In this document: positions 1 to 64,000 of the stretch, in pieces
How positions within the stretch are numbered: position 1 is the first letter of the stretch
Layout of the letters: each line of letters begins with the position of its first letter
Source of the DNA: Trichomonas vaginalis G3
Taxonomy: Eukaryota > Parabasalia > Trichomonadida > Trichomonadidae
Reading direction: 5' to 3'
DNA: 64,000 nucleotides
Assembly: GCF_026262505.1 (NCBI RefSeq)
Contig: NC_067206.1
Span: forward strand, 33,309,896 to 33,373,895
Position numbers and translations under genes: made by a program
Notes under the pieces: model-generated
Told to the model about the DNA's origin: nothing
The model's input: only the letters and a program-made list of their open reading frames with translations
Databases searched by the model: none

Positions 1-314
1 TGTTCTTCTTGAACTTTTTCAATGACATACTCTTTGTCAGCTTTGTTGTCAACATCTGCTTTCAAAAGAAGTTCCTTTATAGGTTTCTCGTTTAAAGTTC
101 CTTTTGTTGGATTTATAGAGACAGTATGGTTCCTATTGTCTTGAAACAGAAACTCATCTGTCATTGGGTTCATTGTCAGTTTTAAGTTTCCTTCTTTCAA
201 TGACTCAGATATCTTAGAATAGTTTGAAAAGTTTGTTGTGTTCTTATTTAGAGCTTGTACAATGAGTTGTCGGTTGTGTTGTATTTCTCTCATAGACGCT
301 GTTTCTTTCGACAT
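1..314 (-). CDS. Fibre-like protein, N-terminal part, cut by the window edge
   Basis: Reading leftward from an ATG at 314, an open frame runs off the window start, giving about 104 residues. The sequence ends in a segment rich in KADxxxKADKEYV, the same coiled-coil-like spacer as in the fibre proteins of E2 (26229-27284) and E3 (45687-48438). Those carry a phage tail-collar tip at the C terminus, which here would lie outside the window. It is transcribed divergently from the minor capsid gene at 333, with only 18 bp between the two start codons. Assignment as a fibre rests on this similarity and on context. Confidence 0.55.
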   Translation of the reverse strand, partial: MSKETASMREIQHNRQLIVQALNKNTTNFSNYSKISESLKEGNLKLTMNPMTDEFLFQDNRNHTVSINPTKGTLNEKPIKELLLKADVDNKADKEYVIEKVQEE

Positions 315-332
315 TTTTATTCTAGATAAAAT
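315..332. promoter_or_regulatory. Compact divergent promoter of E1
   Basis: Only 18 bp separate the divergent starts at 314 (minus) and 333 (plus). On the plus strand TTTTTAT lies just upstream of the ATG; on the minus strand the spacer reads ATTTTATCTAGAAT. Such T-rich boxes recur before most starts in all three Polintons. Promoter function is inferred. Confidence 0.45.
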
Positions 333-1180
333 ATGCTTTCAATAGAAAAAGAAAATTCAAGAGTTGCTACAACTAAACCATTAGATGAACTTTTTACTAA
401 CGTAGGTCAAAAGTTTGAGACAGAGACCGTAAAGCATGAAGGCTATCGTTTTGACTACCCACTAAGATGGTTAAGAGACCCATCCGTCACAAAAGCTGTT
501 GGCTTTCGTAGAATGAAGTTCATTTCAGAAGCCATACATGGTTTCCCATTTACGGTCGCTTTTGAAATTCGATACTATAACAAAGAGAAACGTACGTATG
601 AGAAATTTGAACAGGGAAAACTTTTACAAGTTAGTTTGCTTGTAAACTTAGAAACAACTCTTCAAGCTTTTCAAGAAAAAATAAACGATATCTATCTCGA
701 ATATGCAAACCAGTTTAACATTGACGAAGGAGAGTACCATCTCGATATATATATGACAGGAAAAATGCAACTGTTAAAATCAATAGAATAGAAGACCTTG
801 GAGAAAACGTTTATATTTCTACAAAATATAACAACTTGGCATGGTATAGATTTTTGAGGATGTTAAATCAGCCTGCAGCATATCCAGTACACCCGAACTT
901 TTATGAAGTCGAAAACCCTAATGGAACATATGAAAATGTTTTCGACCAAGATGCTATTATAGTTCATGCTTCATTTTCTGGTGCACAAAACTCTTTTTTA
1001 TGCTTGGCAAATGACTTTTACGAAAAACCTACAAAGTTATACGAACCACCAAGTGGAAGTATTTCAGACTTTCAAGTATGGTTTACTACAGATGGAAGAA
1101 AGAGAATAATTCCATTATACCATGCGTTTTACTTAGAACTTAGTTTCATATACAACTACTATCGAACGGTAAAAATATAA
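333..1180 (+). pseudogene. Minor capsid (penton-like) protein, frameshifted
   Basis: Two reading frames, 333-791 and roughly 773-1180, join into one protein if a single-base frameshift near 770-790 is allowed. The downstream frame is open well before its first TTG and starts INRIEDLGENVY. Both halves have counterparts in E3: the first resembles the product of 57946-58281, and the second resembles 56714-57295 (shared pattern NVF-x2-DA and a C-terminal aromatic/hydrophobic stretch). In the Polinton family, proteins of this kind are minor capsid or penton components with a jelly-roll fold; I infer that role from context and size. The gene faces away from the fibre gene. The frameshift means this copy is probably inactive. 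Confidence 0.55.
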
Positions 1181-1184
1181 TTTT

Positions 1185-1425
1185 TTAATACGGTTGAGGT
1201 GTTGGATTTGGTTGCCAACTAGACTGTGGTGCAGGTTCAGGCTGTTGTATAACAGGAGCTTGTTCTTCTGGTTCAGGGTCTTTAGGTATAATACCAACGA
1301 ACTGACCTACTCTTTTACCAATTTTTTGACACCGTTCCAAATTCCTCTTCCGACAGATTTTATTCCATTCCATATACCTCTTCCAACATTTCGAAAGAAT
1401 TTCCTATTCTTCCAAAGAAACCCAT
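1185..1425 (-). pseudogene. Small amphipathic/proline-rich virion-type protein, two frameshifts
   Basis: An ATG at 1425 starts MGFFGRIGNSF. The continuation RNVGRGIWNGIKSVGRGIWNG is in a second frame, and the C-terminal half (GKRVGQFVGIIPKDPEPEE, then a Pro/Gln-rich tail ending PQPY) is in a third. The 241-bp length fits two single-base deletions. The repeated Gly/Trp/Lys segment would form an amphipathic helix. The proteins at 20332-20568 and 20593-20808 in E2 have the same type of N terminus. Small proteins of this kind in adenoviruses and Polintons are membrane-active or DNA-condensing core components; that role is inferred only. Confidence 0.45.
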
Positions 1426-1443
1426 TTTACTATATGTAAAAAT

Positions 1444-1806
1444 CTAATGTCCGCCTAGTCTTTTACGTTTCCTTCTGAGTTCCATTGCATTCTTTAACTG
1501 GAGCTCATACATTCTATTTCTCCTCTGGTAGAAAACATATTCTGGGTCAACTCCTGTGTTCGCGTCATCTGCATAGAGTTGTTTATATCCCACTTCAGGG
1601 TTTGTATAAAACTCTTTCCATCTCATATTTGCATACCATGGTGGCAAACCTAACGCAGCGTCATTTGACATGGCAGTTTGCATTTGTACATCTGTTGGCA
1701 CTTGACCATAGTTTGCCATTGCAGTTTGTATTCTAACTTCATTTGGAATATTCTCTGGGTTTGGTTGTCCAGGTTGCTGTGCATTCGCTAAGTTCTGTGC
1801 GTCCAT
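1444..1806 (-). CDS. Unknown Polinton protein, 120 aa
   Basis: Intact frame starting with ATG and preceded by a TTTTTAT box about 15 bp upstream. The N-terminal half is rich in Asn, Gln and Pro and contains an imperfect repeat (VRIQTAMANYGQVP, then VQMQTAMSNDAALGLP). The C terminus is strongly basic, ending ELRRKRKRLGGH. I do not recognise the family. The position among structural genes and the basic tail suggest a virion protein that contacts DNA, which is an inference. Confidence 0.5.
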   Translation of the reverse strand: MDAQNLANAQQPGQPNPENIPNEVRIQTAMANYGQVPTDVQMQTAMSNDAALGLPPWYANMRWKEFYTNPEVGYKQLYADDANTGVDPEYVFYQRRNRMYELQLKNAMELRRKRKRLGGH

Positions 1807-1829
1807 TTAATATTAGATAAAAATATCTC

Positions 1830-1961
1830 TTACGAGTACATATGCTGAACATTTGCAGGCATTGGTTCATCTTCATATTCTCTATATCTTTCTGCCACGT
1901 CAAATAAGTAAATGACACAATGGAAAAAACCTAAAACAAGTAGTCCTATTTCAAACCACAT
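1830..1961 (-). CDS. Small single-pass membrane protein, 43 aa
   Basis: ATG at 1961, stop at 1830-1832. The protein begins MWFEIGLLVLGFFHCVIYLF, a hydrophobic segment long enough to cross a membrane, followed by an acidic tail (DVAERYREYEDEP). Its start overlaps the 3' end of the methyltransferase frame, a common arrangement in this element. Function is unknown. Confidence 0.45.
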   Translation of the reverse strand: MWFEIGLLVLGFFHCVIYLFDVAERYREYEDEPMPANVQHMYS

Positions 1962-2763
1962 TTACTTACCAATAAAATTTCTTTGTTGTGACACTTTCTC
2001 CGGTTTATAGGACCTCTCTCATATTCTATCTTGTCATATCTAAACTCATAGTCATGTATGTCCTCTAACCATCTCATAACGGTTTCCAAACCACTTTATC
2101 GGATGTAAAGTAAAAGCATGGATGGTTATGTAAAACGTCTAAAGTTTCTAAAGAGTCTCTCAAAGTCCAGTCTACTTGGTATTGAAAATCCCATGTGTTA
2201 TAGAACGGCGGGTCCACTATAAAGAAAACATTTTCCTTGTCTTTATATTTTTCATACAACTCTGTCCAACGACATCTCACAAACTCTATACCCTCAATAT
2301 ATTTTTCTATGTTCTTTTTGAAAACATTTGTATAGTTAAGATATAAAACTTTTGACATAAGTGTTTCAATGTCATGAACTCTTATAGAACCACTATATAA
2401 TAGTCTAGCAGATATACTATCCCAGTCAATATATTCTGCTTTTTTCAAAACCTCTCTCACAATATTTTTCTTATCTAATGGTATACTTTCCATCTTACCT
2501 ATAGGTATCTTTTCTTTTAACTCTTTCAATATATTGTTTGTGTCTGGTATATGTTTGAGACGGTTCATATAGTTGTCGAAGTCATTGCATATAATCTTTG
2601 AGTCTGGGAATACGGTATGGCACAAATGGGATATATAGAAACTTCCACCGAACAAATCTACAAATGTTAGACCATTCGGTAGTTTCTTAAGTTCTCTCAA
2701 TAGAATATCTTTACATCTACTCTTATTTCCAAAGAAGGGTAACGGTGGTTTTGTAAAATTCAT
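1946..2763 (-). pseudogene. D12-class (Dam-like) DNA N6-adenine methyltransferase, frameshifted near its C terminus
   Basis: From the ATG at 2763 a 229-residue frame begins with KPPLPFFGNKSR, resembling the K-x2-GxK AdoMet-binding start of Dam-type enzymes. FVDLFGGSF follows (motif I region), and near residue 187 VDPPF, a form of the catalytic DPPY motif. The frame stops after SDKVVWKPL. The next frame continues with residues matching the usual family ending (NRRKCHNKEILLVS), so one frameshift near 2080 probably truncates the gene; if bridged, it ends at 1946. Enzymes of this class methylate adenine in DNA, and in mobile elements they may mark or protect element DNA. Phe replaces Tyr in the catalytic motif. 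Neither E2 nor E3 has a counterpart. Confidence 0.7.
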
Positions 2764-3735
2764 TTATATATAATAATAAAAATGTTTTTTCCTGAAAAGT
2801 GACAGAAAAGTGACAAAACATGAAAACTACTCGGTCAAAGTCTTGTCAGTTTTGTAAAATAACCGTCCTATCTTGTTTTAAAATGGAGAAAAGGCTTCTC
2901 AAAGTATACTTCCTTGGAACGCCCGTAACTTTTCCTGTAGCGACGATAGACCCTTACTTGTCCGGACATAGTTATACTATTTTGAGCGCTCTACAAAAAA
3001 AGTCAACAGCGACGACTCTCAAAAATTTTTATGGGCTAGAAGGGGCGCAGCCCCTGGGAAGCCCCCTATACCCAAAAAACCTCATTTTATACTAAACATC
3101 TTCAGGGCTAGAGGGCACGAAGTGCCTGGAAGCCCCACTACCTTTTTTTTTTTTTTTTTTAAAACTATTATAACACATACATTAGGGATCTATTTTATCA
3201 TCAAGTTGCTTGCAGTTCATTTCGCAAAATTTGATTCGAGAATAGCTTCTAGACTACTGTCTAATTGAATTGTTAAACTTTATATTTTACGTAATAATAT
3301 TCTTTTTATTTCGTAAGAATTTGGCTAGAGTTATCTCTTCAATTTTGAAGCATTTTAATGTAATTAAAAGATGATGTACTTAATTTTTTTATCTTTTTTA
3401 CATGTTTCCATCTTCTATCTTTTTCTGATGCAGTTGCTCAATTTACAAGGCAAGTAAAACGCTTTGATCCAATGGACATTCTAGAATCTATAAGGAAAGA
3501 CCTTAACATCACATTTGTGCTTCTTTAATTGTTAACATGAGATATCAATAATGGATAGAATTTTGAAAGAACTTAAATTCTATCATAAAATTGCTTGATT
3601 CCTATTATTTTACATGCGTACAATCAGAAAATACAACCGAAATATGATGATGAACGATATGTTAAAAAGATAATATTGGTAAATGCGTTGGGAACAGATT
3701 GGAGGGAAAATTAAAATTAAAAAAAAATTGTGTTC
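2764..3735. other. E1 end and host spacer without genes
   Basis: No convincing gene. An open frame at 2820-3095 has no recognisable product. Two short hairpins sit in the related sequences at 3034-3064 and 3104-3136 (stems around GCA and GAA triloops), each inside a GGGCTAG...AAGCCCC frame. A T-run covers 3143-3160. The remainder to 3735 is A+T-rich host DNA. Confidence 0.5.
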
Positions 3736-3743
3736 CAATTTTC
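3736..3743. repeat. Left target-site duplication CAATTTTC
   Basis: Eight bases identical to 4859-4866, directly abutting the inverted ends of the element at 3744-4858. Confidence 0.7.
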
Positions 3744-4858
3744 TAGGGTTGTTAAAAATATCAAAAATTAGCGTTTTGAAGACACCATGGTGTCTTATAA
3801 TTTTCCCTTCCTTATTGGCGTGTAGAAATAAATGCGCCAATAGATTGAAGAAGAAGAATTGTTTTTCTCTTAATGAACTTTAATCCTTTTGATATAAGAA
3901 TATTAAAAACATTAATATAATTTCGATTTCGGAAATTAAATTTCCAAATTTTTTGTCGATTTCGGAAATAACTGGATCCCGCATCCAACACGCAACAACA
4001 AAACACAAAACACACTTTTTGGTTCTTTCATCGTTTTAATCGTAATTTATGTAATAAATGATTTGGATAAATTTTACAAAAATAGAACCTATATTATATT
4101 CTTTTCAAAGATTCTTGCAAATCATCAAAAATAATTGTATTTTAAAAAACGATCAAATTATCCTTTCATTATTTTAAACTTAAATGAGTTTTTATGATTG
4201 ACTAAAGCAATCATATTTATTCATCATTAAATAAACAAAAAAATAATATTTGAGAGTTATTTCAAAAAAAACGCATTGAATTTATTAATTTGTCTCAATT
4301 TCAGTATTATAAATTTTTATAATTTCAATATTTTGAAATACACTTTTTAATATTTCAATATTTATGATATTTCAATGTATTAAGTGGTCTCAAATTGAGC
4401 TTCTCAAATATAAGTTGGCCTATTCAAATAATAAAATTAAATAATATTTAAAATAATAAATAAAAGTGATTGAGGTCATAGCAAAACGGCTGTTTCAGTC
4501 ATTAATTCTTAAAAATAAAAAGGGTAAAAACTAAATAAAATGGGTAAAATTCAATAGTGTCTGTGCTATCGTTCAATTTGAAGGTGTCTTTTGAAACCGC
4601 AAGACACATTGAATTTTTGAATAGTGTATTATGGTTTGACAGACACCAATGAAAAAAATAAAATGATATTTATTTTAAATATATAAGATCCTTATATAAA
4701 ATATAAATATTTTATCGTTTTATTTTCTTGTTTTCGAAATGTTTTTTATTGAAAAATCAATAAAACTAACTCCAAAATAAAATTTTTGATTTAAAGACAC
4801 TATGATGACACCAGGCAAATCTTCCAAGACACCTATCGTCGGGAATCTAACAACCCTA
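3744..4858. mobile_element. Non-autonomous hAT-like transposon, 1115 bp
   Basis: The ends are perfect 11-bp inverted repeats, TAGGGTTGTTA at 3744-3754 and its complement at 4848-4858, flanked by a perfect 8-bp duplication CAATTTTC. The length of the duplication and the terminal bases (fitting YARNG) are those of the hAT superfamily. There is no transposase-sized frame. Inside, GACACC/GGTGTC-type words recur near both ends, including the palindrome AAGACACCATGGTGTCTT near 3779. Subterminal motif clusters of this type bind hAT transposase in known elements. Assignment to hAT rests on ends and duplication only. Confidence 0.65.
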
Positions 4859-4866
4859 CAATTTTC
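4859..4866. repeat. Right target-site duplication CAATTTTC
   Basis: Exact partner of 3736-3743. Confidence 0.7.
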
Positions 4867-4954
4867 GAAATTTTTAAATTATTTTGGGTATCATAACTAC
4901 ATTTAAAAAAAGTCAAAAATTTGAATTGAAGAATTTACGGTTTTTTTTGACAGT

Positions 4955-5953
4955 GTGAATGGATTCCAAAAAAAGTCATCCGCTGAGGATGACAATGTTT
5001 GGAACACCTACTTCAATACTCGATTTACAGGAGAAGAAGCTAAAAACTGTCTAAACTGTGATCTAACAACAGGAAAAGGCCAATACTACTTAGATGAGTG
5101 CAATTTTTTTGATGATCATGATCGAGTTATCAATTTTAACCCTATTACTAACTCATTGTTCCTACATAATCGGTGTTATTTTAGTAATTGCACTTCAACA
5201 GAGGAAGGCAGCTGCATTTGTTACAAAATTGGCAGTAATAGTTCAATTGTTCAACGAAAGTTCTGTTGTACAAAATGCCAAAGCTCTCAAAATGGCCAAT
5301 TTTCATATACAGAAGTTGACACAGATAACTTAAACTTTATTATTGAAAGTTCCATTTTTGATGCAGGAAATGAAAATGGAGGATCTGTTTTTCAAACATT
5401 GTATGATAATATCGTAGTTTCATCAACAAATTTCTCATCAAATAAAGCTAAATGGCAACCTGCTGGACATTATGAAGCTAAACCAGATAAATACACAACA
5501 AAATTTAACTATTCAACTGTTGTTAATAATTTAGCAACAGATATTGATGAAAATATGATAAATATTTGGTATAATTCTTTGATTGATTCATGTAATATTA
5601 TAAATAATACCATAACAAAATCAAAATATGGAATTATTTACCATTATCAAAATTCTCTTACTGTAAAAAGTTGTTCTTTTATTAACAACACTACTCCTGA
5701 AGGTTCATCTTTGATATATAACTATGATGATCAATTAACAGTTGATAGTTGTTACATTGACAATTCGATTTCATCAACATTTTATAGAAATGTAGAACTT
5801 AATCATCCAAGAGAACTATTTACTAACAAATTGATTCATTTTTCAACTGGTAATTGCCAAGCAGAATTTGCAATTATCAATAAAAGTATTTCTGAAGTTA
5901 ATAAACTTTCTCTTTTTTTACAAACTTTAGTAAACATATTTAACTCTTCATAA
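4955..5953 (+). pseudogene. Surface-protein fragment (parallel beta-helix, Pmp-like), copy A
   Basis: A 332-residue frame without an ATG start (it opens at GTG) and without a signal peptide or membrane anchor. The protein has many short Asn/Ser-rich repeats (CSFINNTT, CYIDNS, CNIINNT), regularly spaced cysteines (CCTKCQS, CLNC) and frequent N-x-S/T sites, as in the large parallel beta-helix surface proteins of trichomonads. The family's N-terminal export signal and C-terminal anchor are absent, so this is probably a gene fragment. A second, broken copy lies at 38238-39219, and the similarity of the two copies begins at the same point near the GTG. Confidence 0.5.
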
Positions 5954-6237
5954 TATATTATTTTTAATCAAACCATCATAATAAGTAATAAAAGCAGTGT
6001 TTTCACTCTCATTTCTAAAAATCATAATGAGATTGGAATCACTTCTGTAATATGAGACTTTCCTTAAACGTGCATATTCTCTCCCATTCGTAGAAGTTGT
6101 CAGAGAAAATTACAAATTTTCGTGTGACTTTTTCCCTTGATTTTTGAAAAAGTAAGAATTAATGGAAAATAATTTTGAGAAAACTCTAAGAATTCTTTTT
6201 ATACATAAAATAAAGAAAAAGACAGAAAGAAAAAGAC

Positions 6238-7914
6238 TTAATGAGGGATTTGTTTGAGGTCAATGTTTCCAGGTATGAGTTCCTTGAATATCTGAGAGTT
6301 CGGGTATTGCTGTATTCCAGCCAAAAGCATTTTCTGCTTTGAAGGATGGTCCAACATAACAAGGATTGCGATTGAGTGTTCGCAAATTGTCTGGTATGAT
6401 GATGACTCTCTTATTGCGTCGAAAATAACTGGAACAATTTCGTTCTCGATCTCTTTGACGTCCTGCAACAATCCGCTCTTCGCTGCGTAGTAAATGAAAG
6501 CCATAACGTTCTGTACAACCTTTGGATGCTGTTTGTGAAGTGCAAGACCAAGAGAAGCCAATCTGACAGCTCGCAACTGTTGGATCTTCTCTGGAACAAT
6601 GTCTACAGATAAAGCAAGACATGCGAATCCGTTCGAACAGATGTCGAGAGACTTCATCATCTTCTGGAGTGTTGGAACAACATTTTCGACAACAACAAAA
6701 ACTTCGGACTTGTAATCGAAGTTTTCGACTTCTTTACAGATCATGACGCATCTGGAAAGAGCAATGATAAGGCCGGTGACCTTCTCGACACCGAGTTCTG
6801 GATTAAGAAGCTTGGCAATCCATGAAAATCCGCACTTTCCGATGGCGAATTTAGCAAATGGTGTAGATTGTGTAAGACGAGACATTAACATACCAGCACC
6901 AACTGACTTTTCGTTGATAATGTTGTCGAGAACTGGTGGATGGTTGAGAACTTTGAGGCAAAGCTCTTCATTATTGGCAATATTGAACAAAATGAAGAAT
7001 AACTGCTCTTTTACTGGCTCCGGAAGACCAAGAGAGAAGCAATCACAGATTGGTTCGATTGATTCTTCATCAGCAAACTTGATAAAAGCTTGTTCTGGTG
7101 TATCAAAAAGATATTGAACGGCTTCTGTAACGATTTCGATGTTCTTTGGATAGTTATTGATGCAGTCCTTGACATCGTTGAAGAAGGAGTAGACAGGAAG
7201 GCATCCTTTCTTGCCTATAGCGGATAATGTCTTGATACTGAGAAGAACGACCTCTGGATCGCGAACGTAGAATGTAATGACACCATCTGGGACATTGATG
7301 GCCTTTGATGAGGCAAAGAACTCGAGATCTGGCTTGGATATTTCTTGAGGGTTTGTAAAGTAGTCGCAGAGCTTCTTCATGGATTCTACGAGGGATGGTC
7401 TGTCGAGAATGTGAGAAACAACGTCAGAAAAGATTCCAAGTCTCTGATCTTCAGGAAGTGGATGAATTCCGCATGTCCTGAGCAATCTGTTGTAGGCAAC
7501 CTTTGCATCACCGTCTGGGATGATGTTCATGGCGTTTTGGTACTCCTGGAGTGATTCAAGACATTTATCCTTCATATCGTAAATGTTTGCACGGCGAGCG
7601 AGTGCTTCGACGAGAAGAGGGACGATTTCATCATTCTTTCTTTGTTCAACATCTAAAGCTTTGATGGCTTCTGGCTTTCTTGCAGAATTTGCGATTTCAA
7701 TGGCATTATTGATATCATCAAGAGCCTCATCGTATTTCTTGATGAGAATGTTGCAGTATGAGCGATTGTTGTAAGCAGAAATCTTAAGAGCTGTTTTATC
7801 ATCAGTTGTGGCCTTTGTAGCTTCGATAACTTTTGTAAAATCGGCAATAGCAGCTGGGTACTTTCCAGATATCATTTTGTTCTTGGCAGATGCGTTGAGT
7901 TGGGCTAATTCCAT
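6238..7914 (-). CDS. TPR/armadillo protein, UNC-45-like
   Basis: Intact 558-residue protein. Residues 1-150 hold tetratricopeptide-like helices (KYPAAIADFTKVIEA, AYNNRSYCNILIKKYDEALDDINNAIEIA), and the remainder is all-helical with armadillo-like repeats (for example VLNHPPVLDNIINE and SNGFACLALSVDIVPEKIQQLRA in one stretch). An N-terminal TPR followed by an armadillo body is the architecture of UNC-45 type chaperones, which bind Hsp90 through the TPR and fold myosin-like clients. Trichomonads lack conventional muscle-type myosin, so the client is unknown. An initiator-like TCATTT lies 10-16 bp upstream of the ATG. The gene is undamaged, unlike the neighbouring element genes. Confidence 0.6.
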   Translation of the reverse strand: MELAQLNASAKNKMISGKYPAAIADFTKVIEATKATTDDKTALKISAYNNRSYCNILIKKYDEALDDINNAIEIANSARKPEAIKALDVEQRKNDEIVPLLVEALARRANIYDMKDKCLESLQEYQNAMNIIPDGDAKVAYNRLLRTCGIHPLPEDQRLGIFSDVVSHILDRPSLVESMKKLCDYFTNPQEISKPDLEFFASSKAINVPDGVITFYVRDPEVVLLSIKTLSAIGKKGCLPVYSFFNDVKDCINNYPKNIEIVTEAVQYLFDTPEQAFIKFADEESIEPICDCFSLGLPEPVKEQLFFILFNIANNEELCLKVLNHPPVLDNIINEKSVGAGMLMSRLTQSTPFAKFAIGKCGFSWIAKLLNPELGVEKVTGLIIALSRCVMICKEVENFDYKSEVFVVVENVVPTLQKMMKSLDICSNGFACLALSVDIVPEKIQQLRAVRLASLGLALHKQHPKVVQNVMAFIYYAAKSGLLQDVKEIENEIVPVIFDAIRESSSYQTICEHSIAILVMLDHPSKQKMLLAGIQQYPNSQIFKELIPGNIDLKQIPH

Positions 7915-7923
7915 CTCTATAAA

Positions 7924-7930
7924 TAAATGA
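7924..7930 (-). promoter_or_regulatory. Initiator (Inr)-like site of the TPR/ARM gene
   Basis: Read on the minus strand the sequence is TCATTTA, about 10 bp before the ATG. It matches the trichomonad initiator TCA(+1)YTW bound by IBP39 and placed close to the start codon. Confidence 0.6.
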
Positions 7931-8631
7931 CCAAAATCAATAAAAGTGACTCCTAGATTTTATTATGTACACAATTAGATCTAAAAGCAATTTTAAAATC
8001 AACCTACAGAGTAAATCATTTTTCACAATAAGTTATTGTTCGAAATGATGAATAATTTTGGGTTTTAAAAAATTTTTGAAGTTTGGAATATGATATTGCT
8101 TCCAATCTCTTAATTTTCTCACTTATATTATGATGGATCACATGAGATGCTTTGTTTAGATTAATATTTAAATGTTAAATATATTATTTAGATTATAGTT
8201 GCCATAAGTTGCATCATGAAATCGTTTACACTTTTTATCCAAATACCATAGCTTTGCAATCCTAAACAAATAAAAATATTTACAAACAAATCATTTATTG
8301 GAATTAAGCTTCTGTCCTACTTGCAATTATTTGTAAAATCGACTGGTATGTATATCTTTTATATTAGACTTCTAAAAGGCAATCAATGTCTTTATCATTT
8401 GTATTTCACGCTGTATCACATAGACTGGATGATATTTGAATAGAAAAACTTTTGTCCATTTCAAACTATCAATATTTTGATAATTTGATCAAATTTGTTT
8501 CCCATTCCGGAAGACAAAAGGTTAAAATCTTTCCAAAAGTAGATTTTTATGTTTGTCTCGTAGAACATATTTTAAAGAACTTATCTTGCAAAATTTTTGT
8601 TGATTGACCAGGTATAAAAGTGACTGATTCT
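7931..8631. other. Intergenic spacer, no gene seen
   Basis: A+T-rich divergent spacer between the TPR/ARM and cystatin genes. No repeat, RNA gene or long reading frame was recognised apart from the initiator-like sites at its two ends. Confidence 0.5.
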
Positions 8632-8638
8632 TCACTTC
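8632..8638 (+). promoter_or_regulatory. Initiator (Inr)-like site of the cystatin gene
   Basis: TCACTTC, 12 bp before the ATG at 8650. This fits the trichomonad initiator and supports choosing the ATG at 8650 rather than the ATG at 8620, which lies upstream of the site. Confidence 0.65.
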
Positions 8639-8649
8639 ACATAACAAAG

Positions 8650-8928
8650 ATGTCTTGCTGCGGAGGAAGATGCGGATGTGGTGGTGTTAAGCCAGCTAAT
8701 GTTGATGACGAACATGTTATCCAGGCTTTCAAGGATGCTGTTGCTCTTGCTAACCAGAAGAACGGAACAAATCTCGAATTTGTTGAGCTTATCACAGCTA
8801 CACAGCAGGTTGTTTCTGGATTCATCTTCGAGGGTGTCGTCAAGACAAACGATGGTGATTACAAGGCTAAGATTTGGTGCAAACCAGGAAACACAGAGAA
8901 GGAACTTCAATCTTTCGAAAAATACTAA
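8650..8928 (+). CDS. Cystatin/stefin-type cysteine protease inhibitor
   Basis: A 92-residue protein. It starts with an unusual Cys/Gly-rich head (MSCCGGRCGCGGVKPA) followed by the single cystatin fold: a helix (IQAFKDAVALANQKNG), then the central QQVVSG, the QxVxG loop that enters the papain-like active site. A strand and a WCKPGNTEKEL segment follow. There is no signal peptide, so a cytosolic stefin-like inhibitor of endogenous papain-family proteases is likely. The glycine normally found just before the first helix is represented by the CGGV segment. The initiator-like TCACTTC just upstream fixes the start. The Cys-rich head could bind metal or form disulfides; that is speculation. Confidence 0.85.
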   Translation: MSCCGGRCGCGGVKPANVDDEHVIQAFKDAVALANQKNGTNLEFVELITATQQVVSGFIFEGVVKTNDGDYKAKIWCKPGNTEKELQSFEKY

Positions 8929-9250
8929 ACTATTAGATCTGTAATATAATAATTTAGAACTTTTTTTTACGTTTTTAAAGATAAATTTTCTAAAATTATA
9001 TCTGTTATTTTGATTTCTGCATCAATAAACTATAAATATCAAATATATGTGGAAAGGATTCTTTGTTATCTCATGAGAGAGCTGAAAACAAACGAAAATA
9101 TTGTTGTTTAAATATATTTCCGTCTTGCTTTGAAAATTTGATATAATTGTGTGCTTTACACGGAAATGCATTTAAATATTTATTTTAATTTATAATGAAT
9201 AGAATAGTATAGTTTTAATAAACAAGAACATACAAAAAAAGAATAAAATA
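8929..9250. other. Convergent spacer without genes
   Basis: A+T-rich spacer between the cystatin and the unknown gene on the other strand. It presumably holds the polyadenylation signals of both genes; no other structure was seen. Confidence 0.5.
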
Positions 9251-10504
9251 TTATACAGATGATATTTGCATAAGAACAACTCTTCTATTTGTGAATAATT
9301 TTCCTTGAATGGTTGAATCAAGTATTTGGCCAACAGCTGCTATCATATACATGTCATCTTTACCAGTTAATCCCAAAATTTCCCAAAGCTCTCTTACTTT
9401 TTCGAATAAAATAAAAGATGATTCTCCAATCCAGTTATTTGTAATATCTATTGCGCTCCTTGCAATGTTCATTAAGGATTCAAGTCTAAGAGCACACATT
9501 CTTTGTCTGATTCTTTCTTCTGCTTGAGAAACCAAAATAACTGAAGAAACAACCCAAGGACATGGAGAAGTTTTCTGTGTAAGCTTGTACTTCTTCTTTA
9601 TGACTTGAATTAATCTTTCTCTTTCAGGATCTTCTGTATTTAAATTTACTAAAGAATTGTAATCTCCTGAGACAGAAATTTGCTCATCCATGGTAGGAGT
9701 TTGCCATACTGTCTTATCTGATAGCCGAATCCAAGTGCAAGGAAAAGAAAATGTTAATAAAATATCTTCTGGGGATTGTGCTTGACATTGAATGATTTGG
9801 AGGTAAAGACCTGATATTGGACGTCGTAAATGTTCAAATGACGAATGATAAAGCTGATAAGGGAACATGAAATTAGCAAGAAACTGAGCCATGGCTTTTG
9901 CTTGATTATAATCATTTGATTCTATGATTGTTGACATCTGTGTCTCAAAATGAGATGTAAGAGCTATCATGTGGAACATCAAATCAGCTGGTAAACTTGG
10001 AAAATCAGGCATTTTATATATATGAGCATTTGTAAAGCGATTAAGATATTCGAGAGCACGAGAAATAAGAGGTGTTGATATTTGTAGTGGTTGTTGGAAT
10101 TTTAGTGCGGATCTTGTTGAATGAGTGATTTGTTTTAAAAAATATTTGATTTGCTGCTCCTGCTCGAATGACATATCAATTTTCTTTAAGTTGTAGATTA
10201 TCGCAACACAATAATTTCTCTTAACATCATCATTTGTAATTTGATAAATTGAAGCAAAAGATCCAAGATTGAGTTGATGCGAATCTACATGCCTAAATAG
10301 GATATTCTTCAATCTCATATCTTTTTCGGATGATGGTATATATGTATTTAGTTTGAGTAAATATTCAAAAGGCATTTCGTTTTTATCCTGGTAATAAAGC
10401 CATTTTTCCAATACAGTGACCTCTTTTTGATCATTATACGTTCCAAGAGCCACTGCTAAAAATGTACTATCAGTAGAATTTAGCAGTGATTCAACTTCAT
10501 TCAT
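9251..10504 (-). CDS. Unknown host protein, 417 aa
   Basis: Intact ATG-to-stop frame with host-like composition. The predicted protein is largely helical, lacks membrane segments, signal peptide or low-complexity tracts, and contains Trp/Pro-rich patches such as SPCPWVVSS and SFPCTWIRLSD. I recognise no domain. It could be a helical-repeat scaffold, but nothing in the sequence proves this. A TCATAA lies immediately upstream of the ATG and may act as initiator. It is convergent with the cystatin gene. Confidence 0.65.
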   Translation of the reverse strand: MNEVESLLNSTDSTFLAVALGTYNDQKEVTVLEKWLYYQDKNEMPFEYLLKLNTYIPSSEKDMRLKNILFRHVDSHQLNLGSFASIYQITNDDVKRNYCVAIIYNLKKIDMSFEQEQQIKYFLKQITHSTRSALKFQQPLQISTPLISRALEYLNRFTNAHIYKMPDFPSLPADLMFHMIALTSHFETQMSTIIESNDYNQAKAMAQFLANFMFPYQLYHSSFEHLRRPISGLYLQIIQCQAQSPEDILLTFSFPCTWIRLSDKTVWQTPTMDEQISVSGDYNSLVNLNTEDPERERLIQVIKKKYKLTQKTSPCPWVVSSVILVSQAEERIRQRMCALRLESLMNIARSAIDITNNWIGESSFILFEKVRELWEILGLTGKDDMYMIAAVGQILDSTIQGKLFTNRRVVLMQISSV

Positions 10505-11173
10505 TTTTATGAAAATTAATCTTTCTTTTTTAAAGTTTTCTATTTCTTTTCCTATGCCAATTTCAGTTATTTAGAAATATTCCGGAATTGCGGATTCATT
10601 ATCGATCAAATGCTAAATCATCAAGCTCGATCCTTATATCTTAATGAATGAATAGAGAAGCATCAAACATGCAATACTTATGTATATATCATATAAAAAA
10701 TGTTGTAATTATTTTGATATTTCCGAGAAACCTTCCCACCATAAAACATATGAAGGATTGCGACTTATTCGCATTTTTAGGTAGTTGTGCTTTTGCTGGC
10801 AAGCTGATGAATAATTTTGATAATTTTAAAATAATTATTGCAATTCTCTTTATTTTTATTTAATTTTTATAATTCCTAGCTGTAATGCTGATAGATTTTA
10901 AAATCATGGATCTTGAAAGTCTAATTGAGGATAGAAAATATTGCTTGAACATAAGAAATTACTTAACATTTACCATGCCTGATATTTACACTTAATGGAA
11001 ATCTCATATTCATTACCCAGAAAGGACATCTCTTGGGAACAATTTTTCTCACAGTCCTAAATTTTCGTAACCAAGCGACATCATTGATATTTATTACAAG
11101 ACAAGTAATTTTGCATTCAAATATTTGAACACTGATTGATTCTAATTTTGATGGCTAAAAAAAATTAATTTCG
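10505..11173. other. Divergent intergenic spacer
   Basis: About 670 bp between the unknown gene and the poly(A) polymerase gene. A 71-codon frame at 10648-10863 has no recognisable product and is probably chance. Nothing else was seen. Confidence 0.5.
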
Positions 11174-12700
11174 ATGAGTGGAACAGAGGAAGCTCCAGCT
11201 GTCGATCCAGCATGGATTCCTCTATACAAACCCGTCTCAGAGGCCGAGCCTACTCCTATAGATATCGAAGCTTCCCGCAAACTTGTCGAATTCCTAGATT
11301 CTGCAGGTGCGATAGCAGATGCCGAAGCAATGAAGCACCGCCAGGCTGTTTTTGAGACAGTCAGCAAAATTGTTGATCAGTTTATAGAAAAAGTCCGCGT
11401 AAACAAGAAAATGGAGCCACCGGAGGGCGAAGTATATAAAGGAAAATTATTTTACAGTGGATCCTACAAACTAGGTGTATGTTCACCTAAGTCAGATATC
11501 GATTGCGTAATTCTTGCACCTCAATTTGTCCAGAAAGAAGAATTCTTTTCGATTTTCTATGAATTATTGGCAGCTGATACTAAAGTAAAAGGACTAATAA
11601 AGGTTGAAGAAGCCTATGTACCAATTATAAAGCTCACTTATGATGATATCGAGTTTGATATATCTTTTGCTGCCTTAGGATTAAACAACATTACAGATGA
11701 TATAGATTTATCACCAGATTCTGTATTGGAAAACCTGAGCAAATTATCTGTGAGAGCCCTCAATAGTCTTCGTGTTAATAATATGGTGATTAAACTAGTT
11801 CCTAATCTAGATAATTTCAAAACTTTACTAAAGTTTGTTAGATATTGGGCTTTTAAGCGAGGATTATACGGAAATGTCTACGGATACTTTGGTGGCGTTA
11901 ATCTTGCCATTCTTTCCGCTTTTGTTTGTCAAAGATATCCAACAGCTTCTCCAGCTATGCTTGCCCTCTACTTTTTCTCCGAAATTTCGCAGTGGACATG
12001 GCCAACGCCAATATATATCAACCGTCCTAATTATGGTGAGTTACTTTCTTGGGATCCAACTACGGAATCCGACCATAACGACGTAATGCCAATCATTACA
12101 CCAGCGTATCCATCAACAAACAGCCAAAGAAGCGCAACAACGTCATCGCGAAACAGAATTATCCAAGAGATGGTGAAAGCTCTTCAAATAATGCCGAATA
12201 TCATTACAGGAGACCTTCCATGGTCAGCGGTTTGCGAAGACCATGAGTTCTTCGAGTCGTACAAGAACTACATTGAGATAGATATTCGCGCAGAAGGCTT
12301 GGCAGATTATAATTGGTGGAAAGGCACAGTTATCTCAAAAGTTAAGAGGCTAATTACATCGCTTGAAGCTATAGAGCGTGTTAAGTGCGCTCCTATCTTC
12401 CCTTCTTCTTTTGATCGTGAAAATAACAATAAATACCAAGGTTCAATTTTCATCGGTTTGGAGACAGAAAAGACAAAAGATGATGAGGGAAAGAAGGTCA
12501 ACCCAAGCGCTGCAATTAAAAAGTATCTGGAAGAGATTTACAAATTAACAAACAGACCTCTGTCAACAAAGATAGAAAATCCACAGGTAATCAACAGAAA
12601 GAAGATCCCTGACTTCTGTTTTCCAAATGGAAGAAAGAAGAAGCCAAGTAAAAAGCATTTGAAAAAGAAATCTTCTTCTTCTGAGAAAAAGGGAAAATGA
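11174..12700 (+). CDS. Poly(A) polymerase
   Basis: Intact 508-residue protein. The nucleotidyltransferase signature is clear: FYSGSYKLGV at about residues 93-102, then SDIDCVIL with the metal-binding pair Asp108/Asp110, and the third carboxylate in FDISFA (Asp162). These are followed by the central domain (LLKFVRYWAFKRGLYGNVYGYFGGVNLAILSAFVCQ) and an RNA-binding-like C-terminal domain. The length is typical of canonical nuclear poly(A) polymerases. The C terminus ends in a Lys/Ser-rich tail (KKKPSKKHLKKKSSSSEKKGK) that may act as a nuclear localisation signal. The enzyme adds the poly(A) tail after 3' cleavage of pre-mRNA. The gene is undamaged and its codon use matches the neighbouring host genes. 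Confidence 0.93.
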   Translation: MSGTEEAPAVDPAWIPLYKPVSEAEPTPIDIEASRKLVEFLDSAGAIADAEAMKHRQAVFETVSKIVDQFIEKVRVNKKMEPPEGEVYKGKLFYSGSYKLGVCSPKSDIDCVILAPQFVQKEEFFSIFYELLAADTKVKGLIKVEEAYVPIIKLTYDDIEFDISFAALGLNNITDDIDLSPDSVLENLSKLSVRALNSLRVNNMVIKLVPNLDNFKTLLKFVRYWAFKRGLYGNVYGYFGGVNLAILSAFVCQRYPTASPAMLALYFFSEISQWTWPTPIYINRPNYGELLSWDPTTESDHNDVMPIITPAYPSTNSQRSATTSSRNRIIQEMVKALQIMPNIITGDLPWSAVCEDHEFFESYKNYIEIDIRAEGLADYNWWKGTVISKVKRLITSLEAIERVKCAPIFPSSFDRENNNKYQGSIFIGLETEKTKDDEGKKVNPSAAIKKYLEEIYKLTNRPLSTKIENPQVINRKKIPDFCFPNGRKKKPSKKHLKKKSSSSEKKGK

Positions 12701-13277
12701 AGTGTTAGATAACCTTTTTCATTGACAGTGTTTTATGTCTCACAGTATATATATATATGTTTTTATTCATAATTTTAATTTTTTTATAAAAAAAGTTTTT
12801 TTAAAAAGTTTCCTTGTAAACTATAGAATCTCTTTCAATTTTTCTGAGTAAAACGTAATCATTTTTAAATCATTTTCTTTTTTAACTATTATTAGATGAA
12901 ATCATCATGTTAGCTGGACATCTTTCCAAAACTTAGCCTTCACACACATAGAATTACTGATTTAAGAACTACAATTACTTATATCTATTAGGATTGTTGT
13001 AATTGAATTGATTATCAGCATATTTGTAGCTGATTAATCCATATTTGTGCATTAAAATATTTATATTTTACTTAATGTGGAAGTTTTGTAGATATATTTT
13101 TGCTTTTTATATTGATTTCATGAAAATTGAAATAAAGATTTTATGTTTTTTTACTTTAATCTTCAATAAAACGTTTTAATCTATTTACATACAGATGATA
13201 TTAAATGCAGTTATATGAAAAAATGAAGATAAAACAGTAGACAATTTAAATAATAGCAAATAACATAAAAAATAAAA
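12701..13277. other. Convergent spacer, no gene seen
   Basis: A+T-rich region between the 3' ends of the poly(A) polymerase and kelch genes. It includes a short TA repeat near 12746-12757; nothing else was recognised. Confidence 0.5.
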
Positions 13278-14447
13278 TTAACAGGATGCCCGATACAAAG
13301 TATCGAGCATATCACTACGATGATTCAAAACGCCTAAAGCATCTCCGATCTTCAACATGTAAAATGGGGATGGATCTGTTGAAGGGAATCCAAGGAAAGT
13401 ATAAACAATCTTTTTCTCTTCATCATAATAAGAAACAAATGAATGTATGCGAGGAATCATGAAAAGACCGTTCTCTGTAACTCGACCGTCAGATTTCGTA
13501 ACTGTTTCTTCATCTGGCATAATATAAAAGACGAACCACATATTTCGGTTCAAATCGAAGCAATAAATCAGGTTGTAACTGTTTTCTGATTTTCCTCCGA
13601 TATAAAGAACGTATTGACCAGCAAGAATCATTCCGCTGCATGTAGTAATACTCGTAGGTTGTGGTCCGCCGGTCTGAATGACCTCGCATAGTTTCTTTTT
13701 CGTATTTATTATCATCATTCCACTGGATTTTGAGCCTCCGAAGATATAAATGTTATCATTATATACGATATGAGGTACAGCAGCTCTTCCAGTGATGTTT
13801 TGCGCATAGGCTGTCCAGTTTAGGGTTTTTAAGTCAAGAATATATAATCGATTTGGCCAATCTCCGTTAAATCCGCCCCATAAAAACAACTGGTCACCAA
13901 TGACATCGAAAATGGGACTGGATCGACCACACGGAACGTCTCCTTTAGTATCTAATCTGTTTATGACGAGTGTGTTAAGATCTATCGCGTACATGTCGTT
14001 GATATAGTCTGTACTATTATATCCTCCGTATATGATTAAATGGTTTTGATATACGACTGCACAGGAACCAGTTCTCGGAGAAATTTTAGAACCGGAGGTT
14101 CTAAGGAGTTTCCAGAGATGTGTAGTGCAGTCAAGCATCCAAACATCGTTGAGGAAGATATTATCTTTGTTAATACCGCATCCAATGTAGCATTTGTGAG
14201 AATTTTTATCTTCGGCACTGAAAAATCCGGTTCTTGGGAGAGGTGTTGTTCCTTCCGGCATATGCACAGACCATATACCAACAAAAGGCTGGTTAATTGT
14301 TTTTCCGGCAGTATTATCATTATCACTAACATCAGAGAAGCCATGACTGGCTACTTCTTCATAGGAACGGGTGGAAGAAATAGGTAGATAAACGTCATTG
14401 ACAGAGGGCCTGTTCTTTCCAGAGATTACACTTTGATCTTGCCCCAT
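13278..14447 (-). CDS. Kelch-repeat protein, probably N-myristoylated
   Basis: Intact 389-residue protein. After a Ser-rich head it has about five kelch blades with the expected double glycines and W/Y positions: LIIYGGYNSTDYINDMYAID, LFLWGGFNG, IYIFGGSKSS, VLYIGGKSEN. Kelch propellers are protein-interaction domains; no BTB, F-box or catalytic domain accompanies it. The N terminus MGQDQS fits an N-myristoylation signal (Gly2, Ser6), which suggests membrane attachment. It resembles the many stand-alone kelch proteins of trichomonads. Its partner is unknown. Confidence 0.85.
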   Translation of the reverse strand: MGQDQSVISGKNRPSVNDVYLPISSTRSYEEVASHGFSDVSDNDNTAGKTINQPFVGIWSVHMPEGTTPLPRTGFFSAEDKNSHKCYIGCGINKDNIFLNDVWMLDCTTHLWKLLRTSGSKISPRTGSCAVVYQNHLIIYGGYNSTDYINDMYAIDLNTLVINRLDTKGDVPCGRSSPIFDVIGDQLFLWGGFNGDWPNRLYILDLKTLNWTAYAQNITGRAAVPHIVYNDNIYIFGGSKSSGMMIINTKKKLCEVIQTGGPQPTSITTCSGMILAGQYVLYIGGKSENSYNLIYCFDLNRNMWFVFYIMPDEETVTKSDGRVTENGLFMIPRIHSFVSYYDEEKKIVYTFLGFPSTDPSPFYMLKIGDALGVLNHRSDMLDTLYRASC

Positions 14448-14547
14448 TTATTTTAATTTATTTTTTTTTCCTTTTCAGAAGAATTCTGTTTTAGAAACGA
14501 TAAAATTTGAAACCGCAGAATTGAATTTTCAATATATAAATTTAGGG

Positions 14548-14553
14548 GGAGAA
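14548..14553. repeat. Left target-site duplication GGAGAA
   Basis: Six bases identical to 17956-17961, directly outside the inverted ends of the 14554-17955 element. Confidence 0.6.
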
Positions 14554-17500
14554 CAGAGGTAGGGCAACGATAGAAAATTTTTGGAAAAAAAGTTCGGAGA
14601 TCTTAAACGTATCATATTCCCTGCATGGTTTGGTATCTTCCGCCATGCGTTGTGCCAAACATATTGACACTTTCCAATAATTAATTTATGGTATGAGTCA
14701 CAGAGTTAGATTATAAAAAGAAAGTAAATAATTGCAATTAGAAATCATATATGTCGGAAATCAAATGTTGATGAGCAGAAACCTTTTACTCATCATAAAA
14801 GAGATAAATCACTAAAGATTTGTATACATTAAAATTTGATATTTGGTGCTCGAAAACTGTCTGATGGGACTCCTCCAAAATGAACCAATCTATCGCTGAG
14901 GACCAAATTAGATGATGTGGATGGTGTATTCTCTAATTCTAACTTAGGAAGAATGGGAACAAAACGAATGACGACAACAACATGTCAAACATAGATTAAA
15001 TATCTATGAATCAATAAAGTATACGTGCATTGAAGGTGATAACGATCACTTGAGGCTTATAACTCTTTGACTAAATTATGCAATAATTAAATATAATCAT
15101 TTTTATATTTTTATACTGATAGTAATTAATATACTATCCTGCTTAATAAATGGTATGATCAAATTTGTTTGAAAATTTAATTATGTATATGAAACTATGT
15201 CTTCTATATAAAAATCAAAATTTTCGGACGAACCTAGATTGAACCTTTATGAAAATCTATCATTTTTGTTAATTGAGTTAATATGAATCTTTTACATATG
15301 TATATATAGCATTGATAGCTTATATAATCATGGTTTATTCCATATTAACATATTTTTTCAGTTAAATTTGTTAATAATATCATGTAACAAATTAATTCAA
15401 GATTAGAATGTCTACAAAATGCTAACAAATAAGAACAAAATACGATTTCTCGACTTAAATTTTAATATGGAGTAGTTTTTCGTTTAAATCTAATTAAAAA
15501 TGAATAAAAACTTATCTTGTACTATTTTCATTCAAAGATTTTAATAATGTAAATCATGCATTTTCATAATTCAGTACAGTTCTTTTTAGAATTAAAGTTG
15601 ATGAGGATGATATTTGTGATTTAAAATAATTTGTTAATGTTCACCTTTTATTCATCACCTTGTGGTATGCCCTAAAGCAATAGCATTATCAATTCTGCTG
15701 AATTGATCAACTCAAAATTCCAAAAAAAATTCAAAATTTCAAAAATGAAATTAAACAATTTGAATTTTCACATGAAAAAATCAATTTCGAAAAAAATTTG
15801 GAAAATCAAAGTATTTGATAATTAGTCAAATAATCAATTTACATCGTTTTTACTCATAAAAAACAACTAATTTTTGATTTTGATATCATATTTGATAAAT
15901 ACTCATTCCAGAGTTGACGTAATGTATTAATTATTGTTAGAGATATTGCTTTCGCAGCAAAATTCTTATTTCATGAAAGAAAAAAAAATGATTTTATTCC
16001 AACAAAAACAAGTAAACAGATGAATGGAAACGTACTATATTTTCATAAATGTAGTAATCAGCGTGTCAGCTTTTGTTTATCATGTTCGAGTCAAAATGTA
16101 TTAACTTGTAATAAGAAATATTCGAAGATTATATGAAGTATTGAGCATTCTTTGTAGAAATATTTGTAATTCATTACTAACATATATAATAAAGTTGTTT
16201 TTTTTTCCTTATTGCAATAATTTTGTCTGATTTTAATAACTTTTCATGTATACGAGTTGTGTGAATATGCATCATAATATGCGTAAATATACTTATTTGC
16301 GACGAATAATGTGGTTGCATAATGGAGGTGCTAAATTTTGATTTTTAATATGGGGCTTTGGTATGTATAATCATGTTCTTATCTCAACGTAGGAGTATTG
16401 GTGCAATATGATTAAAATTTACGAGGTTGATCTTAAATTGAATAATTCTGGAGTATAAATCACAATGCAGCTAATTCTATGTTAAAGATAGATACAGATT
16501 GTAGTAATCAATTAGGGAGTACAAATTCATTCTTTCATTTCTGTCGTATTGAGCAGAAAGGAAGAGATCATAACCCTAGGAAAAAAAGCCCAAATTTGTC
16601 ACTTTTCATAGTACGTTAAACTCAATTCGCTCGGCGAATGCCGAGCACACGTACTCATCATTCAACATAATATTCTCATTCTTTGGTTATTATAGTGCCA
16701 GACAACACAAGATTTCAAAGAATTACTTGAGTTTTCAATTAATCTTAATCCGATTTTAGATTTATCGAGAACTCCATCATCACAATCACATACTTCAGTG
16801 CGGTAACTACAATTATCCATATACAGAAGGAAGTTCTTTTCGAACAACTCATTTGGAGTCTGTTTTGGAAAGAACTTCTTTCTGTCCGACTTAATTTCAT
16901 AGTTCCTGATCAACCAAAAGACAGAAACCACACACTATCTACTTAGGAAAGGAGTTCTTTCTAAATCTTCCTTAAATTGAGATTTTACGAGAGATAACCC
17001 TTCTATTGCACTTAAAAATGAACATTTTGATATCTTTAGTATCACACATGGTCATATATAGTATTTCATCTACATGAATACATTCATCTTTCGAAGTCTC
17101 TCATTAAATGGGAGGCTTCGAAAGATGAATCGTTTTATTCATACAACTTTAAATCTCGAACACATTTAGAGAGTGAGTATATCATTTTATTCTTGTTTTG
17201 AGTTTATTCTGATTCAAAATTGCAGTGAAAACAGAAGTTCACACATCATATCTGAATGTGAGCTCATCTATACTTATACGATCTCAATACCTCCACTCTA
17301 AGCATAAGAGGTGAAGTTATATAAAAATTATCAGATGCGTTGAAGTCTCAAAAGTATTGCCTGAATGCTTGTTTCATATTTGTCCAAGTAGTTTCAATGA
17401 ATAAATGTATTGTTTTTTATAATTTCGATTTATTTTTAGAAAATATTCAATATAAACCTTTATTGTGTTATTTACATCTCATAAATTCTCTGTCTAAATC

Positions 17501-17955
17501 ATATAAAAGCGCGTTTTACCCCTATGAATCAAGAAATTCATTCAATATTCATGGTATATTTATTAAATTTATACGATTTACTAATAATCAATATTATATC
17601 CTCATAAATAGCAATATATTTTGGTAATCTATGATAATCATATACAATATTTGAAATCAAATTTTCATTAGTTTAGGTTCCTTGTTAATAGTAAACCATT
17701 ATATTTATTACTAATAATAAAATCTATGTGTCGTATTGAAATTCAATAAAATTACTTATTTGGTCCAAAAAAACAAATTAGATAAAATTTTTCTTTTTTT
17801 ATGTAATTTTTGTTTTTCATTTTTCTCAAGATCCTAAGTTATGTTCTAACTTTTGACATCATATCATATCATGCTAGGCAATATATTATAGCATATCCAA
17901 AAGGCAAGGAAATCTATCAGAGAAGCCTTTTTGACCTATCGTTGCCCTACCTCTG
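14554..17955. mobile_element. Non-autonomous DNA transposon, 3402 bp, class uncertain
   Basis: The ends are perfect 20-bp inverted repeats: CAGAGGTAGGGCAACGATAG at 14554-14573 and its exact complement at 17936-17955. GGAGAA flanks both sides as a 6-bp target duplication. The interior is A+T-rich and has no frame that looks like a transposase; frames at 16662-16931 and 17340-17627 are short and unrecognisable. Internal structure includes a GCTCGGC hairpin near 16630 and a 15-bp inverted repeat (17082-17096 / 17116-17130). A 6-bp duplication fits Polintons, IS3EU or Dada families; the terminal CAGAG also fits hAT, but only 6 rather than 8 flanking bases match. Confidence 0.55.
17082..17130. repeat. 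15-bp perfect inverted repeat (hairpin)
   Basis: ATTCATCTTTCGAAG at 17082-17096 is the exact complement of 17116-17130, with a 19-bp spacer that can extend the stem by CTC/GAG. It lies inside the 3.4 kb element. Confidence 0.6.
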
Positions 17956-17961
17956 GGAGAA
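17956..17961. repeat. Right target-site duplication GGAGAA
   Basis: Exact partner of 14548-14553. Confidence 0.6.
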
Positions 17962-18266
17962 CTTTTATGCACAAATTCTTATAACCTCATTGACGTGTAT
18001 GCATTAAAAATGCAGAGTTTAAACAATGATAAACAAATTGAATTCACTTCACTTTCAATTGAAAATGTGGAGAACTTCACTTCATATCATCTTATATTTA
18101 ATCATATTACAGTTTCTATGACGAATTCATTTTTGGGATAAATTCAGGTTTATTTTTGACATGTCAAAAAAAAAAACTATGTTAGAAGAAACAAACAAGT
18201 AATTTTGTGAACCCTTTTTCCCAAAGATATAACATTGCATTCATTCAAAGAAAATATATTCGCAAT
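17962..18266. other. Short host spacer, nothing seen
   Basis: About 300 bp of A+T-rich DNA between the 3.4 kb element and Polinton E2, with no recognisable feature. Confidence 0.5.
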
Positions 18267-18272
18267 GTGTGT

Positions 18273-18531
18273 AGTAGTATATGTGGAAGGGTTTTGTGAC
18301 TTTTTTTGTAAACGTAAGAATTCATACAATATCGAGCGATTTTGTATCATTTTTTTAACATATGAAGTAAAAAATGTATGATTCTGACGGTTTTGATTCT
18401 TACGTTTTTGAATAAATCAAGATTTAAAAAATTTTCAAAATTGTAAGACATTTACACTCAGCCCAAACATAATGAAATAAAAAATATATTTATTTATAAA
18501 TCATTAAAAAAATTAAAGTTATTTTTAAAAT
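18273..18531 (+). repeat. Left terminal inverted repeat of E2
   Basis: 259 bp, nearly identical to the complement of 37593-37851; I see only a few substitutions near the inner end. It starts AGTAGTATATG after the GTGTGT duplication. Confidence 0.92.
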
Positions 18532-18677
18532 GAGAAAGGGACAGACTAGCCCATTGTCACTTTTTAATTTAGCAAATGAACGCTTATGGAGTGGAGTTTT
18601 TGGGTAAATCTGATTTGCTTATAAATGAAATAAAATCAAAAGAAACCATATTGGCATTATATTATGCAAAAATAAAT

Positions 18678-19360
18678 GATCTTACTTAGTACTTTTAAAG
18701 TTAATTTCAGAAAAAATTTGACACAATGGTATCCGGCACATACAAGTGGTGTACAACCAAAATATAAGTTGGTTTAAACATATATTGCTATATCTCATGA
18801 TCTTACTTAGTACTTTTAAAGTTAATTTCAGAAAAAATTTGACACAATGGTATCCGGCACATACAAGTGGTGTACAACCAAAATATAAGTTGGTTTAAAC
18901 ATATATTGCTATATCTCATGATCTTACTTAGTACTTTTAAAGTTAATTTCAGAAAAAATTTGACACAATGGTATCCGGCACATACAAGTGGTGTACAACC
19001 AAAATATAAGTTGGTTTAAACATATATTGCTATATCTCATGATCTTACTTAGTACTTTTAAAGTTAATTTCAGAAAAAATTTGACACAATGGTATCCGGC
19101 ACATACAAGTGGTGTACAACCAAAATATAAGTTGGTTTAAACATATATTGCTATATCTCATGATCTTACTTAGTACTTTTAAAGTTAATTTCAGAAAAAA
19201 TTTGACACAATGGTATCCGGCACATACAAGTGGTGTACAACCAAAATATAAGTTGGTTTAAACATATATTGCTATATCTCATGATCTTACTTAGTACTTT
19301 TAAAGTTAATTTCAGAAAAAATTTGACACAATGGTATCCGGCACATACAAGTGGTGTACA
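18678..19360 (+). repeat. 121-bp tandem repeat, about 5.6 copies
   Basis: The unit starts GATCTTACTTAGTACTTTT and recurs at 18678, 18799, 18920, 19041, 19162 and 19283. The copies are practically identical, and the last breaks off near 19361. The 121-bp period is not a multiple of three, so it does not encode a repeated peptide. The near-identity of copies implies recent expansion. Confidence 0.9.
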
Positions 19361-19637
19361 ACCAAATCTTCGACTCGATGAACTTGTCATCGAGTTATAT
19401 TCCAGTGTTGTTCCTTCATTCCTGATTAAGTTGCAAATTAAAGGTCTGGATTCAGAGAGAAGTGTTAAAGTTATCAAAAAAGTCACAAGAGATTTCGAAG
19501 AAATGACACAATTTAAAAAAGTCGAATGCATCAGTATGCTTGGAGCTGTTCAGAAAGGTCTGAAAAATGATACACTTGATCCCAACATTGTTTACTCAAC
19601 ATTAAAAATATTATTGCAAAGAAAACATTTGATTTAA
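19281..19637 (+). CDS. Unknown protein partly encoded by the tandem repeat, 118 aa
   Basis: The ATG at 19281 sits at the boundary of the last repeat unit, and each upstream unit carries the same ATG with a different downstream frame. The first ~26 codons derive from the repeat (LLSTFKVNFRKNLTQWYPAH). The rest is unique and helical (LDELVIELYSSVVPSFL, ERSVKVIKKVTRDFEEM) and ends LLQRKHLI. No domain was recognised. It may be the remaining 3' part of a larger gene whose 5' end was replaced by the repeat. Confidence 0.35.
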   Translation: MILLSTFKVNFRKNLTQWYPAHTSGVQPNLRLDELVIELYSSVVPSFLIKLQIKGLDSERSVKVIKKVTRDFEEMTQFKKVECISMLGAVQKGLKNDTLDPNIVYSTLKILLQRKHLI

Positions 19638-19896
19638 TAAACATTTAATTTATTATAATTAATTTTTTATTACAATATACTAAAAAATGCTATAAATAAA
19701 TTATTATATTTTATTAAAATGTGACTTTTAATAGTAAGTGAATAAAATAAATCAGGAATTGGGAAAGAAATAAGGTTAATTAAAAATAATGAAAATTACA
19801 AGTTTAAGGTTAATGAAAAAGTGACAATGGGCGAGTTTGTCCCCCACTCTAAACTTTAAAAAGAATTTGATGAGTTCAACATTGAACTTTAAGAAA

Positions 19897-20265
19897 TTAA
19901 TGATTATTTGAATTTATGATATCAATTATTTGATTTATTCTTTCTTCAATCTCTTCTATTCTTTTTGTTAAATCATCAATTTTCATTAATGAGGTGATTC
20001 TTGATTGAGGAATAGATTTCAAACTAACCACTCCTTTTATTTTTGAAATTTTGAATCCATCAACTTTAAACATTTTATTCAATTTACATGTTGTCAATTC
20101 TTCAAATAATTTTTTATTATTAGCATAATAGTCATTAAATTCTTCAACAGATGAAAAAATTTTTATTTCAGTAATTGGTTTAACAACATTTATTTTTTGT
20201 TGAACATTTTCACTTTCATTTATTTCTTCCTTCTCTGTTTCATTTATTTTTAAAATTGGTTTCAT
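19897..20265 (-). CDS. Unknown Polinton protein with C-terminal coiled coil, 122 aa
   Basis: Intact frame from an ATG preceded by a TTTTTAT box. After a Glu/Asn-rich head it has a compact domain (SVEEFNDYYANNKKLFEELTTCKLNKMFKVDGFKISKIKG, one stretch) and a short coiled coil (DLTKRIEEIEERINQIIDIIN). The pattern of a small helical domain plus dimerising helix suggests a DNA-binding or scaffold protein, but I do not know the family. It is divergent from the small protein at 20332. Confidence 0.5.
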   Translation of the reverse strand: MKPILKINETEKEEINESENVQQKINVVKPITEIKIFSSVEEFNDYYANNKKLFEELTTCKLNKMFKVDGFKISKIKGVVSLKSIPQSRITSLMKIDDLTKRIEEIEERINQIIDIINSNNH

Positions 20266-20331
20266 TTATCATTAAATAAAAATTAGAATATAAGTGATGA
20301 AATATATTTTTTAATTAATATTAAATCAGAA

Positions 20332-20568
20332 ATGGCGGCAGGATTCTTTAAAAAATTATGGGATGGAATTAAGAAAGCTGCGGGTTGGGTTTATAAAAAG
20401 ATTATTAAACCCGTTGCAAACTTTTTGGCACCAGTAGCGAAAACGGCAGGAACTATCATAGGTGGAGTATTAGGTACTAAAGCAGGTAATCCGGCGATGG
20501 GAGCACAAGCAGGTAACGCAGTTGGTGGAATTGCTGAAGGAATACTTAATAAAATAGGAGGTAGATAG
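20332..20568 (+). CDS. Small amphipathic, glycine-rich protein (adenovirus pVI/pX-like type), 78 aa
   Basis: It begins MAAGFFKKLWDGIKKAAGWV, a basic amphipathic helix, followed by an Ala/Gly-rich hydrophobic segment (VGGIAEGILNKIGGR at the end). The next gene on the other strand starts almost identically (MAAGIFKKLWDKVKRGAHKV). Such short cationic amphipathic proteins in Polintons and adenoviruses are candidates for membrane-disrupting or core proteins released at entry. That role is inferred from composition, not shown. Confidence 0.5.
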   Translation: MAAGFFKKLWDGIKKAAGWVYKKIIKPVANFLAPVAKTAGTIIGGVLGTKAGNPAMGAQAGNAVGGIAEGILNKIGGR

Positions 20569-20592
20569 TGGAAAAATAAATAAATATTATTT

Positions 20593-20808
20593 TTATCTTA
20601 GTATCGGTTGAAGTCTTTGATAAACTTTTTCTCCTTTATTTAATATTTCTCTTATTGGGGCGGCTTTTGGCGTTATTGATTCAGCAACGTCACTAATTGC
20701 TTCTTTATTCTTAAATATCCAATTTGCTCCTTTCTTCATTGTTTCCCAAACTTTATGCGCTCCTCTTTTTACTTTATCCCACAGTTTCTTAAATATACCT
20801 GCAGCCAT
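20593..20808 (-). CDS. Second small basic amphipathic protein, 71 aa
   Basis: The N terminus MAAGIFKKLWDKVKRGAHKV is very similar to that of the convergent neighbour at 20332-20568, so the two genes are related and arranged tail to tail. The C terminus differs (DVAESITPKAAPIREILNKG, then RLQPILR). The likely role is as for its partner. The 24-bp gap between the two stop codons leaves little room for separate terminators. Confidence 0.5.
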   Translation of the reverse strand: MAAGIFKKLWDKVKRGAHKVWETMKKGANWIFKNKEAISDVAESITPKAAPIREILNKGEKVYQRLQPILR

Positions 20809-20877
20809 AGTTGATTATTTCATTAAAATTAAAAATTCATTTTCATCTTTTAATTTTGATTTTTTATTTAATAATAA

Positions 20878-22514
20878 ATGACGACTAACTATTTGGTGCC
20901 AAACACTAAACCGATTAATGGAAATGTTTTCATTCATTCGAAAAGATAAATGAAATATTCGCAAAGAATGACGGTAGAAGATATTATAGAGAACTTGAAA
21001 GTTCATGCTATGACTCTGATGCTCCATATTTTGATGATAAACAAACTCATTTAAGAATTACAAATCCGGCTCATGATGTGAACCAATTAGGTGACACATA
21101 TATTAAACGCAAAGTTAAAGCAACTCTAGTTTCAAATAAAGCTTTCACATGTGATGCCGCTTTTAAATGCATGCGTTTATTCGTTGGTTACAAATCATCA
21201 AATCAAAGCTTTAAACAATTAGAAGTAGAAACCGAAAGAGGTGATGCCGGTTATCTTCAGATGGATTGCGCCCGTGAATCTTTCGCATTTGCAACATATA
21301 AACCAAAATCAGAAAGGAAAGTTAAAAAGTTTGTTCATTCGTTATATAATAATGTTCAAAAATATGATAACTCAGTATGTGGTAAATATATTGACCCTTC
21401 AGAAGTTTTCAAGAAGCAAATGAAGAAGTTGATATCACTTTTGATATGATTATTCCGGTAAATGATTTGTTAGCATTTCAGGCGTTCGATGATTATCCTA
21501 AATCATTTGGTGAAATCATTCTTAAATATTATGTTTTCAGGGATACTTTAGTATTTTGTCAGGTTGACCCGTTAAGAGTTGCTGATTTACAAAATTACGT
21601 TTATGAAAAGATAACTGATGAAAATTATGAAAAGATTATGAATCATGTTTATAAATATGATCGCAAATTCCAACAAATCGGACTTCCTGCCAAATTAATT
21701 ACAAGCTTAGCCGCTACATCTGCTGACGCAACAGTTGATGACGTTATTATTTCATGCACAAAGATGGAAGTTTTAGAGGATAAATGCATTACACCAGGAT
21801 ACGGTTTAATTGAAGAATCAGTTAAAGCAATACCACGTTTATTCAGTAAGGAAGATCCATTCATGATTCCAGCTCAACATATTGACGTTCGTTCACTAAA
21901 TGGAGGTTGCATCACTCCTGAAGGTATTAGCTCAGATTTCTCATACGCTCTTCATAATGTTACAGATGTTGTGTTAACATTTCCGAAGAATGCAATGCAA
22001 AGAACGGTTTTAGAAAATCCAATGCTTCGAGGTCTTCAGGTCACTATAGATTCCAGAAACTTCCCCGATCAAGCGATGACCACAGTGGGTGACATATTCT
22101 TTACACGTATGCTTCAAGCTTCTGATTTAGATGGAGTGAATGAATGCACGGAAGAATACGAGGACTCATTAACTAGACCACTGAATGATGATGATGGCAC
22201 GCCATTAGCTAGAACATGGAAAGACCAAACTTCATTCTTATGCACTATTCCAGTTCAACGTGATGGAGCGGGTATATTCTTTGATGGATTAGAAACTTTC
22301 AACTCACAAGTTACAGTACAAGTGAAAGCTTATCCAATCATTCAGGGTAAATGACACTTACTGTTCAAAGGTGACAAATCCTCCTCAGGTTTGGTTTACT
22401 AGGACTACATATTGGACATGGACACCGGATGAAGGTTTGAAATATCATCCAACAGGTACACCACCACAGTATAGAAGTTCATATGATGAAATATTGATGA
22501 ATAGAAATGTTTAA
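20878..22514 (+). pseudogene. Major capsid protein candidate, at least three frameshifts
   Basis: The ATG at 20878 opens MTTNYLVPNTKPINGNVF and stops after about 23 codons. The protein continues in other frames: about 20935-21449 (including KVKATLVSNKAF and CARESFAFATYK), then 21446-22354 (the longest, 302 aa), then a short C-terminal piece to 22514 (PPQVWFTRTTYWTWTPDEG). Size (about 540 codons), position before the packaging ATPase, and beta-rich composition fit a double-jelly-roll major capsid protein of the Polinton type. Sequence similarity to E3's capsid candidate (59052-60624) is too weak for me to see. The breaks are single-base, mostly in short homopolymers. Confidence 0.6.
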
Positions 22515-22538
22515 AATTATAAATTTATTTTTGATTAA

Positions 22539-23365
22539 ATGGATTTAAATTCATCCACCCCTTATGAAGAATTAGCAGGAGTATATAATACATACGTAGA
22601 TGATATGATTAATGAAGCATTGAGTGATAATAGAAATGCTCTATCTAAGGAAAAATTAATGAAAATTCCATATTCTGAATGTTACTTAAATTCAATCACT
22701 GCAGCAATTGGTAAACAAAATAAAGGTAAAACATTAACGATATTAAAACAAATTATCATTATTGCTAACACTTCCCCCATTCACATGTGTTAATTTATAT
22801 CAACCGTTCAGGTTCACCTTCAGATGATACATTTGAATCTTTAAAGCATTTAATCAAAATTCCAATTATTTATTTATCACAAGAAGAAGCAGAAGATTAT
22901 TTAAAAAACTTTTTAATGTATAAAGAATTATATAATACAATCAAGAAGCAAGGATTAGAGGATAAAATTATTGATAAACAACGGGATGAATTATTTGAAA
23001 CACTTTCTATTTCAAATTTTGATAGAGAATTTTTGCATTCACTCATTTTTCTAGATGATGCAGTGAAATCAAAACTAATAACAAATGAGAAATCATATTT
23101 TAATCAGTTATTAACTCAATGTCGACACATTCAGTGTTCATTCTTTATGGCTGTTCAATACTTCAAAGCATTAAGCACAAACATTAAATCAAATCTATCA
23201 ACACTTTTCATTTTCAGTGGGTTTAGTCGTCAACAGTTGAACGTTATGCTTTATCAAGTGAATTTACCAATGAGCATTAATGAACTTTACACACAATATC
23301 AGCAATTAGGTGAACATGGAAAAATAATAGTTGATTTAAATAAAGGAAGTGTTAAATTTGATTAA
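22539..23365 (+). pseudogene. FtsK/HerA-type genome-packaging ATPase, frameshifted
   Basis: The first frame (22539-22793) carries the Walker A motif GKQNKGKT at residues 58-65. The second (22787-23365) carries a Walker B LIFLDDA and the family's later segment (HIQCSFFMAVQYFKALSTNIKSN, one stretch), ending FSGFSRQQLNVMLYQ. One frameshift near 22785, in a run of C and A, separates them. The enzyme would pump element DNA into the capsid. The gene directly follows the capsid candidate. The counterpart in E3 (42744-43631) is intact and shares FSRxxxxxxxxQ near the end. Confidence 0.75.
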
Positions 23366-23405
23366 CTTTTTATAATTAATTTTTATTTTTTATTTATAAT
23401 TAAAC

Positions 23406-24305
23406 ATGACAGAAATAGCAAATCTTCTACAGGTTCCATTAAAACAAGGAACAAACAAAAAGGGTGCATATAATAGAACTATGAAAGTTCCTGATGGAAT
23501 GAAAGAATTAGTTCATATTGTTGCTGGTCTTCAAAAAGATGTTAAACAAATGAGAAACGTTTTAACATTACCAGAAGCTCAAGCATATGCCAAACGTCAT
23601 GGTCCAAATTGGGAAGCACACGAAGCAGACATTACGGGTCCAAATGGAAAACCTGATGGTATAAATGAAGTTTTCGTTACTGATGGTCAAGGTAATATTA
23701 AAGTCATAAATGGTTATAAATTAACTATAACTGATTATCCTAAACGTAAAGCATATAATGAACGTTATCCTATGCAATTTGATGAAAATGGAAAAGCTGT
23801 TAAACAATACATTGGAGAAGGTGAAAATGGTCCAATTAATTCATACCGTCATAATCCATATTCTTATTTCAATGAAGAATTAAATGCTATTGAAGAGGGA
23901 CCGGATGGATTACCACGATATTCTAACCAGTTTGATGGTCAATATGCAAATATTAGACCTGAAATTTCAGCTAAGAAATTCTTTAAAGTTGCTTTATTCG
24001 ATCCAGTTTTCGCAAATGTTAAAGATGAACTTAAACAGCAATTCCAACCAATTATAGTAGCAAGAATTGCATCAGGTGCTTTATCTCAAGCATTCAAAGA
24101 TTTAATTAAGAAACCATTATATCAGCAACGTGGTTTAACTTATGATTTAGTTAAGGAATCAGATAAAAGAAAATTTGAGAAATCAGATGATTATAAGAAT
24201 GCAATTAATGAATATATTCGGTCTATTAATTTCGATGAAACAGCTAAAAATCAACTTCATGAACAAATACAGGGAATAATAGATTCAAAAGTTCCAGCAA
24301 AATAA
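23406..24305 (+). CDS. Conserved Polinton protein of unknown role, 299 aa
   Basis: Intact ATG-to-stop frame in the structural block. The central part is distinctive: [42 protein letters not shown], then [13 protein letters not shown]. The C-terminal 120 residues are helical ([20 protein letters not shown]). I recall proteins with a PDGI-x-EV core and a YP-x-R-x-x-Y motif as recurrent in trichomonad Mavericks but cannot name a function. No counterpart is visible in E3. It stays open while neighbours are broken. Confidence 0.6.
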
Positions 24306-24337
24306 AAGTTTAAATATATTTTTTTATTCGAATATAA

Positions 24338-25002
24338 ATGAGAAGACGTTTCACTAGTCAAAAGAACACTAACGCAAAAGCAGAGATTACGGTTGGTTAT
24401 AACGTAAATGATGATAAATCACGAATTATTCAAAATGTTAAAGTTAATGTTAGCCCTGAATTAACAAGGTCAGCAACTCAACCAAATTTATTAACTCGTG
24501 ACTTACCGAAAAAGGAGAGGAGCAAAATAAAGAATGGAGACCCAATCATTTTATCTGAACCTGGTAAAGAACCTGTTGAAATTCCCACTTATCCAACATA
24601 CCCCCACCTCTTTCATCAAACATCGAGAACCCATATAAAATAGACATTAATTCTGAATTAATGAAAATTTACCGTGATATAATAATTAATAATTATGATT
24701 CAATAATAAATTTAATTGATCAATCCGGTTTAATTATTTTACCTTATGAATCATTAATTCACATTATCGCCATTCTTTGTGATGTTCAAGATTCAGACGT
24801 TAAGATTCAATTTTTCATAGATGATGAGGTTTCATGCTGCGGAACAGTTGCAAAAATAAATCCTATAAAGGATATTAGCACAATTAAGATATCAAAGAAC
24901 GGAACAACAACTGAACTTCATTTAACATATAATGATATTTATAATAAAATAGTTGATGAATATAAAATATCACTTGAAAAATTCTTTGTTAAGGCTATTT
25001 AA
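24338..25002 (+). pseudogene. Unknown Polinton protein shared with E3, frameshifted
   Basis: Two frames (24338-24643 and 24661-25002) correspond to one protein homologous to the single intact frame 44055-44696 in E3. The shared features are an N-terminal MR(R/S) basic start, an NPY segment, a helix block with a hydrophobic LIILPYESL / QIILTKEDL pattern, and a conserved C-C pair (VSCCGT versus IECCGQ) about 60 residues before the end. The break lies in the CCCCC run near 24601-24606; the intervening codons in the second frame read ENPYKIDINSELM. Function unknown. Confidence 0.6.
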
Positions 25003-25478
25003 TATTCAAGCATTAACATTATCGAATAATAATCCTTTGAATCATAATCAATAATAATTGACCTTTCACCAGTTTCTATCGTTTGTTTTATTTCTTTTTG
25101 TTCCCCACTATCTGGATCGGTCATTGTAATTGTTTTTGTTATAGTATCAGCTTTATCTTTAACTTCAATCTTTTTTCCATCGGGATATTTAAACCAAAAT
25201 TCCAAAAATTCGATATTGTCAATCTGTTCATATTTTAATCTATCAATTACATTTTTAATACCATCTGAAAATCTTATGAAATGGTCATTATATGGGTTTG
25301 ATTGAACTAAATTTGAATGAAGTGAAATATAACCTGTTGATGAATATGACATTGACTCATATTTTCTGAAAACACTAAAATTTATAACATGAATGAATTT
25401 CTTATTCGTTGAATTTATGAATTCTTGAGGTAATCTTATTCTAGTTTTATTTATCACTGGAAAATAACGCTTTACCAT
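24999..25478 (-). CDS. Possible minor capsid protein, 159 aa
   Basis: The ATG at 25478 (MVKRYFPVINK) is preferred to a TTG further upstream because an ATTTTTAAT box and the opposing gene's start lie just 20 bp away. The sequence is beta-rich (RIRLPQEFINSTNKKFIHVI, SMSYSSTGYISLH) and ends with charged residues. The first third resembles the E3 product of 57946-58281 (a strand, then DWI/EFI-N, then KxYIG-type segment), a minor capsid component. The resemblance is limited, so the role is tentative. Confidence 0.45.
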   Translation of the reverse strand: MVKRYFPVINKTRIRLPQEFINSTNKKFIHVINFSVFRKYESMSYSSTGYISLHSNLVQSNPYNDHFIRFSDGIKNVIDRLKYEQIDNIEFLEFWFKYPDGKKIEVKDKADTITKTITMTDPDSGEQKEIKQTIETGERSIIIDYDSKDYYSIMLMLEY

Positions 25479-25497
25479 ATTTTTAATCGTAATAAAA
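25479..25497. promoter_or_regulatory. Compact divergent promoter in E2
   Basis: Nineteen bp between divergent ATGs at 25478 (minus) and 25498 (plus) contain ATTTTTAATCG on the plus strand and TTTTTATTACG on the minus strand, the element-specific T-rich box in both directions. Confidence 0.5.
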
Positions 25498-26184
25498 ATG
25501 TCAATTATCAATATTATTTCGAATAATACTGTGAATTAAATTTAACAGTTAGCGGAATTTATAATGTTACTCTCGTTTCTGTGAGTGGTAAATTTAATCC
25601 CATTCTTTTAGACCCTTCAGATTATATATCATTTATTAAAGATGACCATGAAAAAACGTATGATATGTATATAAATAATGTGATAGCGAAATGGGATATT
25701 AACATGATTTTAAGTTATTTAAATGAATCATTTATCGTATGGTATGAAGAAAATTTTAAATCAAAACCTGATAAACTTTTTGAACTTGATGAAATAAATA
25801 ACCTTATTAAATTCCCGCTGAAAATTAAATTTTGTACTCCTCATCTTCGTTCATTGTTGGGATATTAAATTTTGAAAAAGATGTTGGGGATGTTTTGTAT
25901 TCTGACACGGTTCCAATTTCATTTTAATCAAATGTGATAAAGTTAATACCCCAATGAGATTTTCACATCAAACATTAGACCCTAACTCTTACCCATCAAT
26001 ACAAAACATTTTATCCATCAACTTAAACACATTTTCTTTATCATATCCGTTTCAATTATCCGGGAATTCATTTATTCTTCATTCAAAAGATTTATCAAAT
26101 ATTAAATTTAGAATAACTGACCTATTTGATTGTGATTTAGAATTTATGAATGAAATATTATGGCAATTTCAAATAGAAAAATAG
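25498..26184 (+). pseudogene. Penton-like minor capsid protein, several frameshifts
   Basis: The ATG at 25498 opens MSIINIISNNTVN and stops. The sequence continues from about 25535 in another frame (ELNLTVSGIYNVTLVSVSGK) to 25868, and the C terminus is at 25954-26184. The ending SKDLSNIKFRITDLFDCDLE matches the E3 penton-like protein (HNLKDMQFRLVDFQGEPVEL in 44893-45669), a motif I associate with the C terminus of Polinton penton or minor capsid proteins. The middle region 25869-25953 is degenerate. Confidence 0.55.
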
Positions 26185-26228
26185 CTGATGAGATAACAGA
26201 TTAAATATTTATTTTTAAATCATAATAA

Positions 26229-27284
26229 ATGATTAAACAACAGCAACTTAAGGCACAAAGCACCCAGGTCCTTCAGACCATTACATACGCCATATATGCA
26301 TATAATTCAAAGACGGCAGAACAAACGCAAAGGTTGAAATATGGAGATTTGGAGATAGTATTGAAAAATGACCATTTCGAATTCGTTTGCAAAGGTGGTG
26401 CAGTGATATCAAATATAAAAGAAATTTTATTTATGAATTCAAAAATTAAAGGAATAACGGATGATATAACATCAATTCCACCAGAAGAACAGAGATATTA
26501 CGCATTAAATGCATTTCCTAAAGTTTTGAAGATTGGAAGATTTAATTTAAATGAGGAATTCATAGAAGGTTTCCTAAATGACATAATGAAGAAGGTGGAT
26601 AAGGAATATGTGGATAGTGAATTAAATAAGAAGGCAAATTTGGTTTATGTTGATGAAAAAGATAATGAAATTAAAGAAAAGGTTGAATGGTATCATGAAT
26701 GGACATCGGAGACTTTTAAAGTTAAAGCTGATACAGAATGGGTTTCAGGATGTTTAGACCTTAAAGCAGATAAAACATATGTTGATGAAAATTATGCAAA
26801 GAAGTCGGAAGTAAATGATGTGATTACAAGCATGAAAAATGAAATACTTCAAACATTATATCCTGTTGGTTCTATTTATACGTCAATGAACTCAACAAAT
26901 CCAGCAAGTGTTTTAGGTTTTGGTACGTGGAAGCAGATTGTAGATAAATTCTTATACTGTGCTAGATATTCAAAGCAAACAGGAGGTTCGAAGAAAATTA
27001 AAGAAGCAAACCTTCCACCACACACTCATACAGGAACTACAAACACAACAGGTAATCATTCACATTCAATAACAAAAAGAGGTTATACAAATCTTGCAGC
27101 GGGTTCGAATAGACAGGGAATGAATAGATCTGATATTTCAACTGACCCAGTAGATTCAAGCACAGGTATTTTCTGTGGAACCGCAGGAAATCATTCACAC
27201 ACTTTCACAACAAATCCAACAGGCTTGGGTAAAGATTATATGCCACCATTTGTGACTGTATTCGCATGGTACCGCGTTCAATAA
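26229..27284 (+). CDS. Phage-type fibre with tail-collar tip, 351 aa
   Basis: Intact. Residues 1-130 form an attachment-like head. Residues 130-205 are rich in KVDKEYVDSELNKKANLVYV-type heptads (a trimeric coiled-coil shaft). Residues 205-351 are a collar/tip domain: YPVGSIYTSMNSTNPASVLG, FGTWKQIVDKFLYCA, LPPHTHTGTTNTTGNHSHS, ending VTVFAWYRVQ. This tip is the type found at the ends of bacteriophage tail fibres and baseplate spikes, where His pairs (HTH, HSH) often bind metal. In a Polinton it would be a receptor-binding spike. The tip is nearly identical to that of E3 (47995-48438): I count 11 differences in 147 residues, although the shafts differ. Confidence 0.8.
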   Translation: MIKQQQLKAQSTQVLQTITYAIYAYNSKTAEQTQRLKYGDLEIVLKNDHFEFVCKGGAVISNIKEILFMNSKIKGITDDITSIPPEEQRYYALNAFPKVLKIGRFNLNEEFIEGFLNDIMKKVDKEYVDSELNKKANLVYVDEKDNEIKEKVEWYHEWTSETFKVKADTEWVSGCLDLKADKTYVDENYAKKSEVNDVITSMKNEILQTLYPVGSIYTSMNSTNPASVLGFGTWKQIVDKFLYCARYSKQTGGSKKIKEANLPPHTHTGTTNTTGNHSHSITKRGYTNLAAGSNRQGMNRSDISTDPVDSSTGIFCGTAGNHSHTFTTNPTGLGKDYMPPFVTVFAWYRVQ

Positions 27285-27635
27285 ACACACTTGAGCCTAC
27301 TTTGCAGGCTTACCGAATGAACTAAATATATTTTATGTCTGTAATTAATTAGGTAATGAAGTAATGGATGAACTGCAGAAATAAATGTTTACGTTAAGTG
27401 ACTCAAAGAGTCCGGAGACAAAGTCTCATGTTTTTAGGTTATTCAATAATTAATTATTTTTGAAGAACTGAAGGTGTCACCACGTCACCATGTGTCACCA
27501 GGTTAATTAACTTCTTTTAAAAATGATGACAACATGATATTTTGACAACATTTACGAAAATTTGATGCAGTACAAAAATAAAGTTAGTTTTAAAATTATT
27601 TTTATTTATTTTTTATTTTGTATGTAAGAACAGTA
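27285..27635. other. Non-coding spacer with shared repeats and the KilA-N leader
   Basis: It contains one copy of a 42-bp double-hairpin repeat (27392-27433) and an inverted copy of the unit that is tandemly repeated at 29812-30665 (27437-27553). The T-rich leader ending TTTTGTATGTAAGAACAG just before the KilA-N start follows. No gene was seen. Confidence 0.7.
27392..27433 (+). terminator. Double-hairpin repeat, copy 1
   Basis: Identical over 42 bp to 28371-28412. The core is GACTC-AAA-GAGTC, a CG spacer, then GAGAC-AAA-GTCTC: two 5-bp hairpins with AAA loops. The copies flank the KilA-N gene as direct repeats. A terminator or RNA-processing role is a guess from structure. Confidence 0.4.
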
Positions 27636-28298
27636 ATGTCGGTCGAAGCAAAAACATTCACGAACAAATCTAATGGTGAAACATTCACAAAAGGCACTTA
27701 TAACGGTATTGAAGTCTTACGTAGAGACAAGGATGGTTACATTAATGCAACAAATATGTGTCAGCAGTTTAGGAAAGACTTTAGAAAGTTGTTGGAAAAT
27801 AAGTCCTGGGAAGAGTATTATAAGGCATTTTGTGAAGAATATAGCAACAGTCCGAATTCCGGCGGTTGCTTTTTATACAAAATTCATGCAGGAATTCCTG
27901 ATGAAATCAAACAAGTTAGAGGAACGTATGTAGACCCAAGACTTATAAACTATATAGCAATGTGGGCTTCTCCAAAATATTGCATAGCAGTTGGAAAAAT
28001 TATGGACTCCATAGACAAGAAAGTTCATGAGAAATTAGATGAAGAAGAACTTGAAGATACAGTAGAGAATGCTAAACCTTTGTTCGAACAAGAAGTTAGA
28101 AAAATGCGCGAAAAACAATTAGAACATGAACGTGAGTTATGTTATGGTTATAGAGATTCTCCATTCGAACTAGACCAATGGGAACAAGAAAATTTAAAGA
28201 GAGAATTTAGAGAATATGAACTCGCTAAGATAGCATTAGAAGCTGCAGAAAAGAAGTTAAAAGCTTGGGGTCGTTTTGTACAAAAATATTGTGAGTAA
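27636..28298 (+). CDS. KilA-N domain DNA-binding protein, 220 aa
   Basis: I start it at the ATG at 27636; a TTG six codons upstream is in frame but lies in a leader shared with other KilA-N genes. The KilA-N domain spans about residues 20-135: YNGIEVLRRDKDGYINATNM, CQQFRKDFRKLLENKSWEEY, then RGTYVDPRLINYIAMWASPK. The C-terminal third is a charged coiled coil. KilA-N domains bind DNA and occur in phages, poxviruses, other large DNA viruses and Polintons, usually as regulators. It is flanked by direct double-hairpin repeats. Confidence 0.85.
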   Translation: MSVEAKTFTNKSNGETFTKGTYNGIEVLRRDKDGYINATNMCQQFRKDFRKLLENKSWEEYYKAFCEEYSNSPNSGGCFLYKIHAGIPDEIKQVRGTYVDPRLINYIAMWASPKYCIAVGKIMDSIDKKVHEKLDEEELEDTVENAKPLFEQEVRKMREKQLEHERELCYGYRDSPFELDQWEQENLKREFREYELAKIALEAAEKKLKAWGRFVQKYCE

Positions 28299-28370
28299 AT
28301 GAACCATTTATTTTTGTCATAAAGACGCAACGTGGCGGGGCATAGCCCATGACCCAAAAATATATTTTAT

Positions 28371-28412
28371 CGTTAAGTGACTCAAAGAGTCCGGAGACAA
28401 AGTCTCATGTTT
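28371..28412 (+). terminator. Double-hairpin repeat, copy 2
   Basis: Identical to 27392-27433, about 70 bp after the KilA-N stop codon. Confidence 0.4.
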
Positions 28413-28470
28413 ACGTTAATGTTTCGTAAATGTTTTCGTAAATGTTTTCATAAATACTGTAAATTTACGT

Positions 28471-28514
28471 CAAAAATATATTTTAGGGTAGAAGGTTAGA
28501 TCTAACCCGATATC
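28471..28514 (+). repeat. 44-bp inverted repeat with AGATCT palindrome, left copy
   Basis: A perfect complement of 29591-29634. It contains the palindrome GGTTAGATCTAACC (28494-28507) preceded by AAAAATATATTTTAGGG. The pair brackets the gene at 28622-29566. Confidence 0.85.
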
Positions 28515-28621
28515 TATCATGGTCTAAAACTCTCGAAATCATGAATTTTCATGAATTTCCTTAAGATAGAAATAAATAAAATTAACTTTATTTTTATTTA
28601 TTTTTTTATTTTTATATAAAT

Positions 28622-29566
28622 ATGATTACAAAAATCGAAACATCAGCACTTTCGACAGCATGCACGGCACCAAATTCATTAATCATGAATCCTACGTCAA
28701 TGTTGATAGAGATGAAAAACTTCATTCCTTCTTCATATACTTTTGAAACAGAAATACAAAGAATAAAGCAAGAACTTTTAACAAGTAATTTAGACTGTAG
28801 TGCGAAAGATGAAACAAATGGAGAGGAGCTATATGAAATGCAAGATATCATAGACCATTTGCCTAAATTACCGGAAGTTCAGCAACAAAAACTAACTATT
28901 CCTGAATTCGATGAAATTGAAGTTAAAGTTACTGATTCAGTAGAAATAAAGAAGTTCATACGTAAAGTAAATTATGAATTCCTTGGTTTTCATTGCAACC
29001 ATAAAGTTATGAACAAAGATTGCGACATGGTTTATAAAAACGTTTCTGACATATATAAATCTGAGGAGTTTAAGACTTACGATAACTTTGTTTCATTAGC
29101 TGCTGAATGTGTGTGGCAGATAAGAGATAAAGACAGAAGAGGCAAAGTATGGAACGAACAGATAAAACCAACTGCTTCAGATTTAAAGAAAGCCATTGAT
29201 GCTTTAGTTATTTTAGCTGGTAAGGTTTCAGAATATAACGCAAAAATGAATCCGCAATGTTCAAAATGTAAAGCAGCAATGAGGAAATATAACTACTCAG
29301 TAAAAGAGATAGAAAGAATGAGAAACGATTACGCAGACTTAAAGAAAGAAGCAGAAAAGCCAGCAGAAGATAAAATGGACATGTTGACATTTCTTAATAA
29401 AAACTATCCCACAGCTGATGATTTCCTTTTATCTGATGTCAAGAAGAAGTATAAAGAAACTTTCGGCATTGTTAAAATTTTTGATATATTAACTGAAGAA
29501 ATAGAAGCTACAAAAATATTTAAAATTTCACGAATTCATAACGTATATCATGTTAAACGTTTGTAA
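28622..29566 (+). CDS. Unknown cassette-borne protein, 314 aa
   Basis: Intact, with an ATG shortly after TTTATTTTTATATAAAT. The centre has a helical domain (FLGFHCNHKVMNKDC), a CxxC pair (NPQCSKCKAAMRK) and a coiled coil (KEIERMRNDYADLKKEAEKP). The C-terminal 60 residues (MDMLTFLNKNYPTADDFLLS through HNVYHVKRL) look like a winged-helix DNA-binding unit. No named family was recognised. The gene is enclosed by 44-bp perfect inverted repeats (28471 and 29591), so it behaves as a discrete cassette beside the KilA-N gene; a regulatory role is plausible. Confidence 0.6.
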   Translation: MITKIETSALSTACTAPNSLIMNPTSMLIEMKNFIPSSYTFETEIQRIKQELLTSNLDCSAKDETNGEELYEMQDIIDHLPKLPEVQQQKLTIPEFDEIEVKVTDSVEIKKFIRKVNYEFLGFHCNHKVMNKDCDMVYKNVSDIYKSEEFKTYDNFVSLAAECVWQIRDKDRRGKVWNEQIKPTASDLKKAIDALVILAGKVSEYNAKMNPQCSKCKAAMRKYNYSVKEIERMRNDYADLKKEAEKPAEDKMDMLTFLNKNYPTADDFLLSDVKKKYKETFGIVKIFDILTEEIEATKIFKISRIHNVYHVKRL

Positions 29567-29590
29567 ATCTTGAGGGTAGAAAAGAGGGTC

Positions 29591-29634
29591 GATATCGGGT
29601 TAGATCTAACCTTCTACCCTAAAATATATTTTTG
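29591..29634 (-). repeat. 44-bp inverted repeat with AGATCT palindrome, right copy
   Basis: Exact complement of 28471-28514; the palindrome GGTTAGATCTAACC lies at 29598-29611. Confidence 0.85.
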
Positions 29635-29644
29635 GTGTAATTAA

Positions 29645-29779
29645 ATGTTTTCCGGGAACGTCGATGAAAATCATATGGACAGATTATATGAAAAAATTAA
29701 TAATGATTACCCCTCATTAACCAGGGAAATGACGGATTCATTTACTGACGATGAAATACCTGTAAATGAGGCAGTATAA
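29645..29779 (+). CDS. Small acidic ORF, 44 aa
   Basis: ATG at 29645 preceded by ATATATTTTTGG, stop at 29777-29779. The protein (starting MFSGNVDENHMDRLYEKINN, ending DDEIPVNEAV) is acidic and has no recognised domain. It lies immediately outside the 44-bp repeat. Confidence 0.3.
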   Translation: MFSGNVDENHMDRLYEKINNDYPSLTREMTDSFTDDEIPVNEAV

Positions 29780-29811
29780 AGTATGATTTGAATTTATTTT
29801 TGCATTAATCC

Positions 29812-30665
29812 TGCTGTGTTGTCAAAATGTCATGTTGTCAGTAATTTTAAGAGAAGTTAAATAACCTGGTGACATGGTGACATAGTGACACCTTCAGTTC
29901 TTCAAAAATAATTCATAAATGCCTTCCTCCTTTCGTCCCGCTGTGTTGTCAAAATGTCATGTTGTCAGTAATTTTAAGAGAAGTTAAATAACCTGGTGAC
30001 ATGGTGACATGGTGACACCTTCAGTTCTTCAAAAATAATTAATTATTGAATAACCTAAAAACCATTAACGTAAACATTATTTTTGGGTCATTTACACTCA
30101 TTACGATGAAGTCATGACAAATCATTTCCGGGACTGTTGTCAAAATGTCATGTTGTCAGTAATTTTAAGAGAAGTTAAATAACCTGGTGACATGGTGACA
30201 TAGTGACACCTTCAGTTCTTCAAAAATAATTCATAAATGCCTTCCTCCTTTCGTCCCGCTGTGTTGTCAAAATGTCATGTTGTCAGTAATTTTAAGAGAA
30301 GTTAAATAACCTGGTGACATGGTGACATGGTGACACCTTCAGTTCTTCAAAAATAATTAATTATTGAATAACCTAAAAACCATTAACGTAAACATTATTT
30401 TTGGGTCATTTACACTCATTACGATGAAGTCATGACAAATCATTTCCGGGACTGTTGTCAAAATGTCATGTTGTCAGTAATTTTAAGAGAAGTTAAATAA
30501 CCTGGTGACATGGTGACATAGTGACACCTTCAGTTCTTCAAAAATAATTAATTATTGAATAACCTAAAAACCATATAACGTAAACACTTATTTTGGTCAT
30601 TTACACTCATTACGATGAAGTCATGACAAATCATTTCCGGGACTGTTGTCAAAATGTCATGTTGT
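29812..30665 (+). repeat. Complex tandem repeat, six core copies
   Basis: The core GTTGTCAAAATGTCATGTTG recurs near 29817, 29944, 30136, 30262, 30454 and 30645. Spacing alternates between about 127 and 191 bp, giving a composite period near 318 bp. Each unit also contains CCTGGTGACATGGTGACAT and CCTTCAGTTCTTCAAAAATA. One inverted copy lies at 27437-27553 and a diverged copy in E3 at 52028-52125. The repeated GTGACA/TGTCA words resemble iterons; a role in replication or expression is a hypothesis. Confidence 0.8.
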
Positions 30666-30711
30666 CACAAACTTTAGAACGGCATAATTTAAATTTTTAT
30701 TTTTATCATAA

Positions 30712-30876
30712 ATGGATACCCCACAAGCTCAAAATTTACCACGAATCATAACAAGGGAGGAAACGATAAAAATGATGCGAGAACTTGCTAAAAATAACAA
30801 ACCACTAAAACTGAGAAAATGTGATTATGCAGTAATGATGGAAAGAGAGACGTTGTCAAAGAAAAATAAAAATTAA
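30712..30876 (+). CDS. Small basic ORF, 54 aa
   Basis: ATG at 30712 preceded by TTTTTATTTTTATCATAA (element start box). The protein begins MDTPQAQNLPRIITREETIK and ends with a Lys/Asn tail. It overlaps the 3' end of the opposite gene by 4 bp. Function unknown. Confidence 0.4.
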   Translation: MDTPQAQNLPRIITREETIKMMRELAKNNKPLKLRKCDYAVMMERETLSKKNKN

Positions 30877-31193
30877 ATTTGGATAGAGTTTAAAAATTCA
30901 TCTTTATTAAATTCATCTCTTCCAATCAATTTATTTATTCTATTAAATTCTTTTATTTTTGCTTCACCCAGTTTAAGGATTGAACGGTAAGTTTCTAATT
31001 TTTCGATTATTTCTTTCCTCTCTTCATCGTTTTCAGTTCCATTAGTTTTATGGGCATCAACCCCACCGCATTGCGGCTTCTTTTTGTAATAGCATATTTT
31101 TGATTTAATTCTGTTTAGTTTCTTTTTATATTCATCGTCAGGACTCTGAATCTTAATTAAATCAGGACTCTTGACTGCTTTGTTGTCACTCAT
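30873..31193 (-). CDS. Unknown charged coiled-coil protein, 106 aa
   Basis: Intact, with an ATG preceded by TTTTTTTATTTCG. The protein is Lys/Glu-rich with YKKKPQCGG in the middle and a helical second half (ERKEIIEKLETYRSILKLGE). It lies downstream of the integrase on the same strand. No family was recognised. Confidence 0.45.
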   Translation of the reverse strand: MSDNKAVKSPDLIKIQSPDDEYKKKLNRIKSKICYYKKKPQCGGVDAHKTNGTENDEERKEIIEKLETYRSILKLGEAKIKEFNRINKLIGRDEFNKDEFLNSIQI

Positions 31194-31223
31194 TTCTTAC
31201 GAAATAAAAAAATTAAATATTAT

Positions 31224-32596
31224 TTAAATATAATGGAGTAATAAAATAAATCGAATTTCTATTAATTTATTGTCAACTTCAACTAATGCATTGCCGTTAA
31301 TATATCTAACAAATTCAGCTATTGTGTCAAATCTTCGTCTTCTTTTTGTCATTGATTTATTAGTTTTTCCATAATCGAGATGAATCAAAACTTTATCCCC
31401 TTGTTTAAAATTCATGAGCCCCGAATTAATTTTTCACGTTTAACATCATTCAACCTTTCCATTTGCTTTCTAATATATTCCCATTCTTTTGAAATATCAT
31501 TTTTCATTTCCACTGGTTTCATGTTTATTGTTCTATGCCATGTATTATTGTAATAATATACTAACTGCTGTATGATGGAGTCATGATTTCCATCCCAGTA
31601 TATCTGACCGTTAACCCCTAACGCATCTCTAAGAGTTCTCATTACCGCATCAACTATTTTATTATGAAACGTATATGGAGAGGATGAGAAGTAAAAATTA
31701 ATTTGTGGGAAATAATGAGCCATAGCTGCCTGAAATCCTTTATCACCATCACCCCTTATATTATCTACTCTTTCATGATCTAGTAAGTATTGAATAGCTC
31801 TTCTTGTTTCCTGTTCTGTTTTCCCTTTCACCAGAATGCAATATAAATATCTAGTGTTAATGTTAATGGCAAATAAATAAGTAACGTTTTCTTTTGAATA
31901 TTCTAAATGATCTATTTCGTATGAATATGGATATGGAGCAAATGAAGGGCGACTAAATTTTTCCTTTAACGGTTGAATTTTTGGGTCAATTGGTTTATTT
32001 AATATTTTGAAATCCTTTTTAAAATCTTTTTGCTTCTTTAATGTTTGAAATGGATATAATAAAGTGAATGATGAAGGATTAACTGAAGGAGGAGGCGGTA
32101 CTGTCGTTGGAGGTTTTGGTGTTGCAAGTGGTTTAATTTTATCTGCTTTGATTTTGGATTTCATTCCTTCCTTCATTAATTCTGGATGTATTCTATTCAT
32201 TTGTTTTAAATATGCTGTATATAAAGGTTTGATATACTTTCCCGCTTCGAGTTTATGTTGAAGGATGAATTCCAAAAGTTGATCTTCATTTAAAAGTCGG
32301 GCTGAATATGGTTTAACTAATGAATCATAAATTAAAGCTTGTGCTTCATTTATGGTCTGAAGGGTTAGGGCGTTTTGCACCTTTGGTTTTTGTGGCTCAG
32401 GATTATATAAATTATATAATTCATCAATATCTTCTTCTGTTAATACTTTATTTTTGAAATCTTTCAATTGTTTAAGTTGTGATTTAGTTTTTCCCTTTGT
32501 ATATTCATTATTTTTAATTTTGTCTTTAATTTTAGAAATTATTTTATCATGATATTTCAAAATTTCATTTTTATAATATGGATAATAATATTCCAT
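31224..32596 (-). pseudogene. Retrovirus-like integrase, broken near the C-terminal domain
   Basis: The main frame (31412-32596, 394 aa) has a helical N-terminal half, then an rve-type core: YEIDHLEYSKENVTYLFAIN supplies the first Asp, DNIRGDGDKGFQ the second. The region of the third carboxylate reads HNKIVDAVMRTLRDALG, with Asp where Glu is expected. It ends YYNNTWHRTINMKPVEM and IRGS. The final 63 residues (31224-31415, MNFKQGDKVLIHLDYGKTNK) are in another frame and correspond to the SH3/chromo-like tail that follows directly in E3's integrase. The enzyme would join element ends to the target and create the 6-bp duplication. Confidence 0.75.
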
Positions 32597-32839
32597 ATCA
32601 TCACCCGTTATATATATTATTATGTTTTTGGAGATATGATTTTAATTCATAATAAAAGAAAATTTTGATTAAGTACTAAATCATCAATTAAAATTTTTAA
32701 ATCTGTGTTATCCATTTATATAAAAATAAAATAAAGTTTAAGGGTGCCCACCTCTTTGAATCATAGTATCAAAACCATCATTAACGGTTCCTTTTGTCTC
32801 TTCTGTGGCATTTCATTAAAAATAAAATTTTAAATTGTA

Positions 32840-32986
32840 TTAAATAAATGGCATACAACATCCATTTTCACAACATACAGCCTTAGTGTGTGCTCCTGTT
32901 AATGCAGTCTTACCGATTGTTAAGCGAGTCATTGACCCATTTTTAAGTTGTAAATTAATATTCTGACCATCAAATAACTTTATCAT
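32840..32986 (-). CDS. Small cysteine-containing ORF, 48 aa
   Basis: ATG at 32986 overlaps the last codons of the polymerase frame. The protein begins MIKLFDGQNINLQLKNGSMT, has KTALTGAHTKAVCCENGCC near the end and stops in FI. The CC-x4-CC cluster could bind metal. Function unknown; the regular amino-acid composition makes it more likely real than chance. Confidence 0.35.
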   Translation of the reverse strand: MIKLFDGQNINLQLKNGSMTRLTIGKTALTGAHTKAVCCENGCCMPFI

Positions 32987-35900
32987 TTATTATATCCAAA
33001 TAATTTTTAGGTGTTAATTGCTTATTTTGTCGTAAACTAACACCTTTCATTTTTTGTGCAATCTTTTTAAAATCACCCCCATCAATTGAACCGTTGAATG
33101 ATGTATAACACTTAGGACATAAAGCAACCATGTTATCACCTTGTTTCTCAATTGCTAAACCCAATAATTTTTTCTCATGTGCTTTTTCTTCAGCTTTATT
33201 CTTTAATTTAGGTTTAAATTTCTCATCAAAACAAAAGAAATCAAAAGGTGCGAATTTGAAAATGTTTTTATCATAAAATTGTTTATCGGTAACAATTGCT
33301 TGAAATGCTTGAGTGTTAGGAAGATTTGGGTCGCCAGCGATTGCCCAATAAGATGAATCAGTATCACCTTCAATGAAATGAAAACGATTAACATTCATGC
33401 ATTTATACATAAAATCATAAATGAAAACCAAATACCAGTATTTAGCATTATCTAAAGTGAAGAATGCCTCTTGTAAACATGTATCACATCTATAAAATCT
33501 ATCTTTAAGCATCACTTGATATGTATCCTCACCTATTTCTCTTATGTTTTTAAACTTATTTGACATACATGCAACGCGTGCCCTCTGTGCATTCATTATT
33601 TTAGTCTTTGCGTAATTTTGTGTATTCATTGCATCGTAACCATATGATCCATTAAGTGAAATTTTGCAAAATAAACTTTTTCCTTTATTTCCTTCTAATT
33701 CAGCCTTTTGTCTTTCGTTCATAAATTTGTTCGCAAATTCATTAAAACAAGTATTTTTCGTAAATGTTAAAATTGATTGAATCATCAATGATAAAATGAA
33801 ATCTGTCTATTAGATACCAAAGATAATAAGAAGAAAATGGTTGATATTGGTTGTGTGTTGATGCTAATTGAGTTAATTTTCTCTGTTTCTGGTCAACTGG
33901 TAGATTGTTTGATTTCATGTAATTATACATAAAACTGCCAATTGTTTTTTCATCTGTGATAATATCTAAGTTTCTTATTATCGGTAAAAAGTTTATGTAA
34001 TCATTAATGTATTTTTCATCAATGTGACCCTTTACTTCAGCCACGAATAAAGTATTTTTCTTCTTAATTATTCCCAGTGCTTTTGCTTTCTTTGTTGCTG
34101 TATCACAAATGATAACACCATTCAATCTTCCCGGCATATACATTTTATGGTCAGTATATTGAATGAAATCATGAGGATTAGATGAAAATGATGAAGGATA
34201 TAATGAATTAAAGTCAACACCAACGAAATGAGTCATAATGTTGGTGGTGTCCTCATTTGATACAGTTTTAGTTTCTGGATTATATGAAAGTTTATTAATG
34301 TGCGTGATTCCTTTAAGATTAACACGATGTTGAACATTTGATAGACCACCAGTAATTCCATTACGGAGAATGTGATAAGCTTCAACTGAATCTAAAGTCA
34401 TTGGTAAATTATTTTTTAATGCGTAATTTCTTAAATTGATTCTTAAACGTTGAACATCTTCATCTTTATTTGATTTCACGACATTGCAATAACAACACAT
34501 TAACTGACAATTTTCTTTGGTATGTGGTTTTTCATTATCGATTCTATCCAATGTTGGTTTATTTGCATATGTAAACGCTTTACCACACATTTTGCATTTA
34601 GATGAAAGGATTAAATCGTGATAGTATTGAAATCATCCATTGAAACATTATTTTAGTATCCCTTTCTGCTTTTTCATCTTGTTTCTTATATGATTCAATT
34701 TTATATTTCCAATACTTTTTCGTTAATTCAAAACTTGATTCTATCTCTTCCTCAGGATATTTTTCATTAGGATTAAAGTCTTTATATGCTAAAGCGTAAC
34801 GAATCATTGAAGCATTCGATGATAAAGAAAGATTATGAAGCATGTCAATTTTATAAACAAATGTTTCTTCAATAATTTTATCAATTGGGTCAATCATAAT
34901 TTCAACATCTTTATTGCAATAATGAATAAAATATTCTAATCTATTCTTAAAATTTTTAGCATCATTGAGATATATTTGATAATCACTATCTGATATAGTT
35001 TCTTGGGTTAATGCTGAATAAAATGAATCTTGAGTGAATGGTTCCACTTTATATAATTCTTCTTCGTAATTCTCCCATGTGATGAATTGATAAGGGAAAA
35101 AGGATTTAACACGTGATTTATTGTTTCCGAAATCTTGAGTGAATTGGTCTAATGTCCCACCCGCTATATAATTTCTGATGTCAAAAATCTCAATTCATAT
35201 GAACGTTTGTTTTCTTTACAATGATTTGCTTAAATTGTGAAGATGAACCCAGCATTGATTTTATTTTCCATTTTGCAGTGTTTAAATCACGAAGAATTAA
35301 ATTTAAATCAAACTTTCCCGAATTAAAACCTATGATATTCACTTTATTGAATTCCTCATCTAGAAGTTCTTTAAATGCTTCCTTTCTGTTTTTCATTTAA
35401 TGTATGAGACAAAGTCCCGCCGTTTGGTCTGAAAGACCTTCAGGACTCAAAGATCCGTTTTGCGACTCATTAATTCTTCATATTGTTCAATATTTGATTT
35501 AGCAACTAATGAACAGGTTGAAAATAAAAACTCAATCCAATCAGAAATAAAAGAATCACTCGAAGTAAGCAAAAATTCCTCGATATATGTTTTATCATTT
35601 AATTTAACCGTTGATGATACCATGAATGGTTTTAAGTAAGCGTTCAAAGTTGCACACTCAGAAAGTTGTAATTCTTCTTTAGTCTCTAATGTTTCGAAGT
35701 CAAAAGTAATATAATATCTTGTCGGTTGATAATATTCCTGCAAATTATGAGCTAATAACCACTGATATATCTTCTGTTCGTAATATGTGGTGCATATGGT
35801 TGCTGTGTCTTTTGCAATTGAACGTCTTGAATTAATCTTCCATTATTTTCTTTACATTTCTCACAATGCTTTAAAAATCTTCTTTTTTTTCCTTTCTGGG

Positions 35901-37467
35901 TCATCACGGATAGAATAAACTTCTTCTTTACAATATGGACAAACTTTATAGCCGGTGAGCTTCAACGTCTGTTATTCTGTCAGCGTGAAGTTTTCCACAT
36001 GGACTCTGTGTTAATAAAATATTTATTGTTTCAAATTCTGGATCTATCATTATTGAATCCACTAATGAAAGTCTACCTTTTTATGTCCACGTCTTCTGGT
36101 TGAGGATCACAATAATAGAAATCAATATTAACATTTAACATTCTCGCTAATCTCTCACTTTCTGATGAAATTCAAACCCTTCATATGCATCTATTGCTTC
36201 ATTTAAATAGCTTCTACGAGTTTTAGGATTAACACCATCAGGAATGTTATAGAAGCGTTTAAATAACCTTCTACCTTCTGCTCTAATTTGATTATCATTC
36301 ATTTTAGCTGTTCCGTTTTTGTTCATTTATGTAAGAATAAAAAATTAAAAAATAAAGTTTATTTTTTAAAGCCCATAAAATGAATTAAGAACACATAAAT
36401 TTTTATCATCTGCGACGTGACGAATACATTTTAATTTACTCAAGAATGCGTACCCTGATACATTAAATCTAATTCCTGTCTTATTTAATTTCACACCTTT
36501 GAAAAGGAATGTATGAATAGCTATAAAATGATGAGAAGATGTTTTATGGGTTGCTTCCATTTTTTCTAAATAAATGAATAAATATAATGCTTATACGTTT
36601 TCATATCTTTTATATTCTTAATAACGAATGGTATAGACCTTTCCACTTCATCTTCCTTCGTGCTGTTCTTTCATATGAAACATTATTGGTATCTTCAATA
36701 ATGAAACCACAATCACACAAAATTTTATAGGTTCCAATGGTTTCTTTTGATATTTTATCTAATAAATCAAAAACTTTATCAACACCTGTGCATTTATTTA
36801 AATAATAATTTGTGTAAATATCATGATCTTTTCTTAATCGTATTAGTTGCATATGTCACGTTTTAAGAGCTTTTTTTGAATTTCTCAGAATCGAGAGGGG
36901 TGAAAGTAAGATACAAGGGTATTTTTCATTATCAATAAATTGTAACTTATGTTTACGTATAAATTTAGTACCTTCTTCTGAAAGTGTTTCATCTATTTCG
37001 CCATCTAATAAATTTTGTGTTGATTCTGAGACATAATTTTTATATCTTTCTTCATGAGATTTCTGAACTGCTGATTCTGAAGCTGGGATATTCATTAAAC
37101 CCTCTACTTCATTTTCATTATATTTTTCAACTTCTCTTAATTCCTTAATTTTTTCATCTATTTCATCTCTTATTTTTTCCAGTCTTTCAATTTCATCGTA
37201 TTCATCATCTTTAATCCGTTCTTCATAATATTCAGGGAAAACATCAGGTTCTTTAGGTTTTTCTTCTTCAGATGTGGGATATAAGAAATTTATAACATCA
37301 TCTTTATTCATTTTTCCATCATAATCTAAATCATTTAATAACTCGGCAAATTTTTGACAATTTCTTAAATAATATTTATTAACTTCATAACACATCTCAT
37401 CTAATATATCCTTTATTTCCTCGTTTGTGAATCCTAATTTTTTAACGTTGTTAGTTTTGACGCTCAT
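32970..37467 (-). pseudogene. Protein-primed family B DNA polymerase (pPolB), many breaks
   Basis: Fragments run in order from an ATG at 37467. The N-terminal helical region (36856-37467) matches the start of E3's polymerase. Further pieces lie at 36610-36852 and 36366-36560; a zinc-ribbon-like piece (KVCPYCKEEV, HCEKCKE) lies near 35860-35960. Exonuclease motifs follow: ITFDFETLE (35447-35743) and IGFNSGKFDLNLIL (35190-35396). The last exonuclease part is at 34598-35047. Polymerase motifs are DFNSLYPSSF (A, near 34215), CKISLNGSYGYD (B) and EGDTDSSYW (C) in 32970-33788. At least seven frame breaks make it inactive. Between exonuclease and polymerase lies an HNH-type motif at about 34483-34600. 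Confidence 0.85.
34483..34605 (-). other. HNH endonuclease-like motif inside pPolB
   Basis: Read on the minus strand: CKMCGKAFTY, then TLDRIDNEKPHTKENCQLMC and CYCN. This is the CxxC ... D-R-I-D-N ... H-x3-N ... CxxC arrangement of HNH/endonuclease VII-type zinc-bound nucleases. It sits between the exonuclease and the polymerase palm; E3's polymerase has no such segment at the matching place. Confidence 0.6.
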
Positions 37468-37592
37468 TTCATACAAAATAAAAATAAATTATTCAAAAAT
37501 GTAAGACATGAATTTTAAAATGATTTATAAATATATATATTTTTATTTTTTATTTCATTATGGTAGTGAATCTTTCATTCATGAAAATAATT

Positions 37593-37851
37593 ATTTTAAA
37601 AATAACTTTAATTTTTTAAATGATTTATAAATAAATATATTTTTTATTTCATTATGTATGGGCTGAGTGTAAATGTCTTACAATTTTGAAAATTTTTTAA
37701 ATCTTGATTTATTCAAAAACGTAAGAATCAAAACCGTCAGAATCATACATTTTTTACTTCATATGTTAAAAAAATGATACAAAATCGCTCGATATTGTAT
37801 GAATTCTTACGTTTACAAAAAAAGTCACAAAACCCTTCCACATATACTACT
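37593..37851 (-). repeat. Right terminal inverted repeat of E2
   Basis: Complement of 18273-18531; ends ACTACT before the GTGTGT duplication at 37852-37857. Confidence 0.92.
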
Positions 37852-37857
37852 GTGTGT

Positions 37858-38237
37858 ATCACGAACTCTCCGGATATCAAGATAAAGAAACCAATGAAAG
37901 AATGATTGAATCAAAGCTTTCCCAAAAAATAGGTCCTTTTCTCAGACTAGGATTTATTTCATTCAATTATTTTAACTTTTTTGACACACAAGGTCCTCAA
38001 AGTTCACTATAAAATTGAATACCCGTGATGTTTGTCAAATAGCTCCGAATTTTTTTCAAATATTTTTGGAATGCTTGTGAATTACATACTAAATAAAATT
38101 TTCTAAATATAGCACAATCTGTTTGTGTGTATTGGACATTTATTTGAAATAAAAATAAAAAAGGAAAAATTTGGTGTAATAAACACAAATTTCTTACTCA
38201 TTATCAAACGTAAAAGTATCATTGCTGTGGAAATCGA
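37858..38237. other. Host spacer, nothing seen
   Basis: About 380 bp of A+T-rich host DNA between E2 and the surface-protein fragment; no gene or repeat recognised. Confidence 0.5.
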
Positions 38238-39219
38238 CTATGAGAAAAATCCAATGTTTACTAAAGTTTGTAAAAAAAGAGAAAGTTTATTAACTTTAGA
38301 AATACTTTTATTGATAATTGCAAATCCTGTTTGGCAATTACCAATTGAAAGATGAATCAATTTGTTAATAAATAGTTCTCTTTCATTTTGGTAATGTTCA
38401 AACATGTTATAGTATAATTTGTCAAAGTAACAATCGATGATTGTTCGATTACGAACCATGCTAAATATCAAAGAAAAACTTCTAGTGTTGTTAATAAAAG
38501 AACAATTTATTATAGTAAGCTGATTAATATCATGATAAATTATTTCCATTCCTGCTTGTGAAAAAGAATTATTTAATATATTACATGTATCAACCAATAC
38601 ACGATAAAAAATGTGATGATTGAACTATTTGTTGCCAAATTATTAACAACTGTGGAGTAATTCAATGTTGTTGAAAAGTCATTATTATATAAAAATTGTG
38701 CAAGCAATCCAACAGGTTCTCCTTGCGCTTTATTTGACGAAAAGTTTGTTGATGAAACTATGATATTCCCTTCTTTTGCATCAATTGAATCAAAACCAAC
38801 TTCATTTCCTACATCGAAAAGGGAACTTTCAATAAAAAAGTGTAAGTTATCTCTGCCAACTTCTGTATATGAAAATTGGCCTCTTTTAGTGCTTTGGCAT
38901 TTTGTACAACAGAACTTTCGCTGAACAATTGAACTATTGCTGCCAATGACGTAGTAAATGCAACTTCCTTCTTCTTCTGAAGTGCAATTACTAAAAGAAC
39001 AAAGATTATGTAGGAACAGTGAGTCATTGATTGAGCTGAAGTTGATAACTCGGCCATTATCCTCAAAAATTTGCATTCATTTAAGTAATATTGTCCTTTT
39101 CCTGTTGTTAGATTGCAGTTTATACAGTTTTTAGTTCCTTTTCCTGCAAATTGAACACCGAAGTAGTCATTCCAAACACTGTCATCCTCAGCGGATGACT
39201 TTTTTTGGAATTCATTCAC
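38238..39219 (-). pseudogene. Surface-protein fragment (Pmp-like), copy B, frameshifted
   Basis: Three overlapping frames on the minus strand (38809-39219, 38573-39076, 38238-38597) together parallel copy A at 4955-5953. They share FQKKSSAEDD at the start, GKGQYYL, FCCTKCQS and NYSTVVNNLAT in the middle, and FAIINKSIS and LSLFLQTLVNI at the end. At least two frameshifts break it. As in copy A there is no signal peptide or anchor and the similarity starts at the same GTGAATG. The two copies look like dispersed fragments of a surface-protein gene family. Confidence 0.6.
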
Positions 39220-40402
39220 AATTTATAAACATGCACAATTTTTTTATTATCATTTTTAATTTTTTTATTTCTCAAGCGTGAAGAGACACAGAAAATAAAA
39301 CATTTGGCAGGAAATTTGAGAGAATGTCAGAAAGTTGTATGTCCACCCTTCACAAAAGTTTCATAGGTTAATAAAGCAAACAGATATATTTCATTCACTT
39401 ACTAATAGGCTCACATATTACAGGCTATATGTTAATTAATCATTTCAGCATTTGCAAGAATTCTACTTGAAAAGAAACTTTTTCATTTGGAAATTATCTG
39501 CAGACACTAATATATTCCGATTCTAATTTCAGAGGTATATTTATATTTCTCGCTCAATAACATGCTTTATTGCTGAATTATAAGAATTAAATTAAATCTA
39601 TCGCAAACAAAGTATAAAAAGAAAATATTTCAGTTGCATTTAAACTTTTAATGATAAATGGAAATACCGTATGACTTATATCTGTTGAATTATGTTTTAA
39701 TTTATATTAATCATAGTTGATTTTACATTTATATGAACTATATAGCTAACAAATGCATATTAAATCGAATTGCTAATATCCAAACTATACAAATTTAGGA
39801 AATGTCTATTTTTTTGTCTGAATATTTTTAATGTTGTTAATTGTGAGCCATAGCAATTTCATAATATCATATGATTCAAATAATAAGGCCTTACTATTTG
39901 AATTATAGAATTTGACTGATTATTGATAATTTTTTTGATTCATTATCAATATTTTAGAAATGATCAAGATTTGCATGGATATCGTTATCATAAGCATTGC
40001 ACATAGCATCAACAATATCACAAGTATCATTTACATAAAGGATTTAATTGTTTATTAATTGAATAATATAATTTTCGAGTTATAAATCATCCACTACAAA
40101 TAAATCACTTTATGCAGTAGGTTATATACCATTCCACCTGCCATTTTAGATATGAATACATTCTGAAATCGAATCATTAAAACCACAATAATATAGATTT
40201 TTTTCCTCACATTGTTATTTATATGATTATTTTGAATAATTTGCTTTAATGGCATTGAGGTGGATGGTAGGTTAAAATCAAGCTTTTCTTTTTCTAACAA
40301 AATAAGATGTCTCAAATGAATTAGCTTGAATAAGAAATATTGCTTTCCGAAAACCGGACAAAAGAACACAAACCTGAATTGAATTGAAGCATGAATACCA
40401 CA
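39220..40402. other. Host spacer without genes
   Basis: About 1.2 kb of A+T-rich DNA. A 91-codon frame at 40094-40369 has no recognisable product. No repeat or RNA gene was seen. Confidence 0.5.
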
Positions 40403-40474
40403 TTATGAGAAACTCCATGAATTAAATAATACTCTTTCAACAAATGATTCCAGGTCGTTCGACTCATCATTTGA
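40403..40474 (-). pseudogene. Displaced 3' end of the Myb gene
   Basis: Read on the minus strand this piece continues the Myb frame that ends at the other side of E3. The codons after the TCAAA duplication give NDESNDLESFVERV and then SWSFS before a TAA at 40403-40405. The main part lies at 62047-62778; E3 separates the two. Confidence 0.65.
40470..40474. repeat. Left target-site duplication of E3, TTTGA
   Basis: Matches 62047-62051. Five bases match exactly; a sixth differs on either side (ATTTGA left, TTTGAT right). Confidence 0.65.
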
Positions 40475-41127
40475 AGTTAGTAAACATATCATGGGTACGG
40501 AGGCACTGCGTTCCACCTTACCCATTATATGTGAATTTGACACTTTACGAAACCATTAACGTATATTTTACAACACAAACGACAACACTAACTTAACCTT
40601 AAATATTTACAAAGCCACCAACCACTTCACCTCACTAATGTAAAAAATAAACGTTCTCACTTACAAAAGTATTGCAACTCCTCCCATTGCTGTGCTTCAC
40701 ATAACAGCTCATAATCTTCTGACTCACTTTCTTCTTCATATAGGTCAAAGTCACTGTCAAAATAAATGTTAGTAAGTTTTGACAAAGCTAATGAAACACG
40801 CTTACCGTTTGTATCGTATGCTTGTATAAACTTTCCATTATGCTTGTAGTCATAAACGCTCAAACTAACTTTACCCTTTCTCCCTCGTATCTGATAGAAT
40901 GTATTTTCACGAGGAACGAAGAAACAAATTCTTGAACTCATGACCGTTGTAGTTATCTCAATAGTTTTCGTCATTTATATAAAAATAAAATAAAAAATAA
41001 TGATATCACCACCCTCACACGTATGAAAACATAGCACAAAAATAAATTAGGTGAAGTGGTGAGATCTCACCCTTTTTTCACCTGTTTTTCACCCTGTTGA
41101 ATTCATTGCTTTATAACTCTCTTCCTT
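40475..41127 (+). repeat. Left terminal inverted repeat of E3
   Basis: 653 bp, complement of 61364-62046 apart from one ~27-bp gap and small indels. Carries one copy of the TIR gene and one GGTGAGATCTCACC palindrome (41058-41071). Confidence 0.9.
40657..40974 (-). CDS. TIR-borne protein, left copy, 105 aa
   Basis: Same gene as 61520-61840 at the other end. Residues from FFVPRENTFYQIRGRKGKVS onward agree, ending EEESESEDYELLCEAQQWEE and YFCK. Residues 9-17 differ (TTVMSSRIC versus NYNGHEFKNL). This copy lacks 4 bp and has gained 1 bp about 25 bp later, so the frame is lost and regained. The protein is small with an acidic tail. No family was recognised. Being in the TIR it is present twice and maintained by whatever keeps the repeats identical. 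Confidence 0.6.
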   Translation of the reverse strand: MTKTIEITTTVMSSRICFFVPRENTFYQIRGRKGKVSLSVYDYKHNGKFIQAYDTNGKRVSLALSKLTNIYFDSDFDLYEEESESEDYELLCEAQQWEELQYFCK

Positions 41128-41426
41128 GGTTTCTTTTTAGTTGCTTTCTTCACGTCTGTCTCCAACTTGACTGTCTTTCTTCTTCGTCCGTAATGATACC
41201 AGTTACTTCCACCAGTCAATGGATCAAATGGTCTTTCGTAAGGGTTTCCATACATTCCATAGGGACCATACGGAAGAACTACTGGTGGAGAAGAAACATT
41301 TTCTTTAGCTCCATCGACTCTATTTAAATGCATTGTTTCACCTTTCATCTGGTCATTAAAGTCTTTTACGTGTTTTGCAAACTCATCGTCCTTTCCTAAA
41401 GCATTTTCTGACTCAGTCGCAACCAA
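41103..41426 (-). CDS. Unknown Pro/Gly- and Lys-rich protein, about 107 aa
   Basis: Open frame without an ATG (a TTG at 41426), so its 5' end may be damaged. The middle is Pro/Gly/Tyr-rich (PPVVLPYGPYGMYGNPYERP) and the C terminus basic (KKATKKKPRKRVIKQ). The last 8 codons and the stop lie inside the terminal inverted repeat. A basic tail is compatible with a DNA-associated virion protein; this is inferred only. Confidence 0.4.
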   Translation of the reverse strand: MVATESENALGKDDEFAKHVKDFNDQMKGETMHLNRVDGAKENVSSPPVVLPYGPYGMYGNPYERPFDPLTGGSNWYHYGRRRKTVKLETDVKKATKKKPRKRVIKQ

Positions 41427-41433
41427 ATTGGAT

Positions 41434-41640
41434 GCTTATTTATGAGCCCTATTTTATTTAATCTTAACTTCTTTGCAACCCAGCCTCCAATTTCCCTTTA
41501 TTTGCATCTAATGTCTTTGAAACCCTTCCTCCACTCATTTATTTACTGAGTCATAAGCTCCAAGTGCTTTTGCTCCAAATGCTAATGCTTTGTTCCCATT
41601 GCGCCTAAAGCTGCCCAAGCTACCATTTACACCATATTAA
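41434..41640 (-). pseudogene. Degenerate small structural gene remnants
   Basis: Read on the minus strand, short broken frames appear: MVAWAALGAMGTKH, then in another frame LAFGAKALGAYDSVNK, then MSGGRVSKTLDANKGKLEAG. The Ala/Gly-rich and Lys-rich pieces recall the small amphipathic proteins of E1 and E2. The region has several stops and frameshifts and is too decayed for a firm call. Confidence 0.3.
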
Positions 41641-41710
41641 AATCATCTCTCTCAATATTATCTCATAAAAGTTCTCGTTACTGGAGAAAGTCAATGAAAC
41701 ATAAGCGTTC

Positions 41711-41848
41711 TCACGGCTTCGCCCTCACCACTTGCGGTCTATCTAACTTCTTTCTTATCTCATCTATACGCTTCAAAATGTCTGAACAATTGCTAACATC
41801 TTCTACAACAGTTATTTCATCATGAATGACCTTCAAGAACAAGCTCAT
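41711..41848 (-). CDS. Small coiled-coil ORF, 45 aa
   Basis: ATG at 41848, stop at 41711-41713. The protein begins MSLFLKVIHDEITVVEDVSN and continues with a basic helix (ILKRIDEIRKKLDRP). No family was recognised; it is surrounded by broken genes and may be a fragment. Confidence 0.3.
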   Translation of the reverse strand: MSLFLKVIHDEITVVEDVSNCSDILKRIDEIRKKLDRPQVVRAKP

Positions 41849-41870
41849 TTAATATGCTATTAAAATCATC

Positions 41871-42733
41871 TCAATAATGAGTCCATCCTTTTCCATCTTT
41901 AGGTAGCACAACATCTTTCATTGAAGAAGGTTCGACAAGTCTTATGTTAAAACTTACTGACAAAGTTTGTTATACTATAATGCTTCGGCGGCGAATACAT
42001 GTAGTTTGAAAGACATAATATTGATTCTTCAGCAAATTCACTTTACTGGATTTATAACAATGTTCTCACGAGACCAAATACCACCAATTGACAATCTTGT
42101 AAGCAATCCTGCTGAACCTTCTACTGTAAACGTCGATGGTAACATTCCACGAAGGTCATCTATTGACATCGTTGAGTCACTGTATTTAAATATTTCTTAA
42201 AGCAATCGTCATTATCTAACCATGCAATAGCTTTGAAGTTTTCATTCGAATATACATCTGCTTCATTAAATGTAAAACCTGACTTCTTTGCAGAGATGAC
42301 TTTAAAATCTATTGAGTTTGTTTCAAAATTATATGCTATGGTAACTTCTGAAGGTAATGGATGCCCTTCCGCAGTCAGTTGTTCTCTCACTACCATTTGA
42401 AGCTTTGTATTAAAAACTTTCATGTCATCTCCTGTATCTAAGTTCACATACACAGCAACAGGGAAACTATCTTGCTTCTTTGTTTCATCATTATATCTCA
42501 AAACATTAAAGTTCTTCAATAATATTGTTCTTCCTGCTGGAATACTTCGAACCTGTCTGATTTCAATAGCTTTCTCACCTCCTACATACTCTACCCAGTG
42601 TCTTGGATATTCATAATATACTGACTTTCTTGAATTTTGGTAGGTTTCATCATAACATGTTCATAGTATATCTTTATACTCTTGTCAGTTAGACTCGGTG
42701 CTATGTTCTGAATATTTCTGACTTGCATTTTTA
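41871..42733 (-). pseudogene. Minor capsid protein, several frameshifts
   Basis: The ATG at 42733 opens MQVRNIQNIAPSLTDKSIKI. A shift near 42630 leads to the long frame ending at 42160 (FPVAVYVNLDTGDDMKVFNT, PSEVTIAYNFETNSIDFKVI). Further shifts give SIDDLRGMLPSTFTVEGSAG and finally RLVEPSSMKDVVLPKDGKGW before a stop at 41871. The VNLDTGDD...F...E pattern resembles the E1 minor capsid protein (VNLETTLQAFQEK). The start abuts the ATPase gene head to head, sharing a TTTTTAAT box. Confidence 0.5.
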
Positions 42734-42743
42734 ATGGAGATAA

Positions 42744-43631
42744 ATGAAGCATTTAATACATGACGTAGATGAAGACATGAATGAAACTACAGACAAACTT
42801 AACTCTTCTCTCATTCTTCCTTTCAGCAAGGACTATGAGTTCTGTTCAAATGGTGTGTATTTCTATTGTGGAAAGATGGGTTCAGGTAAGACATTTAACC
42901 TCATTCGTCATATTCTTATAACAGAACGTTTAGGAAATGACTCATATTATGACCAAATCATTATATCAGCAACTTCAGACTCTATGGATTCAACAGCGAA
43001 AACATTTATGTCAAAAGTTCAAGCCTCTGTCGTTAAAGTTCCAGACAGTGAACTCATTGAATTTCTTCAACGTTACATTCGACGTAAGAGGAAATATTAT
43101 GCCATCGTTGAATTTATACAGTCAGGAATGCAAAAGACTTCTGAGGAGATGGAAAGAATTATTGACAAACACCACTTACGTCAATACTCAGGAATTTACG
43201 ATATGAAACGACTTACAAACTACATTCTGTCAAAACTTTCAAAATACCCCTTCAAAAAATATCCATCAAACACTTTATTAGTTTGTGACGACTTCGCCGG
43301 AAAAGGTTTAGTGTCAAAACCAGACTCACCATTAGCTAACATCATTACTAAAGTCAGACATTACCACTTAACTGTAGCAATACTTATGCAAACATGGAGG
43401 TTTTTAGCTTTAAACATAAAACGTCTCATAACTGACTTCGTTATCTTTCAAGGTTTCTCACGCTATGACATTGAACTCATTTGGAAACAGTCAGGTATAA
43501 CATTACCTTTTGAAGAAATTTGGGAAGCATATAAGTCTCTCATCTCTCCTCGTTCATACCTTGAGATTCATATCATGACTAATACCATTAAAGTCAAAAA
43601 TATTCCATGGGAACGACCAACATTGTTTTAA
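42744..43631 (+). CDS. FtsK/HerA-type genome-packaging ATPase, 295 aa
   Basis: Intact. Walker A is GKMGSGKT at residues 43-50, Walker B is NTLLVCDDF with Asp181/Asp182, and the later segment HYHLTVAILMQTWRFLALNI is followed by FQGFSRYDIELIWKQSG, as in the packaging ATPases of Polintons and adenovirus-like/NCLDV elements (A32-like). It would translocate element DNA into capsids using ATP. The start is the ATG at 42744, just downstream of a shared T-rich box; an ATG at 42734 opens only a 9-codon frame. E2's counterpart is frameshifted. Confidence 0.85.
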   Translation: MKHLIHDVDEDMNETTDKLNSSLILPFSKDYEFCSNGVYFYCGKMGSGKTFNLIRHILITERLGNDSYYDQIIISATSDSMDSTAKTFMSKVQASVVKVPDSELIEFLQRYIRRKRKYYAIVEFIQSGMQKTSEEMERIIDKHHLRQYSGIYDMKRLTNYILSKLSKYPFKKYPSNTLLVCDDFAGKGLVSKPDSPLANIITKVRHYHLTVAILMQTWRFLALNIKRLITDFVIFQGFSRYDIELIWKQSGITLPFEEIWEAYKSLISPRSYLEIHIMTNTIKVKNIPWERPTLF

Positions 43632-44029
43632 AGTTTAACCTTCAATTGACTGATGGTAAACAAATTCCATGCATCTCTGTCGCCATTTCTGTTAATATTT
43701 TTGCTGTCATTCATATCATCCACTTCCCCATCCGTTAGCTTTTGAGGATATGCGTTAGAATAGCTGTTCTTAAATGAAGGCTTTTCACCTTTGAGAGCAT
43801 AAACTCTATAACTTTCTGCATACTTTATGTTTGAACCTCCTGAGCCATCATTGACATAAATTTTTATAGGCTTCCACCCTTTGTTCATGTTCCTGCTTCT
43901 TCCCTTTGCTCTTTTGTTCAGTAGTTCTACATCTTTATACACAGCTCCTGTCTCAGTGAATTCAACAATATTTTCATTCGTTAGCTTTACATTCAAACCC
44001 TTGTCGAGTATATTGTTCATTTCATACAT
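43628..44029 (-). CDS. Unknown Polinton protein, 133 aa
   Basis: The ATG at 44029 (MYEMNNILDKGLNVKLTNEN) is preferred to an upstream TTG because it sits behind the divergent T-rich box shared with the gene at 44055. The protein is mixed alpha/beta with a basic centre (NKRAKGRSRNMNKGWKPIKI) and a Gly/Ser turn (YVNDGSGGSN). It overlaps the ATPase stop by 4 bp, tail to tail. No family was recognised; the basic patch may contact nucleic acid. Confidence 0.5.
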   Translation of the reverse strand: MYEMNNILDKGLNVKLTNENIVEFTETGAVYKDVELLNKRAKGRSRNMNKGWKPIKIYVNDGSGGSNIKYAESYRVYALKGEKPSFKNSYSNAYPQKLTDGEVDDMNDSKNINRNGDRDAWNLFTISQLKVKL

Positions 44030-44054
44030 ATAAAAGGTTTTTATTCTATATGAA

Positions 44055-44696
44055 ATGAGAAGCAAATCCATCTTAGCTGGTGCCGTTAATGTTCCAATTG
44101 AACCAACATCAAATGTTGACTCACGAACGACAAACAATATTGTCATAAAGAACTATAGTTCGGAGTGTTTGAAAGAAAAAGAACCAGATCTTAAGTCGGG
44201 ACCTTCGGTCTTGGAGCATGGCGCCGTGAATTTAAACACAACTTCAAACGCTAACGCTACATCAGATGTTAAATTAGAGTATCCACCACTGGACCAAGTT
44301 CTTTCAAGAGAAGCCAACGACAACCCTTACACAAATGTTCAAACAAATCCTTCAGATAACTTAGACCATTACCTTCTTCAGTTATACCAAACAATTTTAC
44401 TCAAAGACGATAAGAAGCTTTTGACAAATCTTATAAGTAAGAACCAAATAATTCTAACAAAGGAGGACCTTGAAAATATTATATCACGAATAACAGGAAA
44501 GCAATGTGTCATTGACTATCTCGACCCTGAAATCGAATGCTGTGGTCAAACGCCACCATTCATGAAAATAGGTAACATCCGCATCATTGAAACACCAGGT
44601 ACTCCAGGAGTTGAGTTTAAGTATAAATATTCGAACGAGTATACAAAACTATCTACTTACTATAAGCTTTGTTTGAAATATGTTTTAGTAAATTAA
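44055..44696 (+). CDS. Unknown Polinton protein shared with E2, 213 aa
   Basis: Intact homologue of the frameshifted E2 gene 24338-25002. The N-terminal half is low-complexity (NTTSNANATSDVKLEYPPLD). The C-terminal half has helices (LYQTILLKDDKKLLTNLISK) and the conserved IECCGQTPPF. A small hairpin (GACC-TTC-GGTC near 44200) lies in the coding sequence without disturbing the frame. Presence in both complete Polintons implies a core role, but I cannot name it. Confidence 0.6.
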   Translation: MRSKSILAGAVNVPIEPTSNVDSRTTNNIVIKNYSSECLKEKEPDLKSGPSVLEHGAVNLNTTSNANATSDVKLEYPPLDQVLSREANDNPYTNVQTNPSDNLDHYLLQLYQTILLKDDKKLLTNLISKNQIILTKEDLENIISRITGKQCVIDYLDPEIECCGQTPPFMKIGNIRIIETPGTPGVEFKYKYSNEYTKLSTYYKLCLKYVLVN

Positions 44697-44932
44697 AGCA
44701 ATTTGTAATATCTATCCAAAACTTCTTCAACAGTATCGAACTCATCTTCATAATGCAAACCTAATCTTATTGACTTGGTGCAGTTTTCACTAACACAATA
44801 TTTTTCTGTTCTCTTGACTGACATAACTAATTCATTTGTTTCATCAAACAGCAACAACCAAAGTTCATGACCTAATACATAACATTCATACTTTATATTT
44901 TTAGCTCTGAGTTCTCTTGTAAGCTGTTGCAT
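44693..44932 (-). CDS. Unknown protein, 79 aa
   Basis: Intact ATG frame: starts MQQLTRELRAKNIKYECYVL, has GHELWLLLFDETNELVMSVK (a two-strand unit) and ends DTVEEVLDRYYKLL. No family was recognised. It overlaps the gene upstream on the same strand by 40 bp and the gene at 44055 by 4 bp, the tight packing usual in E3. Confidence 0.45.
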   Translation of the reverse strand: MQQLTRELRAKNIKYECYVLGHELWLLLFDETNELVMSVKRTEKYCVSENCTKSIRLGLHYEDEFDTVEEVLDRYYKLL

Positions 44933-45669
44933 TTAATATTTTCTAAAAAGTCAACTTCAACAGTCATTCGCACTGGTGCCTTCAGTTCTACAGGCTCTCC
45001 TTGAAAGTCAACAAGTCTGAATTGCATGTCTTTCAAATTATGAGGACTAATGCGAACCCATTTACCTAAATGAGTTGCTATGACAGGAACGTTTGGAATG
45101 AACATTGAATTGACTGCATAACAGAAGGATTTATATTCTACTGAACCTTTACTATTAACTCCTGAAATGCCTGTGACATTAGCTATTTTAGACTCAATGT
45201 ACAAACAATTACCATAACATACGTATGGAACAGATTTCATCTCAATCGTTTTGTCAACACTTTTCAAAGGAAATGTCATATGGTATGCTCCCAAAAGAAG
45301 TTGTACTCTATGACTCATTCTTGGTATCTTAAACTCTTTCGCATAACTGAACTTCAAAACTCCTGCAATAAGTTTAACATTCATTAAGTTTTCTCCGTTA
45401 TCCTTGTTTATTGTAGTACTTATGAGAGCATTTAACACTCCAGCTAATGTTTCCATCTTATATTCTACATTATTGTGAAATCTTATTTCGTGCTTCTTTC
45501 CATCTATTTCAAGCTCCATGAAATCTGTTTCATCTGTTATAACGAATGAAGCGATAGTATTGAAGTCAACCATTCTGAATGCAAGCGCCTCATTCTGTAG
45601 ACCTAAGTTTGTTTGTAGCTTTACTGTCCCGTATTCGTTTGGGTCTGTACTTTGCAAATAGAACAACAT
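44893..45669 (-). CDS. Penton-like minor capsid protein, 258 aa
   Basis: Intact, beta-rich protein. Near the C terminus it carries ISPHNLKDMQFRLVDFQGEP followed by VRMTVEVDFL, corresponding to SKDLSNIKFRITDLFDCDLE of the broken E2 gene 25498-26184. I take this ending as characteristic of the penton or vertex protein of trichomonad Polintons, a single jelly roll; the fold is inferred. The fibre gene starts head to head only 17 bp away, and a vertex protein next to its fibre is a sensible pairing. Confidence 0.6.
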   Translation of the reverse strand: MLFYLQSTDPNEYGTVKLQTNLGLQNEALAFRMVDFNTIASFVITDETDFMELEIDGKKHEIRFHNNVEYKMETLAGVLNALISTTINKDNGENLMNVKLIAGVLKFSYAKEFKIPRMSHRVQLLLGAYHMTFPLKSVDKTIEMKSVPYVCYGNCLYIESKIANVTGISGVNSKGSVEYKSFCYAVNSMFIPNVPVIATHLGKWVRISPHNLKDMQFRLVDFQGEPVELKAPVRMTVEVDFLENIKCNSLQENSELKI

Positions 45670-45686
45670 TTTATTCTCATTAAAAT

Positions 45687-48438
45687 ATGAGTATTAGCTG
45701 CATATGCGTATGAAGCTGACAGAGCTAAACGTTTATATTTTGGTCAATACTCTCTCACACTTACTGACAAATATATTGTTATCACTGATGGAAATACTGA
45801 GAAATACATAACATGGAAGGACTATGAAAAGTTTGACCCTATTTTAACTCCATGTACTATGCCATTTATAAAGGACGGTGAAATTATTGAAAAAGATAAT
45901 ACAACCGTATATAGGTCTGTTTATGAAGCATTAGAATATATGTTGAATCATAACCCAAAAAGATTCGATCCAAGCACTACACCATGTGCAATGCCTTTTA
46001 TTAAGGACGGTGAAATCGTAAGAGTTCCGGATTCAACGGTTTACACAGCTGTTCAAAACAGTTTACAAAACATTTTAGCGAATATCTTTAATTCAGAAAC
46101 TACAGAAATGAAATTACCATATATAACAGATGCTAAAGAAATTAAATCAAAAACGACAACATTATTTACGTCACTTAATGATTTAATGACTTATATCATT
46201 AATATTCCTGCACCAACTACAGGATTTGATCCAAACTCGACGGTTTGCAGTGTACCTTTCATAAATGACAGTTCATTAATTGCTTTAAGGGATTCGACAG
46301 TAAATGAATCATTAAAGGCGTCATTAATGAAAATCATTGATTTTAACTCATTCACGAATACATATAATTCATTCATTAATGTTTCATATGCTTCTAAAGA
46401 AGGTGAGCCAAAAACTATCGATAAAGCGGTGTATGAAATAAAAGCATCAACGACGAAATTGAATTCGTTAACTTTTGACGGTGATAGTTTCGTTAATGAC
46501 ATAACATCAGGGAAAACAATTTTAACGAAAGAATATTTAAAATCTCATGTTAGTGAGTTCGTTGAAATTGAAAAAGAAGGTGGAATTAAGTTCGATCCAC
46601 TGAATTTCATTTTCAGCTTAGCGAATGCAGGAATTAATTTTGCTGAATGGACAACTATACAGAGTGAAATAAATGCAATATGGACGTTTTTGGGGTCAAA
46701 AGCGGGCATGGGTGAGCTTGTAAATGCTGCAAGAACATTAGGTGAAACAGGAAATTTTGTAGATGGTTTTAAAAGACTTGTTTCAAATGTTTTAACAAAC
46801 ACAAAGAAATTATTTAGATATACCGTACATAACGGACGGATTTTCGAACAGATAGCAACAAACCCTCCGGTTATGGCTGCGTTGATGATGGTTAGAGATA
46901 TAAAACCACGTAACGACGGGAACGAAGAACATGAACAACAGGATACTGGTCGGGTTATTCGAGACATTAAAAACGTGTATCCTGAAGTTATTGATTTATT
47001 TAGAGGAGTTAATGATTCAATTTCAAAACATTCTATAACCCTCGATGAAGAGAATAAATTAACAGATTATATATTCGTCATTATTGCAGAACTAATGAAG
47101 AGAATAAATGAAAAAGGTATAGCTGATATCATTAATGTCAGCGATGTAATGATGAAAAGAAATTTTGACTCATTATTTACAAAACCGAAAACAGAATATA
47201 GTCTTTATGATGTAATTACGGAATTAATGAAAAAGATTAATGATAATAAGAGTTCTGGCGGAAGAGTTGAATTAGAAGTGAATGATGTTAATGAGAAATT
47301 AGCCGAAAAAGCAGACAAAAATGAGCTTTTAGCTCTGAGTGATAAAGTCAAGAACCACGTTCATTATATAACTTCAGACGAACAGATTATAACGGACTAC
47401 CATGGATATTTAACACGAAGTGATGAAGCGAAGACAAAAAATGTTAATGAAAGAAGATATAAATACATTCGTGCTAAAGGTTATGACATAAGCTGTACTG
47501 TACAGTATGATGTAGCTAAAGCACCAGAAGCATTTGGTTATACCGGTGAAATTTATGCCTCTACTTTCAATGTTAACGGTGTATTAGTTGAACCAAGATT
47601 TACTTTGAGAGTTAAGGCAAAAATAACGTTTGAAGATGCTATTAAAAGTAAAGCTGACAAAGTTGAACTCGAAGCAATGAACAAAGTTTTGAAATCTCAT
47701 AAACACAACATCTCCGATATAAATGAACTTCAAGCTACATTAGACAGTAAAGCCTACAAGAACCATACACATGAATCCTTCACTACTGTTAGAGCAGACG
47801 ACATAATATTGAACTTTGACCTTGGTTCAAGTGCACCATTAGAAAATCCAAGTACAAGCGTAAAAGATACTCTTAACAATTTAGATAAGAGTTGCAGGAA
47901 TATTGAAGATCATGCCAGAAACTTTGAAGCATATGAACTACCAGCAATGTTAGATAAGAAAGCTGACAAAACAGAGCTTCAAACATTAAAGACAGAAATA
48001 CTTCAAACATTATATCCTATAGGTTCTATTTATACGTCAATGAACTCAACAAATCCAGCAACAGTTCTGGGTTTCGGTACGTGGGAACAGATTGTAGATA
48101 AATTCTTATACTGTGCTAGATATTCAAAGCAAACGGGAGGTTCGAAGAAAATTAAAGAAGCAAACCTTCCACCGCACACTCATACAGGAACTACAAACAC
48201 AACAGGTAGTCATTCACATTCAATAACAAAAAGAGGTTATACAAATCTTGCAGCAGGTTCGGATAGACAGGGAATGAATAGATATGATATTTCAAGTGAC
48301 CCAGTAGATTCAAGCGCAGGTATTTTCTGTGGAACCACAGGAAATCATTCACACACTTTCACAACAAATCCAACAGGCTCGGGTGCAGATTATATGCCAC
48401 CATTTGTGACTGTATTCGCATGGTATAGAGTTCAATGA
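45687..48438 (+). pseudogene. Long phage-type fibre with tail-collar tip, frameshift near the start
   Basis: An 859-codon frame opens at the ATG at 45859. The same frame is open from about 45700 (AYAYEADRAKRLYFGQYSLT), and the likely true ATG at 45687 is one frameshift away. The head contains four degenerate ~45-residue repeats (TPCTMPFIKDGEII, TPCAMPFIKDGEIV, KLPYITDAKEI, TVCSVPFINDSSLI), then a long helical shaft with KADKxELxA heptads. The 147-residue tip (47995-48438) is YPIGSIYTSMNSTNPATVLG through VTVFAWYRVQ with HTHTG and HSHS metal-type pairs. The fibre is far longer than E2's, but the tip is about 92% identical. Confidence 0.75.
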
Positions 48439-48478
48439 ACGCGCTTGAGCCTAGAATAAAATCTTTAACTTTACATAA

Positions 48479-49563
48479 ATGAGCTTGAAAGAAGTATTCG
48501 AACAACATCCATGGAGGTCATTTAAGAAGTTCAATGAAGCTGCAAAGAGTTGGGGATTTACTAACAGAGCTGAAGTGAAAAGGTTCTTTGACAAAAATGT
48601 TGTACATCAAACAAAAATAAACCCTTACGACTACTTTTTACCAATTTACTCCAACACGAATGACGCATACCAATTTGACACTCTCATTCAAAGCAGAAAA
48701 GGAGGACATAACCCATTCCTCATCTTCATTAATGTTAACACTCGCAAAGCATATGCATATCCAATGAGGAATAAAGGAACTCGTGAAGTGTTAAGAGTTT
48801 TACAAAAGTTTGTAGCAGAACATAGCCCAAGTACTTTAACATCAGACCAAGACAGTGCATACCTCAGCAATGAAATCACAGATTTTCTCATTAAGCATAA
48901 CATAACTCACTACACTACTGAAGACCATAACCATAACATACTCGGCATCATAAACCGCTTCATAAGAACGCTCAGAGATTTAAACCAAGAGCGAGACTTT
49001 ACTGAAGAAACAATGAAACATTTTCTCGAAGTATATAATTCCTCAACACATTTACAACAGGACATACACCAAATTCAATGACACAACAACAAGAAGAAAA
49101 GTATATACAAAAGAAACGAAGCCAAACACAAAATATCAGAAATTCAACACAATTTACCCTCATTCCTGGTACAAAAGTTCGTGTAGTTCTTGACGACAAA
49201 CCGTTGACAAAGAAACGTTTAAGGTTAAGTAGAAACTATTATATCGTAGACTCTACGCAAGGTAATGGATATCTTATAAAAGCTGCTGACGACTCTATTG
49301 CGTTTTACCCTCGTCAGAAATTAGTTGAAAGTAGTAATGGCAAACTTGCTGAAACCATTGACGAAGCAAAGCGAGGAGTGGTTATTGAAATACTTGGCTA
49401 CAACATAAACGATGACACTTATAAAGTAAGATATGAAGGAGGCGTTGAAGATGTTATACCATCTAAGAACTTGAGAGAGTCAAAGCCAACACATCTGGGA
49501 CCATTAGAGCGGGAGTACTGGAAAGACAAAAATAAGCCAGAAAGAATAAGAAAATTCTTCTAA
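48479..49563 (+). pseudogene. Retrovirus-like integrase, one frameshift
   Basis: The first frame (48479-49081) begins MSLKEVFEQHPWRSFKKFNE (helical, HTH-like) and contains the rve core: DAYQFDTL (first Asp), TLTSDQDSAYLSNEI (second Asp). The region expected to hold the third carboxylate reads HNILGIINRFIRTLRD with no Glu. After a shift near 49040 the second frame continues TGHTPNSMTQQQEEKYIQKK and a C-terminal SH3/chromo-like domain (TLIPGTKVRVVLDDKPLTKK ... VRYEGGVEDVIPSKNLRESK). This is the same plan as E2's integrase (31224-32596). Confidence 0.75.
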
Positions 49564-49593
49564 AATAACTTTTTCATTAGATGTAAATCAGAC

Positions 49594-49629
49594 AAAATAT
49601 ATTTTAGGTGAAGAGGTGAGATCTCACCT
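49594..49629 (+). repeat. 36-bp AGATCT-palindrome inverted repeat, left copy in E3
   Basis: Contains GGTGAGATCTCACC (49615-49628) preceded by AAAATATATTTTAGGTGAAG. It matches the complement of 51838-51873 with one difference. The pair brackets the two KilA-N-type genes. Confidence 0.8.
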
Positions 49630-49649
49630 GTTTTCTAACATGGTCTAAA

Positions 49650-50050
49650 ACACACAAAACTCATGAATTTTGTGTGTTTTCAGCATTATTTTTTTGCATT
49701 ATGACACGAAGTGAACTTTTGCACTTCGTCAAAAACTCATGAATTTGTGTGTTTTCAGCATTATTTTTTTGCATTATGACACGAAGTGAACTTTTGCACT
49801 TCGTCAAAAACTCATGAATTTTGTGTGTTTTCAGCATTATTTTTTTGCATTATGACACGAAGTGAACTTTTGCACTTCGTCAAAAACTCATGAATTTTGT
49901 GTGTTTTCAGCATTATTTTTTTGCATTATGACACGAAGTGAACTTTTGCACTTCGTCAAAAACTCATGAATTTTGTGTGTTTTCAGCATTATTTTTTTGC
50001 ATTATGACACGAAGTGAACTTTTGCACTTCGTCAAAAACTCATGAATTCT
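49650..50050 (+). repeat. 76-bp tandem repeat, about five copies
   Basis: The unit (ATGACACGAAGTGAACTTTT, then GCACTTCGTC, AAAAACTCATG and a TTTTTTTGC run) recurs at 49701, 49776, 49852, 49928 and 50004. Each copy holds the hairpin ACGAAGTG / CACTTCGT around an 8-base loop. The region is non-coding, between integrase and the first KilA-N gene. Confidence 0.85.
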
Positions 50051-50100
50051 CATGAATTTCCTTAAGATAGAAAAAATAAAAAATAATTTTTAGGGTAGAA

Positions 50101-50114
50101 TGTTAGATCTAACA
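50101..50114. promoter_or_regulatory. Palindrome TGTTAGATCTAACA
   Basis: A perfect 14-bp palindrome with the AGATCT core, preceded by TTTTAGGGTAGAA as in E2's 44-bp repeats. It lies 121 bp before the KilA-N/T5orf172 start at 50235. Possible operator. Confidence 0.45.
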
Positions 50115-50234
50115 TGCTAACATAAACTTTATTTTTATTGAATTCAGCACAAAAATAATGAATTTCATTAGTTAGAAAAATAACGCTAATTTTATTTTTA
50201 TTTATTTTTTTTTATTTTGTATGTAAAGACAGTA

Positions 50235-50846
50235 ATGACAAACATTGAGTTTGAAACAGTTAGAAAGATAGACAATGACACCAAAGTGGTTAGAATAGGT
50301 GATTTAAACGTAAGATACTCAAAGAAATACAACAAATATTCTTTGTCAGACATTATATCTCCATCTGGAAAGAAAACAAACGACTGGGTTAGAAATGCTT
50401 CAACTCAGAAAATTTTGACAAGAAATCCTGAGCTTATGATATCAGTAAGATTCTATGGAACAAGAGCATATCTTATAGACAAAAGTCTTATACCAATAGT
50501 TTTGTTATGGTTAGACCCAGTTGTTGGATATAACTTCATAACATATGGTTCATTCGACTCAGAACGTTGCAGTGAAGGCTTACTTTACATCGTTCAGAAA
50601 CCGAAGGACTTCAACACAAAAAGATATAAGATAGGAAGGACATATAATATAACTCAAAGATATGACAGTACAGTCAATAGAGTCAAGGTTGTGTTTGTTA
50701 ATGATATGAGAGCTGCTGAAACAGAACTGCTTGAAGTTTTTGAGAAAATGTATGGTGCTCCCACGAAAGGTAAAGAAACGTTTGAAGTAGATGAGATAGA
50801 TAAAGCTATAAAATTATTTGACGAAGTTGCTGAAAAATACATGTAA
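50235..50846 (+). CDS. KilA-N/MSV199-like plus T5orf172 (GIY-YIG-like) protein, 203 aa
   Basis: The ATG at 50235 follows the leader TTTTGTATGTAAAGACAGTA shared with two other genes. Residues 10-100 form a KilA-N-type DNA-binding domain (KYNKYSLSDIISPSGKKTND, WVRNASTQKILTRNPELMIS, SLIPIVLLWLDPVVGYN). Residues 115-203 form a T5orf172 domain: GLLYIVQKPKDFNTKRYKIG, RTYNITQRYD and a conserved Glu in AAETELLEVFEK. T5orf172 domains belong to the GIY-YIG nuclease superfamily and commonly follow KilA-N or Bro domains in viruses. It may cut or bind DNA, probably as a regulator or host-interaction factor. Confidence 0.75.
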   Translation: MTNIEFETVRKIDNDTKVVRIGDLNVRYSKKYNKYSLSDIISPSGKKTNDWVRNASTQKILTRNPELMISVRFYGTRAYLIDKSLIPIVLLWLDPVVGYNFITYGSFDSERCSEGLLYIVQKPKDFNTKRYKIGRTYNITQRYDSTVNRVKVVFVNDMRAAETELLEVFEKMYGAPTKGKETFEVDEIDKAIKLFDEVAEKYM

Positions 50847-50934
50847 AGCGTTTATTTTTGGTCTTTTGTGAAAGTCAGAAAATAAAGTTAGTTTTATTTT
50901 TATTTATTTTTTTATTTTGTATGTAAAGACAGTA

Positions 50935-51795
50935 ATGTCAACATTAGAGAACACAACAACTGCTATCGTTCATGAAGTCATAAATGAAGAATACGAGTAC
51001 ATACAGTATAACAAACAGTTACGTCTCATTCGTTCAGTCAAAGATGACATGTACCAAATGCAAAGTATTTTGACAGCATGTTTTGCTCCAGATACTAAGC
51101 TTCCTAAAGACTGGTTTAGGAACCAAAGCACACAAGAACTTTTGAGCGAAGCACAGCGAGACATACTTTTTTCTGAAAACAGTGAAGAACAGCGAGTAGG
51201 TAAAAAACCCCAGTCGCCAAAACTCTATGAAAACCGTGAAAAATTGCCAAACGGTTTGAGAGGATATTATGTTCATAGACTTCTCGTAAATAATGTGGCA
51301 CAATGGGCTTCAGCTCGCTATTCATGGTATGTTTGTAAACTTCTTGACGAACTTCACAGACAAGAACGTGAAGAGATGGAAAAGAAACTTCAAGCAAAAG
51401 ATGAAGTCATTGAATCCAAAGACAAAAGCATACAGAAAAGAATACCACGTTCGGTACCAAAAGGAAAGGAAAAGAACTATAAGTATATGATTTATACTGA
51501 AGAGATGGAAAATGAAGAAGATAAAGATATGGTTATGTTGCATTTAGTCAGAAGAAACAACAAAAGCTTTTACGACCTTGCTAAAATATATAAATCTGAC
51601 AGAAACTGGTTCTATCGTGAAAACTTACCGATTTCAATGACACCGAATGAAGATGTGAAACAAATAGTTCAAGATACGTTACATCAAACACACTATGACA
51701 TCAAAGGTTGCACAATACTTACATTCAAAGAAGACTTAACATTACTGAAGGAAAAAATAACAGAATATTTCGATAACTTCAAAGAGGAAGAATAA
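50935..51795 (+). CDS. KilA-N-type protein with coiled coil and DUF3627-like C terminus, 286 aa
   Basis: The ATG at 50935 follows the same leader as its neighbour. The N-terminal 150 residues resemble KilA-N (LPKDWFRNQSTQELL, LRGYYVHRLLVNNVAQWASA, YSWYVCKLLDELHRQ). A charged coiled coil follows (EEMEKKLQAKDEVIESKDKS), then a C-terminal domain (YKYMIYTEEMENEEDKDMVM, LHLVRRNNKSFYDLAKIYK) of the type seen after MSV199/KilA-N domains in large DNA viruses. It is likely a DNA-binding regulator and forms a tandem pair with the gene at 50235 inside the AGATCT-repeat cassette. Confidence 0.7.
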   Translation: MSTLENTTTAIVHEVINEEYEYIQYNKQLRLIRSVKDDMYQMQSILTACFAPDTKLPKDWFRNQSTQELLSEAQRDILFSENSEEQRVGKKPQSPKLYENREKLPNGLRGYYVHRLLVNNVAQWASARYSWYVCKLLDELHRQEREEMEKKLQAKDEVIESKDKSIQKRIPRSVPKGKEKNYKYMIYTEEMENEEDKDMVMLHLVRRNNKSFYDLAKIYKSDRNWFYRENLPISMTPNEDVKQIVQDTLHQTHYDIKGCTILTFKEDLTLLKEKITEYFDNFKEEE

Positions 51796-51837
51796 AGTCA
51801 CGACAACATTAACGAAAAGAGAATGAGGTGAAAAAAG

Positions 51838-51873
51838 AGGTGAGATCTCACCTCTTCACCAAAAATATATTTT
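51838..51873 (-). repeat. 36-bp AGATCT-palindrome inverted repeat, right copy in E3
   Basis: Complement of 49594-49629 with one difference; palindrome GGTGAGATCTCACC at 51839-51852. Confidence 0.8.
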
Positions 51874-51934
51874 TGTGCTATATTTACACTCATTTACGAA
51901 GAAGTCATGAATCCTACGTCAATTATGTTCGACA

Positions 51935-52008
51935 CTGATAACATAAACGATAACATTAACGATAACATAAACGATAACATTAACGATAACATTAACGATA
52001 ACATTCAT
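51935..52008 (+). repeat. 12-bp tandem repeat
   Basis: About six units of AACGATAACATT/AACGATAACATA, non-coding, between the KilA-N cassette and the diverged copy (52028-52125) of E2's complex tandem repeat. Confidence 0.8.
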
Positions 52009-52132
52009 TTTTGCATTAATCCTGGACTGTTGTCAAAATGTCATGTTGTCATCATTTTTAAAAGAAGTTAATTAACCTGGTAGCACATGGTGACGTGGTG
52101 ACACTTTCAGTTATTCAAAAATATATTTTTGC

Positions 52133-52606
52133 TTAAATAACTTCAGGGTCTATTTCTTCAACCATTTCACTTCCTTCGTCAATGTCAATAGAAGCTTCTT
52201 CAACCTTTGGTAAGAATTTCTGTATAACATCTTTGTTCGTTATTGTCTTCAGAGATGAAGGATAATATTTCACATTTGTTTCACCCTTCTTATATTCTTT
52301 CTGTTCGGAAAGATTTAAAGCAATACTGAAGAAGTCAATATTAGAGTTCTTTATAACAGTATAATGAGTATCTTTGACATTCACGAAGAAACTCTTTTGT
52401 TTCAAAACTACTGCTAACTCTTGTGAAGTATAACGTTTGCGGTCAATGACGATAGCTAATGGTCTGACATACTGACCAAACTTAGATTCTTTCACAAACT
52501 TCTTGTTAAAGATAACATTAACGTTTGCAGCATTATTGAACTCATTCTTGATGGCAGTAGCGAGAGCATTGTATGAAAAGAACTTGCAATCTTGCATGTG
52601 TTTCAT
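52133..52606 (-). CDS. Unknown Polinton protein, 157 aa
   Basis: Intact, with an ATG preceded by ATATTTTTATTTT. Mixed alpha/beta protein: MKHMQDCKFFSYNALATAIK at the start, then IDRKRYTSQELAVVLKQKSF and an acidic tail ending EMVEEIDPEVI. It is divergent from the polymerase gene with an 88-bp spacer. No family was recognised. Its place beside the polymerase suggests a replication accessory role, which is inference only. Confidence 0.5.
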   Translation of the reverse strand: MKHMQDCKFFSYNALATAIKNEFNNAANVNVIFNKKFVKESKFGQYVRPLAIVIDRKRYTSQELAVVLKQKSFFVNVKDTHYTVIKNSNIDFFSIALNLSEQKEYKKGETNVKYYPSSLKTITNKDVIQKFLPKVEEASIDIDEGSEMVEEIDPEVI

Positions 52607-52694
52607 TAAAATAAAAATATTAAATTATTTTGAAAAATAACTTTAAAAATCTAATCTAATTTTTTCAAAAATATTTTTTTATTTCCTACTAAAG

Positions 52695-55600
52695 ATGTAT
52701 CGGAAGTTGTCTAAGTTAGAACACTCGGAAATAAAACAACTTCTTACAGAAGCTAACATAGAAGTAGCAAAGCATTACGCAACAAACAAAAAAGCACTCG
52801 CTGACATCCTCAATGACTATAATGGTGCAATAAGTTATGATAGAATTCATGAGTTCATAAAGCCGCAACGCGGCGAGGACGAAGTCCATGCAAGAGCATT
52901 TCCTTTAAATGACGTTGCTATTGACTTATATCATAGACGTTCAGTACCTCATGATGTTCGTCAAGAGATGTTTGACATAACAAATGCGAACGTTGGTCAT
53001 ACTCGTAAAGCTCTTTCGCATGATGTTCGTCAAGAGATGTTTGACATAACAAATGCAAACGTTGGTGAAACACGAAAGAGAGACGACACACTGAAACAAC
53101 AGAGAAGAGAGATGTTTAAGAGCGCTATAGAACAAGTTCGCAAAGCTAACGATGTCATTCGTTCCATTGACGACAAACCAAAAGAAGGTGAGAGATGGTT
53201 AAAGAAAGATGAAGAGAATAGGAAGAGAAATGTGAAGTCAGGCAATAGACTCATTGACTTTAACATCGAAGCTTTAGATGAACCAAACAGAGACTACTTA
53301 CACAAACATTTCGGTAAGGTTTTCATGAGACTCTTAGAGAAGATTAAAATAAACTCCCAACAAAGATGGATAGTATGTTATAAACTTGGTGGAAAGTATG
53401 AATGTTCTACGTTAAACCTCAATAATATTGGAACATTACTACATCAGCTCTTGAAGGAGAACTTTATATCAGAGATAGAAGCAAATGCTGCAGGTATTGT
53501 TGAAATGCACTATGACTTCTTCTTGACAAACATAAAGAATCTTACTGAAATAAAGATGTATGATTTAACAGAATATGAAGGCTTAACGATGTCAGATGTA
53601 AAGAAAGGCAAACCAAAAAAGAGACCATATAGAGATGAAAGCACACTGACAGAAAGACAGAAAAGATTATTGAACAGACTTAAACAAACAGGAGATAAAC
53701 AAGATATAGATGACTTCTGGAATGAAATCCTTGGTGAAAAGAAGTTTTATAAGAAGAGAAGCGGTCAGTTCTGGAAGTATCTTTGCACATTACCTATAAA
53801 TCTTGAGCGCTACCAAATCTTCAATGAATTGAACAAAAGAACTGCAGCACTTATGACAGAAGACAATTGTTTCGTTTATGCTTGCATTCAGGCTGAAGTA
53901 GATGAAGAAACTATTGACCACATGAGAGAAGTCATTCGTGTTAGAGACTTTCCTCAAAGTAAAGTACAAGAAATTTCTGACGCAACAGGTATAGCATTTA
54001 ATGTTACCATTGGTTACTTCAATGACTCAAGACATAATGAAATAAAGAGATACATACCAAAAGAATGTGAAACTATTCGAACTATTGACTTACTTCTTGT
54101 TGAAGACCACTACATGCTAAATGAAAGATTACCAATGACAACATATTTCATTCGCAACTATATAGAAATCTTGAAGGAGTGTGGTGGAATGAACATTGAG
54201 AAACAGATGAAGATTTATACAAAGAGAGATGGTAAATACATTGTTCGCATGGATAGAACTACACCGCTATGGGATGTTATGAAAACATTGTGGGAGTGCA
54301 AATATTTCGAACCTATTTCTTATGGAGAACTTTTCACATATACGACTGACTTATATAAACAGAACCTTGCACCATTTAAAGATTTGACATATGCTCCAAA
54401 GTATTGTGTACAACTGAAGAAGAAAGCAGAGTCAAAAGAAGTAAATAAAAATAAGTGCAAGTTCATTCCTGAGCACGTTTTCTTTGCTGACTTTGAGTGC
54501 AGTACCGATGGCTTTCATAAAGCTTTTAACATCTGTTATGACAGTGAAGATGGTTCAGTGAGTGAAAGCATTTGGGGTCAGAACTGTGCAACAGAATTTT
54601 TGGAGCGACTTCCTGACAAGAGTTTAATATATTTCCATAACCTCAGTTATGACATAAACTTCATCTTAAGACACATGACAGAAGTGAAAGGAACTCCCAT
54701 CATTAAAGGTTCACGAACAATGCAAATAACTGGCTTATATAAAGGAAGGGCAATTATTATAAAAGACTCTTACAGTGTTATAAATAAGAAACTTAAACTA
54801 TTTCCTGCTATGTTTAACTTACAAACAGGACCGAAAGAAGTATTTCCATACAACTACTACAGCAGTGTTTTGTTAGCAAATGACAACAGAACTGGTGTCA
54901 TTTCTGAAACATGTAAGTTTGTAAAAGATATTGAAACGTTCATGAAGAACATAGATTCCATCAAAGGTTGCAGAATAGATGAGAACCACTTCGACATAGA
55001 AAAATATAGCACGTTTTATTGCAAACAAGATGTAAGAATTTTAAGAGAAGGTTTTGTTAAGTTCCGCAATGACATATTGAAAGAATTTGATTTAAACGTT
55101 TATGACTACGTTAGTATTTGTTCAATTGCTAACAAATTATTTGAGAACAGAGTGTACTTCCCGAATGGAAATCTTTATGACCTCTCAAATAAACCAAGAG
55201 AATTTATTTCGAGATGCATTCAAGGTGGAAGATGTATGTTGTCAGATAACATGAAACAAAAGAGCAAAAAGAAACTCATTGCTGACTTCGACGCTGTTTC
55301 ATTATATCCATCCGCTATAGCAAGATTGTATACTTTAGAAGGAATTCCAAAAGTATTGAAGGATGAGATGCTAAGCACAGAGTATCTCATGAGACATTTA
55401 TTCGATGACGACCAAAAGGAACGCATTGGTGAAAAGTTTATGTCCGGCTTCTTTGTTCTCATTAAGATAACAGAGATTGGAATACATAGACACTTTCCTT
55501 TAATAGTTTGTGACCCTGAACTAAATCCAGAACTTAACGTTCCCAGAAGTTCAAACACTTGCTGTCTCATGTATTTGACCATATAACATTACAAGACCTC

Positions 55601-56545
55601 ATAAAATATCAAGGTGTCAAATGTGAAGTGTTGCAAGGATACTATTACGATGGAAACAGAGATATTAGAATAAGAGATGAAGTAAAGAAGTTGTTTGAGT
55701 TAAGGTTAAAGTATAAGAAAGAAGGAAATCCTTTGCAAGAAAATATAAAGCTCATTCTGAACAGTATTTATGGCAAAACTATTCTATCTCCTATTGAGTC
55801 AAAAATAACCATAGTAAATGACAAAGATGCTATAAGATATGCCATCAGAAACTACAACCATATAGTGAAGTTCGAAGGTTTGGATGGTTCAGATAAAACT
55901 ATTTTCAAGCTAACGAAAAGCATTTGCAGACACTTTAACTTCTGTCCACTTGGTGTTAACATTCTATCTATGTCGAAGAGAATAATGTGTGAAGTATTCT
56001 GTACTGCTGAAGATATGGGTCTTCAAATATTTTACCAGGACTGTGATAGCATGCATATTTTCAATGAAGACATACCAAAGCTTGCAGCAGAGTTTAAGAA
56101 GAGATACGGTCGCGAACTTATAGGAAAGAACCTTGGTCAATTTCATTCTGACTTCGCAGAAATAACACCTGGAAAACAAAGTTTAGCATACAAGTCAATA
56201 TTTTGTGGAAAGAAGACCTACATAGACTTACTCACTAACGATTTAAATGAAGTTGCATTCCATGCACGTTGCAAAGGTGTCAAACAAGACGTCCTTGCTT
56301 TAACAGCAAATGAAATGTTTCCTGAAGCTATACAATGCTATTACAATGAAGATAAGAACATTCACATACCTGTTGGAACATATGACAAAGACTCTGAGTT
56401 CAGTTTAATGAAACTTTACAAAGCACTTTATGACGGTCAAGAGATTGGATTTGACTTATGTAAGTCATGTCAACCTTGCTTTGAAGAGAAGTTTAACTTC
56501 TCAATAACGACTAAAACAAGCTTTATTCGTAAGTTGAAGTTCTGA
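52695..56545 (+). pseudogene. Protein-primed family B DNA polymerase (pPolB), one frameshift
   Basis: Frame 1 (52695-55586, 963 codons) and frame 2 (55559-56545) join at one shift near 55575. Order of parts: N-terminal helical region with a 23-residue tandem duplication (HDVRQEMFDITNANVG twice); a middle domain (MTEDNCFVYACIQAEV); exonuclease motifs FFADFECSTDG (near 54485), YFHNLSYDINFIL and YCKQDVRIL; polymerase motif A ADFDAVSLYPSAI (55284), motif B ILNSIYGKTIL (55755), motif C YQDCDSMHIF (56035) and KGVKQD. This is the protein-primed polymerase of Polintons, which would replicate the element from its TIR ends. Motif C has Cys for the usual Thr (DCDS). Confidence 0.88.
52950..53087 (+). 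repeat. 69-bp in-frame tandem duplication in pPolB
   Basis: CATGATGTTCGTCAAGAGAT starts at 52950 and again at 53019; it duplicates 23 codons with few changes. Confidence 0.85.
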
Positions 56546-56562
56546 GGTCATTTATTTTTGTC

Positions 56563-56690
56563 AGCAGTGAGATCATGAATGAGGTCATGAATGAGATCAT
56601 GAATGAGGTCATGAATGAGGTCATGAATGAGGTCAGCAATGAGATCATGAATGAGGTCATTATTTTTGTCAGCAATGAGGTCATTCGTGA
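56563..56690 (+). repeat. 12-bp tandem repeat (GAATGAGGTCAT-type)
   Basis: About nine units alternating ATGAGATCATGA and ATGAGGTCATGA with some AGCA variants, immediately after the polymerase stop codon. Confidence 0.85.
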
Positions 56691-56713
56691 TAAAAATAAA
56701 GCTAGCGTAGATT

Positions 56714-58281
56714 TTACAATACAGCTATTGTAGAATTTAAGAGTTGTGCTTCAATGTAGAGACAGTCCTTATGGTCTGGAGGTAAGAACACTGGGCAGTT
56801 ATGGTCATGAGTGGAGAACATGTCTATCCAAAACTCACGATTGAAGCCAGTTAATTTATAGTATTTAGGATTTGGCAGTGGTGTAGTTCTTGTATGACCA
56901 ATGAACTCATTTTCAACTCCCTTACTTAAGTTTGAATATAATATAGCTTGCTTTCTATCCCAAATGCCAGGTGTTACAATCTTTGAAAATTCATTTTTCC
57001 TCGGAAGCATTGCATCATAATTGAAAACATTCTTGAAATCATCATTGGGTTCAGAGATTTGAAATCTTATACGTAATGGATTTTCTTTCTCTTTAGCGAC
57101 TTCATTGAATGGTGAGAATACAACAAACTGACAGTCATGAGTTCCATCTTCATTTTCATTAAATTCATAATGAAAGTCTATAAGTTGTGGCTGACTACCT
57201 TCTTCTTTCAGTTGTGCAAGAAACTCACGTAAAGGCTGTAAAGTTTGTACTTCAATGTTGAACTTTTTCTCGAACATCTCATTAAATGAAATCATACATT
57301 GCAACAATGTTGTATTGTTATATACGAAAACGATAAAAACAGTTTGACAGAAAAGTGACAACTTTACGTGTCAAAAATATAAAAAGTGATATTTTATTCA
57401 TCATTATCTTCTTCATAATTTATTTCATATTCTTCGTCTTACCAACAAAAGATGGGAATGTGAACAATTGCGGGCAATTTTTAGCCATTTTGGCTTGGAA
57501 CTAGAGCCTGCGAGGTACATGGATAGTATCAGTACCTCACAGGCTCTAGTTCTCTATATGGCGCCGAGAAATTTTGGTGAAATGTGGTCGCATTTCACCA
57601 AAATTTTTTCGGCGCCATAGGATGAATTGGAGGGTGAGAGATATTATTTCATACAATACTACTCTCACCCTCCAATTCCCAGCCAAAATGGCTAAAAATT
57701 GCCCGCAATGTGAACAATTGCGGGCAATTTTTAGCCATTTTGGCTTGGAACTAGAGCCTGCGAGGTACATGGATAGTATCAGTACCTCACAGGCTCTAGT
57801 TCTCTATATGGCGCCGAGAAATTTTGGTGAAATGTGGTCGCATTTCACCAAAATTTTTTCGGCGCCATAGGATGAATTGGAGGGTGAGAGATATTATTTC
57901 ATACAATACTACTCTCACCCTCAATTTTAATTACTTAAACTCATTCTATTTTTTTGACATGTAAATGTCACTTTTACTGAGATCTGACACAATGTCAGAT
58001 CTCTTTTTTTCGTATATAAGAGTATCGTCTTTAAAGTATTTGTATATGTGAATGTTTTGGGCGCTTAAAGACTGTTCGTCATTTTCTATCTCGACTTGAA
58101 GTATAAAGTCAACCTTTCTGAAAGCACGTGTTATATACATAGATGTTATGCCAATGTACTTCTCTTCATTTATGTTCACAATCCAGTCTGTTGGAAACTT
58201 AAACGTTACTCTGTTCCCCTTTATTTTGACGTCAGGGTTTTCACTACTGAACGCAACAGATAAAGGTATTTGTCTATACAT
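56714..58281 (-). pseudogene. Minor capsid protein interrupted by the cloverleaf repeat
   Basis: The N-terminal part (57946-58281) starts MYRQIPLSVAFSSENPDVKI and has VTFKFPTDWIVNINEEKYIG and ITSMYITRAFRKVDFILQVE. The C-terminal part (56714-57361) contains NTTLLQCMISFNEMFEKKFN, NVFNYDAMLPRKNEF and ends EAQLLNSTIAVL. The two parts match, in order, the single minor capsid gene of E1 (333-1180). Between them lie an acidic piece (EEYEINYEEDNDE near 57371-57440) and about 460 bp of cloverleaf repeat. I read this as one gene with an insertion and frameshifts. Alternatively the C-terminal part is a separate gene starting at the ATG at 57295 (193 aa). Confidence 0.5.
57461..57923. repeat. 250-bp tandem repeat folding into a four-way cloverleaf
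   Basis: Unit 1 is 57461-57710; unit 2 is 57711-57923, truncated. In unit 1 four stems use most of the sequence. The closing stem is 57467-57495 with 57681-57709, 29 bp perfect. Arm 1 is 57498-57518 with 57532-57552, 21 bp with one mismatch and a 13-base loop. Arm 2 is 57557-57584 with 57591-57619, one mismatch and one bulge, 6-base loop. Arm 3 is 57624-57640 with 57662-57678, 17 bp perfect, 21-base loop. Unit 2 keeps arms 1-3 but loses the 3' strand of the closing stem. No coding potential. Confidence 0.9.
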
Positions 58282-58305
58282 TTAATTCGGATAAAAATAA
58301 ACCAT

Positions 58306-58545
58306 TTACTCTTTCTTTGCTTCAGCTTCTTCTCTAGCTTTCTTCGCCAGCAAACGTGGGTTCTTCTGTCTTCCAGCAGCTAATGCAGCAAGTTGTTTTT
58401 CACTAAGTTTTCTCTTTGGTCTCTCTGGATTTTGTTCTTGTTTTTGTTCCTTCAGTTCGGATAAAATTTGCTCACGAATTTCTTTCTTCAATGCTTCAAC
58501 ATCTATGACCCCTTGGGTCTTGTCCGTAGGGCTTGTCTGAGTCAT
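58306..58545 (-). CDS. Small basic helical protein, 79 aa
   Basis: The ATG at 58545 (MTQTSPTDKTQGVIDVEALK) follows a TTTTTTATCTG box, so I prefer it to an upstream TTG. The protein is one long charged helix (EIREQILSELKEQKQEQNPE) with a basic segment KRKLSEKQLAALAAGRQKNP like motifs I recall in other Polinton and large-virus small proteins. It probably binds DNA or packs in the virion; not proven. Confidence 0.5.
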   Translation of the reverse strand: MTQTSPTDKTQGVIDVEALKKEIREQILSELKEQKQEQNPERPKRKLSEKQLAALAAGRQKNPRLLAKKAREEAEAKKE

Positions 58546-58590
58546 TTGACTGCAGATAAAAAACAAAATTAAAACTTTAACCGATGTAAA

Positions 58591-59024
58591 ATGAGCTTGT
58601 CAAAATCAGAGCGAGAGTTATTATATTAAATGACGCCAGAGGAATACAACATCCTTTCTATTACGTAAGTCAGAGTAAAGATGGTAAAATATACGTAAGA
58701 AAAAGAAAGGTTCCATTAGCGAATGCAGAGAGCGACAACATTAAGGTGTATGGCAAGGGTGAAGTCCACGAAGCCCATGTTAAGCCTTCTATTCAAACTG
58801 AAAAGTCAATAGAACCAGAAGAAAAGAAGCCAGATGTACTTTCAATAACGAACCAAGAGCTTATTGCAAAGTTCGTGAATTTCATTGAAAAACAAACCGA
58901 GTCAAAGAACCCTGACCCGCCAGTGAAAGAAGTTGAGACAAAAGAGAATGTACAGTTCATTGAAAATGTCAAGAAACAACTTCCACCACGAATGCCAAGA
59001 AGAAGAGTGAGAATAATGAAGTAA
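58591..59024 (+). pseudogene. Unknown basic protein, early frameshift
   Basis: The ATG at 58591 (MSLSKSERELLY) hits a stop. The frame shifted by one from about 58600 is open to 59024: VKIRARVIILNDARGIQHPF, YYVSQSKDGKIYVRKRKVPL, then a Lys/Glu-rich linker and a basic end (PPRMPRRRVRIMK). This implies a single early frameshift. It lies directly before the capsid gene with a TTTTTATC box between. Role unknown; the basic ends suggest DNA or capsid contact. Confidence 0.45.
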
Positions 59025-59051
59025 ATAGATATTTTTATCTGAAGTAAATAC

Positions 59052-60624
59052 ATGCAGAACGAACAGCTAAACGAATTTACTCCAGCAGAGCATATTCATC
59101 AGATTCGCTCATATTTCGATATCATAGACAATGCAGTTCAAATTGGTGACACTAATAGAAAATATTCTGACGCAAAGATTCCATCACAACCTGGAACTGC
59201 TAAAGATAACACATGGGTAACATTCAATCTCTCACCTCCTGGTGAAAATATGTTGGACCTTTACAATACATTCATTACGTATAAAATGGAAGGTCAATTT
59301 ATTGCAGATAAAGAAATTGGTTCAGGTTCCAATAAAACAAACCCACCAGGATTTTGGATTGGTTTCGATGACGCTTTCTATGCAGTTGCTGGATATCAAA
59401 TCCTTGCAAATGGTCGTATCGTATATTCTCAAGACAACGCAAGAGAAGAAGCATATATAACTTCAAACTCACAAACTACCGAACAAATAAAGAAAGTAGA
59501 TGTTTTCTCAAAGACTCGACATGAAGATGTATGGAGTCATTCGGGAACATGCAGAACAGGACAAATTGTTAGTGGTCCAATTACAGCAGGAAAATCATTT
59601 GATTTTAAGCTTCGTTTAAGAATTCCTGTTAGAAGATTCCTTCCATTAGAAGCTATTCGATTTATTCCAGCTTTTGCAGGAAACATTCAGCTTAAAGTAA
59701 AGTTCAGTAGCGACGCCTTACAATGCACATCTATATCTGTAAATGATATCATTGCTTTCAATCCAACTCTTAAAGTTGCATTTGCTTCAGATTCAAATCC
59801 ACCGACAAATAAATTTGTTCCATGGAATGAACCATTCACTATGATAACGAAGGCAGTAGAAGCTAGTGAACAGTTACTATTACAACTGTAACCCAGCAAC
59901 TATTTCGAACAAAGATGGATTTTAATGAATGTTTCATTCATCCAAAGTCATTCTCTTTAGACCCTAACATTTATACAGAACTTGTAGAACATTATACAAA
60001 CGAGGCTTTATGTTTTCCTGTTAAAGTTATGGATTGGATTCCTATGGATGGTTCATTCTCAAAGAATACAGATAGTTCAAGTGCAACATTTACAGCAGCT
60101 TATACGCCTATTAATGTTAAAAGTATTTGGGCACTATTTAGAAAGAAAGACAACTATTATGTTAATTTTGAGAACTCTAAGTTTAAATATCTTCAGCTTT
60201 CCATGGGAGCTTATGGAAATATGCCTGCAGAACCTGAAAAATCATATGGACCTGTATTTTATGAAATGGTTGCGAACGCCTGCAATACAAACAATGATAT
60301 GATAGGATTTAATGAAGATGTTATGAGGTCATTGGTGGATGATGGTAGTGTGGAACATAAATGGGATAGCTATGACAACACACATTTCTTATGTGGTTTT
60401 CCAACAGAAGTGGACTTTTGCTTCCAGCAAGGTCAAACATCTACTGCTCCAATAACATACAAATTGTCTGTTAAAGACCTATTGAACTAGCAACTGAAAA
60501 TGTACCAAAGCCACTTATTGGATTTATGAGGGATTGTTGCTTTGCCATTCAGGTGCGTACTAATGGCATCCCCATAATAAGATTAGATGACTATAACTTA
60601 GCTACGGACGACAGTGAGGAATAA
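59052..60624 (+). pseudogene. Major capsid protein candidate, two frameshifts
   Basis: The first frame (59052-59891) begins MQNEQLNEFTPAEHIHQIRS and is beta-rich with typical capsid segments (TWVTFNLSPPGENMLDLYNT, FDFKLRLRIPVRRFLPLEAI, IQLKVKFSSDALQC). The second (59915-60490) continues with FSLDPNIYTELVEHYTNEAL and MGAYGNMPAEPEKSYGPVFY. A third short piece ends GIPIIRLDDYNLATDDSEE at 60624. At about 520 residues with two beta-sandwich-like halves, it fits a double-jelly-roll major capsid protein as in other Polintons and adenovirus-like capsids. Breaks lie near 59885-59915 and 60480. Confidence 0.7.
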
Positions 60625-60654
60625 AGGATGAACGTTTATTTTTAAAGCTTATAA

Positions 60655-61095
60655 ATGAGTTCTTCATCAAGCTCTCGTGAACCTTCACCATCTATGAAAC
60701 AAACTTTACCAAACGATTATGGAGCACCTATTGAATATTTCTTACGAGCTGCACAATGGCAAAGAGCAGTCTCACCAAGGTTAGGTGTTCCACCAGCTCC
60801 TGTCAAAAATAGCATTTGGTCAAGACCTTATATAAGATATGGTCTCCCACTAGGTTTGCTAGCTACAGCAGGAGCAGTTATGATGTTGAAAAGAAATAAA
60901 GCAAATGTTGTAAATAATACTGAAGTAGCTGAAGTTAAACAAACTCCAACACCTTCACAAGCAAAACCTTCAATGACTCCTGAACCTATGGAAGTACAAA
61001 CTCCTGTTCAAAAGTCAACTCCTAAACCGACTCCAACATTTAAACCAGAACCTACTCCTCAAATAAATCGTAAAACTCCTGCGTTTCCTTACTGA
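60655..61095 (+). CDS. Single-pass membrane protein with Pro/Thr-rich tail, 146 aa
   Basis: Intact. It starts MSSSSSSREPSPSMKQTLPN, has YGLPLGLLATAGAVMMLKRN (one hydrophobic helix near residues 62-80) and a Pro/Thr/Lys-rich tail (TPKPTPTFKPEPTPQINRKT). The topology suggests a virion membrane or membrane-active protein expressed with the capsid genes. It follows the capsid candidate on the same strand. No family was recognised. Confidence 0.55.
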   Translation: MSSSSSSREPSPSMKQTLPNDYGAPIEYFLRAAQWQRAVSPRLGVPPAPVKNSIWSRPYIRYGLPLGLLATAGAVMMLKRNKANVVNNTEVAEVKQTPTPSQAKPSMTPEPMEVQTPVQKSTPKPTPTFKPEPTPQINRKTPAFPY

Positions 61096-61143
61096 AAAAA
61101 TAACGTTATTTTTATTTAATATTAAAATTTTTATTTGATTGAA

Positions 61144-61380
61144 ATGACAAATAAAGTCACTGAAGCAATGAAACAAAAGTTTTTGGTAGAATACATTAAA
61201 TCAGGAACTATTCCAGAAGGTTTTTACATTCATACTATGAAGGATGGTAGAGTTCAGTTTAGAAAGATAAAGCAACCATTAGATAGAGAAGGTATATTAA
61301 GGAAGATTAAACTTCATGAGGACAACATTGCTGAACTTAGGAAGAAGTTAGAAGAGTTGGAGAAAGGAAGAGAGTTATAA
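61144..61380 (+). CDS. Small coiled-coil protein ending inside the TIR, 78 aa
   Basis: The ATG at 61144 (MTNKVTEAMKQKFLVEYIKS) follows a TTTTTAT box. A small beta hairpin (GFYIHTMKDGRVQFRKI) is followed by a coiled coil (NIAELRKKLEELEKGREL). The last 5 codons and the stop lie in the right terminal inverted repeat. At the left end the same TIR bases end a different gene (41103-41426) in another frame. Confidence 0.5.
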   Translation: MTNKVTEAMKQKFLVEYIKSGTIPEGFYIHTMKDGRVQFRKIKQPLDREGILRKIKLHEDNIAELRKKLEELEKGREL

Positions 61381-62046
61381 AGCAATGAATTCAACAGGGT
61401 GAAAAAACAGGTGAAAAAAGAGGTGAGATCTCACCACTTCACCTAAATTTATTTTTGTGCTATGTTTTCATACGTGTGAGGGTGGTGATATCATTATTTT
61501 TTATTTTATTTTTATATAAATGACGAAAACTATTGAGATAACAAACTACAACGGTCATGAGTTCAAGAATTTGTTCTTCGTTCCTCGTGAAAATACATTC
61601 TATCAGATACGAGGGAGAAAGGGTAAAGTTAGTTTGAGCGTTTATGACTACAAGCATAATGGAAAGTTTATACAAGCATACGATACAAACGGTAAGCGTG
61701 TTTCATTAGCTTTGTCAAAACTTACTAACATTTATTTTGACAGTGACTTTGACCTATATGAAGAAGAAAGTGAGTCAGAAGATTATGAGCTGTTATGTGA
61801 AGCACAGCAATGGGAGGAGTTGCAATACTTTTGTAAGTGAGAACGTTTATTTTTTACATTAGTGAAGTCGTTTGTGAAAACGTTAGTGAGGTGAAGTGGT
61901 TGGTGGCTTTGTAAATATTTAAGGTTAAGTCAGTGTTATCGTTTGTGTTGTAAAATATACGTTAACGGTTTCGTAAAGTGTCAAATTCACATATAATGGG
62001 TAAGGTGGAACGCAGTGCCGCCGTACCCATGATATGTTTACTAACT
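61364..62046 (-). repeat. Right terminal inverted repeat of E3
   Basis: 683 bp, complement of 40475-41127 with one extra ~27-bp stretch near 61868-61895. Carries the right TIR gene and a GGTGAGATCTCACC palindrome at 61422-61435. Confidence 0.9.
61520..61840 (+). CDS. TIR-borne protein, right copy, 106 aa
   Basis: Probably the intact version. It starts MTKTIEITNYNGHEFKNLFF, has VPRENTFYQIRGRKGKVSLS, then a beta-rich centre (GKFIQAYDTNGKRVSLALSK) and the acidic tail EEESESEDYELLCEAQQWEE. A TTTTTATATAA box directly precedes the ATG, and a GGTGAGATCTCACC palindrome lies 85 bp upstream. The left copy (40657-40974) differs by a short frame-shifted stretch. The protein family is unknown. A gene inside the TIR is placed at both element ends, near where protein-primed replication would start. 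Confidence 0.65.
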   Translation: MTKTIEITNYNGHEFKNLFFVPRENTFYQIRGRKGKVSLSVYDYKHNGKFIQAYDTNGKRVSLALSKLTNIYFDSDFDLYEEESESEDYELLCEAQQWEELQYFCK

Positions 62047-62778
62047 TTTGATTCAATTATTTCTTGTGTGAATAAAGCTATTAAATCTGTTTCGTCTTGA
62101 GATTTGACACCAGAATCATTTACTTTTACCAACTTGTTTTCGTCTTGAGATTTGACACCAGAATCATTTACTTTTACCAACTTGTTTTCGTCTTGAGATT
62201 TGACACCAGAATCATTTACTTTTACCAACTTGTTTTCGTCTTGAGATTTGACACCAGAATCATTTACTTTTACCAACTTGTTTTCGTCTTGAGATTTGAC
62301 ACCAGAATCATTTACTTTTACCAACTTGTTTTCGTCTTGAGATTTGACACCAGAATCATTTTCTTTTCTCGATTTTCTTGCATTTTCTTGAGGTTTCACC
62401 ACAGCTGTTTGATTTTTAAACTTCTGCCATCTGTTCTTCAAGTTTATATCAGTTCTTCCTGGGAAAAATTTCGCAATTTGGGCCCATTTTGAACCATACT
62501 CCATGTAAAGTTTCCTCAATTTTTCATCTTCTTCCTGACTCCAATCATTATGAGAGATATTTGGAGATAAATAATTTACAAATCTCTCGCGTAATTTATT
62601 TTGATCTCGAAGATGTATGTTCTTGTTTTTTTACTCAACTCTGCAAACTTTTCCTCAAGTTTTCTCCAACCTTTGGCACCATGTTCTCTAACATATTTTA
62701 GGATCTCCTCATCTTCATCCTTTGTAAATTTCTTCTTCGGGATGTACTTACTACTTCCCAAAAAAGTGATTTTGACAT
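62047..62778 (-). pseudogene. R2R3-type Myb transcription factor, frameshifted and cut by E3
   Basis: From the ATG at 62778 (MSKSLF) a shift in a run of six T leads to KKFTKDEDEEILKYVREHGA (first Myb repeat). A second shift in a run of seven A near 62625 leads to NDWSQEEDEKLRKLYMEYGS and KWAQIAKFFPGRTDINLKNR (second repeat with conserved Trp). Then come five near-identical 16-residue repeats (NDSGVKSQDENKLVKV) and FTQEIIES, where E3 enters. The frame resumes at 40474. Trichomonad Myb proteins bind promoter elements, so this was presumably a host regulator and is now inactive. Confidence 0.75.
62092..62358 (-). repeat. 48-bp coding minisatellite in the Myb gene
   Basis: About 5.5 near-identical copies of a 48-bp unit encoding NDSGVKSQDENKLVKV; the plus strand of a unit starts TCGTCTTGAGATTTGACACC. 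Confidence 0.9.
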
Positions 62779-63665
62779 CAAATTCAAAATTTTAAAAATT
62801 TTAATCGCTCTTGATTCAAATTTTTGTTTAAATATATAGCTATTCAAAATAGCTTTTTAATCTATTTTAACTAATAGTAGCTGCTATGATGTACTTTTTA
62901 TCTCTCAAAAAGAGTTATCATTGAATTATTATTTGTTGGTGTTCAATTGTTAATTTATTAAAATCATGTCCTTGGAATGATATCACGTGTGAATGATTCA
63001 TACGTTGAAGTTTCTTTTCAAGGATACTTTTGAAAGGAAATATATTTTTTCAATGTTAATTTTAAAACCCATAAAATGTTTGTTATTTTTCAACAATTGC
63101 TTTTAAGGTCCTCTTAAAATACTCCAAATACTAACTAAATGTTTCAGAGAATTGAATTCCCACTCATTTCTTTGAAAATTTTGAATGAATTTCTACCAAA
63201 ATTTTTGTATCAGATACCACAAATTTTCAAAGAAAAAAACAAATTCTTACATGTACTATAGTAGATAATCATCAATTTGTAAGAAATGAACATAAAAATT
63301 TTTTTTAAATAAAATTTTGAGTCATTTCTTCCGAAGGTGCCACCAACTCAGTTTAAAACCCTCATAGTTATTAATAGAATGATTGATCCAGAATATGAAT
63401 TGCGCAGGAGATGATGTATAATTATGCTAAGGTCTATTTAGTTTAATATTATCATTTAGAAATCAATAATACATTCATTTCAGTTTTTATTTTTCGATAA
63501 TCCCTTTTCTCAACATTGGTTCTCGAGAATTCCATAATATTACAAATAATATTAGAGAACGTAATAAGATCTAATAACATTAGTCGGAATTATCGTCCGC
63601 TAAAAAAATCTCGGTCGCAATTCAATTTTTTTGGGACATAAAGTGGCAAACAGCCGCAGGCTGTG
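62779..63665. other. Host spacer
   Basis: A+T-rich, no gene seen. A perfect hairpin ACAGCC-GCA-GGCTGT lies at 63650-63664, just before the tRNA-like unit. Confidence 0.5.
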
Positions 63666-63671
63666 GGGAAA

Positions 63672-63760
63672 AAGACCATAGTTTAGTGGTACAATCATCG
63701 ATTTGGATAATAGTGGTCATAGGTTCGATTTAATTTTCAGGTTTTCTTTTTTTCTTTTTT
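63672..63760 (+). tRNA. tRNA-like Pol III unit, probably a degenerate tRNA (UGG/Pro-like)
   Basis: TAGTTTAGTGG (63679-63689) fits the tRNA A box and GGTTCGATT (63722-63730) the B box at tRNA spacing. GATTTGGATAA between them could hold a TGG anticodon, and T-runs after 63740 could terminate Pol III. The acceptor and T-arm stems do not pair properly, so it is likely a tRNA relic or a tRNA-derived short repeat, not a working tRNA. Confidence 0.35.
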
Positions 63761-64000
63761 CTTATTTGTTAGTATTTTGAAGGCAAATAATAAATATTCA
63801 CTAGATTTAACTATGCATATTATATTATAATGTTATGACACTTGGAATTATTTGGCAGTAAAATAATTAAACTCATTATCGAAAAATGATTTTATCGAAA
63901 ATTGAATAATAAAGCATTTGTTCATGATATAATGACATATACTTGATATACTATTATATTCAATACTTCTGACTTCTATTTATTTTATAATTACTGTTAA
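63761..64000. other. End of window, nothing seen
   Basis: A+T-rich host DNA without recognisable features. Confidence 0.4.

Follow-up and report, generated by a model that had tools for sequence, protein, structure and literature searches.

An IS481-type transposon of Trichomonas vaginalis carries an array of palindromes with near-constant centre spacing

Introduction

Bacterial REP palindromes are arranged in BIME mosaics, and the Drosophila FB foldback elements are strongly self-complementary transposons whose internal tandem repeats form the terminal inverted repeats (TIRs). The available text on bacterial REP and REPIN sequences (PMC3116915, PMC3733652) describes palindromic units in mobile or mobilised groups, and that on mitochondrial repetitive hairpin-forming elements (PMC2800124) describes invasive hairpin-forming repeats. 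For Trichomonas vaginalis itself, the available text of Kojima & Bao 2023 (PMC10045372) reports the IS481EU/Banshee transposons, with an IS481-like DDE transposase, short TIRs, TNT..AYA termini, target duplications of 4, 15 or 25 bp and non-autonomous families; the words 'hairpin', 'palindrom-' and 'tandem' are absent from its available main text. CRISPR-like repeats are claimed for this species in the available text of PMC10696477, while the available text of PMC13155455 does not mention Trichomonas.

Here, we analysed a window of 64,000 nucleotides (contig NC_067206.1, also called C4, positions 33309896-33373895) and searched the genome that contains it (180.9 Mb, 86 contigs). The window holds a 706-bp element that resembles IS481EU/Banshee in its TGT left end, short TIRs, 4-bp target duplications, non-autonomous state and host species and, through its relatives, in an IS481-like DDE transposase; it differs in its right end, AGA instead of AYA, and in possessing an array of palindromes. 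Unlike FB, the element has short ends, and its array is internal. The REP and REPIN groups (PMC3116915, PMC3733652) are bacterial, whereas this array is eukaryotic, lies within a DDE transposon and comprises four longer palindromes per unit with dyads at a near-constant 62.5 bp, and in contrast to the mitochondrial hairpin elements (PMC2800124) the T. vaginalis element is nuclear, has target duplications and belongs to an identified transposase type. Palindrome-lattice arrays in T. vaginalis transposons were not found in searches of open-licence PMC papers, and Repbase may hold these elements.

Results

The original prediction described a tandemly repeated 250-bp unit that pairs with itself over most of its length as a four-way cloverleaf, in which a 29-bp closing stem encloses three hairpin arms, and whose second copy lacks one closing strand. 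The repeat and its arms were recovered as described: positions 57457-57677 recur at 57707-57927 as a direct repeat with an offset of 250 and 99% identity, and the arms are a 21-bp stem with one mismatch (57498-57552), a stem of 11 + 16-17 bp containing a slip (57557-57619) and a perfect stem of 17 bp (57624-57678). Folded as DNA, 57461-57710 reached -104.2 kcal/mol compared with -26.3 +/- 3.3 for shuffles (z -23.75), and folded as RNA it reached -164.6 (z -23.3), with 0 of 200 shuffles as good in either case, in line with the predicted self-pairing. The closing strand is indeed missing from the last unit, and this ending is constant, since 17 of the 18 rows compared, corresponding to 13 of 14 distinct arrays, end alike; the exception is an array interrupted by an A-run (L028). 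An RNA model scanned across the window matched the array region only (four matches, both strands). A search of Rfam over 56000-59000 returned 23 matches up to E 1 (best Thr_leader, E 0.00037) and none at the gathering score, and a ribozyme, a viroid-like element or a known RNA was rejected on this basis. Further tandem repeats in the window lie at 18676-19366, 49656-50048 and 62090-62367, with periods of ~121, 76 and 48 bp.

The cloverleaf itself did not survive. The two proposed closing strands, 57467-57495 and 57681-57709, are a perfect 29-bp match; the latter pairs just as completely with 57717-57745, from which a 7-base loop separates it, as with the former, 185 bases off. When two units were folded together (57461-57926), the local hairpin formed and the closing stem was lost. 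The unit is therefore a row of four palindromes, X-Y-Z-Y', and the proposed closing stem is a circular permutation of the local 29-bp Y' hairpin, for which reason the cloverleaf was rejected as the functional unit. On the forward strand, the array starts with the right strand of a broken Y' (57467-57495, the left of the proposed closing strands) and continues with X (57498-57552, odd-centred), Y (57557-57619, even-centred), Z (57624-57678, odd-centred) and Y' (57681-57745, perfect 29-bp stem, loop GTGAACA at 57710-57716, odd-centred in family A) of unit 1, X (57748-57802) and Y (57807-57869) of unit 2, and a Z (57874-57927) in the truncated last unit, which joins the right end. Because two other arrays (L065 and L077) begin with complete Z and Y' palindromes, the half-palindrome on the left looks like the scar of a deletion that produced the short element.

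The array lies inside a non-autonomous DNA transposon of IS481 type with one full and one truncated unit (57316-58021, forward strand). In the window, TTGTAT is followed by 706 bp from the left TIR TGTTATATACGAAAA (57316-57330) to the right TIR TTTTCGTATATAAGA (58007-58021), both placed on the forward strand by comparison of element ends, and then by GTATCG, the target-site duplication GTAT occupying 57312-57315 and 58022-58025. The surrounding DNA is a Polinton/Maverick (40474-62047) with terminal inverted repeats at 40474-41127 and 61364-62047 and with Pox_A32, rve and DNA_pol_B_2 inside. As predicted, the insertion splits a Polinton gene: uninterrupted copies delimit a 3' part (56714-57315) and a 5' part (58022-58281) on the reverse strand and show the gene as a single open frame of 285 aa (e.g. 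L036 1115-1972), open in most of 150 copies among the matches listed. Pfam searches of both halves, for which the original prediction had named a minor capsid protein, gave zero matches. In all 29 other Polinton copies compared (L032-L060, drawn from 40 scored of 1400 candidates), the site is empty, reading ...TTGTATCG... without interruption and with a single GTAT. Elsewhere in the window Polinton, 52695-56545 contains two successive overlapping frames, the first without a Pfam match and the second matching DNA_pol_B_2 in part (328-409 of 468), a sign that this copy may have a broken polymerase gene.

Genome-wide, the unit gave 489 matches (40 of 494 first-look candidates scored), and the left and right ends gave 387 and 219 first-look candidates, 40 scored each. 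Across the loci compared, the sequences beside the arrays are nearly identical over ~145 bp to the left and ~90 bp to the right before they diverge; the right part is absent in L028. Exact 4-bp target duplications, which vary in sequence among insertions, flank 23 of the 24 distinct insertions having both termini; the exception, L077, has none. Measured between both ends, these copies form size clusters of 456, 706, 956, ~1206, ~1454 and ~1706 bp, corresponding to the truncated unit together with 0 to 5 full ones, and longer arrays occur, such as a run of eight consecutive units (C2:10732050-10734045). The other copies, empty sites and target duplications, for which the original prediction had proposed to look, uphold its idea of a mobile structural DNA element: 57316-58021 is a gene-less short member of an IS481-type (IS481EU/Banshee-like) family that landed in a Polinton gene. 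The array travels as a passenger with this transposon, which sits at unrelated sites, and does not belong to the Polinton. Tc1/mariner was rejected, the duplications being 4 bp long, varied in sequence and not TA, as was a 9-bp Mutator-type duplication between tandem copies, after the element ends had been located and the IS481-type frame recognised. In viral contigs, searches by transposase peptides or by a Y-type core pattern found no relatives outside this genome, records near which may be left out there; three stretches fitted the peptide pattern, none of them a relative.

Longer copies revealed the transposase. Both ends are present in L075, L076 and L077, and the left end in L078 and L079. 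The open frame of L078 has an integrase core (Pfam rva_4 1.6e-12, rve 6.6e-11) and matches the NCBIfam models for IS481 family transposase (2.9e-22; its 79.5 bits fall short of the equivalog cut-off of 224) and IS3 (2.5e-14). The transposase frame ends in an acidic tail, the final codons of which survive towards the left end of the window element as a 3'-end remnant on the reverse strand (57394-57435, ..EEYEINYEEDNDE stop; window frame by eye), with its upstream continuation in L075-L078. Comparison with relatives places beside it, at the internal deletion junction, a 19-bp stretch that repeats transposase gene sequence exactly but in inverted orientation (57436-57454, forward strand). In L077, the right end is followed by about one array period, a non-coding stretch, the transposase frame and the left end, the array thus being flanked by the right end and by the frame's 5' side. 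L075 and L076 have 4-bp duplications and, at the array position, a lone palindrome Z in place of any full unit, so the array is dispensable for movement. At C2:6910487-6914069, GTTT flanks both sides of a pair of loci, one with the right end and several units (L069) and one with the left end and gene pieces (L079), which we infer to be a single 3.6-kb element with ~600 bp unread between the two. A 48-bp minisatellite of SAQQQLRPSNGTSPLS-like coding repeats precedes the transposase core (L077 ~2270-3520, L066 1302-1493), and its copy number differs among gene-bearing copies.

Of the features reported for IS481EU, the IS481-like DDE transposase was found in the relatives and not in the gene-less window copy, the exact 4-bp duplications agree, and the terminal signature agrees in part: the left TGT fits TNT, and the right AGA is off AYA by one base. 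Because of this one base we use the label IS481-type rather than IS481EU; family A, to which the window element belongs, is of IS481 type and closest to IS481EU, membership in which is unproven.

The family letters A-I are our own labels. A second kind of element (L072, family B; 783 first-look candidates, 40 scored) has about ten palindromes in a row and a related end, and DNA matches to family C (L083), at ~68-98% identity, led to arrays of families D (L088, L089, L105), E (L090, L091, L100-L104, L106, L107), F (L092), G (L093-L095) and I (L096). Arrays of D, E and F share the 250-bp period and the cyclic order X-Y-Z-Y'. Family B has four palindromes in a row without a tandem partner, and L094 of family G has a different long inverted repeat. 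Similar ends suggest that families B and D are also of IS481 type, an assignment limited to these two; by eye, the family B ends, TCT..ACA, are compatible with TNT..AYA, the module lies in different orientations relative to the ends in A and B, and no target duplication is evident in L081 (family B). After ~2186 in L028 the array stops in a long A run, and at 270-410 in L088 it adjoins a T run, in both cases beside a repeat holding GGGCTTCCAGGC.. or its complement.

Nine modules (A, B, C, D, E, F, two of G, I) were aligned over 287 columns. In the 101 pairs of the four local hairpins, standard pairs filled 91.0% of 905 cells compared with 73.6% in shuffles, 59 pairs had two-sided changes compared with 34.4, and covariation was 0.493 compared with 0.185; 0 of 500 shuffles reached any of these values, a comparison that relatedness favours, since related sequences can beat shuffles without structure. 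With partners slid by 1-3 columns, 33-48% of cells paired, a control tilted towards the structure, which was read from the same sequences. Mean pairwise identity among the modules was 0.64 for columns that pair and 0.48 for those that do not. Within families, two-sided changes numbered 0 in A (32 distinct units from 141 matches, overlapping loci included), 0 in D (22 distinct units) and 4 in E, 3 of them Watson-Crick (13 distinct units, 88-100% identity). The co-variation of the arms for which the original prediction had proposed to look is thus seen between families, whereas the arms of family A show little variation at all. Sites assigned to stems by geometry were less variable than other sites in A (3/152 vs 11/98, Fisher p 0.003), E (12/152 vs 26/97, p 0.0001) and D (6/152 vs 14/97, p 0.004).

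Dyad centres were scored blind to their spacing, with 25 positions per arm and at least 17 matches. In a first set of 23 hairpin-selected regions, in which some families are represented by more than one copy and six loci were taken whole with extensive flanks, consecutive spacing was exactly 62.5 bp in 128 of 221 cases and within 61-63.5 bp in 186; in eight D/E loci fetched afterwards, the corresponding counts were 124 and 141 of 149. At the same score, 56 kb of window outside the array contained 28 dyads. In most families, odd-centred X and Z (core GAGGTA..TACCTC) alternate with even-centred Y and Y' (core AAACTT..AAGTTT); family A is an exception, its Y' being odd-centred and its spacings 62.5, 63.5, 62 and 62. 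Some units are off by 1-3.5 bp in L102 (E) and L105 (D), and other steps occur in B (64.5, 67.5, 90 and 125 bp), C (72.5 and 139), G (69) and I (82.5 bp). The hairpins of a family D locus (L088) span 61, 56, 63 and 54 bp, and their centres are still 62.5 apart, so the regularity belongs to the centres. A step of 62.5 bp would equal six helical turns at 10.42 bp per turn. That pairing and a near-fixed 62.5-base spacing are kept despite changed letters suggests that the shape of the DNA itself matters.

Selection on a single RNA strand should make G-U outnumber A-C mismatches. In 118 distinct palindromes in module orientation, G-T and A-C numbered 97 and 85 (p 0.41), about equal, and in the nine-module alignment 25 and 35; these counts would favour a constraint at the DNA level. 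Recent one-sided changes lean towards G-T (A 4:0, E 8:4, D 4:2; sum 16:6, p 0.05), a hint of selection at the RNA level.

Discussion

We interpret the element, with a probability of about 0.7, as an IS481-type transposon with a phased dyad array near its transposase gene, in which the role of the array is the inferred part. This interpretation builds on the mobility, target duplication, transposase-bearing relatives and variable unit number of the element, and on pairing and spacing across diverged families. Array length would change in 250-bp steps by unequal exchange or slippage, and the transposase would act in trans on gene-less copies. Located next to the transposase gene and one end, the array might work in double-stranded or cruciform form, and dyads six turns apart might face the same side of the helix; the self-complementary arms could form cruciforms or paired half-sites, with X and Z offering GAGGTA..TACCTC and Y and Y' offering AAACTT..AAGTTT. 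Conceivably, the array is a phased platform on which proteins assemble repeatedly to tune expression of the transposase or synapsis of the ends; protein binding, cruciform formation and an effect on transposition are speculative predictions from sequence. The slight departure of family A and the steps of 64.5-139 bp in B, C, G and I count against a phased array, and complementary arms can also be maintained by template switching without selection, and the spacing can be inherited from one ancestor. A tentative proposal, to which we would give somewhat less than even odds, sees in the array a novel class of cis-acting DNA: a phased lattice in which odd- and even-centred palindromes alternate, with a dyad at each sixth helical turn, and in which selection acts on pairing and geometry rather than on most of the letters, so that the array would serve as a shape-coded scaffold, double-stranded or cruciform, on which a protein array controls the transposon or its chromatin. 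To our knowledge, a transposon component whose shape and spacing are better preserved than its letters would be unusual for eukaryotic nuclear DNA.

The main rival is a neutral structure, in which the palindromes originated once through fold-back copying, template switching or gene conversion restores one arm from the other, and the 62.5- and 250-bp spacing is inherited without function. Arm correction within palindromes is a known process, the units of family A scarcely differ (32 distinct among 141 matches), L075 and L076 have transposed despite lacking any full unit, and two-sided changes are rare inside families. The spacing, however, holds despite the low identity between modules and unequal hairpin lengths, and symmetric correction alone need not yield stem sites that are less variable in three families; we regard a purely neutral origin as serious but rather unlikely.

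The array could alternatively act at the RNA level, transcribed as a ladder of hairpins that serves as a small-RNA source, a decoy that engages a Dicer-like enzyme or a structured transposase UTR. The very stable RNA fold and the 16:6 lean of recent changes would fit, as would the small RNAs that map to all kinds of repeats in T. vaginalis and the Dicer orthologue that it encodes, both according to the available text of PMC7845603. Set against this are the mismatches without RNA-type bias in both larger samples and the Rfam matches, all of them weak, and an RNA would predict neither a constant centre spacing nor both orientations relative to the ends, which makes this explanation doubtful. The viral hairpin telomere or replication/packaging signal of the original prediction, a Polinton feature with a true four-way junction, had in its favour the position inside a Polinton and the closed four-way fold of a single unit. 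For the window copy it is refuted by the empty sites in the 29 other Polinton copies; the element's own ends and target duplications, the local hairpin that supplants the closing stem and the palindromes of family B that lack a tandem partner speak against it as well, and we consider it extremely improbable.

Many arrays, of varied families and lengths, in one well-studied parasite genome make it testable whether the palindromes are selected as DNA structure or as RNA or protein sites, and on the transposon reading some of the hairpin-rich 'unknown repeats' in T. vaginalis would be pieces of transposons. Composite arrangements also occur: a family E array is fused directly to a 5'-truncated family B end (L090 880-1010), and the coordinates C2:2602636-2603808 suggest the same E/B neighbourhood at a second locus. 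Hairpin elements of family B recur at ~9.8-kb steps in C3:21.42-21.61 Mb and often at ~15-kb steps in C5:7.55-8.25 Mb, as if embedded in large tandem duplications.
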